This document shows, one piece after another, positions 1 to 64,000 of a stretch of 64,000 nt of DNA; within the stretch, counting starts at the first letter, position 1; each line of letters opens with the position of its first letter. Origin of the DNA: Burkholderia sp. BCC0322 (lineage in GTDB: Bacteria; Pseudomonadota; Gammaproteobacteria; Burkholderiales; Burkholderiaceae). The notes beneath the pieces were generated by a model. The model was not told the DNA's origin. It made no database searches and saw only the letters and a program-made list of their open reading frames with translations. The stretch lies in assembly GCF_902833045.1 (NCBI RefSeq), contig NZ_CADFDU010000003.1, forward strand, positions 186,001 to 250,000, written 5' to 3'. A program made the position numbers and the translations under genes.

Positions 1-659
1 ACCAGCACGAACGGGAACAGCAATGCCATCTGCGGCTTGGCCGACAGCAGGCCGATGCAGAGGCCTGCCCACATCGGCCGACGGTCCGCCCAGCAGACGG
101 CCAGCGCCGCGCACGACGCGGTCAGGAACGTGTTCTGCCCGAATATCCCGGTGACGAACACGCACGGGGCGGCGACCAGCGCGAACCCGCCGACGCGCGA
201 TGCGCCCGGGATCGCGCCGAGCCGCGATACGCGCGAGGCGGCGAATCCGAACACGCCGACGCCGAACGCGACGAACAGCGGATAGCCGATCGCAAAGGGC
301 AGCAGCGCCAGCGGCGTCACGAGCAGCAGGTTGGTGGGCGGGTACAGCCACGCGACGAGGTTTCCCCGGCGGAACTGCGGGAACAGGTCGGCCGCCAGCC
401 GCGAGAAGGTCGGCAGATCGTACGCTTGCCATGGCGAGCCATGCAGCATCACGTACGATGCCGACCAGAACACCGCGTAGTCGGGGCCCGGGCGCGTCAG
501 CGCGGTGGCGGGCGCGTCACGGACGACGGCTGCCCAGGTGGCGAGCAGCAGTGCGTAGCACGCAAGCGCGACCGCGCTGTACGCAACGACGCGCCGGGGT
601 GTCAGCCACGCGCGGACGGGATGATCCGCCGATCGTATCGATTGCCGGAGGAGATCCAT
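1..659 (-). CDS. Membrane glycosyltransferase, GT87/DUF2029-like (partial)
   Basis: I read this by translating the minus strand from the ATG at 659; the frame stays open to the window edge, so only about 219 N-terminal residues are present. A short basic cytoplasmic start precedes a membrane helix near residues 25-47. Next come a loop with PGPDYAVFW and a WLYPPTNLLLV segment, then further hydrophobic helices. This layout is typical of DUF2029/GT87 integral-membrane transferases that use polyprenyl-phosphate sugars. It starts 15 bases after the stop of the GT2 gene upstream, so the two are probably one operon: the GT2 enzyme would make the lipid-linked sugar and this enzyme would transfer it. 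The acceptor cannot be told. Family call is fairly firm, role is inferred. Confidence 0.7.
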   Translation of the reverse strand, partial: MDLLRQSIRSADHPVRAWLTPRRVVAYSAVALACYALLLATWAAVVRDAPATALTRPGPDYAVFWSASYVMLHGSPWQAYDLPTFSRLAADLFPQFRRGNLVAWLYPPTNLLLVTPLALLPFAIGYPLFVAFGVGVFGFAASRVSRLGAIPGASRVGGFALVAAPCVFVTGIFGQNTFLTASCAALAVCWADRRPMWAGLCIGLLSAKPQMALLFPFVL

Positions 660-674
660 GCGTCGTGTGCGCGG

Positions 675-1754
675 TTACTTGACGGACGCTTTCCGCGCCG
701 CACCGTGGCCGGCGGCCGCAGGCTGCGTCGTGCGGCGGCGGGCCGCGTGCGTGCGCTTGAGCGGGAACTGCAGCAGCTTCGACACTGGATGCGCGACGGC
801 GTCCCGCTGCACGTGATAGCGCCGCCGCACGAGATAGACCGGACGCTGCTTCGACTCGTGATAGATGCGGCCGAGGTATTCGCCGATCACGCCGATACCG
901 ATCAGCTGAATGCCGCCGACGAACAGCATCACGGAGATCAGCGACGAATAGCCGTGCACGGGATTGCCGAACAGGAGCGTGCGCACGACGATGAACGCAC
1001 CGTAGACGAACGACAGCGCGGCGAACGCGAGACCGATGTAGGTCCATACGCGCAGCGGCACGGTACTGAAGCTCGTGATGCCTTCGAGCGCGAAGTTCCA
1101 GCGCCGCCATCCGGAGAATTTGGAGCGGCCGCCGCTGCGCGGCGCACGCGTGTATTCGATGATCTCGATGCGATAGCCGACCCACGCGAACAGGCCTTTC
1201 ATGAAGCGCCGGCGCTCGGGTAGCGCGCGCAGCGCGTCGACGACCTGGCGGTCCATCAGGCGGAAATCGCCGACGTTCTCGGGCATCTCGACTTCGGAGA
1301 GGCGGTTGTGCACGCGGTAGTAGAGCGCGGCGGCCACGCGCTGCAGCAGCGGGTCGCACATGCGGTCGGTACGCTTCGCGGCGACGACCTCGGCGCCGGC
1401 GAGCCAGCGTTCGACCATCGCGGGGATCAGCGCGGGCGGGTCCTGCAGGTCGGCGTCGATCAGGATCACGGCGGCACCGGCGGCTTCGTCGATGCCGGCG
1501 GTAAGCGCGGCCTCCTTGCCGAAGCGCCGGGTGAGATCGACGATGCGCACGCGCGGGTCGCCGGCGGCGACGTCGATCAGCCTGCCGAGCGTATCGTCGC
1601 GGCTGCCGTCGTTGATGCAGACGATCTCGAAACGGGCCGACTCGACCGATTCGAGGATGGGCAGCGTGGTTGCAAAGAACGCGTCGATTGCTTCGTCCTC
1701 GTCGTGGAACGGCACGACGAGCGAGACCAGTGGCCTTCTGGCATGCGCGGACAT
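675..1754 (-). CDS. Polyprenyl-phosphate glycosyltransferase, GtrB/dolichol-P-mannose synthase-like (GT2)
   Basis: A 359-residue family 2 glycosyltransferase. The start at 1754 gives MSAHARRPLVSLVVPFHDED, the canonical beginning of the GT2 fold; the open frame runs further upstream but without family resemblance. Nucleotide-binding CINDGSRDDT and the metal-binding LIDADLQDPP are both visible. Two membrane helices lie at about residues 225-255 and 265-290, as in GtrB and DPM1-type enzymes, with a basic tail behind them. The expected reaction is transfer of a sugar from a nucleotide donor to undecaprenyl phosphate on the cytoplasmic face. The membrane transferase gene follows after 15 bases. 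Glucose versus another sugar cannot be decided from sequence. Confidence 0.85.
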   Translation of the reverse strand: MSAHARRPLVSLVVPFHDEDEAIDAFFATTLPILESVESARFEIVCINDGSRDDTLGRLIDVAAGDPRVRIVDLTRRFGKEAALTAGIDEAAGAAVILIDADLQDPPALIPAMVERWLAGAEVVAAKRTDRMCDPLLQRVAAALYYRVHNRLSEVEMPENVGDFRLMDRQVVDALRALPERRRFMKGLFAWVGYRIEIIEYTRAPRSGGRSKFSGWRRWNFALEGITSFSTVPLRVWTYIGLAFAALSFVYGAFIVVRTLLFGNPVHGYSSLISVMLFVGGIQLIGIGVIGEYLGRIYHESKQRPVYLVRRRYHVQRDAVAHPVSKLLQFPLKRTHAARRRTTQPAAAGHGAARKASVK

Positions 1755-1877
1755 ACGTCCCCCGAGAGATCCGGCCTGCGCTGCACCGTATGGATCCGGT
1801 TGTCGTCCGCGGCAGGCCGGGCGACAGGTGTTCCGATCCATTGTAGGCAGGAATCGGGGATTCGTGACACGAATTGA

Positions 1878-2105
1878 TGCGGGTGCGGCGGCCCGATCGC
1901 CGAGCGGCTGCCGTTCGCCGCATTCGAGCGCGACGGCGGACGCGGCGCGTGGCGGGCCGCGACGCATCGGGCCGCGTCCGCCGCGGGCGAGCGCTGCACG
2001 TTCAACCGGTCGGGGCCGACGCTGCCGGTCGCCGCGATGCGCACGCTCGTCGCCTCGACGTTCGGCGACGACCTGCCGCCCCTCGACATGGCGCGCCCAC
2101 GCTGA
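1878..2105 (+). pseudogene. 3' remnant of an unidentified gene
   Basis: This frame has G or C at nearly every third position over 75 codons and ends in TGA at 2103-2105, so it looks like real coding DNA. There is no start codon: an in-frame TGA at 1875-1877 lies directly upstream and no ATG or GTG with a ribosome site follows it. The readable end contains [19 protein letters not shown] do not recognise the family. It is best read as the surviving C-terminus of a gene truncated next to the glycosyltransferase operon. Confidence 0.35.
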
Positions 2106-2127
2106 ACGCAGCCCTGCGCGGCCTCGC

Positions 2128-3114
2128 TCAGGCGGATACGTTGCGGATCGCGATCGATCCGACATCGACCCGCCGCGGCAGGATCGCGTCGGCCGCCGCG
2201 CGGTCGGCGACACGCTGCAGCACGTCGATATCGGCGCCGCTGAGGCTGCGCTGCGCGAGCGCGGCCCGGCGCGCGATGTCGGTGGCCGCATCGGTCGGCA
2301 GGCGCGTGAGCGACGCATAGACGCCCGCATAGTCGGCCGGATGCGCAAGCGCCCATTGCCCCGCGCGGGCGAGCCGCGCCAGTACGTCCGCGAGTGCCGC
2401 GCGCTTCGCGCGATCGTCGAGCGTTTCGACCGGCGACGTCAGGAACGCCAGCCCGGAATTGATGCCGCTGCCGTCGCGGACGATGCGCGCGCCGCGCCGT
2501 ACCGCATGCCCGTAGTACGGGTCGAACGTTGCCCAGATGCCGATCCGTTGCGCCTCGAACGCGGCGAATGCATCGACGGGCAGCACGAAGCGCACGTCGA
2601 CATCACGCGGCGTGAGGCCGTGTTCGCGCAGCGCGCCGTACAACTGGTACTGCGAGATGCTGCCGCGCGCGGACGACACGACGACGGTTTGCCCTTTCAG
2701 GTCGGCGACGGTGCGCACGGGCGAATCGGGCGGCACGACGATGCCGAGCGACGCCGGCGAACCGACGCGCGTCGCGACGATCCGCAACGACGGGTCGCCG
2801 AGCGCGGCCGTCAGCACGGGCAGGTCGCCGGCCGGCGCGAGATCGATCGCGCCCGCGCGCTGCGCCTCGAACAGCGGCGCGGCACCCTGGAAGTTGGCCC
2901 AGCGGAACCGGTAACGCGTACCGTCGAGCACGCGTGCGGCTTCCGCGAGTGCGCGCAGGCCGCCGGCCTGGTCGCCGAGCACGAGCGTGACGCCGGACAG
3001 ATCGGTGCCGACTGCGTGGGCGGGCCGTGCGATGCCGCCGGCGAGCGGTGCGGCGGCGAGGGCGGCAAGGCGCTGCAGCACACGGCGGCGCGCCGGAGCA
3101 GAGGATGGATTCAT
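2128..3114 (-). CDS. ABC transporter substrate-binding protein, SsuA/TauA-like
   Basis: A 328-residue periplasmic binding protein of the nitrate/sulfonate/taurine (NMT1, SsuA) type. Starting at 3114 gives a twin-arginine-like signal (ARRRVLQRLAALAAAP) ending at about residue 34 in ARPAHA, which suggests Tat export. The mature part carries the family's RTVADLKGQTVVVS stretch and a DVRFVLPVDAFAAFEAQRI segment where the ligand pocket usually forms. No permease or ATPase gene is next to it, so it either serves a transporter encoded elsewhere or is an orphan. The divergent side is a LysR gene 148 bases away, also on the minus strand. The substrate is unknown; aliphatic sulfonates are the default guess for the family. 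Confidence 0.75.
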   Translation of the reverse strand: MNPSSAPARRRVLQRLAALAAAPLAGGIARPAHAVGTDLSGVTLVLGDQAGGLRALAEAARVLDGTRYRFRWANFQGAAPLFEAQRAGAIDLAPAGDLPVLTAALGDPSLRIVATRVGSPASLGIVVPPDSPVRTVADLKGQTVVVSSARGSISQYQLYGALREHGLTPRDVDVRFVLPVDAFAAFEAQRIGIWATFDPYYGHAVRRGARIVRDGSGINSGLAFLTSPVETLDDRAKRAALADVLARLARAGQWALAHPADYAGVYASLTRLPTDAATDIARRAALAQRSLSGADIDVLQRVADRAAADAILPRRVDVGSIAIRNVSA

Positions 3115-3262
3115 CGGCGGGGTGTCCTCGGTGATCCGCGCGCGGGCGGCGCGGCTGCCGGGCAGGTTACGGAATCGGTTTGCCGCCGACAAACATCGAA
3201 TCGTGCAATGCATATTCGTGCGGCGACGGCGGGCATCGCCGCCAGCGCCGCACGCGGGTGTT

Positions 3263-4153
3263 TCATGCGGGGCCGCGCGTGGCCGACGGAACCGTCCGCA
3301 GGAACGCGCGTACCGCCGGCGCCTTTTCGAAGCGCCGATGCGCGAGTGCCAGTTCCGACGTGATCGGCTTGCCGGCGATCGGCCGGTACACGACGCCCGG
3401 CAGCGACGCGCAACCGGCGAGCGCATCGGGAATCACGGCAACCCAGCCATTCACGGATACGCACGCGAGCACCGCGAGCAGGCCGCCCGGGCGTGCGGCG
3501 ATCAGCGGTGCGAAGCGGCCGCGGCGCGCGACCTCGAGCGTGCCGCGCTCCTGTTCGGGTACCGCGAAGCGCGCGTCGGCGAGGTCGGTGGCGCGAAGGG
3601 CCGCCATCGACGCGTAGCGCGACCCGGCCGGCACGGCCGCGACGAACACGTCGCGCTGCAGCGTGACGACCCGCAGGGCGCCGGGCAGCGGCATCGGCGG
3701 GCGCACGTAGGCGAGGTCGAGCCGGCCCGTGTCGAGCTGGTTCGCGACGTCGTCCATCGGCACTTCACGCAGGTTCAGTTCGATGCGTGGATGCGCGTCA
3801 CGAAACGCGCCGACGGTGCGCTGCAGCGTGCCCGAATAGACGGCCGACGACACGTAGCCGATCTCGATCCGGCCGATTTCGCCGCGCTCGGCCAATGTCG
3901 CGAGCTCGCGGCCGCGCTGCAGGTGCTCGACCGCGGCGCTCGCCTCGGCGAGATAGGCCTCGCCGGCCGCGCTCAGCGTGACCGCGCGGCGCGACCGGTG
4001 AAAGAGGCGCACGCCGAGCACGCGTTCGGCCTCCTGGATCTGCCGCGTGAGCGCGGGCGGCGCCATGTCGAGCGCTTCGGCCGCGCGGGCGAAGTGCAGA
4101 TGCCGGGCGACGCTCAGGAACGCGCGCACGTGGCGGAATTCGAGCCGGTCCAT
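3263..4153 (-). CDS. LysR-family transcriptional regulator
   Basis: A 296-residue LysR protein of normal length. The N-terminal winged helix (residues 3-62, RHVRAFLSVARHLHFARAA and the APPALTRQIQEAERVLGVRLF recognition region) is intact and the effector domain follows from about residue 90. It is transcribed away from the MFS pump gene that starts 100 bases beyond its own start, the usual arrangement for a LysR protein controlling its divergent neighbour. The binding protein gene downstream, 148 bases on and on the same strand, might also be controlled. The effector is not predictable. Confidence 0.88.
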   Translation of the reverse strand: MDRLEFRHVRAFLSVARHLHFARAAEALDMAPPALTRQIQEAERVLGVRLFHRSRRAVTLSAAGEAYLAEASAAVEHLQRGRELATLAERGEIGRIEIGYVSSAVYSGTLQRTVGAFRDAHPRIELNLREVPMDDVANQLDTGRLDLAYVRPPMPLPGALRVVTLQRDVFVAAVPAGSRYASMAALRATDLADARFAVPEQERGTLEVARRGRFAPLIAARPGGLLAVLACVSVNGWVAVIPDALAGCASLPGVVYRPIAGKPITSELALAHRRFEKAPAVRAFLRTVPSATRGPA

Positions 4154-4253
4154 GATTGCAATTTTCGTTAATAAAACAGCTTCGGAGTATCAATGACAGG
4201 CAATACGGAGCAAGCCTAGCATACGGCTCGTCGATCTCGTTCCGGAGCAGCCG

Positions 4254-5822
4254 ATGTCCCAGTCTTCACCGGCGTCGCGCGCAGGCGCGGCGGCCGCCCC
4301 GCGCACCGGCGCCCGCATGCCCGCCGCCGCGACGCTCGCCGTCGCGTCCGCGACCTGCTCGCTGATCGTGCTCGACACGAACGTCGTCGCCGTGTCGCTG
4401 CCGAGCATCGCGCGCAGTTTCCACGCGAGCTTCGCCGATATCGAATGGGTCGTGAGCGCGTACATGACCGCGTTCGCCGCGTGCCTGCTGCCGGCCGGCG
4501 GGCTGGCCGACCGCTTCGGCCGCAAGCGGATGCTCTTCACGGGGCTCGCGCTGTTCTTTCTCGCGTCGCTCGGCTGCGGCGTCGCGCCGACGGCCGGCTG
4601 GCTGATCGCTGCGCGGGCGGTGAAGGGCGGCGGCGCCGCGCTGCTGCTGACGGCCGCGCTCGCCGTGATCGCCAACCGTTTTCCGGACGGGTGCGAACGG
4701 GCGCGCGCGTGGGCGATCTGGGGCATGTGCATGGGGATCGCGACGGCCATCGCGCCGCTCGTCGGCGGCGCGATCACGCAATGGATCGGCTGGCGCTGGG
4801 TGTTCCTGCTGAACCTGCCCGTCTGCCTGCTGCTCGCGGCCGGCGCGCGCGTTGCGATCGACGAGTCGCGCGATCCGCACGCGAAGCGCGTGGACGCGGC
4901 GGGCAGCCTGCTGTTCGGCGCGGCGCTCGCGTGTGCGATCGCGGCGCTGATCGGTGCACCGTCGCACGGCTGGCTGTCGGCCGCGACGCTCGGCCGGCTC
5001 GCGCTCGCCGCCGCGCTGTTCGCGGCGTTCGTCGGCGCGGAGCGCTGGCAGGCGCGGCCGATGATCGATCTCGCGCTGTTCCGCCAGCCGCGCTTCGTCG
5101 GCGCCGTGCTCGCGATGTTCGGCTATGCAGCGTGCGCGCAGGTGATGATGACGTTTCTGCCGCTGTACCTGCAGAACGCGTTCGGGATGTCGGCGATCGA
5201 CGCGGGGCTCGGGATGCTGCCGTTCGCGTTCGCGATGATCGCCGGGCCGTCGCTTGGTGCGGCGCTGGCCACGCGCGTGGCGTCCGGCGGCGTGCTCGCG
5301 GGCGGGCTCGCGCTGATCGGCGCGGGCAATCTCGCGACCGCGGCGCTGACGGCCAGTGGCGACTACCGGCTCGTCGCGCTCGGCATGGTCGTGACGGGCT
5401 GCGGCGCGGGCATCATGAACGGCGACACGCAGAAGGCGATCATGGCGTGCGTGCCGCCGAATCGCACCGGCATGGCATCGGGCATCAGCACGACGACGCG
5501 CTTCTCGGCGATCGTGACGGCCGTCGGCGTGCTCGGCGCGGTGCTGGCGGCGAGCACGCATGCGCGGCTCGACCGGCTGCTGTCCGCCGCGCCCGGCCTG
5601 CGCGCGTTCGCCGATGCGCCATTCATGTCGAGTCTGCTCGCCGGCGATCTCGCGCAGGCGCTCGAGCGCGTGCCGCCGTCGGCCGCGGGTGCGCTCGCGC
5701 AGGCGGCGCCCGTCGCATTCGCAAGCGGGTTTGCCCGTGCGCTGACGGTGAGCGGCGTGCTTGCGCTGGTCGCGGCCGTCGTTGCCTACCAGTTGCTCGC
5801 GCAACCGATGCGTGACGCGTGA
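4254..5822 (+). CDS. MFS efflux transporter, DHA2 (EmrB/QacA) family
   Basis: A 522-residue carrier with about 14 hydrophobic segments, the hallmark of the DHA2 drug:proton antiporters. Helix 1 holds LDTNVVAVSLPSIA (motif D1 of this family), followed by the loop 2-3 motif GGLADRFGRKRM (motif A) and GIATAIAPLVGGAITQWIGW (close to motif C). It should sit in the inner membrane and export a cation or organic compound with proton exchange. The divergent LysR gene probably regulates it. No membrane fusion protein gene is adjacent, so it may act alone. Substrate unknown. Confidence 0.88.
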   Translation: MSQSSPASRAGAAAAPRTGARMPAAATLAVASATCSLIVLDTNVVAVSLPSIARSFHASFADIEWVVSAYMTAFAACLLPAGGLADRFGRKRMLFTGLALFFLASLGCGVAPTAGWLIAARAVKGGGAALLLTAALAVIANRFPDGCERARAWAIWGMCMGIATAIAPLVGGAITQWIGWRWVFLLNLPVCLLLAAGARVAIDESRDPHAKRVDAAGSLLFGAALACAIAALIGAPSHGWLSAATLGRLALAAALFAAFVGAERWQARPMIDLALFRQPRFVGAVLAMFGYAACAQVMMTFLPLYLQNAFGMSAIDAGLGMLPFAFAMIAGPSLGAALATRVASGGVLAGGLALIGAGNLATAALTASGDYRLVALGMVVTGCGAGIMNGDTQKAIMACVPPNRTGMASGISTTTRFSAIVTAVGVLGAVLAASTHARLDRLLSAAPGLRAFADAPFMSSLLAGDLAQALERVPPSAAGALAQAAPVAFASGFARALTVSGVLALVAAVVAYQLLAQPMRDA

Positions 5823-5841
5823 CGGCACGCCGCGCGCGCTG

Positions 5842-6273
5842 TCAACTCTTCAATGCGTTGCGATCGGCTTCGGCTTCGTGCAGGTCGCGCGTCGCTTCGT
5901 GCAGCTTGTCCTGTTTGTCGGCGAGCTTGCGCCGGGCCTTCTCGACCTTGTGCGCGTCGTCGTGCGCCTGGGCTTCGCATACGCGCGCCTGCGCGTCCCG
6001 CACGTCGCCTCGAGCCTGTTCGATATCGCGCTGCTTGTCCTGCACCTTGCGTTCGGCACGGGAAAGCTGGCCGGCGTCCGTGCAGTTCTCCTGGATTTGC
6101 GCGAGCGCGATCTGCTGGCGCATCAGCTGTTGCGTATGACCGAACCGCTTCGCTTGATCGATCTGCGTCTGCAGCGCGCGGATGCGCGTCGCGCAATCCC
6201 GTGTGTCGGCGAACGCGGGGGAGTGGGCCAGCAGCACGAACGGTGCGGCCACGGCGATCAGGTAGGTTTTCAT
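5842..6273 (-). CDS. Periplasmic coiled-coil protein, DUF1090 (YqjC-like)
   Basis: A 143-residue exported protein. I chose the ATG at 6273 because a GAGG ribosome site lies eight bases ahead; an ATG two codons upstream is also possible. A signal peptide (MKTYLIAVAAPFVLLAHSPAFA) is followed by CATRIRALQTQIDQAK and a long heptad-rich segment full of Ala, Glu, Lys and Arg, with two cysteines (in DCATR and ENCTD) as in DUF1090 proteins. The family is small, periplasmic and of unknown function. It ends 19 bases from the MFS gene in convergent orientation. Confidence 0.75.
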   Translation of the reverse strand: MKTYLIAVAAPFVLLAHSPAFADTRDCATRIRALQTQIDQAKRFGHTQQLMRQQIALAQIQENCTDAGQLSRAERKVQDKQRDIEQARGDVRDAQARVCEAQAHDDAHKVEKARRKLADKQDKLHEATRDLHEAEADRNALKS

Positions 6274-6382
6274 CGGCATGCCCTCGGATTCCGGATGACT
6301 CTCTCGAATGCCGTCATTGTGCATGGCGCGTCTGCCGCGGGTAAATAGGACGGGGCCTACCGCGGGCGCCGCCGCATCGCAT

Positions 6383-7540
6383 TCAATGCGGCTTCGTTGT
6401 CGCGCGGTGCGCACGCGTCGCGCGTGCGATGGGTGTCCGGTGGGTGCGGCCGCAGTGCGTGGCACGACGTCGCACCGGCGAGCGCGGCGTATCGGGCGCA
6501 GGGGCGGCGCTCGCGTCGGCCGCCTGGACGGCCGAGACGGCCGCGACAGTCGGTAGCGCGGCCTCCGCGTCGAGCCACGCACGCGTCGCTTCCGCGATCA
6601 GCCCGCGCAACCAGCGCACGCCCTCGGCGCACGCACCCGATTCGTTCCAGGTCATCCGGTACACGATGTCCGGCGGTTCAGCGGGCAACGCAACGGCGGC
6701 GAGCGGCAGCAGCTTCGCATAGTGCCGCGCGAGCCGGTACGTGGTGGTCAGGAGCATGTCGGTGCGCACCAGCGCATGCGCGGCGAGTTCGAAATGCGGC
6801 AGCGTGACGACGATCCGCCGCTGCAGGCCCACGCGTTCAAGTTGCTGGTCGATCGCGCCGGACGCTTCGAGCCACGACGGTGTCGGGCACAGCTGCGGTG
6901 CTTCGGCAAAGTCGGCAGCCGTCATCGTGCCGCGTCGCGCGAGCGGATGCGTCGCGCGCATCAGGCACACGATGCGATCGTCGAACAGGTCGTCCTGCCG
7001 GAACCGCGACGCGCGTGCCGGACGATTGTCGATCACGATGTCGAGTTCGCCGTCGGCCAGCGCGCGCTCGTCGTCGAAGCCGTCGCCGAGCGGATGGAAC
7101 ACGAGTTGCGCGCTCGGTGCGCGTTCGCGGAACAGCGCGACGAGCTTCGGCACGAACAGCACGTTCAGGTAGTCGGGGCAGCCGATCCGGTAGGTGCGCA
7201 CCGACGTGCGCGCGTCGAACGTCGGCTGCTGGATGCGGATGAAGTCGATCACGCGCAGCGCGTTGCGCAGCGGGTCGATCAGCCGTGCGCCGAACTCGGT
7301 CGGCACCATCCCGTAGCGGCTGCGCACCAGCAGCGGATCGCCGAGCAGCGTGCGCAGGCGCTTGAGCGCGGCGCTGGTGGCCGGCTGCGACATGTTCAGG
7401 CGCACGGCCGCACGCGACACGGTGCGCTCGGTCAGCAGCACGAGCAGGATGCGCATCAACCGTGCATCGAGCAGGTCGAGCGCACCCGCGGCGTCGGACG
7501 CGTCGCCGGGCGGGGCGTTCGGGTCTAGTGTGTCCCGCAT
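6383..7540 (-). CDS. LysR-family transcriptional regulator with long C-terminal tail
   Basis: A 385-residue LysR protein of the NodD/NahR type. The start at 7540 (MRDTLDPNAPPGD) puts the helix-turn-helix at residues 24-80 (RILLVLLTERTVSRAAVRLN, MSQPATSAALKRLRTLLGDPLLVR). The effector domain carries YRIGCPDYLNVLFVPKL and FDDERALADGELDIVI. Ordinary members end near residue 320; this one goes on for about 60 residues of Ala-rich then Arg/Thr/His-rich sequence, which suggests a shifted or extended reading frame rather than a folded domain. The likely target is the short gene or remnant upstream at 7602-7793. Effector unknown. Confidence 0.82.
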   Translation of the reverse strand: MRDTLDPNAPPGDASDAAGALDLLDARLMRILLVLLTERTVSRAAVRLNMSQPATSAALKRLRTLLGDPLLVRSRYGMVPTEFGARLIDPLRNALRVIDFIRIQQPTFDARTSVRTYRIGCPDYLNVLFVPKLVALFRERAPSAQLVFHPLGDGFDDERALADGELDIVIDNRPARASRFRQDDLFDDRIVCLMRATHPLARRGTMTAADFAEAPQLCPTPSWLEASGAIDQQLERVGLQRRIVVTLPHFELAAHALVRTDMLLTTTYRLARHYAKLLPLAAVALPAEPPDIVYRMTWNESGACAEGVRWLRGLIAEATRAWLDAEAALPTVAAVSAVQAADASAAPAPDTPRSPVRRRATHCGRTHRTPIARATRAHRATTKPH

Positions 7541-7601
7541 GCCGATACGCCTCCCGGCGACCCGATGCCCGGGTGCGACGCAGCAGCGGGCCGGCGGCGC
7601 G

Positions 7602-7793
7602 TCATCGTGCGAAGGTGTCCGGCCAGCCGACGATCCGTTTCGGGCGCGCCGGCGCGAGGTCGGGATTGTGCAGCCGCTGGCTCGGCGCGGGGTCGCGCGC
7701 GGCCGAATCGGTTCGATGCGATGCGTCGTCCGCGCCGAGCGCGAGGCCGGGACGGTGGGTGGCTTCCAGTTGCACGCCGTTGTCTCCTTCCAT
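7602..7793 (-). CDS. Short ORF resembling the N-terminus of an NCS1-type permease
   Basis: A 63-codon frame with strong G/C third positions, ending in TGA at 7602. The ATG at 7793 is the longest start; a GTG six codons on has a better ribosome site (AGGAG eight bases ahead). The C-terminal part, QRLHNPDLAPARPKRIVGW, resembles the segment just before helix 1 of nucleobase:cation symporter-1 carriers (N-D-L-A-P followed by W-x-x-x), but the protein stops there. It could therefore be the stump of a deleted permease whose LysR regulator survives next door, or a genuine small protein. Identification is tentative. Confidence 0.35.
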   Translation of the reverse strand: MEGDNGVQLEATHRPGLALGADDASHRTDSAARDPAPSQRLHNPDLAPARPKRIVGWPDTFAR

Positions 7794-8028
7794 GTGCGGG
7801 GCGCGAAACCGGCAGCGTGGGAACGCTGCGCCGGCTGGGCCACCGTGGACGTCATGTCTCGGATTTGTTCGCGAGTATGGAAGGCCGGCACGGTGATGGG
7901 AAATTAAATATTCGGTTGGGCGTCATTTGAAAAATGAATGCAATGCGGGCGGGCGTCGGCGAAGGCCGGTGCGGTACGGGAATTGCTCGCCAGCGGGCTC
8001 CATCCACATCGACATCAGCGGAGGTGTC

Positions 8029-8280
8029 ATGCAGCGATATTCACTTCGTCATGTGTCGCGGGCCGTCTTCGCCGGCATCCTGATTGCGGGCCTGGCGGCA
8101 GGTGCGGGCTGCCAGAAGAAGAGCGACAGCAGCGGCGCGAGCTCCGACTCGAGCGCAACGGGCGGCATGTCGGCCGCGCCGTCGGGTACGCCGGGCAGCA
8201 GCGCGGCCGGCAGCAGCGGCGACAGCGGCGCGAGCATGCCGGGCGCGGCCTCCGCGCCGGGCGGCGCGAGCGGCGGCTGA
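8029..8280 (+). CDS. Small Ser/Gly/Ala-rich lipoprotein
   Basis: An 83-residue protein with a GGAGG ribosome site just ahead of the ATG. Residues 1-28 form a lipoprotein signal ending in the lipobox AAGAGC, with Cys28 as the acylated residue. The mature chain, QKKSDSSGASSDSSATGG and onward, is low complexity, almost wholly Ser, Gly, Ala and Pro, with no folded domain visible. Such proteins are common in Burkholderia and uncharacterised. A membrane-tethered flexible linker is all that can be supported. About 100 bases ahead of the gene is an AT-richer stretch (7895-7940) that could hold the promoter. Confidence 0.6.
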   Translation: MQRYSLRHVSRAVFAGILIAGLAAGAGCQKKSDSSGASSDSSATGGMSAAPSGTPGSSAAGSSGDSGASMPGAASAPGGASGG

Positions 8281-8502
8281 CCCGCGGTTGTTCCGTGGTT
8301 CTCCCGTGCGCCGGACGTTGCCCCGGCCGTGTGCGGGTGCGACGTCCGCTTGAGGCGACGCCGTGCCGGCTTGCCACGTGCGCCGGGTGGTGCACGTGCG
8401 CGCTGCTGCGCACATGAAAGATTTGCAAGGACCGTTGTAGCGATTCCCGGACCGGCGCCGGCGGCCTGATGCCGGCGCACGCCGGCCGGACGAGGAGGTG
8501 CG

Positions 8503-9021
8503 ATGCAGAACGTGGAATCGAACCCCGCCCCGAAAGATCGGGGAGACGAGCCAGCGAAGGGCCCGGCGGCGCACCGCATACCCGATGCGGCGCGCGGGCG
8601 CCCGTTGACGCCCGAAATGATTGCCGCAAAGACGCCGACCGGCCTGCCGCCGATCGAGCGCGGCACGCATGCGCCCGACAGCGACGACCCCGTGCGGCGA
8701 GCGGCCGCCCGGATCGCGACGCTCGACAACGCGAGCATGGCGATGACCGACAACACGGTCGATGTCGACGGCAAGGGCATGGAGGCGGCCGTGGGCGCGT
8801 CGAAATGGCACGACAACGTGATTCATTCGAACGCGTCGCTCGACGAAGCGGTCGACACGCCCGACGAAGGGCTCGGCGGGATCGAGAGCCGTCCGTCCGG
8901 CAACCTGCCGCAGATCGCGACGCGGCCGGGCTGGCACGTGCGTCATGTCGGCGCTGTCGACGTCGAGCACGGCGACGGCGCGCGCCCCGAGCATGTGATC
9001 GTCCTGGAGCGGCACAACTGA
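8503..9021 (+). CDS. Hypothetical protein, probably DUF3005
   Basis: A 172-residue soluble protein that follows GAGGAGG and an ATG at 8503. The first 80 residues are Pro/Ala-rich and probably disordered. The second half is more conserved in character: NTVDVDGKGMEAAVGAS, a WHDNVIHSNASLDEAV segment, GLGGIESRPSG and WHVRHVGAVDVEH. These match my recollection of DUF3005, a Burkholderia-restricted family, but I could not check it. No signal peptide or membrane segment is present. Function unknown. Confidence 0.6.
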   Translation: MQNVESNPAPKDRGDEPAKGPAAHRIPDAARGRPLTPEMIAAKTPTGLPPIERGTHAPDSDDPVRRAAARIATLDNASMAMTDNTVDVDGKGMEAAVGASKWHDNVIHSNASLDEAVDTPDEGLGGIESRPSGNLPQIATRPGWHVRHVGAVDVEHGDGARPEHVIVLERHN

Positions 9022-9085
9022 CCGCGCGGCGACAAGGTGCGGCAGGCGGCACGATCGCGCCGGCCGCCACGACCGTCAGCGATCC

Positions 9086-9850
9086 TTATTGCGGACCGAG
9101 TTCCTGCGCGGACGTATCGGCGTCGTTGCCCTGCGCAACCAGCACGTGGATATCGTTCGGCGTCACGTCGCCGACTCCGCCCGACGGGATCGTCAGCAGC
9201 AGCCAGTCGGCGTTGTTGTTGATGGTGACCGGCGCGGTCTTGAGGATCGGCGTCTTGCTGCCGGCCGTCGTGACGATCACCTGGTAGCTGCCGCCGTTCA
9301 GGTAGATCGAATCCTGCGCCGATGCCGGCACCGCGTTCTGGTAGGCCGCGCCCGCGAGCGTCGGGCTTTGCGTCGTGATGTCGGTGCCGGGCGGGACGAT
9401 GTACATGTCGACGTTCTGCGCGTTCGGCGACGCGTTGAAGCTGCGCACGCGCGCCTTGTCCGACAGCAGGCCCTTGTCGTACGGATCGTCGATCACGGAA
9501 ATCAGCGACGTCGTGCTCGGCAGTGCGATCGTCGTGTAGTGATGGCCGTTTGCCGCGCTGAACGATTGCGCGGCGATGGTCGTCGTCGTGCCCGAGACGT
9601 CATAGCTGGCGTTCTGCGTACCCGAGTCGACGTCGTGATAGCGCGTCACGCCCTTGTACGCGATACCGCCCTGGTCGAGCTTTGCGTTCAGGTAGTAATC
9701 GAGGTTCGGTCCGGCCGGCACCGCGTTGATGAAGCGCGCCTGCGGCTTCGAGATGCCGAGTTCGGTGCCGACGTCGTTGCCGTCGCCGCCACATGCCGCG
9801 AGCACGGAAACGACCGAGCACAGGGCGACCAGCGTTCGTATTGATTTCAT
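9086..9850 (-). CDS. DUF4397-domain lipoprotein
   Basis: A 254-residue exported lipoprotein. The signal MKSIRTLVALCSVVSVLAAC gives a lipobox with Cys20, followed by GGDGNDVG. The rest consists of two beta-rich repeats of the DUF4397 type: QARFINAVPAGPNLDYYLN near residue 36 and ARVRSFNASPNAQNVDMYIV near residue 133. Each starts with the R-x-x-N-A/x-P-x-A signature of the family. DUF4397 proteins are cell-surface or periplasmic and of unknown role. It faces the DUF3005 gene convergently; 294 bases without a gene lie upstream, in which I see nothing specific. Confidence 0.82.
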   Translation of the reverse strand: MKSIRTLVALCSVVSVLAACGGDGNDVGTELGISKPQARFINAVPAGPNLDYYLNAKLDQGGIAYKGVTRYHDVDSGTQNASYDVSGTTTTIAAQSFSAANGHHYTTIALPSTTSLISVIDDPYDKGLLSDKARVRSFNASPNAQNVDMYIVPPGTDITTQSPTLAGAAYQNAVPASAQDSIYLNGGSYQVIVTTAGSKTPILKTAPVTINNNADWLLLTIPSGGVGDVTPNDIHVLVAQGNDADTSAQELGPQ

Positions 9851-10144
9851 GTTGTCCTCTCGTTCAGGGAACCTGCTTGCGATGCGGGATCGCCGCGCGA
9901 AGGGTCGCGCGGTGCGCAGCGCCGGTTGTGGGAAGGATGCTGCCCGCCGGATCGGCGGGCGCGTGGATGACGCAAGCGATGTGCCTGCGTGGCGAATGGC
10001 GGCGGGAGCGAGCCGGGAAGCGGCGGCGGGACGCGCGCACGCGCCGCAGGGGCAGCGTGCGCGGGGCGGGACAGGTCGTGTGGGGCGGGCCGCGCGATCG
10101 GCGCGGTTGTAAAAATGACCGCGTCGCGCGCGGGACGGGCTGTG

Positions 10145-11452
10145 TCAGCGGTTCACGAGCCGGGCCGGATAGGCGAGCGCGAAGGCGCAGCCGATCACCA
10201 TGCACGCGGCGAAACCGTACAGCCCCGCGCTTTGCGAATGGAACGTGTCGCGCAGCCAACCGATGAAGTAGGTGCTGCCGAACCCGCCGAGGTTGGCGAT
10301 CGAGCACGCGAACGCGATCCCGCCGGCGGCGGCCGGGCCCTTCAGGAAAGTCGACGGCAACGCCCAGACGACCGGCATCGCGGCGGCCGCTCCCGCGTTG
10401 ATCAGCGAGAACAGCAGCACCGTCCCGAACGTGCCGTGCGACGACGATGCCGCAATTGCCAGCGCGACGGCCGACACCATGAACGGCACGACGATATGCC
10501 AGCGGCGTTCGCGCGCGCGGTCGGAACTTGCGCCGCAATACAGCGTGGCGAGCACGGCCGCGGCATTCGGGATCACCATCAGCCAGCCGATGTGATATGC
10601 ATCCTTCACGCCCGTGTCGCGCAGGATCGTCGGCAGCCAGAAGCTCACCGCATAGAGGCCGAGCAGCACGCACAGGTCGATCAGGCCGAGCGCCCATACC
10701 TTCGGATCGGAGAACGCCTTGCCGAGCGCATGGCTCTTGTTGCCGGACGGATCGGCGTCGAGGTTCGCGCGCAACGCGTGCTTCTCGTCGGCAGTCAGCC
10801 ACCGCGCGGATTCGATGTTGTTGGGCAGCCAGCGCAGCACGGCGAAGCCGAGCAGCACCGACGGCAGCGCTTCGAGCAGAAACAGCCACTGCCAGCCGCC
10901 GAGCCCGTGCGCGCCGTCGAACGCGCGCATGATCCAGCCGGAGATCGGGCTGCCGATCATGCTCGACAGCGGCAGTCCAACCATGAACAGCGCGACGATC
11001 CGCGCGCGACGCGCATCGGGATACCACTGCGTCAGGTACAGCAGCACGCCGGGCAGGAAGCCGGCCTCGGCCGCGCCGAGCAGGAAACGCACGATGTAGA
11101 ACTGCATCGGCGTGTGCACGAACATCGTCGCCCCCGACAGCAGGCCCCACGTGATCATGATCCGCGCGATCCACAGCTTCGCGCCGACGCGTTGCAGCAC
11201 CAGGTTGCTCGGGACTTCGAACAGGATGTAGCCGGCGAAGAACAGGCCGGCGCCGAGCCCGTACACGGTATCGCTGAACTTCAGCGCGTCGAGCATCTGG
11301 AGTTTCGCGAGCCCGATGTTGATGCGGTCGAGATAGGCCGCGAAGTAGCACAGGCAGAAGAGGGTAATCAGGCGCAGCGTGACCTTGCGGTAGAGATTGC
11401 CGTGCAGCGCGTCGTCGGGGGAAACGGCGGCGCTCGGGTGTGCGGTAGACAT
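10145..11452 (-). CDS. nicT: MFS transporter, ACS family, probable nicotinate carrier
   Basis: A 435-residue, 12-helix carrier of the anion:cation symporter (phthalate permease) family. MSTAHPSAAVSPDD at 11452 is the right start; the frame upstream is not protein-like. The helix 1 segment FCLCYFAAYLDRINIGLAKL and the helix 4-5 region RFLLGAAEAGFLPGVLLYL are family signatures. Pseudomonas putida NicT, which transports 6-hydroxynicotinate, belongs to this family, and here the gene opens the nicotinate degradation cluster, divergent from nicR. A GTGTAC-centred element about 100 bases upstream (11554-11566) matches those before nicR, nicC and nicE, so NicR control is likely. Transported ligand (nicotinate or 6-hydroxynicotinate) is inferred from context. 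Confidence 0.8.
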   Translation of the reverse strand: MSTAHPSAAVSPDDALHGNLYRKVTLRLITLFCLCYFAAYLDRINIGLAKLQMLDALKFSDTVYGLGAGLFFAGYILFEVPSNLVLQRVGAKLWIARIMITWGLLSGATMFVHTPMQFYIVRFLLGAAEAGFLPGVLLYLTQWYPDARRARIVALFMVGLPLSSMIGSPISGWIMRAFDGAHGLGGWQWLFLLEALPSVLLGFAVLRWLPNNIESARWLTADEKHALRANLDADPSGNKSHALGKAFSDPKVWALGLIDLCVLLGLYAVSFWLPTILRDTGVKDAYHIGWLMVIPNAAAVLATLYCGASSDRARERRWHIVVPFMVSAVALAIAASSSHGTFGTVLLFSLINAGAAAAMPVVWALPSTFLKGPAAAGGIAFACSIANLGGFGSTYFIGWLRDTFHSQSAGLYGFAACMVIGCAFALAYPARLVNR

Positions 11453-11553
11453 GGGATTGCCCCTGTTCGAAGGTGACGGATGAATGGGTGGCCGATCGAC
11501 GCGAGCGGACGTTCCGCTGCGCACTGGAGTCTGTATATCACGGCAATTAAATA

Positions 11554-11566
11554 GCGTACACACTAG
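11554..11566 (-). promoter_or_regulatory. Candidate NicR operator upstream of nicT
   Basis: On the minus strand this reads CTAGTGTGTACGC. It shares AGTGTGTAC with the elements before nicE (18469-18483) and nicC (18613-18627), and GTGTAC with that before nicR. The sites occur only in the divergent promoter gaps of the cluster, as expected for a MarR-type repressor site. The link to NicR is inferred. Confidence 0.5.
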
Positions 11567-11930
11567 AAAATACCGAATCGAACAGGCACGGTTCCGGCCA
11601 CATGAAGGTAAGCATTCGTGTGAGAAAACCCGTATGTTTGACGAGGTTTTTAATGGGGTTTCATGCATTTTGAAGGAGGGCGGCGGGATGAATCGGCATG
11701 CACATGATTCGTGCGCATGCACTTGAAAGTGAAGTGTGTGCACGAAAGTTTGCCGATACACGCAAGCACGTGCGCGGCAGCAGGTTCGAACGTGCATCGC
11801 TTGCCGTCTCGGCGACGTTCCCGGCGGACGAAGCGCAGTTGTCAGGCGATCGTCAGGCGCGCCGCGCGCCGGGTGCCGCGCATGCTGATGCACCGCAATG
11901 AAGCGGCAACCCGGCTCCGGGTCGAGCCGA

Positions 11931-11948
11931 ATTGAGGGTGTACACTGC
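11931..11948 (+). promoter_or_regulatory. Candidate NicR operator upstream of nicR
   Basis: The core GGTGTACACTG contains the perfect palindrome GTGTACAC and lies about 40 bases ahead of the nicR start, in a position to give autoregulation. The preceding ATTGAG matches the sequence ahead of the nicC element (TTGAGTGTGTACGCT). Confidence 0.5.
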
Positions 11949-11986
11949 TTGTCTTTCACTGACTTGCGGCACGAGCCTTTACTTTC

Positions 11987-12433
11987 ATGGCGTCTTCCAA
12001 GGATTCCTACGACTTTCACGACCAGGTCGGGCACCTGCTGCGCCGCGCGTATCAGCGGCACGTGTCGATCTTCCAGGAAGCGATTCCCGATTCGGATCTC
12101 ACGGCCGCGCAGTTCGTCACGCTGTGTGCGGTCAAGGAGCGCCAGGCGTGCTCGCTGAACGACATCGTCAAGGCGACCGCGATCGACCAGGCGACGATCC
12201 GCGGCGTGGTCGATCGACTGAAGGCGCGCGCGCTGATCGAGGTGCTGCCCGATCCGAACGACGGCCGCAAGCTGATCGTGCGCGCCACCGCGACCGGCCT
12301 CGCGCTGATCGACCGCACGGTGCCGTTCGCGCGGCAGGTGACGGAGCGCACGTATGGCGCGCTCAATCCGGGCGAGCGGGTCGCGTTGCAGTTTCTGCTG
12401 CGCAAGATGATGGAAGAAGACGGCGACGCGTGA
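11987..12433 (+). CDS. nicR: MarR-family regulator of nicotinate degradation
   Basis: A 148-residue MarR protein. It has the family layout: dimer helix (FHDQVGHLLRRAYQRHVSIF), then the winged helix-turn-helix with QACSLNDIVKATAIDQATIR and VDRLKARALIEVLPDPNDGR (the wing with the D-x-R motif at about residues 95-99), then C-terminal helices. P. putida NicR is a MarR repressor that releases the nicCDEFTP genes in the presence of 6-hydroxynicotinate; its position between nicT and the catabolic genes supports the same role. It starts 534 bases from nicT in divergent orientation and converges on the molybdenum subunit gene. Confidence 0.82.
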   Translation: MASSKDSYDFHDQVGHLLRRAYQRHVSIFQEAIPDSDLTAAQFVTLCAVKERQACSLNDIVKATAIDQATIRGVVDRLKARALIEVLPDPNDGRKLIVRATATGLALIDRTVPFARQVTERTYGALNPGERVALQFLLRKMMEEDGDA

Positions 12434-12520
12434 TGCGCGCCGCTCGCGGGGCGGTAGTCGTGCCCGCCTGGTCAGCCCGTTTGTCGGCCGGCTTTGATCC
12501 CGCGATGAAGCTGGCAGCGC

Positions 12521-14806
12521 TCAAGCCGCGCCGGTTGCGCTCTGCTCACCGGCTGCGTCGACCGTCATCAACCGGCCTGCGTCGCGCAACGCGGCCCGGA
12601 CCGTCTCCGGCGTAAACGGCGGCGCATAGAACCGCACGCCGGTCGCATCGAACAACGCGTTCGCGACGGCGGCAGGGCCCGGCACCGACGCCGACTCTCC
12701 CGCGCCGAGCGGCGGCTCGCCTTGCCTCGGCATCAGCACGACATCGATGTCCGGTACTTCCGCGAAGGTCAGGATCGGATAGCTCGCCCATTCGCGCGAC
12801 GCGACCTTGCCGTCGGCGAAGCGCACGCGCTCCTTCAGCGTGCGGCTCAATACCTGGATCACGTTGCCGTGGATCTGGTGGCGCACGCCGTCGGGGTTGA
12901 TCATCGTGCCCGTGTCCTGGCCGACCGTCACGCGTTCGATGCGGATCTCGCCCGACACGCGATCGACGCTCAGGTCGACGATCCACGCCGACCACGCCGC
13001 GCCGAAGCCGGGGAAGCGGCTGTGCACGTAGCGCGCATAGGCGATCCCGCGGCCGCGCACGAGCCGCGAGGGAGCGGGTTCATGCGGCGTGCGCCGCACG
13101 CGCGGCGTCCAGCCCGCGCGCTCGGCCACCGCCTGCAGCAGTTCGGACGCGCGCGTGTCCTGCAGATGGCGCAGCCGGAATGCAAGCGGGTCGACGCCGG
13201 TCAGCGCCGCGCATTCGTCGACGAACGCATCGTGCGCGAACGAGTTCGGCAACGCCGACACGCCGCGCAGCCACGACGCGCGCACGAGCGGTGCGAGATC
13301 CTCGCAGACGAAGCGGCGATGCGGGCTCGCGTAAGGCGACACGGCCGTGCGGTCGCCCATCTCGAACACGCGCGGCTCGGGCGCGATCGTGCCGGCCAGC
13401 AGCGCCGCGAGCAGCGGCGCGTCGTTCGACGGGTAGCGCGTCGAGAAATCGTAGCCGAGCAGGCGGCCGTCACGCGTGACGGTGCCGGTCACCTGCATCA
13501 GCTGGCCCGTGCCTTTCGGTTCCCACAGATGTTCGTCCGCGCGCGACAACTGCACGCGCACCGGGCGGCCGACCGCGCGCGACAGTAGCAGCGCGTCGCC
13601 GCACACGTCGTCCGCGCCGTTGCGGCCGTAGCAGCCGGCCGCTTCCATCCGCACCACGTCGAAATCGGCTTCGTCGCGCGCGACGAGCGTCGCGAGGTCG
13701 TAGCGCAGCGATACGGGATTCTGCGTGCCGGACCACACGGTGATGCGGCCGTCGCCCGGTTCGCGGTAGTCGGCGAGCGCGCATGACGGGCCGATCGAGC
13801 CGTGCATCTGGAACGGCCACGCATAGGTGCGCGACAGCGTGATCGTGTCGGGCTGCGTACGCGCGGCGTCGACATCGCCTTCGTCGAGCAGCACGCGGCG
13901 TTTGGCCGGCGCGGCGGCGATCGCGGCGGCCGGTTCGTCGAGCGACGGCAGTGCGGGGAGCGGCCGCCACGTCACGCGCAACTGGCGCGCCGCACGGATC
14001 GCGTGTTCCTCGCGTTCGGCCACCACACCGACGAAATCGCCGATCGCAACGACGGCCACGAGCCCCGGCACGTCGGCCACCGACGCGTGGTCGACGTCGA
14101 CGAGCGAGGCGCCGACGAATGCGCCGCTGTCGTGACCTGCATACGGCGGTCGCACGACACGACCGTGCAGCATGCCGGGCACGCGCATGTCGTGCACGAA
14201 CGTGAGCTGGCCGGTTGCCTTCGCGGGCAGGTCGACGCGCGGCGACGACCTGCCGACGATCCGGTATTGGGTGGGGTCCTTCGTGCGGGTGTTCAGGTCC
14301 AGCGTCAGCGCGATCCGGTGCGCGGCGACGAGCGTGGCGAACGTGGCCGTTTGTCCGTTCGCCGAGATCGTCGCATCGTCGATTTGCAGTTGCGCCGCGT
14401 CGACGTCGAACCGTTCGGCGGCAAGCGCCAGCAGCGCGTGGCGCGCCTGCGCGGCCGCACAGCGTAGCGGCGTCGCGGAAATCTGGATCGTCGCGCTCGC
14501 GATGGTCGGGCCCTGGTTCGGTGTCGCGGCCGTGTCGCCGAGCACCATCGTCACGCGCGCGGCCGGCACATCGAGTTCCTCGGCGACGATCTGCGCGAGC
14601 GACGTGCGGATGCCGGTACCGAGATCGACGTGGCCGTTGAACGCGAGGATGCGGCCGTCGTCGAGAATCGCGACGAACACTTCCGGCAGCGCCGGCACGT
14701 AGGACGACAGGCTGCCCGGCTGGCCGGGCGCCGGCTTGACGGGCGGCGCGGGCGGCCGGATCACGGTCAGGCAGCCGTTGCGCGCGAGCAGTTCGGAGCG
14801 GTTCAC
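12521..14806 (-). CDS. nicB: Nicotinate dehydrogenase, molybdopterin-binding subunit (NicB N-terminal half equivalent)
   Basis: A 761-residue protein of the xanthine dehydrogenase/isoquinoline oxidoreductase family. Cofactor-binding segments are all visible: NGHVDLGTGIRTSLAQIVAEEL near residue 57, NQGPTIASATIQIS, the central NGADDVCGDA and RGVSALPNSFAHDAFVDE, and the C-terminal PPLGAGESASVPGPAAVANA, whose Glu704 is the family's catalytic base. With NicA it would hydroxylate nicotinate at C6. In P. putida NicB this domain is fused to three cytochrome c domains; here it stops after the molybdenum domain, and the cytochromes are encoded at 20518-22932. It is the last gene of the nicE-nicD-nicX-nicF operon, 222 bases after nicF, so it could also have its own promoter. 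Confidence 0.82.
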   Translation of the reverse strand: MNRSELLARNGCLTVIRPPAPPVKPAPGQPGSLSSYVPALPEVFVAILDDGRILAFNGHVDLGTGIRTSLAQIVAEELDVPAARVTMVLGDTAATPNQGPTIASATIQISATPLRCAAAQARHALLALAAERFDVDAAQLQIDDATISANGQTATFATLVAAHRIALTLDLNTRTKDPTQYRIVGRSSPRVDLPAKATGQLTFVHDMRVPGMLHGRVVRPPYAGHDSGAFVGASLVDVDHASVADVPGLVAVVAIGDFVGVVAEREEHAIRAARQLRVTWRPLPALPSLDEPAAAIAAAPAKRRVLLDEGDVDAARTQPDTITLSRTYAWPFQMHGSIGPSCALADYREPGDGRITVWSGTQNPVSLRYDLATLVARDEADFDVVRMEAAGCYGRNGADDVCGDALLLSRAVGRPVRVQLSRADEHLWEPKGTGQLMQVTGTVTRDGRLLGYDFSTRYPSNDAPLLAALLAGTIAPEPRVFEMGDRTAVSPYASPHRRFVCEDLAPLVRASWLRGVSALPNSFAHDAFVDECAALTGVDPLAFRLRHLQDTRASELLQAVAERAGWTPRVRRTPHEPAPSRLVRGRGIAYARYVHSRFPGFGAAWSAWIVDLSVDRVSGEIRIERVTVGQDTGTMINPDGVRHQIHGNVIQVLSRTLKERVRFADGKVASREWASYPILTFAEVPDIDVVLMPRQGEPPLGAGESASVPGPAAVANALFDATGVRFYAPPFTPETVRAALRDAGRLMTVDAAGEQSATGAA

Positions 14807-15028
14807 GGATGACGGGTCCTGTCGAGGGAGAGGCGGCGCGCGGCCGGATGCAGCGTATGCGGGGCGAGGCGGCCGGCGGCCCGGGCGTCCTGTTCGCGGG
14901 GTGTGTCGAGGGCAATGACGGTGACCGTCGCGAGCTCGCGCGTGCTCAACAATCTAGGCCGCCAAAAGCGCAGCGTCAATCGGGCGGGCGCCCGCCGGCC
15001 AGTCACGCCGCCGGCCTGCCGCGACGGT

Positions 15029-15682
15029 TCATCGTGTGCGCGCCTGCGCCGCATCGATCGCCGCGATCGCATCGTCGAGCGGCATGACCGCCGCGTATTT
15101 CTGTTGCATGTCGAACAGGTTCGCGTCGTGCGGCGCGATCGCGCGATCCCCGACGCAATCGGCGAGCACGAGCGGGCGGAACCCGTGCGACATCGCGTCG
15201 ACCACGCTCGCGCGCACGCAGCCGCTCGTCACGGCGCCCGCGACGAGCAGCGTCTGCACCGCCCGTTGCGCGAGCCACGGCGCCAGTTGCGTGCCGAAGA
15301 ATGCCGACGGCACGGTCTTGCGCACGACGAGTTCGCCTGGTGCGGGCGTGAGCTCCGGCACGATCGCGCTGTTCGGATGGTGTTCGGTCAGCGTCGCCAT
15401 GCCGGGCACCTTCAGCGAGAACACGTTGTCGTCGCTGCCGTCGTCCGCATACACGATGCGGCTGTGCGCGACGGGCCAGCCGCGTTCGCGCGCGAGCGTG
15501 AGCGCACGCGTCGTGCGCGCGATCGCCGGTGCGATGTTGCCGCCGCCGAACGTGGCGGGATCGGCGAAGCCGACCACGAAGTCGACGATCAGCAGGCCGA
15601 TGTTGCCGTGCGGCGGCAGCGGCGTGCCGAAACCCTGCTGGCGATAGATGTTCGCTTCGGCGTGGCGGGAAAGATCGTTCAT
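15029..15682 (-). CDS. nicF: Maleamate amidohydrolase
   Basis: A 217-residue isochorismatase-fold hydrolase. The catalytic triad of the fold is present: Asp34 in GLLIVDF, Lys122 in VVRKTVPSAFFG and Cys155 in AGAVTSGCVRAS, with the cis-peptide region just before the cysteine. NicF converts maleamate to maleate and ammonia, the step between NicD and NicE. It starts 19 bases after the nicX stop, on the same transcript. Length agrees with P. putida NicF (about 210 residues). A general isochorismatase function is possible from sequence alone, but the context is decisive. Confidence 0.88.
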   Translation of the reverse strand: MNDLSRHAEANIYRQQGFGTPLPPHGNIGLLIVDFVVGFADPATFGGGNIAPAIARTTRALTLARERGWPVAHSRIVYADDGSDDNVFSLKVPGMATLTEHHPNSAIVPELTPAPGELVVRKTVPSAFFGTQLAPWLAQRAVQTLLVAGAVTSGCVRASVVDAMSHGFRPLVLADCVGDRAIAPHDANLFDMQQKYAAVMPLDDAIAAIDAAQARTR

Positions 15683-15701
15683 GGTGTCGGGTGCTCGTGG
15701 G

Positions 15702-16742
15702 TCACGCGGGTTGATCGGTCACGCGGCCGTCGCGCACGACGGTTTCACCGTCGAGTTCGACCGTGCAGCGGCGCAGCGGGATGTCGATGTGGCAGGTGGT
15801 CGTGCGGTTGCCGCCGCCTTCGTTGTTCGGGCCGAGCGAGAACAGGAAGTTGCCCTCGAAGGCGCGTGCGTCCATCCCGATCGTCGCTTCCCGGTCGTAC
15901 AGCCCGAGCGTCGACCAGCGCGCCCGCGGCTGCAGCCCCCAGCCGACATGCGAGATCGCATAGCCTTCGGGGTCGGCGAAGGTCTCCATGTAGTCGCGCA
16001 GCAGGTCGGCGTCGACGCCGCCTTCGATGCGCGTTGCATAGCCGCCTTCGACGGTCAGTACGATCGGTTCGCTCACGTAGCGCTTCTGCGGCAACAGGAT
16101 GTCGCCGCGATCGATCACGATCGTGCCGCGCGCGGTGCGGTCGTTCGGGTAGGTCAGCGCGAAGCCGCTCGGCCAGTGGTCCCAGCGGCCCGGCGCGTCG
16201 ACGAAGCCGTATTCGGCCGTCGGCGGGAACTCGCCGAGCGGACACACGAGCGCGGTGCCGGCCGCCGACGTCACGCGCATCTCGCGGGCGGCGGCGATCC
16301 GTTTCGCTGCGGCGAGCACGCGCGTGCGGTCGGCGAGCGTCGGCACCATCCGCACGAGCACTTCGGGCGGCTCGACCGCGAGCAGGATTTTCGTGCCGGA
16401 CTTCAGGATGTCGTGCTGCTCGGGCGAGAACAGCAGCGTCATCAGGTCGAGCACGAGGTCGCTCTCGCGCAGCGCGGCGATCGCGGCCTTGTTGCCCGTC
16501 AGCGGCGTCGTGCCGAGATACGCAAGCGGGTCGCGGCTGAACGCCTTGTCGCCGTTCACGGGCGGCAGGTCGAGCCGGTTGACGATCGCGCCCATCGTTT
16601 GCGTCGCGATCAGTGCGCACGACAGTGTTTGCGGGTGAGTGGCCGCGCTCGTCAGGATCGTGACGGTCTGGCCCGGTTCGAGGCGTGACAGCGCGAGCAC
16701 CTGCTTCCACGCGTCGATCAGTTGGGTATCGCTGACTGGCAT
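15702..16742 (-). CDS. nicX: 2,5-dihydroxypyridine 5,6-dioxygenase
   Basis: A 346-residue protein, the same length as P. putida NicX (350), of the leucyl-aminopeptidase-like (M29-type fold) dioxygenases. The iron ligands of NicX (two His and an Asp) correspond to the His in ISHVGWGLQP and to His and Asp in TTCHIDIPL. The enzyme opens the pyridine ring of 2,5-dihydroxypyridine with oxygen to N-formylmaleamate. The start at 16742 (MPVSDTQLIDAWKQVLALSR) matches the family beginning; the much longer open frame upstream overlaps nicD and is not used. Gaps of 47 bases to nicD and 19 to nicF indicate one operon. Confidence 0.9.
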   Translation of the reverse strand: MPVSDTQLIDAWKQVLALSRLEPGQTVTILTSAATHPQTLSCALIATQTMGAIVNRLDLPPVNGDKAFSRDPLAYLGTTPLTGNKAAIAALRESDLVLDLMTLLFSPEQHDILKSGTKILLAVEPPEVLVRMVPTLADRTRVLAAAKRIAAAREMRVTSAAGTALVCPLGEFPPTAEYGFVDAPGRWDHWPSGFALTYPNDRTARGTIVIDRGDILLPQKRYVSEPIVLTVEGGYATRIEGGVDADLLRDYMETFADPEGYAISHVGWGLQPRARWSTLGLYDREATIGMDARAFEGNFLFSLGPNNEGGGNRTTTCHIDIPLRRCTVELDGETVVRDGRVTDQPA

Positions 16743-16789
16743 CGTCGGCTCCGGTAAAGGCGTGAAGGAAAGGGGCGGGCGCCGCGCGA

Positions 16790-17620
16790 TCAGGCCGCGA
16801 GCGGCGCGCCAAGGAAGTCGCCGAATGCCGCGTAGAAGCCCGGTGCGTTGTCCCAGGGAATCATGTGGCCGGCGTCGGGCACGCGCACGTGCCGCATCGA
16901 CGGCGTCGCGCGCTGCAGTTCGGCGACGTCGTCGTCGCGCACCACGTCGCCGCGTTCGGCCGTGATCAGCAGCGACGGCACGGCCAGCTGTGCGGCGTCC
17001 GCGTGGAAATCGTCGGTATGAAAGCCTTCGTACGTCGCGCGCACCGCGCGCTCGTCGCAGGTATGCAGCCATTCGGCGCGCAGCTGCAGTTCGGCGTCGG
17101 TCCAGGTCGGGCAGAACGCGCGCATGCCTTCGGCGTCGGTGCCGGCGCGCGCGAGCGCCATCGAGTCGATGTACCACGGCAGCTTGCCCGGGTAGTCGCG
17201 ACGGTTCGGGCCCGACACGGGCGGATCGACGAGCACGACCGATTCGAGCCCGCGGATAGCGCGCCGCGCCGCGCGCGCGGCGATCCGCGCGCCCATCGAA
17301 TGGCCGACGAGGCTCGTGCGCGGCAGGCCGAGCGCGGCGACGAGTGCCGCGATGTCGTCGGCCTGCGCATCGAGGCTGTAGTCGAGCGATGGCGACGCGT
17401 CGGACAGCCCGCGGCCGCGCACGTCGACCACGTAGGTATCGAACGCCGCGCCGAATACCTCGCCGACGAAACCCCACGTGATCGCGGGGCTCGTGATGCC
17501 GGGAATCAGCACGATTGCCGGGCGCGACGCGCGCGCGCCGGTCGCGCCGCCGTAGCGCAGGTAGTGCTGGCGGATGCCGTTCGCGCGAACATTCGCGCCG
17601 TACAGGAAAGTCGAGGGCAT
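16790..17620 (-). CDS. nicD: N-formylmaleamate deformylase
   Basis: A 276-residue alpha/beta hydrolase. The nucleophile elbow is GHSMG with Ser108; the acid is Asp132 in VLVDPP and the base His252 in DAGHMIPW, matching the Ser-Asp-His triad of P. putida NicD. The oxyanion region VLIPGITSPAITWG is also present. It removes formate from N-formylmaleamate to give maleamate. It lies between nicE (25 bases upstream) and nicX (47 bases downstream) in a single transcript. Confidence 0.9.
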   Translation of the reverse strand: MPSTFLYGANVRANGIRQHYLRYGGATGARASRPAIVLIPGITSPAITWGFVGEVFGAAFDTYVVDVRGRGLSDASPSLDYSLDAQADDIAALVAALGLPRTSLVGHSMGARIAARAARRAIRGLESVVLVDPPVSGPNRRDYPGKLPWYIDSMALARAGTDAEGMRAFCPTWTDAELQLRAEWLHTCDERAVRATYEGFHTDDFHADAAQLAVPSLLITAERGDVVRDDDVAELQRATPSMRHVRVPDAGHMIPWDNAPGFYAAFGDFLGAPLAA

Positions 17621-17645
17621 GTGGGCTCCGTCGAAAGTGGGGCGC

Positions 17646-18398
17646 TCAGTACGCGCCGGACAGCAGTGCGCCCGCGCCGGGTACGATCGGTTCGAGGTCG
17701 AGTTCGCGCAGCATCGCGTAGGTCGTCGCGATCGCGGCCGTGATCACGGGCTTGCCCGTCATCGCCTCGACCTTCGCGACGGCCGGCAGCGACGGCATCT
17801 GCACGCAGGCGGACAGCACGATCGCATCGGCGTCCTGGTAAGGCAGCGTCTTCACGATATCGGGCAGGCGCGCCGGGTCGTGGCGGCCGACGTCGAGGTT
17901 GTCGGGGATTTCCAGTGCGCGGTACGCGAGCACGTCAAAGCCTTCGTTGCGGATGTAGTCGACCACGAGTTCGGTCAGCGGCAACATGTACGGCGCGACG
18001 ACGACGATCCGCTTCGCGCCGATTACCTTCAGTGCGTCGACGAGCGCGCCTGCGCTCGTCAGCACCGGCGCCTGTGCGCCGTTGTCCGCCGTGTGCTTCG
18101 TCAGGCGCGCCTGCGACACGCGGTGGTAGCCGTGCCCCATCGCCATGATCGCGACGAGGCACGCGTAGCCGAGTACGTCGACGCGCGCATCGCTCAGTTC
18201 CACCGCGCAGCGGTCGGATTCGGCATCCATCGCCGCGAGTTCTTCCTTGACGACCTTCTTCATCCGCATTCGGCTCGAGTGATACGTGAAGCGCTCGGGG
18301 CGGATCGCTTCGCGCAGCCGCAGCATCGCGGGAATCTCGGTTTCCATCGTCGTGTTGGAACTCGGCACGATCTGGCCGATGCGGTAGGTCTTGCTCAT
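17646..18398 (-). CDS. nicE: Maleate isomerase
   Basis: A 250-residue Asp/Glu-racemase-fold enzyme, exactly the length of the P. putida protein. The two active-site cysteines are visible at Cys80 (GYACLVAIM) and Cys198 (LSACVQMPSLPAV), and the substrate-binding VPSSNTTMETE lies at residues 11-21. It turns maleate into fumarate, which enters the TCA cycle. Start at 18398 (MSKTYRIGQIVPSSN) follows a GGAG-type ribosome site; it is the first gene of the leftward operon. A GTGTAC element lies about 75 bases upstream. Confidence 0.92.
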   Translation of the reverse strand: MSKTYRIGQIVPSSNTTMETEIPAMLRLREAIRPERFTYHSSRMRMKKVVKEELAAMDAESDRCAVELSDARVDVLGYACLVAIMAMGHGYHRVSQARLTKHTADNGAQAPVLTSAGALVDALKVIGAKRIVVVAPYMLPLTELVVDYIRNEGFDVLAYRALEIPDNLDVGRHDPARLPDIVKTLPYQDADAIVLSACVQMPSLPAVAKVEAMTGKPVITAAIATTYAMLRELDLEPIVPGAGALLSGAY

Positions 18399-18468
18399 GA
18401 CGGGGAGGCTCCGTGTCGGTAAGGATGGGGCGGCACGCTGGCGCGGGATCGCCGGATGTCGAGCAAAG

Positions 18469-18483
18469 TCTAGTGTGTACATT
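18469..18483 (+). promoter_or_regulatory. Candidate NicR operator, nicE side
   Basis: TCTAGTGTGTACATT shares TAGTGTGTAC with the nicT-side element read in reverse. It lies 71 bases upstream of nicE and could overlap that promoter. Assignment to NicR is inferred from recurrence in the cluster. Confidence 0.5.
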
Positions 18484-18612
18484 TGAAAATCGCAATGGAT
18501 AAAAATGGCGTCGATCTTGGGTTTATCGCTTTGCGTCGCGAATATTCGTGGAATTATTGGTGTTTTCCCGAATGTGTTTGCGACCGTCGACAATCCGCTT
18601 GTCCTGAGTAAA

Positions 18613-19855
<1,243 letters not shown>

Positions 19856-19951
19856 CGCGCACGCAGTGCCCGCGCCGGCCGGCGCTTCGCCGTCGCGAGT
19901 GCCGATGCGCCGGTACGTGTGTTTTTCGGCGTGTTATATGTCAGGCGCGCG

Positions 19952-19974
19952 CCGGCGGCAGTGCCCGCCGCCGG
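19952..19974. terminator. Hairpin between nicC and nicA
   Basis: CCGGCGGC and GCCGCCGG pair over 8 bases around a 7-base loop. A second copy of GCCGCCGG at 19981 could compete for the left arm. No T-run follows, so it is more likely a partial attenuator or message stabiliser than a full terminator, allowing nicC and nicAB to be made in different amounts. Confidence 0.35.
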
Positions 19975-20024
19975 TCGCCCGCCGCCGGCCCCCTCGGCCC
20001 GCGCGCCGCATTCCGGATCCATTC

Positions 20025-20528
20025 ATGTCCCATCCCGCTTCTCCGTCGCGGCCGCTGGCGTTTCGCGTGAACGGCGCGCCGCACACCTTCGACGATGCCG
20101 CACCCGATGCGCCGCTGCTGCTGATCCTGCGCAACGACTGCGCGCTCAACGGCCCGAAATACGGCTGCGGGCTCGGGCAGTGCGGCGCATGCACGGTGCT
20201 GGTCGACGGGCGGGCAACGCGTTCGTGCGTCGTGCCGGCCGCCGCCGCGAGCGGGCGCGACGTCACGACGCTGGAAGGACTCGGGTCGCGCGACGCGCCG
20301 CATCCGATCCAGCGCGCGTTCATCGACGAGCAGGCCGCGCAGTGCGGCTATTGCCTGAACGGGATGATCATGAGCACGAAGGCGCTGCTCGACCGCGATC
20401 CCGCGCCGGACGATGCGGCGATCCGCGATGCGTTGCGCTTCAATCTTTGCCGCTGCGGCACGCACCTGGAGATCATCCGGGCCGTGCATCGCGCGGCTCG
20501 CTATCTGCGAGGCGGCGATGAAGCCTGA
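20025..20528 (+). CDS. nicA: Nicotinate dehydrogenase, [2Fe-2S] subunit
   Basis: A 167-residue ferredoxin-like subunit of the molybdenum hydroxylase family. The plant-type cluster ligands are in KYGCGLGQCGACTVLVDG with the fourth Cys in ATRSCVVPA; the second cluster ligands are in QCGYCLNGMIMS and NLCRCGTH, as in xanthine dehydrogenase small subunits. It would pass electrons from the molybdenum centre to the cytochrome subunit. It overlaps the next gene by 11 bases, pointing to coupled translation. P. putida NicA is 157 residues long. Confidence 0.9.
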   Translation: MSHPASPSRPLAFRVNGAPHTFDDAAPDAPLLLILRNDCALNGPKYGCGLGQCGACTVLVDGRATRSCVVPAAAASGRDVTTLEGLGSRDAPHPIQRAFIDEQAAQCGYCLNGMIMSTKALLDRDPAPDDAAIRDALRFNLCRCGTHLEIIRAVHRAARYLRGGDEA

Positions 20529-22932
20529 CGCAGGCCTGCCCGTCGCGCCGGCGCGCGTCACGTTACCCGAGCCGCGCGATGACGTCGGCGTCGATGCATT
20601 GTGCGCGCACCACGCGCGCTACACATGGCCGATCGGAGATGCGCATGCAGGCGCGCAGGTATCGCTCGACGTCGAAACGCGGACCGCGTCCGACGGACGG
20701 ATGACGACCTGGCGCTATCGCGCGCGGGCGGCCACGGACGATCTTCACGCGCCGCATGATGCGAAGAACGAGCGCGCGGATACCGGCCCTGCCGCGCCGT
20801 TCGTCTACCGGCATGCGCAGACGTCGATCGAGCTTGCCGATGCCGGCCACGCGATTCCCGGCCACGCGCACGTGTTCGCGCGCGAATCCTTCGTCGACGA
20901 ACTCGCGGACGCGTTGCGGCGCGACCCGGTCGCGTTGCGCCTGCAGCATCTCGATGCGGCGCGGGATGCGGGGCCGCGCGAGATTATCCGGATGGTCAGC
21001 GAGCGCGCCGCATGGGGCGCGCCGGCCGCGGTCGACCCGGGTGCCCATGCGCACCTGAGCGGGCGCGGCTTCGCTTTCGATGGCGCCGCGGCATCTTCCG
21101 GCGACACGCCGCCGGCAGCCGACGCGATACGCGACGGCGACGCGCGCTGGTCCGCATGGGTCGTCGATCTCGATGTCGACCGCGCGACGGGCGACGTCGC
21201 GGTGCGGCGCGTCGTGGCCGGGCAGGGGGCCGGCGAACCGGGCGGCGCGTCGATGGCCGGCTTGCCCGCCTGGCAGATCGAGGCGGCGATTTCGCGCGTG
21301 ATGGGGGCGCGCTTGTCCGCGCGACCCGCGCATGACGAAACCGGCATGGGCGCGCGGCGGGATGCGATCGCTCACGAACTGATCGCGTTCGACGACACCG
21401 CGCATCGCGAGCACGGTGAACTGTCCGGGCACGATGCGCGCCGGATCGAGCAAGCGGCGGCGCCCGCGGCGGCGGCGATCGCGAACGCACTGTACGACGC
21501 GACGGGCGTGCGGTTTCGCGCACCGCCGTTCGACGCCGAGCACATTCGCGCGGCGCTTGCGCGACCGGTGCCGGCCGATTCCGGCGAAGCGGGGCGCAGC
21601 GACCCGCGTCGCGCATCGCGCTGGCGCCGCTGGCTGGCCGGCGGCGGCGTGGGCGGGGTGGTCGGCGGGCTGATCGGTCTGGCCTGCGCGATCCTGCCGG
21701 GCCCCGCGTCGATCGCACCCGTTGCGCCCGGCGGCGCGGATGGCGCGATGTGGAGTGCGGCGACGCTCGAACGCGGCCGCCTGGTCGCCCTCGCCGGCGA
21801 TTGCGCGGTGTGCCACACCGCGCCAGGCGGCGCGACCAACGCGGGCGGGCTCGCGCTCGATACGCCGTTCGGCACGATCTACACGACGAACCTCACGCCG
21901 GATCCCGAAACCGGCATCGGCCGATGGTCGTATCCGGCATTCGCGCGCGCGATGCGCGAAGGCATCTCGCGCGACGGCACGCACTTGTACCCGGCGTTCC
22001 CGTACACGGCGTTCGCGAAGCTGAGCGAGCCCGACCTGCTCGCGCTCTATGCGTACCTGATGTCGCAGCCGCCGGTGAAGCATGTGCCGCCGACGACCAA
22101 ACTGCCGTTCCCGCTCGACCAGCGGCGCCTCGTCGCCGGCTGGAACTGGCTGTTTCACGATGCGCGGCCGTTCGCGCCGGACCCGGCACGCTCCGCGATG
22201 TGGAATCGCGGCAAGTATCTGGTCGACGGCGCCGGGCACTGCGGCGCGTGCCATACGCCGCGCAACGCGCTGGGCGCGGAGAAGGGCGGTTGGGCGTACC
22301 TGTCGGGAGGCGAGGCCGAGGGGTGGGTCGCGCCGCCGCTCGTCGCGTCGCCGGCGACGCCGGTGCCATGGACCGAAGGCGCGCTGTTCGACTACCTGAG
22401 CACGGGCTTCTCCGCGCAGCATGGCGTCGCGGCGGGGCCGATGGCGCCGGTCGTCGCGGGGCTTGCGTCGCTGCCCGAGGCCGATGTCCGGTCGATCGCG
22501 CACTATCTCGCGTCGCTGTCGCCGCCCGTCGATACCGCGGCGGCGGCCGATGCGGCGGCCCGGCGCGCGCGCGGTGCGCAAGCCGTTGCGACGCTCGGCC
22601 TCGAGAACGGTCGCCGGGCGTTCGACGCCGCGTGTGCGGTCTGTCATGCGGAATCGGGCGGCGTCGGGCATTTCGGCGTACGCCCGCTGATGGGGCTCAA
22701 CACGAGCGTCAGCCAGGCCGCACCGGACAACCTGCTGCGCGTGCTGCATCACGGGATCGACCAGCCGGCCACCGGCGAGCTCGGTTACATGCCGGGCTTC
22801 GGCGACGCATTCGACGATCGGCAGATGGCCGAGCTGGCCGCGTATATCAGGGCGCGCTACGCGCCGGGACAGCCGGCGTGGCGGAACCTGGCGGAAGCGT
22901 CGGCCAGGATCCGGCAGGAAGCCGCGCACTGA
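20518..22932 (+). CDS. nicB: Nicotinate dehydrogenase cytochrome c subunit with vestigial molybdenum domain
   Basis: An 804-residue protein beginning at the ATG inside the end of nicA. Residues 85-350 resemble the C-terminal part of a molybdopterin subunit (ARESFVDELADALRRDPVALR, WSAWVVDLDVDRATGDVAVR, AAIANALYDATGVRFRAPPF). The first half of that domain is missing, and the GAGE catalytic segment is replaced by RRIEQAAAP. A membrane helix follows at about 372-398, then three c-type haem sites: Cys429-His433 (CAVCH), Cys575-His579 (CGACH) and Cys706-His710 (CAVCH). It should carry electrons from the hydroxylase to the respiratory chain on the periplasmic side. The active molybdenum domain is supplied by the gene at 12521-14806. 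This looks like a split and partly decayed NicB. Confidence 0.82.
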   Translation: MKPDAGLPVAPARVTLPEPRDDVGVDALCAHHARYTWPIGDAHAGAQVSLDVETRTASDGRMTTWRYRARAATDDLHAPHDAKNERADTGPAAPFVYRHAQTSIELADAGHAIPGHAHVFARESFVDELADALRRDPVALRLQHLDAARDAGPREIIRMVSERAAWGAPAAVDPGAHAHLSGRGFAFDGAAASSGDTPPAADAIRDGDARWSAWVVDLDVDRATGDVAVRRVVAGQGAGEPGGASMAGLPAWQIEAAISRVMGARLSARPAHDETGMGARRDAIAHELIAFDDTAHREHGELSGHDARRIEQAAAPAAAAIANALYDATGVRFRAPPFDAEHIRAALARPVPADSGEAGRSDPRRASRWRRWLAGGGVGGVVGGLIGLACAILPGPASIAPVAPGGADGAMWSAATLERGRLVALAGDCAVCHTAPGGATNAGGLALDTPFGTIYTTNLTPDPETGIGRWSYPAFARAMREGISRDGTHLYPAFPYTAFAKLSEPDLLALYAYLMSQPPVKHVPPTTKLPFPLDQRRLVAGWNWLFHDARPFAPDPARSAMWNRGKYLVDGAGHCGACHTPRNALGAEKGGWAYLSGGEAEGWVAPPLVASPATPVPWTEGALFDYLSTGFSAQHGVAAGPMAPVVAGLASLPEADVRSIAHYLASLSPPVDTAAAADAAARRARGAQAVATLGLENGRRAFDAACAVCHAESGGVGHFGVRPLMGLNTSVSQAAPDNLLRVLHHGIDQPATGELGYMPGFGDAFDDRQMAELAAYIRARYAPGQPAWRNLAEASARIRQEAAH

Positions 22933-23151
22933 TCGGCCGCCGCGCAACGCGCTGCGGCGGGCCGACCGGGCAAAATGACCGGTTCGCGCGATCTGGCCCG
23001 GAAACAGGGCGGAAATATTGCCCCATTTTCATCATCGTTTAACCATTCGAAACAATGTGTTCACCGAAAGGGGCATGATCTCCGGCGATCCAGCAGGCAT
23101 ACTGTCGCCTATGTTGTTCAATGCGCGTCGACCGGCGCGCGCTTGCCTCCC

Positions 23152-23484
23152 ATGTCCACTCCAGTTTCCTTTCGAACCTTGCGATGGTTGACCGTCGCGG
23201 CTGCTGCATGCTTGCTCGCCGCGTGTTCGACCGCTTCCGACGTGACCGCGACGTCGAACCCGAACGTGTATACCGTGACGACGCGCACGGTCGGCGTGTC
23301 GACGACGTGGGCCGACGCCCACACGAAGGCCGTCGACGAAGCCACCAACTACTGCACGCAGCGCGGCATGCGCGCGAGCGTGAAGCAGGAATCGCTGACC
23401 GGCGGCAGCCGTGTCGGCGCGCGCTCCGAACTCGCGTTCGAGTGCCATCCGACCTTCGAGACGGCGTCGAACCCGCGCGGTTGA
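23152..23484 (+). CDS. Small hypothetical lipoprotein
   Basis: A 110-residue protein with lipoprotein signal MSTPVSFRTLRWLTVAAAAC and a lipobox LLAAC (Cys24 or so). The mature part includes a VSTTWADAHTKAVDEATNYC segment and a second Cys in ELAFECHP, so a disulfide is possible. This pattern (a helix with the AxxxA-YC motif and a C-terminal strand) recurs in short Burkholderia lipoproteins that I cannot name. Upstream, 22933-23151 shows nothing beyond a locally AT-richer promoter-like stretch. Confidence 0.6.
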   Translation: MSTPVSFRTLRWLTVAAAACLLAACSTASDVTATSNPNVYTVTTRTVGVSTTWADAHTKAVDEATNYCTQRGMRASVKQESLTGGSRVGARSELAFECHPTFETASNPRG

Positions 23485-23535
23485 ACGACCGGCGGCGGCG
23501 CCGCCGCCCGCGTTTTCCTTCCCCCGCAAGCAAGA

Positions 23536-23570
23536 CGACCCGCGATGCCGTTCACGCACATCGCGGGTCG
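23536..23570. terminator. Bidirectional terminator
   Basis: CGACCCGCGATG and CATCGCGGGTCG form a perfect 12-base-pair stem around an 11-base loop, between two convergent genes (lipoprotein and mmsB). There is no clear T-run on either side. Confidence 0.7.
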
Positions 23571-23597
23571 GCGCACGTCCGGTGCAGGCTTTAGCGG

Positions 23598-24488
23598 TTA
23601 CGCCGGCTGCGCCTCGTACAGCTTCACGCACGCGGAAAAGTCGAGCGAGCCGAGCCCCTGCTGGCTCATCAACTGATAGAGCTGCTGCGCGAGCGCGCCC
23701 ATCCACACCGGCTGGCGGGCGCTGCGCGCCGCTTCGGTCGCGAGCCCGAGATCCTTCAGCATCAGGTTCGCCGCGAACCCGCCCGCGTAGCCGCGCGCGG
23801 CCGGCGCGGTGTCGCTCACGCCCGGATACGGGTTGTAGGTGTCCGAGCTCCAGCAGCGGCCGGTCGACGTATTGATGATGCCGGCCAGCACGGCCGGATC
23901 GATCCCGAGCGCCGCGCCGAGCGCCATCGCTTCCGAGACGCCCATCATCGAGATCCCGAGCAGCAGGTTGTTGCAGATCTTCGCGATCTGCCCGGTGCCC
24001 GTGCCGCCGCAATGCACGACGTTCTTGCCCATGTCGAGCAGCACGGGGCGGAGGCGCTCGAACAGCGCGGCGTCCGCGCCGACCATGAAGGTCAGCGTGC
24101 CGGCCTGCGCGCCGCCGGTGCCGCCCGACACGGGCGCGTCGGCGAGCGGGAAGCCGCGCTGCGCGGCGGTGTCGGCCACGGCGCGCACGGTGCCGGGGTC
24201 GATCGTGCTGCAGTCGATCAGCGCGGCGCCGGCGCGCGCGCCGGCCAGCACGCCGTCATCGCCGAGGTAGACCGCGCGCACGTGCTGCGCGGCCGGCAGC
24301 ATCGTGATCACGACCGCGCCGCGCGCGGCCGCTTCACGCGGCGAGCCGGCGGCCGCCGCGCCGGCGCGCACGGCGACGTCCACCGCGTGCGCGTCGAGGT
24401 CGAACACCGTCAGCGTGTGACCGGCCTTGAGCAGGTTGGCGGCCATGGGGCCGCCCATGTTGCCGAGTCCGATGAATGCGATTTCCAT
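23598..24488 (-). CDS. mmsB: 3-hydroxyisobutyrate dehydrogenase
   Basis: A 296-residue dehydrogenase of the beta-hydroxyacid family. The NAD-binding start MEIAFIGLGNMGGPMAANLL (GxGxxG) opens the protein. The substrate motif DAPVSGGTGGAQAGTL lies near residue 118, and the catalytic lysine sits in GTGQIAKICNNLLLG near residue 170. It oxidises 3-hydroxyisobutyrate to methylmalonate semialdehyde in valine breakdown; the next step is made by mmsA, 64 bases upstream in the same direction. A strong hairpin lies between them. Confidence 0.92.
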   Translation of the reverse strand: MEIAFIGLGNMGGPMAANLLKAGHTLTVFDLDAHAVDVAVRAGAAAAGSPREAAARGAVVITMLPAAQHVRAVYLGDDGVLAGARAGAALIDCSTIDPGTVRAVADTAAQRGFPLADAPVSGGTGGAQAGTLTFMVGADAALFERLRPVLLDMGKNVVHCGGTGTGQIAKICNNLLLGISMMGVSEAMALGAALGIDPAVLAGIINTSTGRCWSSDTYNPYPGVSDTAPAARGYAGGFAANLMLKDLGLATEAARSARQPVWMGALAQQLYQLMSQQGLGSLDFSACVKLYEAQPA

Positions 24489-24505
24489 GTACAGGTCTCC
24501 GTATC

Positions 24506-24539
24506 GACCGGACCTGGCGCTTTAGCGCCTGGTCCGGTC
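24506..24539. repeat. Strong hairpin between mmsA and mmsB
   Basis: GACCGGACC-T-GGCGC pairs with GCGCC-T-GGTCCGGTC: 14 pairs, one T-T mismatch and a TTTA loop. It sits 17 bases before the mmsB start on the minus strand, inside the operon. Without a following T-run it may protect or process the message rather than end it. Confidence 0.6.
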
Positions 24540-24552
24540 CCATGCTTCGCAC

Positions 24553-26079
24553 TCAGCGCAGTGCGATCGTCGTGTTCACGCCGCCGGCCGTCGCATCGTC
24601 GTCGAACCAGCGAGCGGTGACCGTCTTGGTCTGCGTGTAGAACTGGACGACCTGCTTGCCGTACGGGCCGAGATCGCCGAGCTTCGAGCCGCGCGAACCC
24701 GTGAAGCTGAAGTAGGGCACCGGCACCGGGATCGGGATGTTGATGCCGACCTGGCCGATGTCGATCTCGCTCTGGAACTTGCGCGCGGCCGCGCCGCTCT
24801 GCGTGAACAGGCCCACGCCGTTGCCCATCGGGTTGCGGTTGACGAGCGCGATCGCTTCGTCGAGCGTGTCGGCTTCGAGCACGACCACCACCGGCCCGAA
24901 GATTTCTTCCGTGTAGATCGACATGTCGGTCGTCACGCCCGAGAAGATCGTCGGGCCGACGAAATTGCCTTGCTCGTAGCCGGGCACCTTCACGTTGCGG
25001 CCGTCGAGTTCGAGCTTCGCGCCGGCCTTCACGCCTGCGTCGATCAGCGACAGGATGCGTTCCTTCGCCGCCTTCGATACGACGGGGCCGACGTCCGTGC
25101 CCGCTTCCGCGCCCGCGTTGACCTTCAACAGCTTCGCCTTTTCGACGAGCTCGGGCAGCCAGTCGCGCGCCTGGCCGACCAGCACGACGACCGACGTCGC
25201 CATGCAGCGCTGGCCGGCCGCGCCGAAGCCCGCGCCGACGAGCGCGTTGATCGTCTGCTCGCGATGCGCATCGGGCAGCACGACCGCGTGGTTCTTCGCG
25301 CCCATCATCGACTGCACGCGCTTGCCGTGCTGGCTGCCGAGGTTGTACACGTGCGTGCCGACGCGCGTCGAGCCGACGAACGAGATCGCCTTGATGTCCG
25401 GATGCGTGCAGAGACGGTCGACCACCGTCTTGCCGCCATGCACGACGTTCAGCACGCCCTGCGGCACGCCGGCCTCGATCGCGAGTTCGACGAGCTGCAT
25501 CGTCGACAGCGGATCCTGCTCCGACGGCTTCAGCACGAACGTGTTGCCGCACACGATCGCCATCGGGAACATCCACAGCGGAATCATCCCGGGGAAGTTG
25601 AACGGCGTGATGCCCGCGCACACGCCGATCGGCTGGCGCAGCGTGTAGGTATCCACACCACCCGCGACGTTCTCCGCGAATTCGCCTTGCTGCAGCGTGC
25701 CGATCGAGCAGGCGTGCTCGACCACCTCGAGGCCGCGGAAGATGTCGCCCTGCGCGTCGGGCAGCGTCTTGCCTTGCTCGGCCGTCAGCGTGTGCGCGAT
25801 CCGTTCGAGATTGCGGCGCACGAGATCCTGGAACTTCAGCATGATGCGCAGCCGCGCGCCGATCGGTGTCGTCTTCCACGTCTGGAATGCACGCTGCGCG
25901 GAGGCGATCGCGGCATCGACCTCGTCGAGCGTCGCAAACGGCACGCGGCCGATCGTTTCCTGCGTCGCGGGGTTGACGATGTCGCCCCATTCGGCGCTTT
26001 GCGATTCGACGAACGCGCCGTCGATCAGCAGCTTGGCGGTGGGCAGGGCGAGGGTGGTCTGGGGAACTGCGGCGTTCAT
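24553..26079 (-). CDS. mmsA: Methylmalonate-semialdehyde dehydrogenase (acylating)
   Basis: A 508-residue aldehyde dehydrogenase, the usual length for MmsA. The catalytic cysteine is in [16 protein letters not shown] (about residue 293). The family has Asn rather than Glu at the general base position, here [14 protein letters not shown], as expected for CoA-acylating enzymes. [18 protein letters not shown] and the C-terminal [10 protein letters not shown] are strong MmsA hallmarks. It turns methylmalonate semialdehyde into propionyl-CoA in valine and myo-inositol catabolism. Start at 26079 follows GGAGAG. It lies between the MHS carrier and mmsB on one strand. Confidence 0.93.
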
Positions 26080-26195
26080 GGAACTCTCCGGGATGGAAGC
26101 GGTGTTGCGATGAAAAAGCAGCCTGTTTCCGCCGCCCGTGCAGGCACGGCGGACAGCAGGACGAACTGGATTCGGACGGATGCCGGCTGGCGGGC

Positions 26196-27515
26196 TCAGG
26201 CGCGCGGAGGCCGCATCAGCGCGGTACACATGAGCGCGAACACGCCGAAGCCGACGAGGTACGCGATCACGTAGTGCGGCTGGCCGCCGCCGGCCTTGAG
26301 CAGCGACGTCGCGATCATCGGCGCGAAGCCGCCGCCGATCACGCCGGCCAGCTGCACCGACAGCGAGATGCCGCTGTAGCGGATTTCCGCGGGGAACTGC
26401 TGCGCGAACAGCAGCGATTCCGGCGCATAGAGGATCGGGAACACGACGCCCAGGCCGAGCACGATCGCCCACCATGCGTACGACACCTGCTGCGTGCCGA
26501 GCATCATGAAGAACGGCGCGGCGAACGCGCACATCAGCACGAGGCCGATCGCGAACATCCGGCGCTGGCCGATGCGGTCGCTCAGGTGGCCGCACAGCGG
26601 CATCGTGACGAGCGACAGCGCCGCGCCGGCCGTGATCGCGTGCAGCATTTCGGCTTTCGGCAGGTGCAGCTGCTGCGTCGCGTAAGCGAGCGCGAACGTG
26701 ACGACCATGTAGAACCAGGTGTTCTCGGCGGCGCGCGCGCCGACGATCGTCAGCACCTCGCGAGGATGGCGGCGCAGCGCGGCCGTCACCGGCGACTTCT
26801 CGGCCTTGCCCTGGCGCTGCATCTTCTCGAAGTCGGGCGATTCGGGCACCTTTGCGCGGATGAACCAGCCGAGGCCGACGAGCGCGATGCTCGCGAGGAA
26901 CGGCACGCGCCAGCCCCACGACAGCATGTCGGCTTCCGGCAGCGCGGCCACCGCGGCCATCGCGACCGACGACAGGATCAGGCCGAGGCCGACCCCCGTT
27001 TGCGGCAGGCTGCCGAACAGCCCCTTGCGGCCCTTCGGCGCGTGTTCGACGGCCATCAGCACCGCGCCGCCCCATTCGCCGCCGACGGCCATCCCCTGCA
27101 GGAAGCGCATCGCGATCAGCAGCGCGGCGGCCCAGTAGCCGATGCGGTCGTACGACGGGATCAGCCCGATGATCATGCTCGGCACGCCCATCAGCAGCAG
27201 CGTGATCATCAGCATCGACTTGCGGCCGATGCGGTCGCCGAAGTGGCCGAACACGATGCCGCCCATCGGCCGGCCGATGAAGCCGACCGCGAACGTGCCG
27301 AATGCGGCGAGCGTGCCGACGACCGGATCCAGCGACGGGAAGAAGATGCGGTTGAACACGAGCGCGGCGGCCGTGCCGTAGAGGAAGAAGTCGTACCACT
27401 CGATCGTGGTGCCGGCCATGCTGGCCCAGCCGGCCAGCAGGTAGTGCTTCGCGGTGCGGGCGGGGGCCGGCGCCGCGACTGTCGCATGCTCATCGAGGGT
27501 GGATCGGGTCTGCAT
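26196..27515 (-). CDS. MFS transporter, metabolite:H+ symporter (MHS) family
   Basis: A 439-residue, 12-helix carrier with MHS hallmarks: [20 protein letters not shown] in helix 1, the [19 protein letters not shown] loop, and [19 protein letters not shown] in the helix 4-5 region. Relatives import organic acids or betaines such as alpha-ketoglutarate, shikimate and proline. It comes first in the operon with mmsA and mmsB, so a branched-chain acid or 3-hydroxyisobutyrate is a reasonable guess at substrate. The 116-base gap to mmsA is small enough for cotranscription. Confidence 0.85.
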
Positions 27516-27612
27516 GGTGTCTCCGTGGTGGTGCCGCGGCTCGTGGTCCGCAGGTCACGGTCGAGTATAGTTATGCGCAGATTCATCATGTACCGATAAA
27601 GAAACCGGTTGG

Positions 27613-27630
27613 ATGTGCATTTATGCATAT
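27613..27630. promoter_or_regulatory. Palindrome in the LysR/MHS divergent promoter
   Basis: The arms TGCAT and ATGCA flank TT, and the outer AT pairs also match. This lies about 40 bases before the LysR start. Such palindromes often serve as LysR sites; the role is inferred from position. Confidence 0.35.
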
Positions 27631-27668
27631 CGAAGACCGGCCTGGAGACGCCAGCTTTTTTCTCGCCG

Positions 27669-28628
27669 ATGCGACATGCCACCGAGCCGGTTTCCGGCAA
27701 CCTGAACTGGGACGACCTGCGCTTTTTCCTCGAAGTCGCGCGCACGCAGCGCGCGAGCGGCGCCGCGAAGCGGCTCGGGGTCGACTACACGACCGTCGCG
27801 CGGCGCATTCGGGCGCTCGAGGCCGCGATGGGTACGCTGCTGTTCGACAAGTCGCGCTCCGGCGGCTTCATGCTGACGGCCGAAGGGCAGCGGCTCGTCG
27901 CGTATGCGGACGCGATGGAGACGACCGTGCAGTCCGCGTGCGACCAGGTCGCGAACACCGGCGAGGCGTTGTCGGGCCACGTGCGGATCGGGTCGACCGA
28001 GGGGTTCGGCTGCTTTTTCCTCGCGCCGCAGCTCGCGCGGTTTCGCGCCGCGCACCCGCACGTGACGGTCGACCTGCTGCCGGTGCCGCATTTCGTCAAC
28101 CTGCCCAAGCGCGAGGCGGACCTGGCGATCACGCTCGAGCGGCCCGAGCGCGGGCCTTACGTGGTCACCAAGCTGTGCGACTACCAGCTGCGGCTCTATG
28201 CGACGCGCGACTATCTCGCGAACCACGCGCCGATTACCTGCACGGACGATCTCGCGCAGCACGCGTTCATCAGCTACGTCGACGATCTCGCATTCAGCAA
28301 CGAACTGCTGTATCTGGACCGCGCGGTGCCGGGCGCAACGGCCGGGCTGCGCACGACGAGCGTGATCGCGCAGTACTTCGCGGCGCTGCAGGGCGGCGGG
28401 CTCGCGATCCTGCCGTGCTTCATGGCGGGCACGCAGCCGGCGCTGGTGCCGGTGCTGCCGGACGACGTGGTCGTCACGCGGTGCTTCTGGCTGACGTGCC
28501 GCGAGGATCTGCGCAAGCTGCGGCGCGTGACCGCGCTGTGGGATTACCTGCGGGCGGCGGCGGACGCGAATCGCGCGCTGCTGTCGGGCGAATCGGGGAC
28601 GATGAAATTCGTCGGCGACGCCGATTAG
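27669..28628 (+). CDS. LysR-family transcriptional regulator
   Basis: A 319-residue LysR protein. The preferred start at 27669 (MRHATEPVSGNLNWDDLRFF) is the one closest to the domain. The helix-turn-helix has RASGAAKRLGVDYTTVARRIRALEAAMGTLLF, a variant of the LysR recognition region typical of the DmlR/YafC-like branch. The effector domain follows from about residue 100. It is divergent from the carrier-mmsA-mmsB operon, which it probably controls. In Pseudomonas this pathway is run by the AraC-type MmsR, so the regulator type differs here. Confidence 0.85.
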   Translation: MRHATEPVSGNLNWDDLRFFLEVARTQRASGAAKRLGVDYTTVARRIRALEAAMGTLLFDKSRSGGFMLTAEGQRLVAYADAMETTVQSACDQVANTGEALSGHVRIGSTEGFGCFFLAPQLARFRAAHPHVTVDLLPVPHFVNLPKREADLAITLERPERGPYVVTKLCDYQLRLYATRDYLANHAPITCTDDLAQHAFISYVDDLAFSNELLYLDRAVPGATAGLRTTSVIAQYFAALQGGGLAILPCFMAGTQPALVPVLPDDVVVTRCFWLTCREDLRKLRRVTALWDYLRAAADANRALLSGESGTMKFVGDAD

Positions 28629-28737
28629 CCGGTGACGGAAGCGGCGGCGATCGCTGCAGCGGCGTGCCTGCAGCGCAACGCGGAGGCGAGGGCTATCATC
28701 GCGCCATGTCCGTACCGGCAGTTGCCAGGAGAGTGTC

Positions 28738-29235
28738 GTGGAAATTCATTCGCAGTGGACGTTCGATTGCCGGCCCGAGCATGTCTGGCCGCATTTCCTC
28801 CATGCCCGGATGGACGATACGCGGCCGTTGCTGTTCCGCCTCGGCGTGCCGAAGCCGGTCAGCTGCCGCGTGCTCGAAGGCGTGCCGGCCGTCGGCAACA
28901 CGCGGCAGTGCACGACCGATCGCGGCACCATCGACCAGCGGATTCTCGTGCTCGACGAGCCGCGCCGGCTGCGTTACCGGATGGTGGCGTCGACGGTGTG
29001 GTGCCGCGACTGGGTCGGCCTGCTCGAGGACGAATTCACGCTGACGCCCGTGGAAGGCGGCCGGACACGCGTCGAACGGCGCACCGTGTTCAGTGCGCGC
29101 GGTCACTTCAGGCCGATCAGGCAGATCGGGTTGTGGGTCGCGTTGCAGCAGGCGCACCGGTATGCGGCCCGCAACTGGCGGCGTCTCGCGATGGCCGCGC
29201 AGGGGCAGGCGGCCGAGATGGCGTCGGCGCGCTAG
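28738..29235 (+). CDS. SRPBCC-fold protein (polyketide cyclase/START-like)
   Basis: A 165-residue protein starting at the GTG at 28738, seven bases after AGGAGAG. The SRPBCC pattern is seen: an opening strand with FDCRPEHVWPHFLHARM, then LFRLGVPKPVSCRVLE, EPRRLRYRMVAST, TLTPVEGGRTRVERRT, and the closing amphipathic helix IGLWVALQQAHRYAARNWRRL. This fold binds hydrophobic ligands. No ligand or pathway can be assigned, and neighbours give no clue. Confidence 0.68.
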   Translation: MEIHSQWTFDCRPEHVWPHFLHARMDDTRPLLFRLGVPKPVSCRVLEGVPAVGNTRQCTTDRGTIDQRILVLDEPRRLRYRMVASTVWCRDWVGLLEDEFTLTPVEGGRTRVERRTVFSARGHFRPIRQIGLWVALQQAHRYAARNWRRLAMAAQGQAAEMASAR

Positions 29236-29241
29236 GCCTTG

Positions 29242-29272
29242 GGAGCCGGCGCTCGACGAGCCGCCGGCCTCC
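29242..29272. terminator. Bidirectional terminator
   Basis: GGAGCCGGCG pairs with CGCCGGCCTCC (one bulged C) around a 10-base loop, between the convergent SRPBCC and dehalogenase genes. Confidence 0.6.
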
Positions 29273-29299
29273 CCGCGATCGCGCACCGGAACCCGGTTT

Positions 29300-30022
29300 T
29301 CAACGCGGGCACGCGAGCCGGTCCGCGAGTTCGTTCAGGTTCTTGACGTCGAAGTCCCACGCATCGTCGGCTTTCAGGTCGGTCGTCTGGCCGGGCCCGT
29401 GTTCGGTCGGCCGCAGCACGAACGCGGTCGACAGCCCCTGCCGGCGCGCGGCCGCGAGGTCGCCGTTGTGCGCGGCGACCAGGCACAGCTCGGCCGGCTC
29501 GACGCCGAGAATCTCGACCGTCTCGCTGTAGACCTGCGGCGACGGCTTGTACGCGCGGACGACTTCCGCGCCCAGAATCGCATCCCACGGCAGCCCCGCG
29601 CGTTTCGCGACGTCGACCATCAGCCGGATGTTGCCGTTCGACAGCGGCGCGATGATGAAGCGTCGCTTCAGCCGGTGCAGCGCCGTGACGGCGTCGGGCC
29701 ACGGATCGAGGCTGTGCCACGCGAGGTTGAGCGCGTCGATGTCGGCGTCGGGCACGTCGACGATCCCGTAGCGGTCGAGCGTGCGGACGAGGTTCTCGCG
29801 ATGCAGGACGTCGAGCCGCACGTAGCGGCGGCGCCCGCTGCGGATTTCCTCCATCGACGGCGAATATTCGGCCCGCCATGCATCGGCGAATTCGAGCGGG
29901 TCGAGCGCGGGGGCGTGGCGATCGAGGAACGCGGCGGCGCCGCGTGCGACGCCGCTTCTCCAGTCGACGATCGTTCCGAAGACATCGAAAACGAGCGCCT
30001 TGATTTCGGCAGGGTTCGTCAT
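29300..30022 (-). CDS. Haloacid dehalogenase, type II
   Basis: A 240-residue HAD hydrolase of the L-2-haloacid dehalogenase subgroup. The nucleophile is the first Asp of LVFDVFGTIVDW near residue 13. Arg lies in the region where type II enzymes bind the halide (RYVRLDVLHREN). SNGNIRLMVDVAKRAGLPW gives motif II (Ser), KPSPQVY motif III (Lys), and VAAHNGDLAAARRQGLSTAFV motif IV. It would hydrolyse 2-haloalkanoic acids to 2-hydroxy acids. Start at 30022 (MTNPAEIKALVFDVFG) is chosen for the immediate beta strand. Confidence 0.85.
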   Translation of the reverse strand: MTNPAEIKALVFDVFGTIVDWRSGVARGAAAFLDRHAPALDPLEFADAWRAEYSPSMEEIRSGRRRYVRLDVLHRENLVRTLDRYGIVDVPDADIDALNLAWHSLDPWPDAVTALHRLKRRFIIAPLSNGNIRLMVDVAKRAGLPWDAILGAEVVRAYKPSPQVYSETVEILGVEPAELCLVAAHNGDLAAARRQGLSTAFVLRPTEHGPGQTTDLKADDAWDFDVKNLNELADRLACPR

Positions 30023-30584
30023 GGTGATCCCGTGAAGGTCGTTCGATGAGGACACACATCGCCGTGCCGCCGGAATGCGCGACGCCGGTTCGATCGTCAT
30101 TGAATCACGGATACGAAAACGCGGCCCGGCCGGCCCGCGATGGCGTCCGCTGGTTGCCGCAACGGATGAAACGAAATGGCTGCGCGAGCGCGAGGCGTCG
30201 CTCGGCCATCCGCTGTTCAGGGGCATGGATCCAGGGCGGACGACTGGACGCGAACGCAGCCGGGGCGCCGCCACAATCTTACGAATCGTTTGCAAACGCG
30301 GCACACGCGGGCCGTTGCGTTGCCGAGGGCCGTCGCGCCGGGCGCAAGCCTTTCGGCAAGCTGACCGGCGGTCGCAAGCGGTGCCGTGACCGCGCGTAAC
30401 CCCTGATGCGAGCGGATGCGCGGGGCGTCACGGATTGGTGTTAAATAGGTTTCGGCGCGCGATGGCACGGCGCGCAATACGGGGCGCACCGGGCATCGGC
30501 GTAAACCCGGGGCGAAAAACGGCACGAAGGATCGAAAACGAATCGGGCGCATCAGACCCGATCGGACAGACGGCAGGATTCATC
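30023..30584. other. Intergenic region upstream of GGDEF-EAL gene
   Basis: Between the dehalogenase and the c-di-GMP gene are 562 bases with no convincing frame. At 30363-30391 the order GACC (30363), GGTC (30370), GACC (30388) allows two exclusive hairpins, preceded by GCC-TTTC-GGC at 30348-30357. This might be a structured leader of the downstream message. It does not match the c-di-GMP riboswitch consensus. Confidence 0.4.
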
Positions 30585-32834
30585 TTGAATACCGAACCGC
30601 AAAGTTCTCGTTACAGTCTCGGGCTCGCGGCGGAAGTGCTCGCGTCCGAGCAAAGCGTGCTGAGGCTGATCACGCGCAACACACCGCTGCCGGACCTGTT
30701 GGTCGAAGTCTGCCGGCGTGCCGAGGCGTTGCTCGGCGACGGTGCGTCGTGCACGATCCTGCTGCTCGATACCGACGGCGTGCACGTGCACGTCGGCGCC
30801 GCGCCATCGCTGCCCGCGCAGTACAGCGCGGCGATCGAAGGGGCATCCATCGGGCCCGTGGCCGGCTCGTGCGGCACGGCGATGTACCTGCGCCGGATGG
30901 TCGCCGTCGAAGACATCGAAACCGATCCCCTGTGGGCCGACTACCGTGCCTTCGCATTGCCGCTGGGCTTGCGTGCGTGCTGGTCGGTGCCGTTCCTCGA
31001 CGATAGCGGCGCCGTGCTCGGCGCGTTCGCCGTCTATCACCGCACGCCGCGCCGGCCGGGCGACGAGGAAACCGCACTGTTGCGCGATATCGGCAACAGC
31101 GTCGGCCTCGCGGTGCACCAGGACCGGATCGCGCGACAGCTCGCGCGCAGCGAGGAACATCACCGGCTCGTGGTCAACAGCCTGCAGGAAGGGATCCTCG
31201 TCGTGTCGCGCGACGGCGTCGTGGTCGCGAGCAACCCGAGTGCGAACCGGATGATGCGCGTGAAAGGCGACCTCGTCGGCCGCCGGCTGTCGACGGTGAT
31301 CCTGCGCAAGCTGCACGAGGACGGCACGCCGATCGCGCCCGACGAATGGCCGAGCCGGCGCGCGCTCGAGACGGCCACGCCGCTGCTCGACTACACGGTC
31401 GGCTTCGGCCTCGCGGACGGTGACATCATCTGGGTGCGTGGCAACGCGGTGCCGATCGTGAGGCCGGGCGAGAAGCAGGCCGACTCGGTGCTCGTGTCGT
31501 TCAACGACATCGGCCCCGTGCGCGAAGCGCAGCAGCAGCTGCGCTACCTGGCGACGCGCGATGCGCTGACGGGCCTCTACAACCGCCGATGGCTCGGCGA
31601 CCGCATGCGCGAGCTGTTCGGCGGGCGCGATGCGGCGGGCGGGCCCGCGCGCGTCGCGATCCTGTTCATCGATCTCGTCGGCTTCAAGAAGGTCAACGAC
31701 ACGGCCGGCCACGACGTGGGCGATGCGCTGCTGCGCGGCGTCGCCGCGCGGCTCGCGGCCTGCGGGGGCGGCCAGTACGCCCTCACGCGCGTCGGCGGCG
31801 ACGAGTTCGTGATCCTCGTCGACGACTGCAGTGATCCCGACCAGCTCGCGGCGCTCGCACGCGAGGTGATCGACGCGATCGCGAAACCGTTCGCGATCGC
31901 GAACAACGAATACTGGCTCGGCGTGTCGATCGGCATCAGCGTCGCGCCGCGCGACGGCGACGATGCCGTCACGCTGATGCGCAACGCGGATTCGGCGATG
32001 TACGACGCGAAGCAGCGCGGCCGCAATCACTTCACGTTCTTCACCGCACAGCTCAACCTGCGGCTGCAGCGCCGCTTCGCGATCGAGCAGTCGCTGCGGC
32101 GCGCGCTGTCGTCGGACATGCTGCGGCTCGCGTATCAGCCGGTCGTCGATGCACGCAGCGGCCGCACCGTCGGCGCCGAGGCGCTGCTGCGCTGGACGAG
32201 CCCGGAGCTCGGGCCGATGTCGCCGGCGGAGTTCATCCCGGTCGCGGAAGATACGGGGCAGATCGTCGCGATAGGCCAGTGGGTGCTCGAAACCGCGTGC
32301 CGGCAGGCTGCCGAATGGCGCCGCACGATCGCGCCCGATCTGATGCTGGCCGTCAACCTGTCGCCGCGGCAGTTCCACGAAGGGCTCGTCGAGTCGGTCG
32401 ATCGCTGCCTCGCGCAGGCGCGACTCGATCCTTCCGCGCTCGAACTCGAGATTACCGAAGGACTGCTGATGAACGACACGGACACCGTGCTGCCGATGCT
32501 CGAGGCGCTCACGGACATGAACGTGCGGATCTCGGTCGACGATTTCGGCACCGGCTACTCGTCGCTCGCTTACCTGAAGCGCTTTCCGCTGCACAACCTG
32601 AAGGTCGACCGCTCGTTCGTGTCGGGCGTGCCCGATCATCACGACTCGGTGGCGATTACGCAGGCCGTGGTCGCGATGGCGCATTCGCTCGGGATGAAGG
32701 TCACGGCCGAAGGCGTCGAGACGCAGGCGCAGTCACGGTTTTTGCAGCAGATCGGCTGCGACATGCAGCAGGGCTATCTGTTCAGCCGCCCGCTGGACCC
32801 GACCGACTACGCGCGCCGGCTCGGCGCCGTGTGA
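30585..32834 (+). CDS. GAF-PAS-GGDEF-EAL cyclic di-GMP protein
   Basis: The TTG at 30585 is the best start: the frame upstream to 30435 has poor third-position G/C, and AGGA lies six bases ahead. The 749 residues divide into GAF (about 20-180), PAS (190-310), GGDEF (320-485) and EAL (495-740). The cyclase signature is intact (VGGDEF at 403-408), and so is the phosphodiesterase one (EAL at 532-534, DDFGTGYSS, EGVETQAQ). The inhibitory RxxD site is replaced by GGQY, so product inhibition is not expected. No signal peptide or membrane helix is seen, so it is cytoplasmic and could both make and break c-di-GMP. The gene converges on wspR, 20 bases away. Confidence 0.88.
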   Translation: MNTEPQSSRYSLGLAAEVLASEQSVLRLITRNTPLPDLLVEVCRRAEALLGDGASCTILLLDTDGVHVHVGAAPSLPAQYSAAIEGASIGPVAGSCGTAMYLRRMVAVEDIETDPLWADYRAFALPLGLRACWSVPFLDDSGAVLGAFAVYHRTPRRPGDEETALLRDIGNSVGLAVHQDRIARQLARSEEHHRLVVNSLQEGILVVSRDGVVVASNPSANRMMRVKGDLVGRRLSTVILRKLHEDGTPIAPDEWPSRRALETATPLLDYTVGFGLADGDIIWVRGNAVPIVRPGEKQADSVLVSFNDIGPVREAQQQLRYLATRDALTGLYNRRWLGDRMRELFGGRDAAGGPARVAILFIDLVGFKKVNDTAGHDVGDALLRGVAARLAACGGGQYALTRVGGDEFVILVDDCSDPDQLAALAREVIDAIAKPFAIANNEYWLGVSIGISVAPRDGDDAVTLMRNADSAMYDAKQRGRNHFTFFTAQLNLRLQRRFAIEQSLRRALSSDMLRLAYQPVVDARSGRTVGAEALLRWTSPELGPMSPAEFIPVAEDTGQIVAIGQWVLETACRQAAEWRRTIAPDLMLAVNLSPRQFHEGLVESVDRCLAQARLDPSALELEITEGLLMNDTDTVLPMLEALTDMNVRISVDDFGTGYSSLAYLKRFPLHNLKVDRSFVSGVPDHHDSVAITQAVVAMAHSLGMKVTAEGVETQAQSRFLQQIGCDMQQGYLFSRPLDPTDYARRLGAV

Positions 32835-32854
32835 GCGCGGCACGCGTTCGGCGT

Positions 32855-33922
32855 TCAGTCGACGCGCGGCCCGCCGAAATCGCCGGGGACCGGCATCGTC
32901 GGCGTCGCATCGATCTCGACGCGGTTCTTGCCCTCATGCTTCGCGCGATAGAGCGCGCGGTCGGCGGCTTCGATCAGCACGGTCGTCGGCAGGCCGGGCA
33001 TCGGCACGATGCTCGCGCCGCCGATGCTGATCGTCACGGTGTTGCCCGTCGACGAATGCGCGTGGCGCAGCCGCAGCGCCTCGATCGCGAGGCGGATCTT
33101 CTCGCCGAGCAGCCGCGCGGCGCCCGGCGACGTGGCCGGCATCACGACCGCGAATTCCTCGCCGCCGAAACGCGCGGCAAGATCGCCCGACTGGCCGAGA
33201 CAGCGCTCGATGGTCGACGCGATCTGCTTGAGCACGCTGTCGCCCGACACGTGGCCGTACGTGTCGTTGTACAGCTTGAAGTTGTCGACATCGATCATCA
33301 GCAGCGACAGCTCGCTGCGCTCGCGCATACCTCGCCGCCATTCGGCGGCGAGGTATTCGTCGAGATAGCGCCGGTTCGACAACCCGGTCAGGCCGTCGGA
33401 ATGCGTGAGACGCCGCAGCTCGAGATTGGCTTCGAGCAGTTGCTGCTGCGATTGCCGCAGCGCGCGATAGGCCTCGTCGCGCTGCAGCAGGTTCATGTAC
33501 GAACGCGAGTGGTAGCGTACCCGCGCGACGAGCTCGATGCGGTCGGGCAGCTTCACGAGGTAGTCGTTCGCGCCGGCCGCGAACGCGGCGCTCTTGATCA
33601 CGGGCTCTTCCTGCGTCGACAGCACGATGATCGGCACGTCGCGCGTCGCCGGATTCGTCCGGTACGCCCTCACGAGGCTCAGCCCGTCGGTGCCGGGCAT
33701 CACGAGGTCCTGCAGGATCACGGTCGGCCGCGTCTCGATCGCGGTGGCCATCGCGTCGTCCGAACGCGGGCAGTAGTGGAAATCGATGCCTTCCTCGTCG
33801 ACGAGCGCGCGCCGCACGGCTTCCGCGACGATCGTCTGGTCATCGACCAGCAGCACCATCGCCGGCACGTCGGCGGGCGGCGTATAGGGGCCGCCTGGCG
33901 GGCGAGTCAGGTCAATCGTCAT
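32855..33922 (-). CDS. wspR: WspR-like response regulator, diguanylate cyclase
   Basis: A 355-residue protein with receiver (24-140, phospho-acceptor Asp72 in ILQDLVMPG; Lys in YLVKLPDR), linker helix (145-172) and GGDEF domain (173-340, GGEEF at 253-257). Length and sequence follow P. aeruginosa WspR. The usual I-site RxxD is QSGD at 244-247, so the key Arg is missing. When phosphorylated it should make c-di-GMP and favour biofilm. It follows wspF by 76 bases on the same strand; the kinase WspE and receptor WspA are not in this window. Confidence 0.85.
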   Translation of the reverse strand: MTIDLTRPPGGPYTPPADVPAMVLLVDDQTIVAEAVRRALVDEEGIDFHYCPRSDDAMATAIETRPTVILQDLVMPGTDGLSLVRAYRTNPATRDVPIIVLSTQEEPVIKSAAFAAGANDYLVKLPDRIELVARVRYHSRSYMNLLQRDEAYRALRQSQQQLLEANLELRRLTHSDGLTGLSNRRYLDEYLAAEWRRGMRERSELSLLMIDVDNFKLYNDTYGHVSGDSVLKQIASTIERCLGQSGDLAARFGGEEFAVVMPATSPGAARLLGEKIRLAIEALRLRHAHSSTGNTVTISIGGASIVPMPGLPTTVLIEAADRALYRAKHEGKNRVEIDATPTMPVPGDFGGPRVD

Positions 33923-33998
33923 GGTCGATGCGGGTTGTTGCGGTCGTTGCGGATGTTGCAGGGGCAGGCATGGGTGTTGCGCGTGTTCATCGTCGGGC

Positions 33999-35003
33999 TC
34001 AGATTCTCGCGAGCGCCGCCAGTTCGCCCGCGATGCGCCCGAGCGGCAGGATCGCGCGCGCCGCGCCGAGTGTCGCGGCCGCCTTCGGCATGCCGTACAC
34101 GGCGCTCGTCGCCTCGTCCTGCGCGATCGTATGGTAGCCCTTCATCCGCAGCGCCTTCAGGCCGATCGCACCGTCGCGTCCCATCCCCGTGAGCAGCACC
34201 CCGATCACGCGGCCGGGCCAGTGCTCGGTCAGGCTGTTGAAGAACACGTCGACCGACGGGCGATACGGCGTGGCGGCCGGCTCGCGCGTGTATTCGAGCG
34301 TGCCGGCGCGCGTGATGCGCAGGTGGTCGTCGGTCGCGGCGAGCAGCGCGACGCCCGGCTGCGGGCGGTCGCCTTCGTGCGCGACGCGCACGGCGAGCGG
34401 CGTCTGCCCGTCGAGCCATTGCGCCATGCCTTCGGCGAACGCGCGGTCGACGTGCTGGACGATCACGATCGGCGCGTTGAAATCGGCCGGTAGCGCGCCG
34501 AGGATCGACGCAAGCGCGCCGGGGCCGCCGGCGGAAGCGCCGATCGCGATCAGCGGTCCGCCGCCGGCGCGGGAGGCCATGCCGGCGAGGCGCGTGCCGC
34601 CGGGAGCGTCGAGCAGGCGTCCGATCTGGTCGATCTTCGCGAGCAGCAGCCGGGTCGTGTCGCCGGCCGCGCCTTCGCCGAGCTGTGGCGTATCGACCGC
34701 GTCGAGCGCGCCGGCGCCCATCGCCTCGAACACGCGCCATGCGTTTGCGCCGATACAGCTCGTCACGATCAGGATCGCGCACGGTCGTTCGGATCGCATG
34801 ATCCGCCGCGTCGCTTCGATCCCGTCGAATTTCGGCATGATCAGGTCCATCAGCACGACATCGGGCGGCTGCGTGGCGCACAGCTCGACGGCTTGCGCGC
34901 CGTCGGTCGCGACCCACAGCACGCGGTGCTCGGGCCGGCGCGCGATCGCGCGGCGCATCGCCTCGACGGCAAGCGGGAGGTCGTTGACGATGCCGATGTT
35001 CAC
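33999..35003 (-). CDS. wspF: WspF-like CheB methylesterase
   Basis: A 334-residue CheB. The GTG at 35003 with GGAGA ten bases ahead gives MNIGIVNDLPLAVEAMRRAI, the classic WspF start; the longer open frame is not used. The receiver has Asp53 in VVLMDLIMPKFDG. The esterase domain has Ser in IGASAGGPGALASIL, His in VIVQHVDRAF and Asp in LTGMGRDGAIG, all active-site residues. It would demethylate the Wsp receptor and reset signalling that activates WspR. Only wspR accompanies it here. Confidence 0.85.
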   Translation of the reverse strand: MNIGIVNDLPLAVEAMRRAIARRPEHRVLWVATDGAQAVELCATQPPDVVLMDLIMPKFDGIEATRRIMRSERPCAILIVTSCIGANAWRVFEAMGAGALDAVDTPQLGEGAAGDTTRLLLAKIDQIGRLLDAPGGTRLAGMASRAGGGPLIAIGASAGGPGALASILGALPADFNAPIVIVQHVDRAFAEGMAQWLDGQTPLAVRVAHEGDRPQPGVALLAATDDHLRITRAGTLEYTREPAATPYRPSVDVFFNSLTEHWPGRVIGVLLTGMGRDGAIGLKALRMKGYHTIAQDEATSAVYGMPKAAATLGAARAILPLGRIAGELAALARI

Positions 35004-35351
35004 AAGCGGAATTCTCCGGTCGGTTCGTAATGTTGGAGGTGGGCCGGGTTCATGGAAGGGGCTGCCTGCTCGGCGCCGCCGGGCGGCATCGGCGGCCGGA
35101 CGGCACGGCATTCTTTTCGGTTGGCGACGCCCGAATGCTGTCATGCGGCGCGGGCGGCGGCAATCGAAAAATTCGCGCATTGTGCCGTTTCAGTGCGTTT
35201 CCTCTATGACGACGCGTGTCGGGATGCGGCCGCCGGCCGCCGGATGGCACGTGAAAGCCGGTCGCCGCTGGCGGGCGGACGGCACGCCATGCGATCATGA
35301 CGCGCCAATCGCACCCTCTCGCCGTCCGTCGCGCGAAATCCGTCGAACCCC
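35004..35351. other. Intergenic region wspF to small-gene pair
   Basis: This 348-base divergent gap carries a GGAGA ribosome site for wspF near its left end. No coding frame with family resemblance was found on either strand; several frames are open only because of high GC. No repeat or hairpin stands out. Confidence 0.4.
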
Positions 35352-35474
35352 ATGAACCAGACGCCTCGTTTTCAAATGACCGCGCGCGCCATCGCGGCGT
35401 GGCTGAGCGTCGGTGCGCTGTCTGCATGGCGGCGCGGCACCGGCGGGGAGCCGGCCGCGAGGCGTTCGCGATGA
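35352..35474 (+). CDS. 40-residue ORF overlapping the next gene
   Basis: MNQTPRFQMTARAIAAWLSV opens a 41-codon frame with high third-position G/C, ending in TGA that overlaps the next ATG as ATGA (35471-35474). The central TARAIAAWLSVGALSAW is a possible membrane-anchoring helix and the end is Arg-rich. The overlap suggests translational coupling. No family is recognised. Confidence 0.4.
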   Translation: MNQTPRFQMTARAIAAWLSVGALSAWRRGTGGEPAARRSR

Positions 35475-35899
35475 CCGCGCCCGACACCCTGCTTGTCAGC
35501 CGCGACCCGTACGCGCCGATCGTGATCGATCACGATGGCCGGTTGCTGTACCGGATCTACATCGAGAGCGGGCACGCGTCGTTCTACCGCGATTTTCCGG
35601 TCGATCCGGACGCGGTGCGCGTGCTGCGCGACGACGCCGAGCGCTATTACTTCCTGTTCGCGGCGCTTCACCCTCCGTACCAGCTGAGCGCGACGAACCT
35701 GTCCGACGCGGAGCGGGAACGCTACTTTTGCACGATCCTGTTTGCCGGCCGCGACGAGGTCGAAGCGTTCATGACGGAACGCGACCGCGCCAGCAACGGC
35801 GCGGTCGCGAACCTGCTGAGGATCTTCACGCAGGCCGATTACCTGCAACTGCGTGCGGGCCGATGGTTCGACACGGGCGCCGGTACACCGGCCGCGTAG
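35471..35899 (+). CDS. Conserved-looking hypothetical protein
   Basis: A 142-residue soluble protein starting in the ATGA overlap. Visible segments are VIDHDGRLLYRIYIESGHAS near residue 20, ERYYFLFAALHPPYQLSATNLS, RYFCTILFAGRDEVEAFMTE and LLRIFTQADYLQLRAGRWFDT. The mix of aromatic strands and helices looks globular. No catalytic motif, signal peptide or membrane helix. I do not recognise the family. Confidence 0.55.
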   Translation: MTAPDTLLVSRDPYAPIVIDHDGRLLYRIYIESGHASFYRDFPVDPDAVRVLRDDAERYYFLFAALHPPYQLSATNLSDAERERYFCTILFAGRDEVEAFMTERDRASNGAVANLLRIFTQADYLQLRAGRWFDTGAGTPAA

Positions 35900-35944
35900 C
35901 GCCCGCGACAGCCTGCCATCCGCTTCAACGGGCGCGGCCGCGCC
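35899..35944. terminator. Hairpin region between convergent genes
   Basis: GCGCCCG (35899) pairs with CGGGCGC (35929), and the 14-base perfect palindrome GGCGCGGCCGCGCC follows at 35931-35944. Either can act as a stop signal between the convergent genes. Confidence 0.45.
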
Positions 35945-35945
35945 G

Positions 35946-36170
35946 TCAATGACTGCGCGCGTACCCCTGGATCAGCGCACGCATCATGCCTTCGACCGTC
36001 GCGTCGAGCAGGTCGGCTTCCCGCTCGGACTCCTCGACGAGCGCGGCATACGCGGTCGCGAGCGTCACGCGATCGACTTCCTGGCGTTGCTCCATCAGCG
36101 TCACCATCCCGTCCTTCGCCAGATGAGCGGAGAACGCGCGGCTGCCGATGGTCTGGAATACGTCAATCAT
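35946..36170 (-). CDS. Small hypothetical helical protein
   Basis: A 74-residue protein from the ATG at 36170 (MIDVFQTIGSRAFSAHLAKD). It looks wholly helical: MVTLMEQRQEVDRVTLATAY, then LVEESEREADLLDATVEGMM. No signal, no membrane helix, no known family. Acidic heptads suggest a small dimer. The longer open frame upstream lacks coding character. Confidence 0.5.
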   Translation of the reverse strand: MIDVFQTIGSRAFSAHLAKDGMVTLMEQRQEVDRVTLATAYAALVEESEREADLLDATVEGMMRALIQGYARSH

Positions 36171-36506
36171 GGCGGCTCTCCCGTCCGTTGCCGATGCTTT
36201 CCAGTTTAGTCGGCGTACCGGGGCTTCGCCACGCGCGGCGGCCCGTCGCACGCCGCCCCCGGCGCGGGACCGCGCGCGCCGGGGCGGGTGCGTCCGCGCC
36301 GGCCGTCCGTCCGTCGATTCCTCGGATGAAATACCGCCGACACATGGCCCGGGCACGGTGTTCGCACGTTTCAACGTTTACCCGGAGCAGTAAATTGTCG
36401 ACTATTTATCGATAAAGTCTCGTGCTAGATTGCGCCGTCAGAGCCCGGTCCAAACCGGGCAGGCGGCGTATGCCAAGGCGCCGCGCGTCCGACACAAGGA
36501 GGAGCA
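36171..36506. other. Promoter region upstream of the DUF969 gene
   Basis: Most of the 336 bases are GC-rich without a convincing frame. Near 36392-36418 an AT-rich stretch with TTGTCGAC and TATCGATAA looks like the promoter for the downstream operon; a GGAGG ribosome site precedes the ATG at 36507. No operator can be named. Confidence 0.4.
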
Positions 36507-37196
36507 ATGCTGGTGCTGATTGGGGTGCCGATCGTCGTGATCGGTTTTGCGCTGCGCTTCAATGCGCTGCTGGTGGTCACGATCGCGGGGCTCGCGACGG
36601 GGCTGGCGGGCGGGCTGAATTTCGTCGACATCGTCAGCGCGTTCGGCAAGGCGTTCACCGAAAACCGCTACATGGGGCTCATCTGGCTGACGCTGCCGGT
36701 GATCGCGCTGCTCGAGCGCAACGGGCTCAAGGAGCAGGCGAAGCACATGATCTCGCGCGTGCAGGCGGCCACCACGGGCCGCGTGCTGATGCTGTATTTC
36801 GTGCTGCGCCAGGCAACGGCCGCGCTCGGCCTCACGTCGCTCGGCGGCCATGCGCAGATGGTGCGGCCGCTGATCGCGCCGATGGCCGAGGCCGCCGCGG
36901 TCAACCGGCACGGCGAGCTGCCCGAATCGGTGCGCCAGCAGATCCGCGCGCATGCGTCGGGCGTCGACAACATCGCCGTGTTCTTCGGCGAGGACATCTT
37001 CATCGCGATCCAGTCGATCCTGCTGATCAAGGGCTTTCTCGAACAGAACGGGATCTCCATCGAGCCGCTGCACCTGTCGGTGTGGGCGATCCCGACCGCG
37101 ATCGCCGCGCTCCTGATCCACTGCACGCGCCTCGCGCTGCTCGACCGCCGTCTGGCGCGCGGCTTCGGCCTGCTGGCGCAGGAGGGCGCGCGATGA
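36507..37196 (+). CDS. DUF969 membrane protein, proposed 5-oxoproline transporter subunit
   Basis: A 229-residue inner-membrane protein with about six hydrophobic segments, starting MLVLIGVPIVVIGFALRF. Family features are NRYMGLIWLTLPVIALLERN, LRQATAALGLTSLGGHAQMV and SGVDNIAVFFGEDIFIAIQS. DUF969 and DUF979 proteins always occur as neighbours and have been proposed, from mutant-fitness studies, to carry 5-oxoproline together. It overlaps the DUF979 gene by 4 bases (ATGA). No oxoprolinase gene is in the window. Confidence 0.82.
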   Translation: MLVLIGVPIVVIGFALRFNALLVVTIAGLATGLAGGLNFVDIVSAFGKAFTENRYMGLIWLTLPVIALLERNGLKEQAKHMISRVQAATTGRVLMLYFVLRQATAALGLTSLGGHAQMVRPLIAPMAEAAAVNRHGELPESVRQQIRAHASGVDNIAVFFGEDIFIAIQSILLIKGFLEQNGISIEPLHLSVWAIPTAIAALLIHCTRLALLDRRLARGFGLLAQEGAR

Positions 37197-38143
37197 TCGG
37201 CCTCGAATCGCTGTACACGCTCGCGGGGCTGATGTTCGCCGCGTTCGCATACTTCAACCTGACGGATCGCACGAACCCGCGCCGCATCGTCAATTTCGCG
37301 TTCTGGGCGATCTACGCAGTCACGTTCCTGTTCGGCGCGTGGCTGCCGCATTTCGTGACGGGCTGCCTCGCGATCGCGCTCGCGGTGATCGCCGGCTCGG
37401 GCAAGCTCGGGCGCGGCAAGTCCGATGAAGCCGGGGAAGCCGCGGCCGTGCGGCGCGAGACGCTCGCGCAGCGTTTCGGCAACAGGCTGTTCCTGCCCGC
37501 GCTGCTGATTCCGGTCGTCACGCTGATCGGCACGTTCGCGCTGAAGGGGGTGCCGTTCGTCGACCAGAAGAGCGTGACGCTGATCTCGCTCGTGCTCGGC
37601 ACGCTCGTCGCGTTCGCCGTCGCGCTCGCGATGCTGCGCGATTCGCCCGTGCATGCCGTGAAGGAGGCGCGCCACACGATGGATGCGGTCGGCTGGGCCG
37701 CGATCCTGCCGCAGATGCTCGCGGCGCTCGGCGCGCTGTTCGCGGTCGCGGGCGTCGGCGGTGTGGTGTCGGGGCTCGTGAAGGAGTGGGTGCCGATCGA
37801 TTCGCCGTTCGCGGTGGTCGCGGCCTACACGGTCGGCATGGCGCTGTTCACGATGATCATGGGCAACGGCTTCGCCGCGTTCCCCGTGATGACGGCGGGC
37901 ATCGGCCTGCCGCTGATCGTCCACCAGTTCCACGGCAACCCGGCGATCGTCGGCGCGATCGGGATGCTGAGCGGCTTCTGCGGTACGCTGATGACGCCGA
38001 TGGCCGCGAACTTCAACATCGTGCCGGCCGCGCTGCTCGAGCTGAAGGACAAGAACGGCGTGATCAAGGTGCAGTGGCCGACAGCCGTGCTGCTGCTCGC
38101 CGTGAACACGCTGCTGATGTATGCGTTCGTATTCCGTTTCTGA
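37193..38143 (+). CDS. DUF979 membrane protein, proposed 5-oxoproline transporter subunit
   Basis: A 316-residue polytopic protein with roughly nine helices. It contains NLTDRTNPRRIVNFAFWAIY near the N-terminus, then NGFAAFPVMTAGIGLPLIVH and GFCGTLMTPMAANFNIVPAA, the last of which resembles the substrate-site loops of ion-coupled carriers. Its start lies inside the end of the DUF969 gene, so the two are translated together and probably form one carrier. Substrate assignment comes from knowledge of the family, not from this sequence. Confidence 0.82.
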   Translation: MIGLESLYTLAGLMFAAFAYFNLTDRTNPRRIVNFAFWAIYAVTFLFGAWLPHFVTGCLAIALAVIAGSGKLGRGKSDEAGEAAAVRRETLAQRFGNRLFLPALLIPVVTLIGTFALKGVPFVDQKSVTLISLVLGTLVAFAVALAMLRDSPVHAVKEARHTMDAVGWAAILPQMLAALGALFAVAGVGGVVSGLVKEWVPIDSPFAVVAAYTVGMALFTMIMGNGFAAFPVMTAGIGLPLIVHQFHGNPAIVGAIGMLSGFCGTLMTPMAANFNIVPAALLELKDKNGVIKVQWPTAVLLLAVNTLLMYAFVFRF

Positions 38144-38162
38144 CTCGATGGACGAGATGCCC

Positions 38163-39185
38163 ATGACCGACCGACTCACGCCCGAACTTGCCTCGAAATT
38201 CGCGTCGCTCGCGCTCGCGCACCTGACCCGCGAATATCCGAACAAGCTCACGCATTCGCTCGCCGGCCCGCAGGACGTGCAGGGGCCGCGCGCACTTCAC
38301 CCGATCTTCTACGGCAGCTACGACTGGCACTCGTGCGTGCACGGCTACTGGCTCGTGCTGCGCGTGCTCGAACGCTACCCGGCATTGCCGGAGGCTGAAC
38401 GCATCGTCGCGATCGTCGATGCGCACTTCACCGATGCGAATGTCGCGGGCGAGCGGGTGTATCTCGCGTTACCGCACAACGCCGGCTTCGAGCGTCCGTA
38501 CGGCTGGGCGTGGCTGCTCGCGCTGTCGGCGCAGTTAGAGCGGCTCGCGCTGAAGGGGGCGATGCCGCAGGCCGCGCGTTGGGCGAAGACGATGGCGCCG
38601 CTGACCGACCTGTTCGTGTCGCGCTTCGAGACCTTCCTGCCGAAAGCGACCTATCCGCTGCGTGTCGGCACACACTTCAACACCGCGTTCGCGCTGGCGC
38701 TCACGCTCGATTTCGCGCGCGATACGCAGCGCGACGGGCTCGCGGCGCTGATCGTCGATACCGCGAAGCGCTGGCACCTGAACGATGTCGCGTGCCAGGC
38801 GTGGGAGCCGTCGGGCGACGAATTCCTGTCGCCCGCGCTGATGGAGGCGGAGCTGATGCGGCGCGTCCTGCCAGGCGCCGAATTCGACGGCTGGTTCGCG
38901 CGCTTCCTGCCCGATCTCGCGCGCGGCGAGCCGGCGACGCTGTTCGAGCCGGCGACGGTCAGCGATCGCAGCGACGGGAAGATCGCGCACCTCGACGGGC
39001 TGAACCTGAGCCGCGCGTGGTGCCAGCGTGCGCTCGCAGGCTCGCTGCCGGAAGGCGATGCGCGGCGCGCGAAGCTGCTCGAGGCGGCCGACCGGCATCT
39101 GGCGAGCGCACTCGCGCACGTGGCCGGCGACTACATGGGCGAGCACTGGCTCGCGACGTTCGCACTGCTCGCGCTGGAGGCGTAG
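38163..39185 (+). CDS. DUF2891 protein
   Basis: A 340-residue soluble protein of the DUF2891 family. It has HPIFYGSYDWHSCVHGYWLV and PHNAGFERPYGWAWLLALS, characteristic alpha/alpha-barrel-like repeats with conserved His, Trp and Tyr that suggest an enzyme pocket, and FNTAFALALTLDFAR and WEPSGDEFLSPALMEAELM further on. MTDRLTPELASKF at 38163 is preferred; ATGs at 38148 and 38157 are alternatives. It follows the DUF979 gene by 19 bases, so it belongs to the same operon and perhaps acts on the imported compound. The reaction is unknown. Confidence 0.75.
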   Translation: MTDRLTPELASKFASLALAHLTREYPNKLTHSLAGPQDVQGPRALHPIFYGSYDWHSCVHGYWLVLRVLERYPALPEAERIVAIVDAHFTDANVAGERVYLALPHNAGFERPYGWAWLLALSAQLERLALKGAMPQAARWAKTMAPLTDLFVSRFETFLPKATYPLRVGTHFNTAFALALTLDFARDTQRDGLAALIVDTAKRWHLNDVACQAWEPSGDEFLSPALMEAELMRRVLPGAEFDGWFARFLPDLARGEPATLFEPATVSDRSDGKIAHLDGLNLSRAWCQRALAGSLPEGDARRAKLLEAADRHLASALAHVAGDYMGEHWLATFALLALEA

Positions 39186-39300
39186 CGCGCGAAACCCCGC
39201 CGGCGGCAAGGTCTTCGGCGCGCGGCTATACTCGCCGCTCGGGTTGCCTCGCGCCATGCAGGGTGCGCGAGGCGGCCATCCCTCCGTTTGCCGCCTCGCC

Positions 39301-39624
39301 ATGGACAAGCTCATTTCCTACGTCGCCGCGATCCACGGGCTCGCGGGCCCGGTGTCGATCGTGTCGCACACGACGTCGCACGATCGCTGGACCGACGACG
39401 ACGTCGAAGTCACGCGCGACGAAACCGAATACCGCTTCGACAACGGTGCGATCGTGCGCCGCTCGGTCGAGCAGGACCGCGCGCCGTCGGACCTGCTGTG
39501 CGCGGAATGCTGGATCGACTACGACGTGCTCCGCCATCCCGATGCGCAATCGATCGGCCCGACGCGGATGACGTTCGACAACGCATGTCGCGAGACTTTC
39601 TGGTTGCGGTATCACCTTGCGTGA
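39301..39624 (+). CDS. Hypothetical protein
   Basis: A 107-residue soluble protein (MDKLISYVAAIHGLAGPVSI). It has an acidic middle (DRWTDDDVEVTRDETEYRFD) and two cysteines in LLCAECWIDYDVLRH. Codon usage is like the neighbours, supporting a real gene. No family recognised. Confidence 0.5.
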   Translation: MDKLISYVAAIHGLAGPVSIVSHTTSHDRWTDDDVEVTRDETEYRFDNGAIVRRSVEQDRAPSDLLCAECWIDYDVLRHPDAQSIGPTRMTFDNACRETFWLRYHLA

Positions 39625-39647
39625 TGGCATGAACGTGCGCGGCCGCA

Positions 39648-39895
39648 TCAACCAGGCGGCGCGCCGTCGGCCGCGTGTGGCAGCGGCGCGAGCCGCGCGG
39701 CCGTTTCGCGTACCTTCGGCACGTTCTCCAGCAGGTCGCTGAGCATCGCGCATGCGGTCGGCGCATGCGCGGCGAACGCCGCGAGCACGCGGCCGCTCGC
39801 GGCATCCTTCACCGGCACCGCAACGGCCATCATCCCGCGCACGAATTCCGCGTGGTCGATCCCGACGCCGCGCTCGCGAAGGTCGACAAGCGCGG
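39648..39895 (-). pseudogene. C-terminal fragment of an IclR-family regulator
   Basis: The minus frame ending at TGA 39648-39650 reads DLRERGVGIDHAEFVRGMMA then VAVPVKDAASGRVLAAFAAH, the end of an IclR effector domain (the R-x-R-G-x-x-x-D and A-x-P-V-x-D motifs). About 80 residues can be recognised. Beyond about 39895 the same frame loses coding character and family match, and no N-terminal DNA-binding domain exists before the TonB receptor gene. So the regulator is truncated. Confidence 0.6.
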
Positions 39896-40046
39896 CGTGC
39901 CGGTGCGTTCGATCGGCATCGTCGCGGTGGTCGGGCACGGGTGGCTCGGCGTCACGTACACGCAGTCGCAGCGCGAGGGCGTATCGCCGGGCGAGCCGGG
40001 TACGATTCCGTGGCCGTCGACGCGTCGCCGCCGCCGGCGTTACTGA
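39843..40046 (+). pseudogene. 3' remnant of an unidentified gene
   Basis: On the plus strand, codons from 39843 to TGA at 40046 have G or C at almost every third position and read VRSIGIVAVVGHGWLGVTYT and further. There is no start within the coding-like part; upstream the frame runs through the antisense of the IclR fragment. The end overlaps the last bases of the TonB receptor gene. It may be a displaced fragment at a deletion joint. Family unknown. Confidence 0.35.
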
Positions 40047-42280
40047 TAGAAGTTGAGCGTGACCATCGCCGAACGGCCCGGCGCCCACGTCGCGTAGATC
40101 GGATACGCGCTCGCGTAATACTTCTTGTCGAACAGGTTCTGCACGTTGAGCTGCACGTCCATCGTCTTGTTCACGCGCCACGTTGCGGCCGCGTCGAAGC
40201 GCGCGTAACCGGGCGTCCATTTCTTCGTCGTCGCGGATACCGACGCGTAGGTCTGGCTCATCACCGTCGCACCGGCGCCGAGCGTGAGCTTCGGCATCAC
40301 GTCGTAGCCCGTCCACAGCGTGAAGTTGTGCTTCGGCACCATCACCATCGGCAGGCCCGATGCGCCCGGGCTGCCGGGGCCCGCGTCGGTCGTGATCGCG
40401 TTCAGGTACGAGTAGCCGCCGAAGATGTGCCACTTCGGCGTCAGGTTGCCCGCGAAGCCGAGTTCGACGCCGCGCACGCGCTGCTTGCCAGCGTTGACCG
40501 TGTGACCGAGGCCGTCGCTGACGCGCGCGTTGGTCTTCTCCGTTTGGAACAGCGCCGACGTCAGCGACAGCTGATCCTGCAGCACGTCCCACTTCGCGCC
40601 GATCTCGATGTTGCGCGAGCGCTCCGGTGCGAGATCCTGGTTCGTCGCGGTGATCTGGTCGGTGCCGCCGCCGAGGCCGCCGTTCGAACCGGGCGGGTTC
40701 GACGACGTGCCGTACGACGCATACAGGCTCACGTTGCTCACCGGCTTGAACACGAGGCCGAACTGGTAGCTGAACAGGTTCGACGTGTTCGACAGGTCGG
40801 CCACGCCGGCCTGCTTGCCGGTCGTGTCGTAGCGGTCGAAGCGCAGCCCGGTGTTGAACTGCCAGCGCTCGGACAGCTTCACGGTATCGAAGAGGTACGC
40901 GGACACCGTGTCGGTGCGCGTGTTCGTCGTCGCGCCGGGGAAGCCCTTGTCGCCGTTCAGCACGATGTTGCCGGTCCACGGCATGTTCGGGTTCCAGCCG
41001 CCCGCGAGCGGCGTGCAGTTGCCGGCCACCGAGCACGGGCCGCCCGAGCGGATGTTGTTGCCGGCCGAATCCGACACGAGGTAACCCTCGTAGCGCGCCT
41101 GTTCGTGGCTGAACTCGACGCCGGCCGTCATCGTGTGCTTCATGCCGAACAGGCTCGCGCTGCCGGTCACTTCGGTCTGGTTCGAGAAGCCGTTGAGCGC
41201 GTACTTGCCGCTCTTCGCCTGCAGGCTCAGCAGGTTCGGGTTCGACGCGAGGATCTGCGGGTTGGTCGCGACGTAATCGAGCGTCGAGCGGCCGAACATC
41301 GTCGTGTTCTTCAGCTTCCAGTCGTCGTTGATCTTGTGCTCGACGCGCACTTCGGCGGTGTCGGTCTGCCCGTAGCGGTAGTCGCGCGTGTTCAGCCCGA
41401 AGAACTGCCCGCGATCGGTCGGCACCGGCGTGCCGCCCGACGCGCGGAACGGCACGCTGAAGTCCGGCATGTCGTACGCGTTCATGTGGTAGTAGCTGAC
41501 CGTGACGGTGGTCGGCGTATTCAGCCCGAACACGATCGACGGCGCGACGCCCCAGCGCTTGTTGTACACGTCGTTGCGGCCGGCCTGGTTCGCGTCGTGA
41601 CCCATCACGTTCAGGCGCACGGCGGTCGTGTCGTTGATCCGGTGGTTCGCGTCGACCGTCGCGCGCTTGTAGCCGTCGGTGCCGAAGCCGATGCTGCTGT
41701 TGATGAAGTCGTCGTTCTTCGGCGTCTTCGTGACGATGTCGATGCTGCCGCCCACCGAGCCGCGGCCCGCATAGACCGAATCGGGGCCCTTGATCACGCT
41801 GATCTGCTCGATCGCGAACGTTTCGCGGTTCTGCAGCCCCGAGTCGCGCATCCCGTCGACGAAGATCGAATTGCGCGATTCGAAGCCGCGGATCACCGGG
41901 CGATCGGCCGACGGGTTCGCGGCCGCATCGCCGCCGAGGAACGTGATGCCCGGCACCGAACGCAGCGCGTCGGCGAACGACGTGACGTTCTTTTCCTTGA
42001 TCAGTTGCTCGGGGATCACCGTGACCGAGCGCGGCGTGTCGAGCAGCGGTGCGGTGAACTTGTACGACGGCGAACGCTTCACCTGCATGTCCGACGGCGC
42101 GCTCGACTGGACCGTGATCGTCGGCAGCGTCGCCTGCACGTCGGCGGACGGGGCAGGCTGGTCGGCGGACGATGCGGGAGCGGGGGCGGTTTCGGCGGAA
42201 GCGAGCAGCGGGGTCAGGAAAACGGAGCAGGTCAGCGCCGATACGAGGGCGCGAGGCCTCGTCTTGAACTGGGCGGGCAT
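40040..42280 (-). CDS. TonB-dependent catecholate siderophore receptor (Fiu-like)
   Basis: A 746-residue outer-membrane receptor. Signal peptide: MPAQFKTRPRALVSALTCSV with cleavage after LLASAE. A plug domain follows (DTPRSVTVIPEQLIKEKNVT, RPVIRGFESRNSIFVDGMRD, GRGSVGGSIDIVTKTPKNDD), then the 22-strand barrel, which ends in TLNFYQ; most barrels end in Phe, so the final Gln is slightly unusual. Overall it resembles Fiu/CirA-class catecholate receptors rather than hydroxamate ones, though ligand calls are soft. A Fur-like site lies about 90 bases upstream. Fe-siderophore uptake needs TonB-ExbBD from elsewhere. Confidence 0.85.
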   Translation of the reverse strand: MPAQFKTRPRALVSALTCSVFLTPLLASAETAPAPASSADQPAPSADVQATLPTITVQSSAPSDMQVKRSPSYKFTAPLLDTPRSVTVIPEQLIKEKNVTSFADALRSVPGITFLGGDAAANPSADRPVIRGFESRNSIFVDGMRDSGLQNRETFAIEQISVIKGPDSVYAGRGSVGGSIDIVTKTPKNDDFINSSIGFGTDGYKRATVDANHRINDTTAVRLNVMGHDANQAGRNDVYNKRWGVAPSIVFGLNTPTTVTVSYYHMNAYDMPDFSVPFRASGGTPVPTDRGQFFGLNTRDYRYGQTDTAEVRVEHKINDDWKLKNTTMFGRSTLDYVATNPQILASNPNLLSLQAKSGKYALNGFSNQTEVTGSASLFGMKHTMTAGVEFSHEQARYEGYLVSDSAGNNIRSGGPCSVAGNCTPLAGGWNPNMPWTGNIVLNGDKGFPGATTNTRTDTVSAYLFDTVKLSERWQFNTGLRFDRYDTTGKQAGVADLSNTSNLFSYQFGLVFKPVSNVSLYASYGTSSNPPGSNGGLGGGTDQITATNQDLAPERSRNIEIGAKWDVLQDQLSLTSALFQTEKTNARVSDGLGHTVNAGKQRVRGVELGFAGNLTPKWHIFGGYSYLNAITTDAGPGSPGASGLPMVMVPKHNFTLWTGYDVMPKLTLGAGATVMSQTYASVSATTKKWTPGYARFDAAATWRVNKTMDVQLNVQNLFDKKYYASAYPIYATWAPGRSAMVTLNFYQ

Positions 42281-42364
42281 ATCGGGAAGCAGCAGAAGAT
42301 TCGGTGAGCGGGTGCGTCTTCTCGATGCCGGCCAGGCGGCGCGGGACATCGGAAAACGTCAATG

Positions 42365-42387
42365 CAAATGCGTATGATTCGCGTTTG
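42365..42387 (-). promoter_or_regulatory. Fur-box-like palindrome upstream of the siderophore receptor
   Basis: This 23-base imperfect palindrome, on the minus strand reading GCGAATCATACGCATT in its centre, pairs 16 of 22 arm positions. It has the AT-rich hexamer spacing of Burkholderia Fur sites, and lies in the 323-base gap between the receptor gene and ansA, about 85 bases before the receptor start. Iron repression is the expected effect. The rest of the gap shows a further AT-rich stretch (42391-42425). Confidence 0.55.
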
Positions 42388-42603
42388 CGATCGCAATTGT
42401 ACGGATTGGTACTAATTCTGTAAACGATTGAATGGTTCTTGTACTCATTCGGTCAGGCTTTCGTGGGGGCGCGATTGCCTTTGCGTCGCGTGCAACACCG
42501 CTTTCCATCGCCCGGCCGGCGCGTGGCGGCGCCGACTCGCTACACTGCCGTACCGGTTGGACGGGCCCCGGCAAGCAGGCCCCGAGCATGGAGACAACAC
42601 AAG

Positions 42604-43668
42604 ATGGACACCCAACGCGCAGCAGTCGTCACCTACCGAGGCGATGCGATCGAGAACACGCACGTCGCCCATGTGGCGGTGGTTGATGCACGCGGCAGGC
42701 TGCTGGCCCGGTTCGGCGATCCGTTCCGGATGACGCTCGCCCGTTCGGCGGCCAAGCCGGCGCAGGCGCTGTCGGTGATCGAGACGGGCGCGCCCGAACG
42801 CTTCGGTTTCGACGATGCGGACATTGCGCTGATGTGCGCGTCGCACAGCAGCGAGGACCGGCACATCGAACGCACGCGCGCGATGCTCGCCAAGGTCGAC
42901 TCGCACGAATCGGACTTGCGTTGCGGCGGCCATCCGCCGTTGTCGGATGCGGTGTACCGGTCGTGGATCAAGCGCGACTACACGCCGACCGGCGTATGCA
43001 GCAACTGTTCGGGCAAGCACGTGGGGATGCTGGCCGGCGCGCGGGCGATCGGCGCCGCGATCGCCGATTACCATCTGCCCGACCATCCGATGCAGGTGCG
43101 TGTGAAGCACGTGGTGGCCGAAGCGTGCGGGCTGCGCGACGACGAAGTGGGCTGGGCGATCGACGGGTGCAACCTGCCGACGCCGGCATTTTCGCTGGAT
43201 CGGCTCGCGCGTCTGTACGCGTCGCTCGCCGACGGTGCGGATACGGTGGAGGCGGGCGGCGGCGAAATCAGCGAGCGCGTTCGCGCGCTGGCGCGGATCC
43301 ATCGTGCGATGACCGCGTATCCGGAACTGGTTGCCGGCGACGGGCGCTATTGCACGGTGCTGATGAAGGCGTTCGACGGCCAGGTGGTCGGCAAGCTCGG
43401 CGCCGACGCGTGCTACGGAATCGGCGTGCGTGCGTCGGCGCGTACGCGGCAACTGGGCGCCGACGGTGCGCTCGGCATCTCGGTGAAGATCGAGGACGGC
43501 AACCTCGACGTGCTCTACATGGTCGTCAGCGAACTTCTCGAGCGGCTGCAGATCGGCACGGCCGAGCAGCGCGCGCAACTGGCCGGCTTCCATCGGCCCC
43601 GGATGCTCAACACGCAGGGTGTCGAAATCGGGCACGCCACGTTCCCGTTCGAGTTGCAGCCGGGCTGA
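42604..43668 (+). CDS. ansA: L-asparaginase II (thermolabile, AnsA type)
   Basis: A 354-residue protein of the Asparaginase_II (PF06089) family, unrelated to the classic E. coli enzymes. Family segments are FRMTLARSAAKPAQALSVIE, MCASHSSEDRHIERTRAML, LRCGGHPPLS, GVCSNCSGKHVGMLAGARA and DGCNLPTPAFSLDRLA; the SAAKP lysine/serine and the SNCSGKH region are the suggested active site. It should split asparagine to aspartate and ammonia in the cytoplasm. With aspA and ansP nearby it forms an asparagine-use cluster like the ans operon of Rhizobium etli. Confidence 0.88.
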   Translation: MDTQRAAVVTYRGDAIENTHVAHVAVVDARGRLLARFGDPFRMTLARSAAKPAQALSVIETGAPERFGFDDADIALMCASHSSEDRHIERTRAMLAKVDSHESDLRCGGHPPLSDAVYRSWIKRDYTPTGVCSNCSGKHVGMLAGARAIGAAIADYHLPDHPMQVRVKHVVAEACGLRDDEVGWAIDGCNLPTPAFSLDRLARLYASLADGADTVEAGGGEISERVRALARIHRAMTAYPELVAGDGRYCTVLMKAFDGQVVGKLGADACYGIGVRASARTRQLGADGALGISVKIEDGNLDVLYMVVSELLERLQIGTAEQRAQLAGFHRPRMLNTQGVEIGHATFPFELQPG

Positions 43669-43721
43669 ACGGCATGGCTGCGTTGTGACGCCGCCGGCCC
43701 GCGACCCGGGCCGCGCGTAGC

Positions 43722-43749
43722 GGCGCGAGCGTGACTACGCGCTCGCGCC
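43722..43749. terminator. Bidirectional terminator overlapping the LysR stop
   Basis: GGCGCGAGCG pairs with CGCTCGCGCC over 10 base pairs around an 8-base loop that contains the stop of the LysR gene. A second stem, GGCCCG/CGGGCC, lies at 43696-43712. Together they separate ansA from the convergent LysR gene. Confidence 0.55.
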
Positions 43750-44709
43750 GCGAATCTTCGTCAGTTCCAGCTCCGACAGCTCGCCGATATGCGCGAGGTG
43801 TTCCGCGAGAAAGTCCTTCAGCACGCGCAGCTTCGCCGAGCTGCGCCGGTTCGCCAGATACGCGATGTAGATGTATTCGCCCGTCAGCCGGTTCTGCAGC
43901 CGGTAGCGCGGCAGCACGGCTTCGAGCCGGCCGCTCGCGAGCAGGTCGCGCACCAGCCAGATCTCGAATTCCGCGATGCCGAGCCCCGCGCAGGTCGCTT
44001 CGAGCAGCAGCTCCGAATGGTCGGTGACGAGGTTGCCGGCCGGCAGCACGCTGTGATGCGTGTCGCGGTTCACGAGCGCCCAGCGCGGATCGCCTTCCGG
44101 ATGCACGTAGCGCAGGCAGTTGTGCTGCTTGAGGTCGTCCGGCGTGGACGGGCGCCCGCAGCGGTCGAGATAGCCGGGCGTCGCGCACAGGATGCTGTCG
44201 TTGCGCGACAGGCGGTGGACGACGAGGTTGTCCAGGTAGTTCTCGCCCTCGTGAATGTCGAGATCGAAGCCGCCGGCCACGAGGTCGTTGTGGTTGTCGG
44301 TGAGCCGCACGTCGAGCTGGATCGTCGGGTAGCGCGCGAGAAACGGCGCGACCAGCGGCGCGAGATGGCGGCGGCCGAATGCCACCGGCGCGGTGAGCTT
44401 CAGCGGGCCGCTCGGCTGCGCATTCAGCTCGGCGACGACGCGTAATGTGTCGTCGAGATCGGCGATCAGCGTGACGGCGCGCTCCAGGTAGATATGGCCG
44501 GCTTCGGTGAGCGTCACGCTGTGCGTCGAGCGGTGCAGCAGCGCGACGCCGAGTGCCTCCTCGATCGCCGTGATCTTGCGCGCGACCGTGGACGTCGACA
44601 CGTGCATCTCCTTCGCGACCGCCGAAAAACTCCCCGTTTCGACCACCCTGACGAACGCGCGCATCGCGCCCATGTGATCGATGCCGGTGTCTCTCGCGCC
44701 TCTTTTCAT
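43735..44709 (-). CDS. LysR-family regulator of the asparagine cluster
   Basis: A 324-residue LysR protein of the DmlR/YafC branch. MKRGARDTGIDHMGAMRAFV starts at 44709; the HTH is at FSAVAKEMHVSTSTVARKIT. The effector domain runs from about residue 90, with FGRRHLAPLVAPFLARYPTI. It is divergent from aspA (141 bases away) and convergent with ansA, so it probably controls aspA-ansP and perhaps ansA. The gap to aspA holds an inverted GCAAAA/TTTTGC pair (44734-44775). Asparagine or aspartate would be the natural effector, but this is inferred. Confidence 0.82.
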   Translation of the reverse strand: MKRGARDTGIDHMGAMRAFVRVVETGSFSAVAKEMHVSTSTVARKITAIEEALGVALLHRSTHSVTLTEAGHIYLERAVTLIADLDDTLRVVAELNAQPSGPLKLTAPVAFGRRHLAPLVAPFLARYPTIQLDVRLTDNHNDLVAGGFDLDIHEGENYLDNLVVHRLSRNDSILCATPGYLDRCGRPSTPDDLKQHNCLRYVHPEGDPRWALVNRDTHHSVLPAGNLVTDHSELLLEATCAGLGIAEFEIWLVRDLLASGRLEAVLPRYRLQNRLTGEYIYIAYLANRRSSAKLRVLKDFLAEHLAHIGELSELELTKIRGASA

Positions 44710-44850
44710 TCGATTCTCGCTGTTGCATCCCACGCAAAACTGCTTTCGATAATACAGAAGCGAGCTTGTTTTTGCAAAGGCATAGAATGCGAACCCGTCG
44801 CGTCGGGAAGCGGCGAACGACAAGCGGCACGAGACACAGAGGAGGGCACG

Positions 44851-46257
44851 ATGGCAGAAACCGGTTTCCGCGTCGAAGCGGATCTTTTAGGTAAACGAAG
44901 CATTCCGGACGAGGCCTACTACGGCGTCCATACGCTGCGCGCGAAGGAGAATTTCGACATTTCGGGCCGCACCATTGCGTCGCTGCCGTACTTCGTGATG
45001 GCGCTCGCCGCAGTGAAGGAGGCCGCGGCTGACGCGAACTGCGAGCTCGGGCTGCTGCCGCGCCCCTACCGCGATGCGATCGCCGCCGCGTGCGTCGAGA
45101 TCCGCGAAGGGCGCCTGCACGACCAGTTCGTCGTCGACATCATCCAGGGCGGCGCCGGCACGTCGACCAACATGAACGCGAACGAGGTGATCTGCAACCG
45201 CGCGCTCGAAATCATGGGGCACGCGCGAGGGCAGTACGAATACCTGCACCCGAACGAGCACGTCAATCTCGCGCAGAGCACCAACGACGTCTATCCGACC
45301 GCGATCCGGGTCGCGACCTGCTTCGCGGTCGAGCACCTGCTCGAAGCGATGGCGCGCCTGCGCGATGCGTTCGCGGAGCGCGCCGACGCGTTCGCCGGCT
45401 TGCTGAAGCTCGGCCGCACGCAGTTGCAGGACGCGGTGCCGATGACGCTCGGCCAGGAGTTCTCGACCTACGCGGTGATGATGACGGAAGACATCGCGCG
45501 CCTGCAGGAAGCCGGCTGGCTGATTCGCGAGATCAACCTCGGCGCGACCGCGATCGGTACGGGGATCACCGCGCACCCGCAGTACGCGGAGAAGGCGCTC
45601 GCGGCGCTGCGGCGCATTACCGGGCTCGACCTGAGCACCGCGCCGAACCTGATCGAAGCGACCCAGGATTGCGGCGCGTTCGTGCAGGTGTCGGGCGTGC
45701 TCAAGCGGATCGCCGTGAAGCTGTCGAAGATCTGCAACGACCTGCGGCTGCTGTCGAGCGGCCCGCGCGCGGGGTTCGGCGAGATCAACCTGCCGCCCGT
45801 GCAGGCCGGCTCGTCGATCATGCCCGGCAAGGTGAATCCGGTGATCCCGGAAGTCGTCAACCAGGTTGCGTTCGAGGTGTTCGGCAACGACCTGACCGTG
45901 ACTTTTGCCGCCGAGGCCGGACAGCTTCAGCTCAACGCGTTCGAGCCGGTGATCGCCAGCGCGCTGTTCCGCAGCTTCAGCCATCTGACCGCCGCCTGCA
46001 CGACGCTCGCGCAGCGGTGCGTGAGCGGGATCACCGCGAATCCCGAGCGGTTGCGCGAAACGATGGAGCGCTCGGTCGCGCTCGCGACCGCGCTGAACCC
46101 GTATATCGGCTACAAGCGCGCGACCGCCGTGGCGGCCGAAGCGCACGCGACCGGCAAGTCGATTCGCGAGATCGTGCTGGAGCGCGAGTGGATGACCGAT
46201 GCGCAGGTCGACGAGGCGCTGCAGCCCGAAGCACTGATCCGGCCGCGCGTGCTTTGA
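44851..46257 (+). CDS. aspA: Aspartate ammonia-lyase
   Basis: A 468-residue member of the fumarase/aspartase superfamily. The superfamily signature [20 protein letters not shown] is present; the catalytic Ser is in the SSIMPGK loop. [10 protein letters not shown] and [14 protein letters not shown] are the other two active-site regions; [12 protein letters not shown] is typical of aspartase and fumarase. Context (asparaginase, asparagine permease) and high similarity to aspartases favour the reaction aspartate to fumarate plus ammonia. The start at 44851 follows GAGGAGGG. Fumarase C cannot be fully excluded by eye. Confidence 0.9.
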
Positions 46258-46364
46258 CGCCGGCTGCGCGGCGCCGGCACATGCCGCCGGCGGCCCGCGC
46301 GCGACAGATCCAGAAGCGCTCCCGGCGCGGGGCGCGACACATCAAGAAACTACGGAGACTCACG

Positions 46365-47876
46365 ATGAACCACAGCAGCGAGCGCCCGGCCGATCCGGCC
46401 GGCGGCGCGGATTCCCGCCATGCGGACCCCGATGCGATGTTCGCGTCGCACGAAGCCGGCTATGCGAAGCAGTTGAAGCCGCGGCACGTGCAGATGATCG
46501 CGATGGGCGGCGCGATCGGCACCGGCCTCTTTCTCGGCGCGGGCGGGCGCCTGCAGCACGCGGGGCCCGCGCTCGCGCTCGTGTATCTCGTCTGCGGCGT
46601 GTTCGCGTTCCTGATCATGCGCGCGCTCGGCGAGCTCGTGATGCACCGGCCGACCAGCGGCAGCTTCGTGTCGTACGCACGGGAGTTCATGGGCGAACGC
46701 GCATCGTTCGTCGCGGGCTGGATGTACTACCTGAACTGGGCAATGACCGGCATCGTCGACATCACCGCGGTCGCGATCTACATGAAGTACTGGGCCGTGT
46801 TCACGGACGTGCCGCAGTGGGTGTTCGCGCTCGGCGCGCTCGGGATCGTGTCGTTGATGAACATGATCGGCGTGAAGGTGTTCGGCGAGATGGAATTCTG
46901 GTTCTCGCTCGTCAAGGTGGGCACGCTCGCGGTGTTCCTCGCGGTCGGCGCCGTGTTTCTCGCGAGCGGCCATCCCGTCGGCGGCCAGATGCCGGGGTTT
47001 CACCTGGTCGCGGATCACGGCGGGATCTTTCCGCACGGCATCCTGCCGGCCGTGCTGATCGTACAGGGTGTCGTGTTCGCTTACGCGAGCATCGAGCTCG
47101 TCGGGGTCGCGGCGGGCGAGACCGCCGATGCGCGCAAGGTCTTGCCGAAAGCCATCAACAGCGTGATGTGGCGCATTGCGCTGTTCTACGTCGGCTCGGT
47201 CGTGCTGTTGACGATGCTGCTGCCGTGGACGGCGTACAGCGCGCACGAAAGCCCGTTCGTGACGTTCTTCAGCAAGCTCGGCGTGCCGTACGTCGGCACC
47301 GTGATGAACGTCGTGGTGCTGACCGCCGCGCTGTCGAGCCTGAACTCCGGCCTCTATTCGACCGGGCGCGTGCTGCGCTCGCTCGCGATGGGCGGATCGG
47401 CGCCGCGCTTCGTGTCGCGGATGAACGCGCGCGGCGTGCCGTATGGCGGGATCCTGATCACGGTCGCGATCAACGCGATCGGCGTGCCGCTGAACTACAT
47501 CGTGCCGGCCCAGGCGTTCGAGATCGTGCTGAACATGGCGTCGCTCGGGATCATCACGACGTGGGGCTTCATCGTCATGTGCCAGATCCTGTACCGCCGC
47601 GCGGTCGATCGCGGCGAGCTGAAGGCCGTGTCGTTCCGGATGCCCGGCGCGCCGTTCACGTCGTGGCTCACGCTGGCCTTCCTCGTCGGTGTGCTGGTGC
47701 TGATGGCATTCGACTACCCGGGCGGCACATGGACCGTCGCGACGATTCCGGTCGTGGTGCTCGCGCTGGTGGTCGGCTGGAAGCTGGCGAAGCGCGGTAC
47801 CGCGCGAGAGCAGGCGGCGGATGCGCGTGCGTCCGCGGCCGCGCGCGTCGTCGCCGATCCGGCGCGGGGTGCCTGA
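46365..47876 (+). CDS. ansP: L-asparagine permease (amino acid-polyamine-organocation family)
   Basis: A 503-residue, 12-helix APC carrier. [20 protein letters not shown] then [20 protein letters not shown] is the helix 1 substrate-binding region of the amino acid transporter family; FMRALGE-type loop ([20 protein letters not shown]) follows. It resembles AnsP and GabP. Its position 107 bases after aspA on the same strand and the asparaginase nearby make asparagine the likely substrate. It should use the proton gradient. Confidence 0.82.
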
Positions 47877-47885
47877 AGACGGTAT

Positions 47886-47928
47886 GCGCCGGGGCGCTCC
47901 GGCCCGTTCGCGGCCGGCGCCCCGGCGC
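47886..47928. terminator. Bidirectional terminator
   Basis: A very stable GC-only stem: CGCCGGGGCGCTCCGGCC and GGCCGGCGCCCCGGCG pair with one bulged T around a 7-base loop, lying exactly between the convergent ansP and esterase genes. No T-run is present. Confidence 0.65.
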
Positions 47929-47938
47929 CCCGTGACAG

Positions 47939-48622
47939 TCAGTTCAACCCGGTGCGCTCGCCGACCCAGCGGGCGAAATCGCCGGCCATCTCCGCGGTCA
48001 GTTCGTGGCCGGCCGCGTACAGCCGCGTATCGTGCGCGACGCCAAGCGCCGTGAGTTTCGCGTCGGCGGTGTCGGCCCACGCGACGGGCAGCTTGTCGTC
48101 GGAGCGGCCGTGCACGATCAGCGCATGGAGCGGGCGAAGCGCATCGTGCGGTGCGATCAGCGGATCGATTTCGGGCAGGATGCGCCCGCACAACACCGCG
48201 AATGCGGTGACGTCCTGCGGCGACGTGAGCCCGACGCTCGCGCTCATGATGCCGCCCTGGCTGAAGCCGGCGATCACGGTCGGCAACGCGGCGCCCGCGT
48301 CACCGCCGGCGTGGAAGGCGCGCAGCAGCGTGATCAGCTTGATCCGGCTCGCGTTCGCGCGGGCCGCATCGATTTCGGGGCCGCTCGGGCCGAAGCGCAC
48401 CGGAAACCATGCGTGCTGGCCGGGCCCGAACGCAAGCGGGCCGCGCAGGAATGCGATCTCGATACGCGGATCGATGACGTCGGCCAGGTTCAGCAGGTTG
48501 GTTTCGTTGCCGCCGACGCCATGCAGCAGCAACAGGCGGGCAGCGGGGCGGCCGGTGGCCGGACGCAGCAGGTACTGGAGGCCCGACTCGGGATCGGTGG
48601 TCAGCGGCAGGACGTCGGTCAT
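47939..48622 (-). CDS. Phospholipase/carboxylesterase family hydrolase
   Basis: A 227-residue alpha/beta hydrolase of the acyl-protein thioesterase/YpfH type. Nucleophile Ser in VIAGFSQGGIMSAS, acid Asp in IVHGRSDDKLPV, base His in AAGHELTAEM. The oxyanion region is LLLLHGVGGNETNLLNLADV. The substrate is unknown: short-chain carboxylic esters are usual. The start at 48622 is preferred because it leaves the strand order intact. Confidence 0.8.
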   Translation of the reverse strand: MTDVLPLTTDPESGLQYLLRPATGRPAARLLLLHGVGGNETNLLNLADVIDPRIEIAFLRGPLAFGPGQHAWFPVRFGPSGPEIDAARANASRIKLITLLRAFHAGGDAGAALPTVIAGFSQGGIMSASVGLTSPQDVTAFAVLCGRILPEIDPLIAPHDALRPLHALIVHGRSDDKLPVAWADTADAKLTALGVAHDTRLYAAGHELTAEMAGDFARWVGERTGLN

Positions 48623-49068
48623 TGCATGGGTCCAGAAAGGGAAGCGATGCGACAGTCTAGAACGTGCGGGCGGCGACGTGAATCGCCCGCGTGCGATTGA
48701 TTGTTTCCGCTCGGGAATGAATGTCGTGGCGCAAGCCCGGCGCGCAATCGTCTGCTGAACCGCGGCCATGTCGTTGCACAAGATGCGTTGCCGTTTCGGT
48801 GCCGGGAGCGTGCGGCATCGTTGCGTCGGCTTCGTGGTTGCCGCACGGGTGCCGACTTCCGCGTACGCGCATCCCTCTGCACGGACACGATCGATGTGAG
48901 TGACTGGCGCCGCGCTGGGTCACGCACGCGCGTCAAGCGCTCCGTCCTGTCCCGCTAGGGAAAACCATAGTGCTCGGGATGCCTCTCGCGAAAGCTCGAG
49001 TAAGCGCGCAGTCAGCTTCGCTGTTCAGAATCGCCGCACTCATTCAAGAGCAAACCAGGAGACAGGCG
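48623..49068. other. Intergenic region before DUF485-actP
   Basis: The 446 bases hold no convincing gene. Near the right end CTAGGGAAAACCATAG (48955-48970) is an interrupted inverted repeat, lying 98 bases before the DUF485 start, where a regulator site for the acetate uptake genes might be. The ribosome site AGGAGACAGG precedes 49069. The remaining left part shows no repeats. Confidence 0.4.
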
Positions 49069-49377
49069 ATGCATGATGGGTTGGTGAAAAAAATCGAAGC
49101 GCATCCGAAGTATGCGCAGCTCAAGCGGCGACGCAATACGCTCGGTGTCTGTCTGACCGTGCTGATGCTGATCGTGTACTACGGCTACATCGCGCTGATC
49201 GCGTTCGACAAGTCGTTCCTCGCGCAGCCGGTGAGCACCGGCGTGACGAGCGTCGGCATACCGGTCGGCATGGCGGTGATCGTGTTCACCGTCGTCATCA
49301 CCGGCATCTACGTGCGCCGCGCGAACAACGAATACGACCAACTGACGCAGGACATCCTGCAGGACGTCGCCCAATGA
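49069..49377 (+). CDS. DUF485 membrane protein (YjcH-like)
   Basis: A 102-residue protein with two membrane helices: [20 protein letters not shown] and [20 protein letters not shown]. The N-terminus has the family's [11 protein letters not shown] sequence. DUF485 proteins are nearly always next to actP, as YjcH is in E. coli, but their role is unknown; they may help assembly of the carrier. The gene overlaps actP by 4 bases (ATGA), so both proteins are made together. The ribosome site is strong (AGGAG). Confidence 0.85.
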
Positions 49378-51104
49378 AGAAGACACTTTCGATGACGCTG
49401 GTCGCGCTGCTGGCCGCGGGCGCGTGCGGCGTGGCCGCCGCGGGCGGCGGCGATGTCGGGCAGACCGCCAGGCAGGCAACCAACACCACGGCCATCGTCC
49501 TGTTCGCGCTGTTCGTGGCGGGGACGTTGTGGATCACCAAGTGGGCGGCTTCGCGCACACGTTCCGCCGCGGATTTCTACACGGCCGGCGGCGGCATCAC
49601 CGGGTTTCAGAACGGCCTGGCGATCTCGGGCGACTACATGTCGGCGGCATCCTTCCTCGGCATTTCCGCCGCGGTGATGACGTCGGGCTACGACGGCCTG
49701 ATCTACTCGATCGGTTTTCTGGTCGGCTGGCCGGTCATCACGTTCCTGATGGCCGAGCGGCTGCGCAATCTCGGCAAGTTCACCTTCGCCGACGTCGCGG
49801 GCTACCGCTTCGAGCAGGGGCCGATCCGCAGTTTCGCCGCGGTCGGCACGCTGGTGGTGGTGGCGTTCTACCTGATCGCGCAGATGGTGGGCGCGGGGCA
49901 GCTCATCAAGCTGCTGTTCGGTCTCGACTACTGGGTGGCGGTCGTCATCGTCGGCGCGCTGATGATGGTCTACGTGCTGTTCGGCGGCATGACGGCCACC
50001 ACATGGGTGCAGATCATCAAGGCGTGCATGTTGCTCGCGGGCGTGACCTTCATGGCGATCATGGTGCTCGCGCAGTACGGCTTCAGCCCGGAGGCGCTGT
50101 TCGCCCATGCCGTGGAAGTCAAGACCGCGATCGCCGCCAATGCCGGCAAATCGCCGGACGACGCGACCCGGATCGGGCTGTCGGTGATGTCGCCGGGCGG
50201 GTTCATCAAGGATCCGATCTCGGCCATCTCGTTCGGCATGGCGCTGATGTTCGGCACCGCCGGCCTGCCGCACATCCTGATGCGCTTCTTCACGGTGCCG
50301 GATGCGAAGGAAGCGCGTAAATCCGTGTTCTGGGCAACCACCTGGATCGGCTATTTCTACGTGCTGATCTTCATCATCGGCTTCGGTGCGATCACGCTGG
50401 TGCTGACCAATCCGGAGCTGGCCGACGTGGCCAAGGGCGTGATCAAGGGCGGCGCGGGCACGGCCAACATGGCCGCGGTGCTGGTGGCCAAGACGGTGGG
50501 GGGCGACGTGTTCTACGGCTTCATCTCGGCCGTGGCCTTCGCGACGATTCTGGCGGTGGTGGCCGGGCTCACGCTGTCGGGCGCGTCCGCGGTGTCGCAC
50601 GACCTCTATGCCACCGTATTCAAGAACGGCAACGCGAACAGCGCCGACGAGTTGAAGGTGTCGCGCATCACGACGCTGGTGCTCGGCGTGATCGCCGTGC
50701 TGCTGGGCATCGCGTTCGAGAAGCAGAACGTCGCGTTCATGGTGTCGCTGGCGTTTGCCGTGGCGGCCTCGGCCAATTTCCCGGTGCTGTTCCTGTCGAT
50801 GATGTGGAAGGGCTGCACCACGCGTGGTGCGGTCATCGGCGGGTTCCTGGGGCTGGTCTCGTCGGTGGGGCTGACGATCGTGTCGCCGTCGGTGTGGGAA
50901 GCGACGCTCGGTTATCCGAAGGGTTCGGCGTGGTTCCCGTATACGTCGCCTGCCTTGTTCTCGATGACGATCGGCTTCGCGGGCGTGTGGCTGTTCTCGG
51001 TACTCGACACGAGCCTGCGCGCGAAGGCCGAGAAGAGTGCGTTCGCCGCGCAGCAGGTGCGCTCGGAAACGGGGCTGGGGGCGACGCGCGCCAGCAGCCA
51101 CTGA
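49374..51104 (+). CDS. actP: Acetate permease, sodium:solute symporter family
   Basis: A 576-residue carrier with a cleavable signal ([20 protein letters not shown]) and about 13 helices, matching E. coli ActP (549 residues). Characteristic are [20 protein letters not shown] then [12 protein letters not shown], the SSS signature region near [20 protein letters not shown], and [16 protein letters not shown]. It takes up acetate and related short acids with sodium or protons. No acetyl-CoA synthetase gene is adjacent. A long hairpin follows the stop. Confidence 0.9.
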
Positions 51105-51118
51105 CCGGGAGCCGGTCA

Positions 51119-51181
51119 CGCCCGCCCCGGGGGCGACGATGTGATGCGCTTTATTGTCACTCGTCGGCCCCGGGGCGGGCG
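51119..51181. terminator. Long terminator-like hairpin after actP
   Basis: The left arm CCCGCCCCGGGGGCGACGA (51121-51139) pairs with TCGTCGGCCCCGGGGCGGG (51161-51179) with one mismatch, and two more pairs extend outwards. The loop itself contains GTGA/TCAC. A TTTT tract follows at 51188. It begins 15 bases after the actP stop, so it is probably its terminator. Confidence 0.75.
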
Positions 51182-51565
51182 GCATCGTTTTCATCGGTTC
51201 GCCGCATCATTCGCCGGCAATAAAAAATCGCGAATTCGACCGGATTCGCCGATAATTCGCAAACGTTTTACGAAAGCCCGATTGCGGCTGATCCGCGGAT
51301 TAACTAAATAAAAAAGCAAATATCCGCATCCCGGATTTTCCGGCCGCGCCGTGATGCCATGGGAAGCCTTGAAGCAGAAGGTTAACGGCAGATTTCGCCA
51401 ATACTTTAGGGCTCTTTCGTCACAATTATTCATTTCATTCCTGTCAATGAACGATTGATTTTCGGTCATCGGAGCGTCATACACCATCCCCGATAATTCG
51501 GCGCTCACATTCTTTCAATAGACCAAACGGCGATCGAAGCCGGATCGCTGCGGGGAGCTGTACTC
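51182..51565. other. AT-rich promoter region of the chemosensory-like operon
   Basis: These 384 bases are clearly lower in GC than the rest of the window, with runs such as AAATAAAAAAG near 51305. Sigma-28-like GCCGATAA occurs at 51247, and CCCGATAA at 51491, but no matching -35 box with the correct spacing was found. A minus-strand frame (51191-51508) lacks the codon bias of the region and is not taken as a gene. GGGGAG precedes the ATG at 51566. Confidence 0.45.
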
Positions 51566-53959
51566 ATGACCATCCGTCATCGCATTACGCTGCTAGTCGT
51601 CCTGACGTTCTTCGCGCTGTCCGCGATCGGCATCTATGCCGTGTACCAGACGCGCAAGAGCGCGGCCGAGGTACGCCAGGTCACCCAGGGAATCGTGCCG
51701 AGCGCGCTCGCGTCCGCCGATCTCGTCGCCGATGTGAAGAACATCCAGATCGCGACGATGACGCTCGTCTACGCGCCCGACGCGAACACCGCCGCGCAGG
51801 CGCGCGACGAGCTGAAGGCGAAGCAGGGCGCGCTGCGTGCCGCGCTCGACGTGCAGGCGAAGTCGGCGGTCGGCCAGGCGCAGGTCGGGCTCGTCTCGCA
51901 GGCGAAGGACAGCGCCGCGAACTATTTCGCGGCGATCGACGACACCGTGAAGATGAAGGCCGACGGCAAGCCCGAGATGGCGCAGGCGTACCTGTTCGCG
52001 AACGTCGCGCAGTATCGCGACGAACTCGAAAGCATCGTCGATACGCTGCGCGTCGAGAAGAACCGCCAGAAGGACGACGCGATCAGCGCGCTGAACGGGA
52101 TGCTCGCGACGACGGCGACCGCGATCGGGGGCGTCGCCGGCACGGTGGTCGTGCTGCTGACCGCGCTCGGCCTGCTGCTGTATCGGCAGATCACGCGCCC
52201 GCTGATCGGGATGCAGAAGGCGATGAGCGAGATCGCGACGAGCCAGGATTTCACGCGCCGCGTGCCGGTGGGCCGGATGGACGAAATCGGCCACTCGATC
52301 GTCGCGTTCAACGGGATGATCGAGAAGATCCAGGAGAACTCGGCGCAGCTCAAGCAGAAGACGGCCGACATCCAGGCGATGCTGCAGAACATGCAGCAGG
52401 GGATCCTGACCGTCGTCGAAGGCGGCGTCGTGCATGCGGAGTATTCGGCGTACCTCGAAACCATCTTCGAGACGGGCGACATCGCCGGCCGCGACCTGAT
52501 GGCGCTCGTGTTCGACGACTCGAACATCGGTTCCGACGCGCGCTCGCAGGTCGACGCGGCCGTACACGCGTGCCTCGGCGAGGACAGCATGAACTTCGAG
52601 TTCAACGAGCACCTGCTGGTGAACGAAGTCGCGAAGCGGATGCCGGACGGCCGCGAGAAGTGGCTCGACCTGAGCTGGTCGGCGATCACCGACGAGACCG
52701 ACACGGTCGTGCGCCTGATGCTGTGCGTGCGCGACGTGACCGAGATCCGCGAGCTGACCGCGCAGGCCGGCGAGCAGCAGCGCCGCCTCGAGATGATCGG
52801 CGAGATCCTGTCGATCAGCCAGGACAAGTTCCACGACTTCGTGCACAGCGCGAAGGGCTTCCTCAGCGAGAACGAGCGGATGATCCGCCAGCACGAGCGC
52901 GCCGATCACTCGATCGTCGCGGCGCTGTTCCGCAACATGCACACGATCAAGGGCAATGCGCGCACGTACAGCCTCCAGCACCTGACGAACATCGTCCACG
53001 AAGCGGAGCAGGCGTACGACTCGCTGCGCCGCGCGGACGGCGGCCCCGAGTGGAACCGCGACGCGCTGATGGACGACCTGGCGCGCGTGCGCGAGGCGGT
53101 CGAGCACTACGCGACGATCAATGCGGTTACGCTCGGCCGCAGCGGCGAACCGGTGCAGGGCGCCGACTTCCTGATGGTCGAACGCGCACACATCAGCGAG
53201 AGCCTGCGCGTGCTCGACGGCGCCGATCCGGCCAACGCGTCCGACTGGCACGCGGCCCGCGACGCCGTGCGCCGCATGCTGAGCCAGCTCGGCACGCAAG
53301 GCATCGGCGAAGCGCTCGGCGGCGTGATCGAGTCGCTGCCGTCGCTCGCGGCCGAACTCGGCAAGCCGGCGCCCGTCGTGCATATCGACAGCCACGGCCA
53401 CCGCGTGCGCAGCGAAATCGTCGCGACACTGAAGAACGTGTTCATGCACCTGCTGCGCAATTCGATGGACCACGGGATCGAATCGTCCGACGAGCGACGC
53501 GCGGCCGGCAAGGCGGCGTCCGGCACGATCGACATCGCGGTCGGCGTGGGCGGCGGCGAGCTGTGGTTCGTGCTGAGCGACGACGGTCGCGGCCTCGCGC
53601 TCGACCGGATTCGCGGCATCGCGCGCGAGCGCGGGTGGATCGACGCCGACCACGATGCGGCGCTGTCCGATGACGAGGTGGCCGAGCTGATCTTCCGGCC
53701 GGGCTTCTCGACGGCGAGCACGGTGACGGAAGTGTCGGGGCGCGGCGTCGGCATGGACGCGGTGCGCAACTTCCTGAAGCGCGACGGCGGGGATATCGCG
53801 CTGCGCTTCACCGACGATCGCGTCGGCGCGCCGTATCGCGCGTTCGAGACGATCGTGTCGTTGCCGGCCCGCTTCGCGGCGGACGGCGCCGCTCAGGGCG
53901 CCGCTCAGGGCGTCGCGCACGAGCGTGCGCGCAGCGCGGATATCGGCGCGGCGGAGTGA
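51566..53959 (+). CDS. Membrane CheA-like protein: sensor-HAMP-PAS-HPt-HATPase
   Basis: A 797-residue protein combining receptor and kinase parts. Helix 1 (8-27), a four-helix-bundle periplasmic domain (30-180), helix 2 (185-206), HAMP (207-260) and a PAS domain (262-390) come first. HPt follows, with His459 in NMHTIKGNARTY, the CheA P1 motif. The CheA-type ATPase has N box HLLRNSMDHGIES (628-640), G1 DDGRGL (672-677) and G2 SGRGVGMD (724-731). It ends at once in a GAAQGAAQG tail: neither the CheW-binding P5 nor a clear P3 dimer domain is seen. The likely function is a chemoreceptor and kinase in one chain, feeding the CheX/CheY genes downstream. Signal and output are unknown. Confidence 0.85.
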   Translation: MTIRHRITLLVVLTFFALSAIGIYAVYQTRKSAAEVRQVTQGIVPSALASADLVADVKNIQIATMTLVYAPDANTAAQARDELKAKQGALRAALDVQAKSAVGQAQVGLVSQAKDSAANYFAAIDDTVKMKADGKPEMAQAYLFANVAQYRDELESIVDTLRVEKNRQKDDAISALNGMLATTATAIGGVAGTVVVLLTALGLLLYRQITRPLIGMQKAMSEIATSQDFTRRVPVGRMDEIGHSIVAFNGMIEKIQENSAQLKQKTADIQAMLQNMQQGILTVVEGGVVHAEYSAYLETIFETGDIAGRDLMALVFDDSNIGSDARSQVDAAVHACLGEDSMNFEFNEHLLVNEVAKRMPDGREKWLDLSWSAITDETDTVVRLMLCVRDVTEIRELTAQAGEQQRRLEMIGEILSISQDKFHDFVHSAKGFLSENERMIRQHERADHSIVAALFRNMHTIKGNARTYSLQHLTNIVHEAEQAYDSLRRADGGPEWNRDALMDDLARVREAVEHYATINAVTLGRSGEPVQGADFLMVERAHISESLRVLDGADPANASDWHAARDAVRRMLSQLGTQGIGEALGGVIESLPSLAAELGKPAPVVHIDSHGHRVRSEIVATLKNVFMHLLRNSMDHGIESSDERRAAGKAASGTIDIAVGVGGGELWFVLSDDGRGLALDRIRGIARERGWIDADHDAALSDDEVAELIFRPGFSTASTVTEVSGRGVGMDAVRNFLKRDGGDIALRFTDDRVGAPYRAFETIVSLPARFAADGAAQGAAQGVAHERARSADIGAAE

Positions 53960-53963
53960 CGAC

Positions 53964-54710
53964 GTGATCGTGCAGGCGTGGATGTTCCAGATGGCCGCCG
54001 CACTGGCGGGCGGCGCCGTCGTCGCGATCGTTGCGGCGGTCGTGTTTCGCTTGACGCGCAAGCGACTCGTGACGGCGCTCGAACGCGACGTGGCGCAGTT
54101 GCGCGGCGCGCTCGACGCAGCCGATGCGCGCATCGCCGACGCCAGGTCGGCGCATGCGGAGGCGGTCGATGCATGGGCGCAGCGCGAGGCGCAGCTCGAG
54201 GATGCGCTCGCGCGCGAGACGTCCGCGGCCGGCACGCAGCGCGATGCCATGCAGGCACTGTCGGCGGATCGTGCCGCGCTGGCGCAGCACGCGATGAAGA
54301 TCGCCGACGAAGCCGCGCGCCTGCGCGGGCTCGCCGGCACCTTCGAGCGCTGGCACGAGCAGATGATCTCGCTGACCACGCAGAACCAGGACATGCGCGC
54401 GAAGAACCAGGAGTTGTCGGCAATCGTCGCGCACGTGTCGATCGTGTCGCTGAACGCATCGATCGAGGCCGCGCGCGCCGGCACGGCCGGGCGTGGCTTC
54501 TCGATCGTCGCCAGCGAGGTGCGCGGGCTGGCCGCGCGCTCGCAGGAACTGTCGAACAGCTATCGCGACAGCCTGAACCGCAACGACCTCGTGACGGCCG
54601 CGACGTTCCAGGACATCCAGGCCGGCGGCAAGATGATCACGGCCGCGCTCGCGACCGTCGAGTCGCTGGCCGGGCAACTTCACGCGCGGATCGAAGGAGG
54701 CGTCGCGTGA
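53964..54710 (+). CDS. Membrane-anchored MCP signalling-hairpin protein without sensor
   Basis: A 248-residue protein starting at the GTG at 53964, four bases after the kinase gene. One membrane helix (residues 5-30) is followed by about 90 residues of Ala/Glu/Arg coiled coil and the receptor kinase-control region: SAIVAHVSIVSLNASIEAAR then AGTAGRGFSIVASEVRGLAA. The usual Q-T-N-L-L-A-L-N is replaced by H-V-S-I-V-S-L-N, and there is no ligand domain and no HAMP. It may act as a scaffold holding the kinase in arrays or as a phosphatase-coupling element. It overlaps the CheX gene by 4 bases. Confidence 0.8.
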   Translation: MIVQAWMFQMAAALAGGAVVAIVAAVVFRLTRKRLVTALERDVAQLRGALDAADARIADARSAHAEAVDAWAQREAQLEDALARETSAAGTQRDAMQALSADRAALAQHAMKIADEAARLRGLAGTFERWHEQMISLTTQNQDMRAKNQELSAIVAHVSIVSLNASIEAARAGTAGRGFSIVASEVRGLAARSQELSNSYRDSLNRNDLVTAATFQDIQAGGKMITAALATVESLAGQLHARIEGGVA

Positions 54711-55288
54711 TCAGCGCGCAGGCGAAAGCCGGCTTCGAGCGGATCTTCTTCGACGCGGCGCGCACGCGGCTCGCATCCGGCGGTGCGTGCGACATCCGTC
54801 CGGCCGCGGGCCCCGCACACGACGCACACGATCATGCGCACGCGAGGTCGCGTGCGAAGCCGAAGGTGACCGAGCATGTCGCGGTGCTGACGATCTCGGC
54901 GCTGCATTTCCGCCTGCTGCTCGCACTGCGCTTTAGCGACGACGAGGCGACGCGCCGCCAATTCGCCGGCGCGACGGCGGGCACGAGCAGCCAGCGGCCG
55001 CTGCCCGAAGCGTTCATGGAAGTCGCGAACCTGTGCTGCGGGGCGATCAACCAGGCGCTGACCGCACCGTTTCCCGACCTCGGGATGTCGACGCCGTATC
55101 TGCTGAGCGGATCGAGCATCGACTACTTGCCGGCGCTGGCGCCCGATCACGTGGCCGCGTACGACCTGACGCTCGACGGCGACGTGCGGGTCGGCGCGAC
55201 GTTATGCGTGTGCGCGAATGCGCCGGTCGATTTCCATGTGCCGGAAACGGCCACGGTGGATACCGGCGGCGAGCTCGAACTGTTCTGA
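54707..55288 (+). CDS. CheX-like phosphatase
   Basis: A 193-residue protein from a GTG that overlaps the previous stop (GTGA). Residues 1-50 are variable and His/Ala-rich; the rest resembles CheX/CheC/FliY. The catalytic signature ExxN is in EAFMEVANLCCGAINQ, and the conserved Pro comes 22 residues after the Asn (GMSTPYLLSG), as the family rule requires. It should dephosphorylate the CheY-like protein of the operon. The C-terminus is GGELELF, shared with the next protein. Confidence 0.75.
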   Translation: MISAQAKAGFERIFFDAARTRLASGGACDIRPAAGPAHDAHDHAHARSRAKPKVTEHVAVLTISALHFRLLLALRFSDDEATRRQFAGATAGTSSQRPLPEAFMEVANLCCGAINQALTAPFPDLGMSTPYLLSGSSIDYLPALAPDHVAAYDLTLDGDVRVGATLCVCANAPVDFHVPETATVDTGGELELF

Positions 55289-55320
55289 TCGATCCCGACC
55301 GACCATTAGGAATTCTTGAG

Positions 55321-56280
55321 ATGACCCTGGACAAACCCGTCAGCAAGGTGCTCGTGCTCGACGACAGTCGCGCGCACGCCGACGCGATCAAGCGTTTCTG
55401 CGACGAGCACAACCTGATTGGCCTGACCGTGCGGCGCAACCGGCTGCTGAAGGTGCTGCGCTCGAACATCGATCTCGGCGCGATCCTGCTGGCCGAGGAT
55501 TACGGCGGTTCGCCGGCCGAGAGCGCGATCATCGCGACGCAGATCGATGCGCTGCGCCCCGAGCTGCCGATCATCCTGCGCCGCGAATCGCTCGCGTCGC
55601 GCGACGGGCTGCCGGCGGCGCTCGCGCGCGTCGCATGCGCGGCCTACGTCGCGGACGACATGACGCCGCTCAAGCGCGCGATCGACGAATACCTGTTCGG
55701 CCGCGAATACCCGAACGCGCTCGTGCGCGGCATCTCGGAGATCACCGAGGCGCGCATCGACAGCCTGTTCCCGGGCATGACGATCGAGCACGAGACACCG
55801 TGCATCGTGCGCGACCAGATCATCTTCGGCGAAGTGTTCAGCCTGATCGCGCTCGAAAGCGCATGGTGCCGCGGCTACATGCTGCTGCAGACGAGCGAGC
55901 AGCCGCTGCTCGACATGCTCGGCGGCACGCGCGACGCCGGCCGCGCGCCGGATTTCCGCGACGTGAACAGCGTGCTCGGCGAGCTGACCAACCTCGTGTG
56001 GGGCGCGTTCAAGAACCGCTACCTCGGCGACGCCGAGGCGCTGGCGCGCCATCCCGTGCAGGTGCCGCTCGTCGTCAATCACAAGCAGAAGTTCATCTCG
56101 TTCGGCGGCGATTGCCCGCAGCTCTGCTTCAAGTACCGGATGACCGACCCGGCATCGGGGCGCTCCGTCTGCCTCGATCAGCGCTTCGTGTTCAGCCTGA
56201 GCTGGTCGCCGGAGGACTTCCGCGAATCGGTTCAGGACGTGGGGCCGATGGTCGAATCGGGTGAACTCGAACTGTTTTGA
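55321..56280 (+). CDS. Degenerate receiver fused to CheX-like domain
   Basis: A 319-residue protein. Residues 8-125 follow the receiver fold (KVLVLDDSRAHADAIKRFCD) with the acidic pair DD, but the phospho-acceptor strand reads GAILLAEDYGG and the conserved lysine strand reads AYVADDMTP, so key residues are missing. The second half (140-319) is CheX-like with ELTN (ExxN) in VLGELTNLVWGAFKNR. It ends in SGELELF, the same tail as the preceding protein. Perhaps the pseudo-receiver regulates a phosphatase through protein contact. It begins 32 bases after the first CheX gene. Confidence 0.72.
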   Translation: MTLDKPVSKVLVLDDSRAHADAIKRFCDEHNLIGLTVRRNRLLKVLRSNIDLGAILLAEDYGGSPAESAIIATQIDALRPELPIILRRESLASRDGLPAALARVACAAYVADDMTPLKRAIDEYLFGREYPNALVRGISEITEARIDSLFPGMTIEHETPCIVRDQIIFGEVFSLIALESAWCRGYMLLQTSEQPLLDMLGGTRDAGRAPDFRDVNSVLGELTNLVWGAFKNRYLGDAEALARHPVQVPLVVNHKQKFISFGGDCPQLCFKYRMTDPASGRSVCLDQRFVFSLSWSPEDFRESVQDVGPMVESGELELF

Positions 56281-56320
56281 CTATTGAAGTCAGCAACAAG
56301 GAAAGGAAGGGGAATAGGAC

Positions 56321-56686
56321 ATGGCAAAGATTCTGGTGGTCGACGATTCGGGCACGGTGCGCGACGAGGTCGCGGGCTTCCTGCGCAATCACGGGCTCGA
56401 CGTCGCGACGGCCGTGGACGGCAAGGACGGCCTCGCGAAGCTCAAGGCGACGCCCGGCGTGCGCCTCGTGATCAGCGACGTGAACATGCCGAACATGGAC
56501 GGCCTGACGATGGTCGAGAAGATCCGCGGCGAGCTGGCGAACTCGACGGTCAACGTCGTGATGCTGACGACCGAAAGCAGCCCGGCGATGAAGGAGCGCG
56601 GCAAGGCCGCCGGCGTGAAGGGCTGGATCGTGAAGCCGTTCAAGGGCGAAGCGGTGCTCGACGCGCTGAAGAAGCTCGCGGGCTGA
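56321..56686 (+). CDS. CheY-like single-domain response regulator
   Basis: A 121-residue free receiver with all catalytic residues: DD in ILVVDDSGTVRDEV, acceptor Asp in LVISDVNMPNMDG, Thr in VVMLTTESSP, and Lys in WIVKPFKGEAVL. It follows the CheX fusion by 40 bases and is the last gene of the operon. No output domain is present, so it must act on a partner protein. It is the natural target of His459 of the CheA-like protein and of the CheX phosphatases. Confidence 0.9.
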   Translation: MAKILVVDDSGTVRDEVAGFLRNHGLDVATAVDGKDGLAKLKATPGVRLVISDVNMPNMDGLTMVEKIRGELANSTVNVVMLTTESSPAMKERGKAAGVKGWIVKPFKGEAVLDALKKLAG

Positions 56687-56726
56687 GGCTCGTCGGGCGG
56701 TGGCGCGGCCGCTGCCGCCCGCGCAT

Positions 56727-56954
56727 TCAATGCTGCGGTTCGGGTGGCGCGGCCGCCGCAACGCCGGTGGTGGCCGCCATGTGTGGCGCGGGCGTCTGCC
56801 GTGGCACGACGATCATCCCCGCGAAGATCCGCGCGACACCCGCGATGCGGCCGGGTGTCGCGAGCCGCTGCGCGAGCCCCATCAGCCCGTAGCGGTCGAT
56901 CAGCAGCGTCGCGAGCGGCGAGTCGCCGCGCGGCGCGGCCGGCCGCGCGCGCAA
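56727..56954 (-). pseudogene. C-terminal fragment or short unknown gene
   Basis: From a TTG at 56954 to TGA at 56727 the minus strand keeps near-perfect third-position G/C and encodes about 75 residues including TLLIDRYGLMGLAQRLATPG and ARIFAGMIVVPRQTPAPH. Upstream of the TTG coding character stops. No ribosome site is clear, so this is more likely a remnant end of a longer gene than a complete protein. It is convergent with the CheY gene. Family unknown. Confidence 0.35.
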
Positions 56955-57065
56955 TTTACAGCGTGCCGCGATGTCCGTATCCTGCCGGATGCCGAGGGCG
57001 GCGTGCCTGCGCGACCTGCGCAGCACGCACGGCATCCACGACAATCAGGAACGGGACACCTTCCC

Positions 57066-57653
57066 ATGAAAACCGGAATCGATCGGGCGGCGCTCGTGCA
57101 CGGCGCATGCGTGGCGCTGATGGCCGCGCTGGCAGGCGGATGTGCAAACCCCACCGGGCAGCCGAATGCGCAACAAGCGTCCGTTAGCGGCGGTTCGTCG
57201 TACACGTGCAACCCCACGCAGGCCGATGGACTGGTGACGGCCGGGAGCGGCGTCAACGGGTGCTATTTCGTGCTGCACGATCCCGCGACGAAGCAGCCGC
57301 TGCCGTACACGCGTTATGCGTTCGCGCTTTACACGAGCGCGGCACAGGACAACCGGGAACTCGAAGTCGAAGGCACGACCGACGCGCAGGGGCGTACGGC
57401 CTACATGCGTTCCACCGCGCCGATCGATGCGGCGCGCATGGTGCTCGTCCGCACGGTCGGCGACGGCCCGACGGGGCGCATCCCCGTGCTGGTCCGGCCG
57501 CAGGACGGCAAGCGCATTCCGTTCGCGGAGTACCGGGTCACCGGCTGCAACGGCCCGTATGAAGGGGTGACCGACGAAACGGGGCGCGGCGTGATGTATC
57601 GCTGCAAGACGCAGTCGAAGATTGACGTGTCGTTCTATCGGTCACGCCCGTAA
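57066..57653 (+). CDS. Hypothetical lipoprotein
   Basis: A 195-residue exported protein. The signal MKTGIDRAALVHGACVALMA ends in the lipobox LAGGC (Cys26). The mature chain contains four further cysteines (YTCNP, NGCYF, TGCNG, YRCKT), suggesting two disulfides. It has an Ig-like flavour, with strands such as GTTDAQGRTAYMRSTAPI and GVTDETGRGVMYRC, each of them an aspartate-glycine turn motif of the kind seen in repeat-type adhesin domains. It follows 379 bases after the CheY gene and starts 11 bases ahead of the DUF3592-like gene. Confidence 0.65.
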   Translation: MKTGIDRAALVHGACVALMAALAGGCANPTGQPNAQQASVSGGSSYTCNPTQADGLVTAGSGVNGCYFVLHDPATKQPLPYTRYAFALYTSAAQDNRELEVEGTTDAQGRTAYMRSTAPIDAARMVLVRTVGDGPTGRIPVLVRPQDGKRIPFAEYRVTGCNGPYEGVTDETGRGVMYRCKTQSKIDVSFYRSRP

Positions 57654-57663
57654 GGTGAGCGGG

Positions 57664-58116
57664 ATGGCATCCGGATCCGGCCGCACCGCCGCGCAGCAGG
57701 CGGAGACGCTGATCGCGAAGGGCGTCGTGTTTACCGTCGCGGGCACGTGCCTGCTGATCGCCACCGCCCTGTACGCGCAGTCGACGCGCGAATTCCTGCG
57801 GACCTCGATCGTCGTGCCGGGGCGCGTCATCAAGCTGAACGCGGGCCCGCATCATCCGGAGATCGCGTTCACGACGCTCGCGGGCGAACGGGTCGAATAC
57901 GCGCAGGGCGGCGAGGTCAGCGTGCAGGACGGCGCGACCGTCGAGGTGCGCTACACGCCCGACGAGCCCAGGATGAGCGCGCGGATGAATACGTTCGGGG
58001 CGATCTGGGGTGGCGTGCTGACCATCGGTGGGATGGGGGGCGTCTTCTTCCTGGGCGGCGTCAGTCAACTGCGGCTGGGCGTGCGCGCGTGGCGCAGCGG
58101 GCGCAAGCGCGCGTGA
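57664..58116 (+). CDS. Membrane protein, DUF3592-like
   Basis: A 150-residue protein with two membrane helices (about 22-42, GVVFTVAGTCLLIATALYAQ, and 112-132, FGAIWGGVLTIGGMGGVFFL). The extracytoplasmic segment between them resembles DUF3592: VPGRVIKLNAGPHHPEIAFT, GEVSVQDGATVEVRYTPDEP. Such proteins resemble small OB-like domains of unknown function. Start at ATG 57664 with AAGGTGA ahead; a GTG two codons upstream is also possible. It lies 11 bases after the lipoprotein gene, so they are probably cotranscribed. Confidence 0.68.
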   Translation: MASGSGRTAAQQAETLIAKGVVFTVAGTCLLIATALYAQSTREFLRTSIVVPGRVIKLNAGPHHPEIAFTTLAGERVEYAQGGEVSVQDGATVEVRYTPDEPRMSARMNTFGAIWGGVLTIGGMGGVFFLGGVSQLRLGVRAWRSGRKRA

Positions 58117-58164
58117 GCGCTTGCGACGCACTGAATTCCGTCGAATCGTGTAGAGCGGAACATC

Positions 58165-58320
58165 ATGGAACCCGGACACGAGAATCCGGCCGCCGAGATC
58201 TCGCGCGAAGCGGGCCGGCGGGAAGCTGCGCGGGTGACGCCTGGCGGTGGCGCACGATTCCGGCGGCCGATCCCCGGCAGCGCGCAGGCCGCTCCCGGTG
58301 CCCGGATTGGACTATATTGA
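58165..58320 (+). CDS. Possible 51-residue protein
   Basis: MEPGHENPAAEISREAGRRE begins a 52-codon frame between the DUF3592-like and crotonase genes, with GGA seven bases ahead of the ATG. Third-position G/C is high in the first half, less so at the end. The protein is charged, without hydrophobic core or family. It may be a chance frame; listed for completeness. Confidence 0.2.
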   Translation: MEPGHENPAAEISREAGRREAARVTPGGGARFRRPIPGSAQAAPGARIGLY

Positions 58321-58359
58321 ACCGCGAGCGTAGCGTTCCTGTTCTTTGGGTGAACCATC

Positions 58360-59154
58360 ATGGATTCGAATGCCACATCATCGGAACCCGTTTTGAAGCG
58401 TGACGACCACGACGGCGTCGTCACGCTGCGGCTGAACCGGCCGCAGCAGTTCAACGTATTGTCAGAGGCGATGCTCGCGAGCCTGCACGATGCGTTTGCG
58501 TCGCTCGCGGCCGATCCGGGCGTGCGCTGCGTCGTGCTGGCCGCCGAAGGCAAGGCGTTCTGCGCGGGCCACGACCTGCGGCAGATGCGCAGCAAGCCCG
58601 GGCTCGACTACTACCGCACGCTGTTCGCGCAATGCAGCCGCGTGATGCTCGCGATGCGCGCGTTGCCGGTGCCGGTAATCGCACGCGTGCACGGCATTGC
58701 GACGGCGGCCGGCTGCCAGCTCGTCGCCGCGTGCGACCTGGCGATCGCGGCCGATACCGCGCGCTTCGCGGTATCGGGCATCAACGTTGGGCTGTTCTGT
58801 TCGACGCCGGCCGTTGCGTTGAGCCGCAACGTCACGGCGAAGCGTGCGTTCGACATGCTGATGACCGGGCGCTTCGTCGATGCGGCGACGGCCGCCGCGT
58901 GGGGGCTCGTCAACGAGGCCGTGCCCGAGGACGCGCTCGATGCGGCCGTCGCACGCAAGGTTGCGGAGATCGTCGCGAAGAGCCCGGCCGCGGTGCGTTA
59001 CGGCAAGCAGATGTTCTATCGCCAGCGCGAGTTGCCGCTCGACGAAGCCTACGCGTATGCGGGCGACGTGATGGCGCGCAACATGATGGAAGAGGACGCG
59101 GGCGAAGGCATCGATGCGTTCCTCGAGAAGCGCAAGCCGACGTGGCGCGCGTAG
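58360..59154 (+). CDS. Crotonase-family protein lacking hydratase glutamates (ECHDC3-like)
   Basis: A 264-residue crotonase-fold protein. Oxyanion-hole regions are normal: AEGKAFCAGHDLRQMRS near residue 64 and ARVHGIATAAGCQLVAACDL near residue 110. However the two glutamates that bind and deprotonate water in enoyl-CoA hydratase are replaced: GCEL is GCQL, and the Q-P-E-x-x-x-G stretch reads V-S-G-I-N-V-G. So it is probably not a standard hydratase; this pattern fits the ECHDC3 subfamily. It may bind acyl-CoA with isomerase, hydrolase or unknown activity. Neighbours give no pathway. Confidence 0.8.
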   Translation: MDSNATSSEPVLKRDDHDGVVTLRLNRPQQFNVLSEAMLASLHDAFASLAADPGVRCVVLAAEGKAFCAGHDLRQMRSKPGLDYYRTLFAQCSRVMLAMRALPVPVIARVHGIATAAGCQLVAACDLAIAADTARFAVSGINVGLFCSTPAVALSRNVTAKRAFDMLMTGRFVDAATAAAWGLVNEAVPEDALDAAVARKVAEIVAKSPAAVRYGKQMFYRQRELPLDEAYAYAGDVMARNMMEEDAGEGIDAFLEKRKPTWRA

Positions 59155-59229
59155 TGCGTCGCCGGATGGGCGCGTCGAACGGAGCGCAAGGGCAGTCATC
59201 CACGCCTGTCCTGCACGCCGGAAAGCAAA

Positions 59230-59250
59230 CGGGCCGCCCGAGGCGGCCCG
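59230..59250. terminator. Bidirectional terminator
   Basis: CGGGCCGCC and GGCGGCCCG form a 9-base-pair GC stem around CGA, between the convergent crotonase and alanine racemase genes. Confidence 0.65.
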
Positions 59251-59302
59251 CAAATCAGGCGGCAGGCGAGGCGGTGCAACAGCGCCGCCGCATCGACGCC
59301 GG

Positions 59303-60424
59303 TCAGCGCCCGTAGCTTCCGGTGCGCAGCGCGGGCTGTTCGCTCGACGCACCCGGCGGCACGATCACGACCGGCACACGCTGCGCGAGCGCGCACATCA
59401 GCTCGTAGCCGATCGTGCCGCTGGCTTGCGCCACGTCATCTACCTTGACCTGGTCGCCCCACAGCTCGACGCTCGACCCGATGCCCGCGTTCGGGCACGG
59501 CGTCAGGTCGACGGTCAGCATGTCCATCGACACGCGGCCGACGACGCGCGTCATCACGCCGTCCACCGCGATCGGCGTGCCGGTCGGGGCGTGGCGCGGA
59601 TAGCCATCCGCATAGCCGCATGCGACGACGCCGATCCGCATCGGCCGGTCGGCCGTGAAGCGGCGGCCGTAGCCGACGGTTTCTTCCGGCGCGAGCGTTT
59701 GCACGCCGATGATCTTGCTGGTGAGCGTCATCGCGGCCATCAGCGGCGTGTCGGCGATATCCCGCGCCGCGCCGGTCGGCGACGCGCCGTACAGGATCGT
59801 GCCGGGCCGCACCCAGTCGCGGTGTGCGCGCGGATGCCACAGCACGGCGGCCGAATTCGACGTCGAGCGCTCGCCCGGAATCCCCGCCGTGGCCGCATCG
59901 AACTGGTCGAGCTGCCAGTCGACTTCGCCTTCGTCGGCGTTCGCGAAATGCATCATCAGCGTGATCTTGCCGATCGACGGCGCGTTGGCCGCACGTTCCC
60001 ACGCGGCACGGAAAGCGGCAGGCCGGTAGCCGAGCCGGTTCATCCCGGAGTTCATCTTGAGCTGGATGTCGATCGGCTGCCGCGGCTTTGCCGCGATCAG
60101 CAGGTCGAGCTGTTCGTCGCAGTGCACGGCTACCGTCAGGCGGTGGCGATCGGCGAGGTCGACGTCGGCCGGCTCGAAGATCCCCTCGAGCAGCAGCACG
60201 GGCTTGTCCCAGCCGAGCTCGCGCACGCGCACGGCTTCGTCGAGATCGAGCAGCGCGATGCCGTCGGCGGCGGCGAGGCCCGGGTAGATCCGCTCGATGC
60301 CGTGGCCATATGCGTTGGCCTTGATCACGCCCCACACGCGCGATTGCGCGGCGGTGCGGCGGATGAAATCGAGGTTGTGGCGGACAGCGTCGGGGCGGAT
60401 ATGGGCGACGATGGGGCGGGGCAT
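59303..60424 (-). CDS. alr: Alanine racemase
   Basis: A 373-residue PLP enzyme. The PLP lysine is Lys35 in [18 protein letters not shown], the family signature. The substrate-binding [12 protein letters not shown] follows, as does the catalytic tyrosine in [10 protein letters not shown] (the family's GYGRR motif). It converts L-alanine to D-alanine for peptidoglycan. Position away from the dad operon leaves open whether it is the biosynthetic enzyme (Alr) or a catabolic second copy (DadX). The ATG at 60424 opens [20 protein letters not shown]. Nothing special stands out in the 287 bases upstream except the GGAGG site of the MAPEG gene. Confidence 0.92.
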
Positions 60425-60711
60425 GGCGATGTCTCGGGTCGGATGTCGTTGGGTGCGCGCGGCGGCCTGGCGCGACAATGCGCCGGGCCAGTGTTGAACG
60501 CTATCTTATTGGTGTTCGACCAGTTTTAATTAACGTTTTTGTCGATGATTTGGTGGAAATTGTGGCGCCCGACCAGGCTGGCCGCGGCGGCCGGCGAGCG
60601 CTCCAGCCGAGTCTCCCGTCTAGAAAACCGGTGCGCGAACGGCACGGCGCAATGCTAAGCTCTCGGCGATCTTGTCATTGAACAATGTAATCATAAAGGA
60701 GGAGACTTTTG

Positions 60712-61083
60712 ATGACGACGTCCCAGCTGTGCCTGTTCATCGTGGCGCTGTTGCCGTTCTCGATGACGTTTCTCGCGAAAGCCCGCAAGGGCTACGACAA
60801 CCGCGCGCCGCGCGACTACCTGGCGAAGCTCGAAGGCTGGCGCGCCCGCGCGCAGGCCGCGCACCAGAACGCGTGGGAGGCGCTCGCGCTGTTCACGGCC
60901 GCGCTGGTGGTCGCGTGGCACAACGGCGCGAACCTGCATCGCGTCGACCAGCTTGCGATGGCATTCGTCGCGATTCGCATCGTCTATATGCTGATGTACC
61001 TGCTGAACTGGGCGTCGCTGCGTTCGCTCGTGTGGTTCGGCGGGATGGCGTGCGTGGTCGCGCTGTTCTTCGCTGCGCCGTAA
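60712..61083 (+). CDS. MAPEG-family membrane protein
   Basis: A 123-residue protein with four membrane helices of the MAPEG type. RAQAAHQNAWEALALFTAAL is the family signature (the A-H-x-N-x-x-E motif in helix 2). An ATG at 60712 with AAAGGAGG nine bases ahead fixes the start. Bacterial members are related to microsomal glutathione transferases, but many have no known activity. The gene stands alone, convergent with the LysR gene. Confidence 0.82.
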   Translation: MTTSQLCLFIVALLPFSMTFLAKARKGYDNRAPRDYLAKLEGWRARAQAAHQNAWEALALFTAALVVAWHNGANLHRVDQLAMAFVAIRIVYMLMYLLNWASLRSLVWFGGMACVVALFFAAP

Positions 61084-61092
61084 GCGGCGCAT

Positions 61093-61107
61093 GCGGGCGA
61101 GGCCCGC
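61093..61107. terminator. Short GC hairpin between convergent genes
   Basis: GCGGGC and GCCCGC pair over six bases around GAG, in the 27-base gap between the MAPEG and LysR genes. Confidence 0.45.
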
Positions 61108-61110
61108 GCG

Positions 61111-62067
61111 TTACTTGCCGGTCGCGCCACCCGTGCCGCGCACGAGACTGTCGTTGGATGCGGGCGCAACGATCGGGCCCGCGACCGGTGCCGCTTCCGT
61201 TTCGCGGCGCAGGAACTCGATCAGCGGATCGAGCAACCGGTGCCGCGTCGACGGGTTGCGGCGCAGCACGAAGCGCCACGACGCAGTGCGTTCGATGCCC
61301 GGCTTCAACGGCACCAGGCGCCCGCTGCGCAGCTCCGGCTCGATCAGCGGCATGCGGCCGAGCGCGATGCCCGCGCCGCCGACCGCCGCGCCGATCACCT
61401 GGCTGAAACTGCTGTAACGGACGATCTTCGTCTCGAAGTCGCCCGGCAAGCCGAATTCGGATGCCCAGTTGCGCCAGTCGATCTCGGGGCTGTCCTCGTG
61501 CATCTCCTGCAGCAGCCGCGAGCGGCACACGTGCCCCGATGCGTACGGAAACAGCTCGGGGCTGCATACCGGGAACACGGTCTCCTGCATCAGCACGTCG
61601 TCGTCGGCCCGCAGCCGGTGCGCGGGCACGTGAACGATCGCCAGATCGACGCCGCTGCGCGCGTAATCCGGTTCGTCGTCGAGCACGACGGCATGCAGCG
61701 GCGTTTCGGGATGAAGCGACGAGAATTCCGCGAGGCGGCGCGCGAGCCACATCGCCGAAAACGGCGCGTTGGCGGAGACGGTGAGCCGTTGCGCGGTGCC
61801 GCGAATCTCGGCGCAGGCATCGGTCAGCCGCGACAGCGCATCGCTGACCGCCGGCAGCAGGCGTGCGCCGGCCGGCGTGAGGCTGATGCCGCCGAGCCCC
61901 GTGCTGCGTTCGAGCAACCGCGCGCCGAGCGATTCCTCGAGCGTGCGGATCTGGTGACTGACCGCGCTCGTCGACACGTTCAGCTCGACCGCCGCGCGCG
62001 CGAACCCGCCGAGGCGGACGGCCGCCTCGAAAGCCCGCAATGCGCCGAGGGGAGGGAGGTGCGACAT
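61111..62067 (-). CDS. LysR-family regulator, GcvA-like
   Basis: A 318-residue LysR protein. MSHLPPLGALRAFEAAVRLG and FARAAVELNVSTSAVSHQIR are characteristic of the GcvA/AmpR group, which recognises T-N11-A sites. The effector domain (about 90-295) includes SVSAN-type LTVSANAPFSAMWLARRLAE. It is divergent from the ABC exporter gene, 119 bases away, and may control it. Residues 296-318 are an Ala/Gly-rich tail. Effector unknown. Confidence 0.86.
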   Translation of the reverse strand: MSHLPPLGALRAFEAAVRLGGFARAAVELNVSTSAVSHQIRTLEESLGARLLERSTGLGGISLTPAGARLLPAVSDALSRLTDACAEIRGTAQRLTVSANAPFSAMWLARRLAEFSSLHPETPLHAVVLDDEPDYARSGVDLAIVHVPAHRLRADDDVLMQETVFPVCSPELFPYASGHVCRSRLLQEMHEDSPEIDWRNWASEFGLPGDFETKIVRYSSFSQVIGAAVGGAGIALGRMPLIEPELRSGRLVPLKPGIERTASWRFVLRRNPSTRHRLLDPLIEFLRRETEAAPVAGPIVAPASNDSLVRGTGGATGK

Positions 62068-62186
62068 GCGGGGTATTGTAGTTGACTCAACACCCGTTGA
62101 AAAATCATCTTTTGCCGCGCGCGGGCCGCGCGGGTAGCCTCGATCCGGTCAAGAAAAAACGTCATCAGACACGACAGGAGGGCTTC

Positions 62187-64000
62187 ATGTATTTCGACCG
62201 ACGACTATGGGCAATGATGGCGGGACTGCGCTGGCGGGTTGCCGCGGCCGTCGCGCTCGGCCTGCTCGCGATGGGTGTCGGGATCCTGCGCTTCGTCTTT
62301 CTAGGCCGCGTGCTGGCGCTGGTCTTTTCCGGCGCGCCGGCGCGCAGCATCGGCGAAGCCGTCGTTGCAACGGCGGCCTGCGTGCTGGTGCGTGCATGGC
62401 TCGACCATCGCCGCACGGTGCTCGCGCAGCACACGGCCGGGCGCGTGCAGGCCACGCTGCGCGCGCGGCTGTTCGACCGGATCGCGGCGCTCGGCCCCGC
62501 ATGGTTCAGCGGTGAACGCACGGGCGGCGTGATGCTGGCCGTCGTCGATGGCGTCGAGCAGCTGCAGACCTTTTTCGGCACCTACCTGCAGCAGCTCGTG
62601 ATCGCCGCCTGCGCGCCGGTGATGATCTTCGCGGTGCTCGCGTGGTGGGACGTACCGACGGCCGCGATCCTGCTGGCCGCGGCGCTCGTTACGCTCGCGC
62701 TGCCGCAGCTCGTGCATCGCGCCGACAAGCGCGCGGCGCTCGCGCGTTCGGCCGCGTTCAAGGCTTTCGGCGAGGAGTTTCTCGACGCGGTGCAAGGCCT
62801 GCCGACACTGAAGGCGTTCGGGCAAGGCACGGCATTCGGCGCGAAGCTGGCCGCGAAGGCGCGCGCGCTGTCCGACAGCACGTTCTGGGTGCTCGCACTC
62901 GGCCTGCTGACGCGGCTCTTTACCGATCTCGGCACCGGCCTCGGCGCGGCCGCCGCGATCGCGGTCGGCGCGTGGCGCGTGCGGCACGGCGACATGAGCC
63001 TCGAGGCGCTGCTGATCGTGCTGATGGCCGGCAGCGAAATCTTCCGGCCGCTGCGCGACCTGCGTGCCGTGCTGCACCAGGGGATGATCGGCCAGTCGGC
63101 GGCGAATGCGATCCACGCGCTGCTCGACGCCGGCAGCCATGCGCCGGCCGCCGATGCGCCGCGCGTGCCGGGCCTGCGGCCGGAGATCGGGTTCGACGCC
63201 GTCAGCTTCGCGTATCCGGGGCGCCGCGCCGGCGCGCATGCGGCGTTGAGCTTCTCGGTGCGCGAGGGCGAGACGGTGGCGATCGTCGGGCCGAGCGGCG
63301 CGGGCAAGTCGACCATCGTGCGCCTGTTGCTGCGCCAGCACGATGCGCAGGGCGGCGTGATCCGCATCGGCGGTCACGACGTGCGCACGCTCGATGCCGG
63401 CCAGGTGCGCGAGATGATCGCGGTCGTCGCGCAGGATGCGACGCTGTTCGACGGCAGCGTCGCCGACAACCTGCGGCTGGGCCGCCCCGATGCGAGCGAC
63501 GCGGACATGATCGCCGCGGCGCGCGCCGCCAACGCGCACGATTTCATCTCGGCGCTGCCCGATGGCTATGCGACGCGCATCGGCGAACGCGGGCTCATGC
63601 TGTCGGGCGGCCAGCGCCAGCGCCTCGCGATTGCCCGCGCGCTGCTGCGCGATGCGCCGATCCTGCTGCTCGACGAGGCGCTGTCGTCGGTCGACGCGGA
63701 GAACGAAGCGCTGATCCAGCAGGCGCTCGACCGGCTCACCCGCGGGCGGACCACGCTCGTGCTCGCGCACCGGCTGTCCAGCGTGATCGGCGCCGACCGC
63801 ATCCTGGTGCTCGACCAGGGGCAGGTGGTCGACGAAGGCACGCACGCGGCGCTGATCGCGCGTGACGGCCCGTATCGCCGGCTGATGGGGCCGCAACTGG
63901 AAGCGGTCGCCGAATCGGTCGGCGTGGCGACGACGGCCGGCGCGACCGCGCGCGCGTCGTCGGGGCCGCAGGTGAGGCCGCTGAACGACGATGCGGCGGA
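62187..64000 (+). CDS. CydCD-like ABC exporter, membrane-ATPase fusion (partial)
   Basis: Read in full from the ATG at 62187 (AGGAGGG ahead); the frame is open to the window end, giving about 604 residues. An N-terminal transmembrane domain of six helices (about 15-310) is joined to a nucleotide-binding domain. That domain shows Walker A GPSGAGKST, Q loop VVAQDATLF, signature LSGGQRQRLAIARALL, Walker B ILLLDEALSSVD and the H loop VLAHRLSS, all intact. The arrangement resembles CydC/CydD (cysteine-glutathione exporters) and lipid or drug half-transporters. The tail near 63950 turns low complexity, so the end may be close or a second domain may follow. A divergent LysR lies upstream. Confidence 0.85.
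   Translation, partial: MYFDRRLWAMMAGLRWRVAAAVALGLLAMGVGILRFVFLGRVLALVFSGAPARSIGEAVVATAACVLVRAWLDHRRTVLAQHTAGRVQATLRARLFDRIAALGPAWFSGERTGGVMLAVVDGVEQLQTFFGTYLQQLVIAACAPVMIFAVLAWWDVPTAAILLAAALVTLALPQLVHRADKRAALARSAAFKAFGEEFLDAVQGLPTLKAFGQGTAFGAKLAAKARALSDSTFWVLALGLLTRLFTDLGTGLGAAAAIAVGAWRVRHGDMSLEALLIVLMAGSEIFRPLRDLRAVLHQGMIGQSAANAIHALLDAGSHAPAADAPRVPGLRPEIGFDAVSFAYPGRRAGAHAALSFSVREGETVAIVGPSGAGKSTIVRLLLRQHDAQGGVIRIGGHDVRTLDAGQVREMIAVVAQDATLFDGSVADNLRLGRPDASDADMIAAARAANAHDFISALPDGYATRIGERGLMLSGGQRQRLAIARALLRDAPILLLDEALSSVDAENEALIQQALDRLTRGRTTLVLAHRLSSVIGADRILVLDQGQVVDEGTHAALIARDGPYRRLMGPQLEAVAESVGVATTAGATARASSGPQVRPLNDDAA

Follow-up and report, generated by a model that had tools for sequence, protein, structure and literature searches.

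Operon layout and immediate surroundings

Five genes lie on the + strand at positions 51566-56686 of the window (the whole 64,000-nucleotide stretch of Burkholderia sp. BCC0322 DNA analyzed here), in the order kinase, MCP-like hairpin (MCPh), CheX1, CheX2, and CheY, with spacings of 4, -4, 32, and 40 bases. The initial annotation had described tightly spaced genes holding all parts of a phosphorelay; the operon is confirmed as real, and the coordinates, Pfam matches, and invariant catalytic residues all agree with that description. It had also seen no adjoining cheW, flagellar, or c-di-GMP gene, and a CheW profile and Pfam searches of seven flanking genes (esterase, DUF485, Na+/solute symporter, enoyl-CoA hydratase, alanine racemase, and two without a match) were likewise negative, with CheR and CheB absent among these seven. 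Promoter and terminator scans of the operon returned nothing beyond chance, and Rfam gave zero matches across window positions 51000-57500. Three features are additions to the earlier description, i.e., a pseudo-receiver in CheX2, a C-terminal tail common to both CheX proteins, and wide conservation.

Residue conservation was read from diversity-picked alignments that include the window proteins (41 kinases, 47 MCPh, 49 CheX1, 49 CheX2, and 44 CheY, with some MCPh and CheY rows left out), and family membership was set at >180 bits for MCPh, >120 for CheY, and >380 for the kinase.

A sensor kinase without P5 and a receptor-like hairpin

The kinase (51566..53959, +; 797 aa) combines a sensor (4HB_MCP, aa 1-161), HAMP (204-257), a PAS-like region (268-391), HPt (447-510), and a CheA-type ATPase (about 593-767), after which about 30 residues remain and no P5/CheW domain follows. 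Its Pfam matches are 4HB_MCP_1, HAMP, PAS (weak), Hpt, and HATPase_c, and among solved structures it is matched best by CheA (6s1k, E 6e-32, aa 593-748), together with a weak HPt match. All 41 aligned kinases carry Hpt and HATPase_c, and H459 (codon 52940-52942, +), K462, G463, and the N/G box residues are invariant among them, while the sensors vary across species (4HB_MCP_1 in 26/41, HAMP in 33/41, 7TMR-DISM in 4/41). These matches fit the original picture of a kinase with its own sensor, HAMP, and PAS that lacks P5, and the CheW domain that would have contradicted that picture was found neither by Pfam (E<=0.01; 0/41 kinases) nor by the CheW profile (E<=1; 0/76 kinase ORFs). The operon kinase thus shares with CheA an HPt bearing a phosphorylatable His and a CheA-type ATPase, but, unlike CheA, it carries a membrane sensor, HAMP, and PAS of its own and lacks a CheW domain throughout. 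By comparison, a passage of one survey states that all surveyed CheA hold four of five canonical domains, with P2 often missing, and describes CheA as being without a sensor domain (PMC10542144).

Directly after the kinase, across a 4-base gap, MCPh (53964..54710, +) is proposed to begin at a GTG on the strength of its GGAG, the longest ORF beginning at 53925. It is built from a single short N-terminal hydrophobic segment, a coiled coil, and an MCP hairpin tip (Pfam MCPsignal, 3e-14), with no sensor domain at E<=1 and no HAMP match in Pfam, so the call of a sensorless receptor hairpin behind the kinase stands; the idea of CheZ in MCPh was dropped, as Pfam gave no CheZ match at E<=1. The canonical tip block (54450..54533, +; aa 176-203 of ORF P0004) retains LNAxIEAARAG-GRGFxVVA-EVR-LA, a hairpin tip sequence that MCPh has in common with Tsr and other MCPs, whereas the missing sensor domain and HAMP match and the short C-terminal arm set it apart from them. 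Aligning MCPh to Tsr calls for a gap of 7 residues next to the tip, and a second conserved block (54573..54635, +; aa 217-237 of P0004) lies in the C-terminal arm, just past the end of that alignment; matches of the receptors 6s18 and 31cj to MCPh extend into or across this block.

Two unequal CheX proteins and a complete CheY

CheX1 (54707..55288, +), a CheX-fold protein whose start overlaps the MCPh end by 4 bases, and CheX2 (55321..56280, +), a pseudo-receiver joined to a CheX domain, each carry an ExxN motif (CheX1: 55019..55030, +, E105 and N108; CheX2: 55981..55992, +, E228 and N231 in the numbering of ORF P0002) that is invariant in 49/49 members of either family, as the annotation of two CheX domains with ExxN had it. 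For CheX1, the window protein falls below the Pfam CheX threshold (0.011) and 37/49 of the family match at E<=0.1, and the best solved Foldseek matches of its model are CheX and CheC, followed by FliM/FliY. For CheX2, the window protein matches Pfam CheX at 1.1e-8, as does the whole family (49/49 at E<=0.1), and its model matches solved CheX proteins and receivers. The Foldseek superpositions onto CheX proteins fit loosely, at an rmsd of about 5-8. With both fold and ExxN found, CheX1 and CheX2 are predicted to be CheY phosphatase-like in activity.

The receiver fold at the CheX2 front (55339..55692, +) is drawn from the predicted model and its structural matches. Pfam Response_reg matches only 1/49 CheX2, and at the end of the third strand, the place of a receiver's phospho-acceptor Asp, the family has Glu in 42/49 and Asp in 2/49, so that the modeled front is a receiver-like fold without a conserved phospho-acceptor Asp, i.e., a pseudo-receiver.

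The CheX/CheC CheY-phosphatases of Thermotoga, Borrelia, and Vibrio have this fold and ExxN in common with the operon proteins, but the operon holds two unequal CheX, one of them pseudo-receiver-fused and both ending in a common hexapeptide. Borrelia CheX is named a CheY-P phosphatase in a passage of PMC4013479. Solitary gammaproteobacterial CheX (3iic, 3h2d, 6vpw; V. cholerae VC0377) have a CheX domain with a weak sequence match to CheX2; they differ in length (about 150-190 aa), in their C-terminal ends, and in having no other operon genes nearby (5 loci, judged by eye). VC0377 appears, in an excerpt of PMC8789113, as mutated in one motility suppressor. Weak gammaproteobacterial matches from 8 genomes were set aside, the 5 examined being solitary CheX.

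The last gene encodes CheY (56321..56686, +), a single receiver domain (Pfam Response_reg) whose active site, D8, D9, D53 (codon 56477-56479, +), T83, and K105, is invariant in 44 aligned sequences, bearing out the earlier reading of a full CheY. Residues conserved specifically in the operon CheY are common at 54-77 and 88-112; 9/24 such positions fall within 88-112, including R93, K95, and K100, and 15/24 elsewhere. Each of 8 genomes has between 34 and 73 matches to the operon CheY.

A common C-terminal tail of both CheX proteins

Both CheX proteins of the window end in GELELF (CheX1: 55268..55285, +; CheX2: 56260..56277, +). A hexapeptide of the form G-x-[LIM]-[EDQ]-[LMF]-[FL], roughly G-x-L-E-[LMF]-F, closes 49/49 CheX1 and 49/49 CheX2 (a 51/51 figure beside these counts includes matches in overlapping loci counted repeatedly), and in the models of both proteins it is of low confidence and has no secondary structure. 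Genome-wide, a strict DNA pattern that leaves out looser variants such as GALEMF gave 31 matches in 19 genomes, all at CheX1 or CheX2 gene ends (30 assigned by profile and the 31st by coordinates), with one of two tails recovered in each of G215, G241, and G243 and zero matches in two genomes of the same genus without a full-length kinase (G007 and G034). The common tail is a new observation, and in the genomes checked it is absent elsewhere under the strict pattern. The CheY-binding tail of CheZ and the pentapeptides of chemoreceptors are likewise short C-terminal peptides joining an enzyme and its partner, but the operon tail has another sequence and is borne by CheX proteins. Such a receptor pentapeptide contributes to the insulation of one P. 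aeruginosa pathway, according to PMC7698151.

Distribution, conservation, and co-occurrence

A scan of the genome collection found 252 CheX2 relatives, and all five genes were present in 72/80 of the loci kept, which answers the earlier suggestion to check gene-order conservation. Among operon genes, MCPh and CheX1 are adjacent in 76/76 loci with both, and CheX2 and CheY in 77/77. Since the five genes are kept together even where MCPh and CheX1 are down to about 25-55% identity, the grouping is not due to chance. Going by the titles of the records, which include many metagenome bins, the operon is a conserved signaling unit of Beta- and Gammaproteobacteria, and a recent or local arrangement is ruled out by this wide distribution. 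Linking gene fusions were sought and rejected, in that three two-family ORFs among the matches listed resemble ordinary MCPs with weak kinase scores; a high CheY score at locus L113 came from a long hybrid-kinase-like protein.

Neither the window nor any of the 80 loci gave a match to the CheW profile, for which a leave-one-out control scored 15/15. An ordinary CheA cluster is ruled out by the lack of P5, the lack of CheW in the loci, and the lack of an adaptation gene among the window neighbors tested. Elsewhere in the genome, outside the loci stretches, CheW occurs in 58/58 operon genomes, so that coupling to a canonical array may take place. FliM occurs in 57/58 operon genomes versus 199/300 genomes of the order (the 58 include the 11 order-sample genomes that carry the operon), and in 67/67 CheX1-bearing genomes of the family sample, an association confounded with genome size and ancestry; the 20 listed of 41 FliM-less family genomes are all 2.8 Mb or smaller. 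At least three of the 58 look like duplicates by their shared hit positions (G232/G872, G159/G853, and G097/G870), which leaves at most about 55 distinct genomes. G880, the operon genome behind locus L107, lacks both FliM and FliG. Flank clustering and a GGDEF/EAL motif scan showed no output neighbor conserved across lineages, with scattered neighbors in varying places.

Discussion

The papers searched hold no published description of this five-gene set, or of a function for it, in keeping with the annotators' knowing of no such system. We consider it somewhat more probable than its contrary that the operon is a dedicated CheW-less chemosensory branch, in which a kinase and its CheY are joined by twin CheX tethered through their tails, MCPh acts as a scaffold, and the output is probably flagellar. 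Phosphate flow, the partner of the tail, the roles of MCPh and the pseudo-receiver, and the output are what we infer. For sensing, the membrane kinase would use a sensor of its own (a 4-helix bundle here; 7TM in some relatives), HAMP, and PAS, its CheA-type ATPase would phosphorylate His459 of its HPt, and phosphate would move on to Asp53 of the operon CheY, from which CheX1 and CheX2 may remove it via ExxN. The CheZ C-terminal tail binds CheY, and by analogy the GELELF tail may hold both CheX to one partner, with the alpha4-beta5-alpha5 face of CheY as the likeliest candidate; as tail partner, MCPh and the kinase are equally suitable, and more than half of the operon-specific CheY residues (15/24) lie outside 88-112. 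MCPh, always encoded beside CheX1, would scaffold the kinase/CheX1 pair or act on it allosterically rather than serve as a ligand receptor, and the CheX2 pseudo-receiver, always beside CheY and mostly with Glu for the acceptor Asp, would be an unphosphorylated docking or regulatory domain. The output would most likely be flagellar behavior. No output gene adjoins the operon, although single-domain CheY proteins are able to act remotely.

How far the operon stands on its own can be read in several ways. MCPh keeps its canonical tip and may therefore couple to CheW produced outside the operon, and with CheW in all 58 operon genomes its tip might insert into the cell's CheW/CheA arrays as an accessory input, with the operon kinase, CheY, and CheX tuning or draining them; we regard this as unlikely, given a kinase without P5, 80 loci without CheW, the short C-terminal arm of MCPh, the 7-residue gap relative to Tsr at its tip, and the second block beyond the alignment. 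The same retained tip and the CheW encoded elsewhere bear on the initial proposal that the hairpin replaces CheW coupling, which is not established. Its companion proposal of a self-contained pathway holds insofar as the set is distinct, CheW-less, and conserved (72/80 loci), but independence from the rest of the cell is likewise not established, given CheW in 58/58 and FliM in 57/58 genomes. We can advance only tentatively, and with clearly less confidence than the dedicated branch, a separate pathway class in which CheW/P5 coupling has given way to direct binding of kinase and CheX1 by a membrane hairpin and a private GELELF code insulates the pathway.

The presence of FliM in 57/58 and 67/67 operon-bearing genomes, though confounded with genome size, and a CheX fold that is that of CheY phosphatases and FliM speak against a self-contained pathway for a non-motility trait, with CheY acting on another partner and flagella incidental. 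That reading, which we doubt, would suit the lack of an adjoining flagellar gene and of a conserved output neighbor, the variation of kinase sensors between species, and G880 (without FliM and FliG), which also sits awkwardly with the dedicated branch. As for the tail, its LE[LMF]F shape, placed at a free C-terminus, is similar to the sliding-clamp motif xLxLF and could be a general linear motif sending both CheX to another machine. That motif usually starts with Gln, which the operon tail does not show, and the confinement of the strict pattern to these two CheX ends in 19 genomes fits a private partner better, so we think a general motif highly improbable.

We read the operon, which stays intact in many bacteria of soil and water, as a side branch that has a CheY of its own and probably serves motility. 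It raises two testable questions, namely what controls a CheA-type ATPase in the absence of CheW and P5, and how one pathway is kept apart amid dozens of receiver domains per cell. The common tail offers a short peptide with which insulation can be tested; if the operon does represent a separate class, GELELF, common to two phosphatases, would insulate the pathway from dozens of other receivers.

Operon architecture and distribution

Five genes on the + strand make up the operon (window 51566-56686), at the place given in the initial annotation, with intergenic gaps of 4, -4, 32, and 40 bases in gene order: a kinase (51566-53959; Pfam 4HB_MCP_1, HAMP, weak PAS, Hpt, and HATPase_c), an MCP-like hairpin protein, MCPh (53964-54710; MCPsignal), CheX1 (54707-55288; CheX below threshold only, 0.011), CheX2 (55321-56280; CheX), and CheY (56321-56686; Response_reg). 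A scan of the species-genome collection yielded 252 relatives of CheX2, and the best 80 were analyzed as loci, including those of Herbaspirillum, Aquabacterium, Rhodoferax, Chromobacterium, Paludibacterium, Formivibrio, Paraburkholderia, and Methylococcales bins. The initial annotation had proposed checking the conservation of gene order, and all five genes were present in 72/80 loci, with 50 in the order kinase-MCPh-CheX1-CheX2-CheY and 12 in the order kinase-CheX2-CheY-MCPh-CheX1; the remaining loci were order variants or had a gene missing, and some lay on short contigs. The pairs MCPh-CheX1 (intact in 76/76 loci) and CheX2-CheY (77/77) were never separated, which suggests that one kinase serves two sub-modules. 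Loci L055 and L062 each have two kinases flanking or following a single MCPh-CheX1-CheX2-CheY set, as if two sensors were feeding one CheY. About 19 kb upstream of the operon, window 30435-32834 encodes a protein in which GGDEF- and EAL-like motifs can be read.

Among the genomes compared, the closest to the window had 25% of sampled words in common. The kinase was complete or almost complete in 30 of the 37 genomes of the nearest genus, probably Burkholderia (86-98% identity), and partial or in pieces in three further ones, while four (G007, G030, G033, and G034) gave ATPase-level matches only. Two same-genus matches (G009:C2:187150-189527 and G015:C235:8793-11154) were split in two, one with an internal stop, and these genes may be broken or misread. 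More broadly, CheX1 was found in 67/150 genomes of the family (9/25 genera), and CheX2 in 11/300 genomes of the order and 13/398 of the phylum sample (five strong matches, eight weak).

Kinase and absence of CheW

The phosphorelay sites read in the initial annotation held across the aligned sets: its HPt His459 was invariant, with K462 and G463, in 41 kinases; its full CheY kept D8, D9, D53, T83, and K105 in all 44 sequences; and the ExxN pair of its two CheX domains was present in 49/49 CheX1 and 49/49 CheX2. Also invariant in the 41 kinases were the ATPase-box residues N632, D635, H636, G637, D672, G674, G676, G725, G727, and G729. Sensors were of the 4HB type in 26 kinases and 7TMR-DISM in 4, and HAMP was detected in 33/41. 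The PDB match to CheA spans aa 593-748, and the HPt match is weak. One kinase form of 2011 aa (L091:1483-7515) is likely the outlier behind the single Ser/Thr protein kinase, AAA, and GAF matches in this set.

The kinase had further been described as lacking a P5/CheW domain, and this is upheld: CheW matched 0/41 kinases, and the residues C-terminal to the ATPase in the window kinase are too few to fit a 138-position domain. A CheW profile, for which 15 stretches of CheW from these genomes were used, recovered 15/15 in leave-one-out trials and picked up three CheW-like stretches in loci that surround other CheY genes, while no match at E<=1 came from the 6653 ORFs of 113 loci plus the window, 1.38 Mb of which is taken up by the 80 genome loci together with the window; this search strengthens the CheW-less status of the loci.

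CheX proteins and their shared tail

The top matches of the CheX1 model (mean pLDDT 88) were CheX and CheC, followed by FliM/FliY. The CheX2 model (mean pLDDT 84) consists of a receiver fold of five strands followed by a CheX domain, with Foldseek matches to RssB, in which a receiver is joined to another domain, as well as to CheX/CheC proteins and to receivers, and profile matches to 3iic, 6vpw, and 3h2d; Response_reg was matched by 1/49 CheX2. With places taken from strand order, not superposition, the receiver phospho-acceptor place at the end of strand 3 is Glu in 42/49 and Asp in 2/49, and the acidic places after strand 1 hold Asp/Glu in 47/49 (first) and 24/49 (second).

Profile comparison linked CheX1 and CheX2 (probability 79, E 1.6e-5), the alignment extending to a common end, GELELF or a close variant. 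G-x-[LIM]-[EDQ]-[LMF]-[FL] closed 49/49 CheX1 and 49/49 CheX2, and the stricter G[ED]L[ED][LMF]F closed 36/49 and 47/49, with CheX1 otherwise 25-52% identical to the window copy. In both models confidence is low over the last residues (54-57 in the final blocks), and the hexapeptide shows no secondary structure. The few ends seen besides the GELELF-like ones include those of solitary proteins from gammaproteobacteria and of ORFs that are cut or wrong. Five such solitary CheX (L144-L148) terminate differently (EICFDK, EFSFDD, and the like), with neighbors that include, by look of sequence, dnaB, alanine racemase, and Fur-like genes. CheX2 stands without other operon genes in two of the 80 loci (L074 and L083); tailed copies at L020:1480-2451 (GELEFF) and L074:8899-9945 (GALELF) stood in stretches where none of the four remaining families matched, and the genome of L020 (G097) carries a second CheX2 adjoining kinase and CheY genes (L016).

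Across 19 whole genomes, the DNA pattern GEL[ED]-x-F-stop gave 31 matches, of which 30 were placed at the end of CheX1 or CheX2 by profile and the last one by its coordinates, and a reversed control pattern gave one. It was present in 17/19 genomes and absent from G007 and G034, both without a full-length kinase. Since the pattern is confined to CheX ends and missing from these two genomes, the tail looks like an address used only inside the operon's pathway.

Candidate contacts of the tail and of MCPh

Relative to 22 receiver matches outside the operon, taken from eight genomes, 24 internal CheY positions were operon-specific (at least 90% conserved in operon CheYs, <35% common to other receivers). 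Nine lie within CheY 88-112 (~alpha4-beta5-alpha5: P88, M90, E92, R93, K95, K100, I103, G109, and V112) and the other 15 between 13 and 77. In CheY, alpha4-beta5-alpha5 is the binding place of the FliM and CheZ peptides, and it is plausible that the acidic, hydrophobic tail contacts this basic conserved face.

MCPh has a single N-terminal hydrophobic segment, a coiled coil, and a canonical tip (LNAxIEAARAG-GRGFxVVA-EVR-LA), so it may bind CheW. Its match to Tsr stops at profile position 205 (~residue 214 of the window MCPh), with a 7-residue gap beside the tip, and matches to 6s18 and 31cj extend further. A second block at residues 217-237 (window 54573-54635), together with W143, N154, and N161, is conserved equally to the tip (W143, N154, N161, L217, D221, T227, F228, and Q232 in 47/47), and is the strongest candidate for a contact specific to the pathway. 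The FQD of this block resembles the catalytic region of CheZ; MCPh had no Pfam match to CheZ at E<=1 and is thus probably not a phosphatase.

Possible link to motility, and class of system

FliM occurred in 57/58 operon genomes versus 199/300 genomes of the order, in 11/11 operon genomes of the order sample (one-sided p 0.0099, ancestry not corrected for), and in 67/67 CheX1-bearing family genomes versus 42/83 without CheX1; the family genomes listed as lacking FliM are small, and genome size therefore confounds this association. Neither FliM nor FliG was found in one operon genome (G880). CheW was present in 58/58 operon genomes, and the best CheY match outside the operon was 36-48% identical and lay within ~5 kb of a CheW gene in 8/8 genomes searched.

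The papers searched contained no description of the five-gene set, which may be described outside them. One CheA survey reports four of the five canonical domains in every CheA surveyed and describes CheA as without a sensor domain (PMC10542144); in the operon kinase a sensor is present and P5 is absent. The observation is confirmed and reaches further than the initial annotation supposed, and the operon may form the self-contained pathway suggested there, with MCPh in place of CheW coupling. The system is best classed as a variant of chemosensory signaling that lacks CheW and has two tailed CheX proteins.
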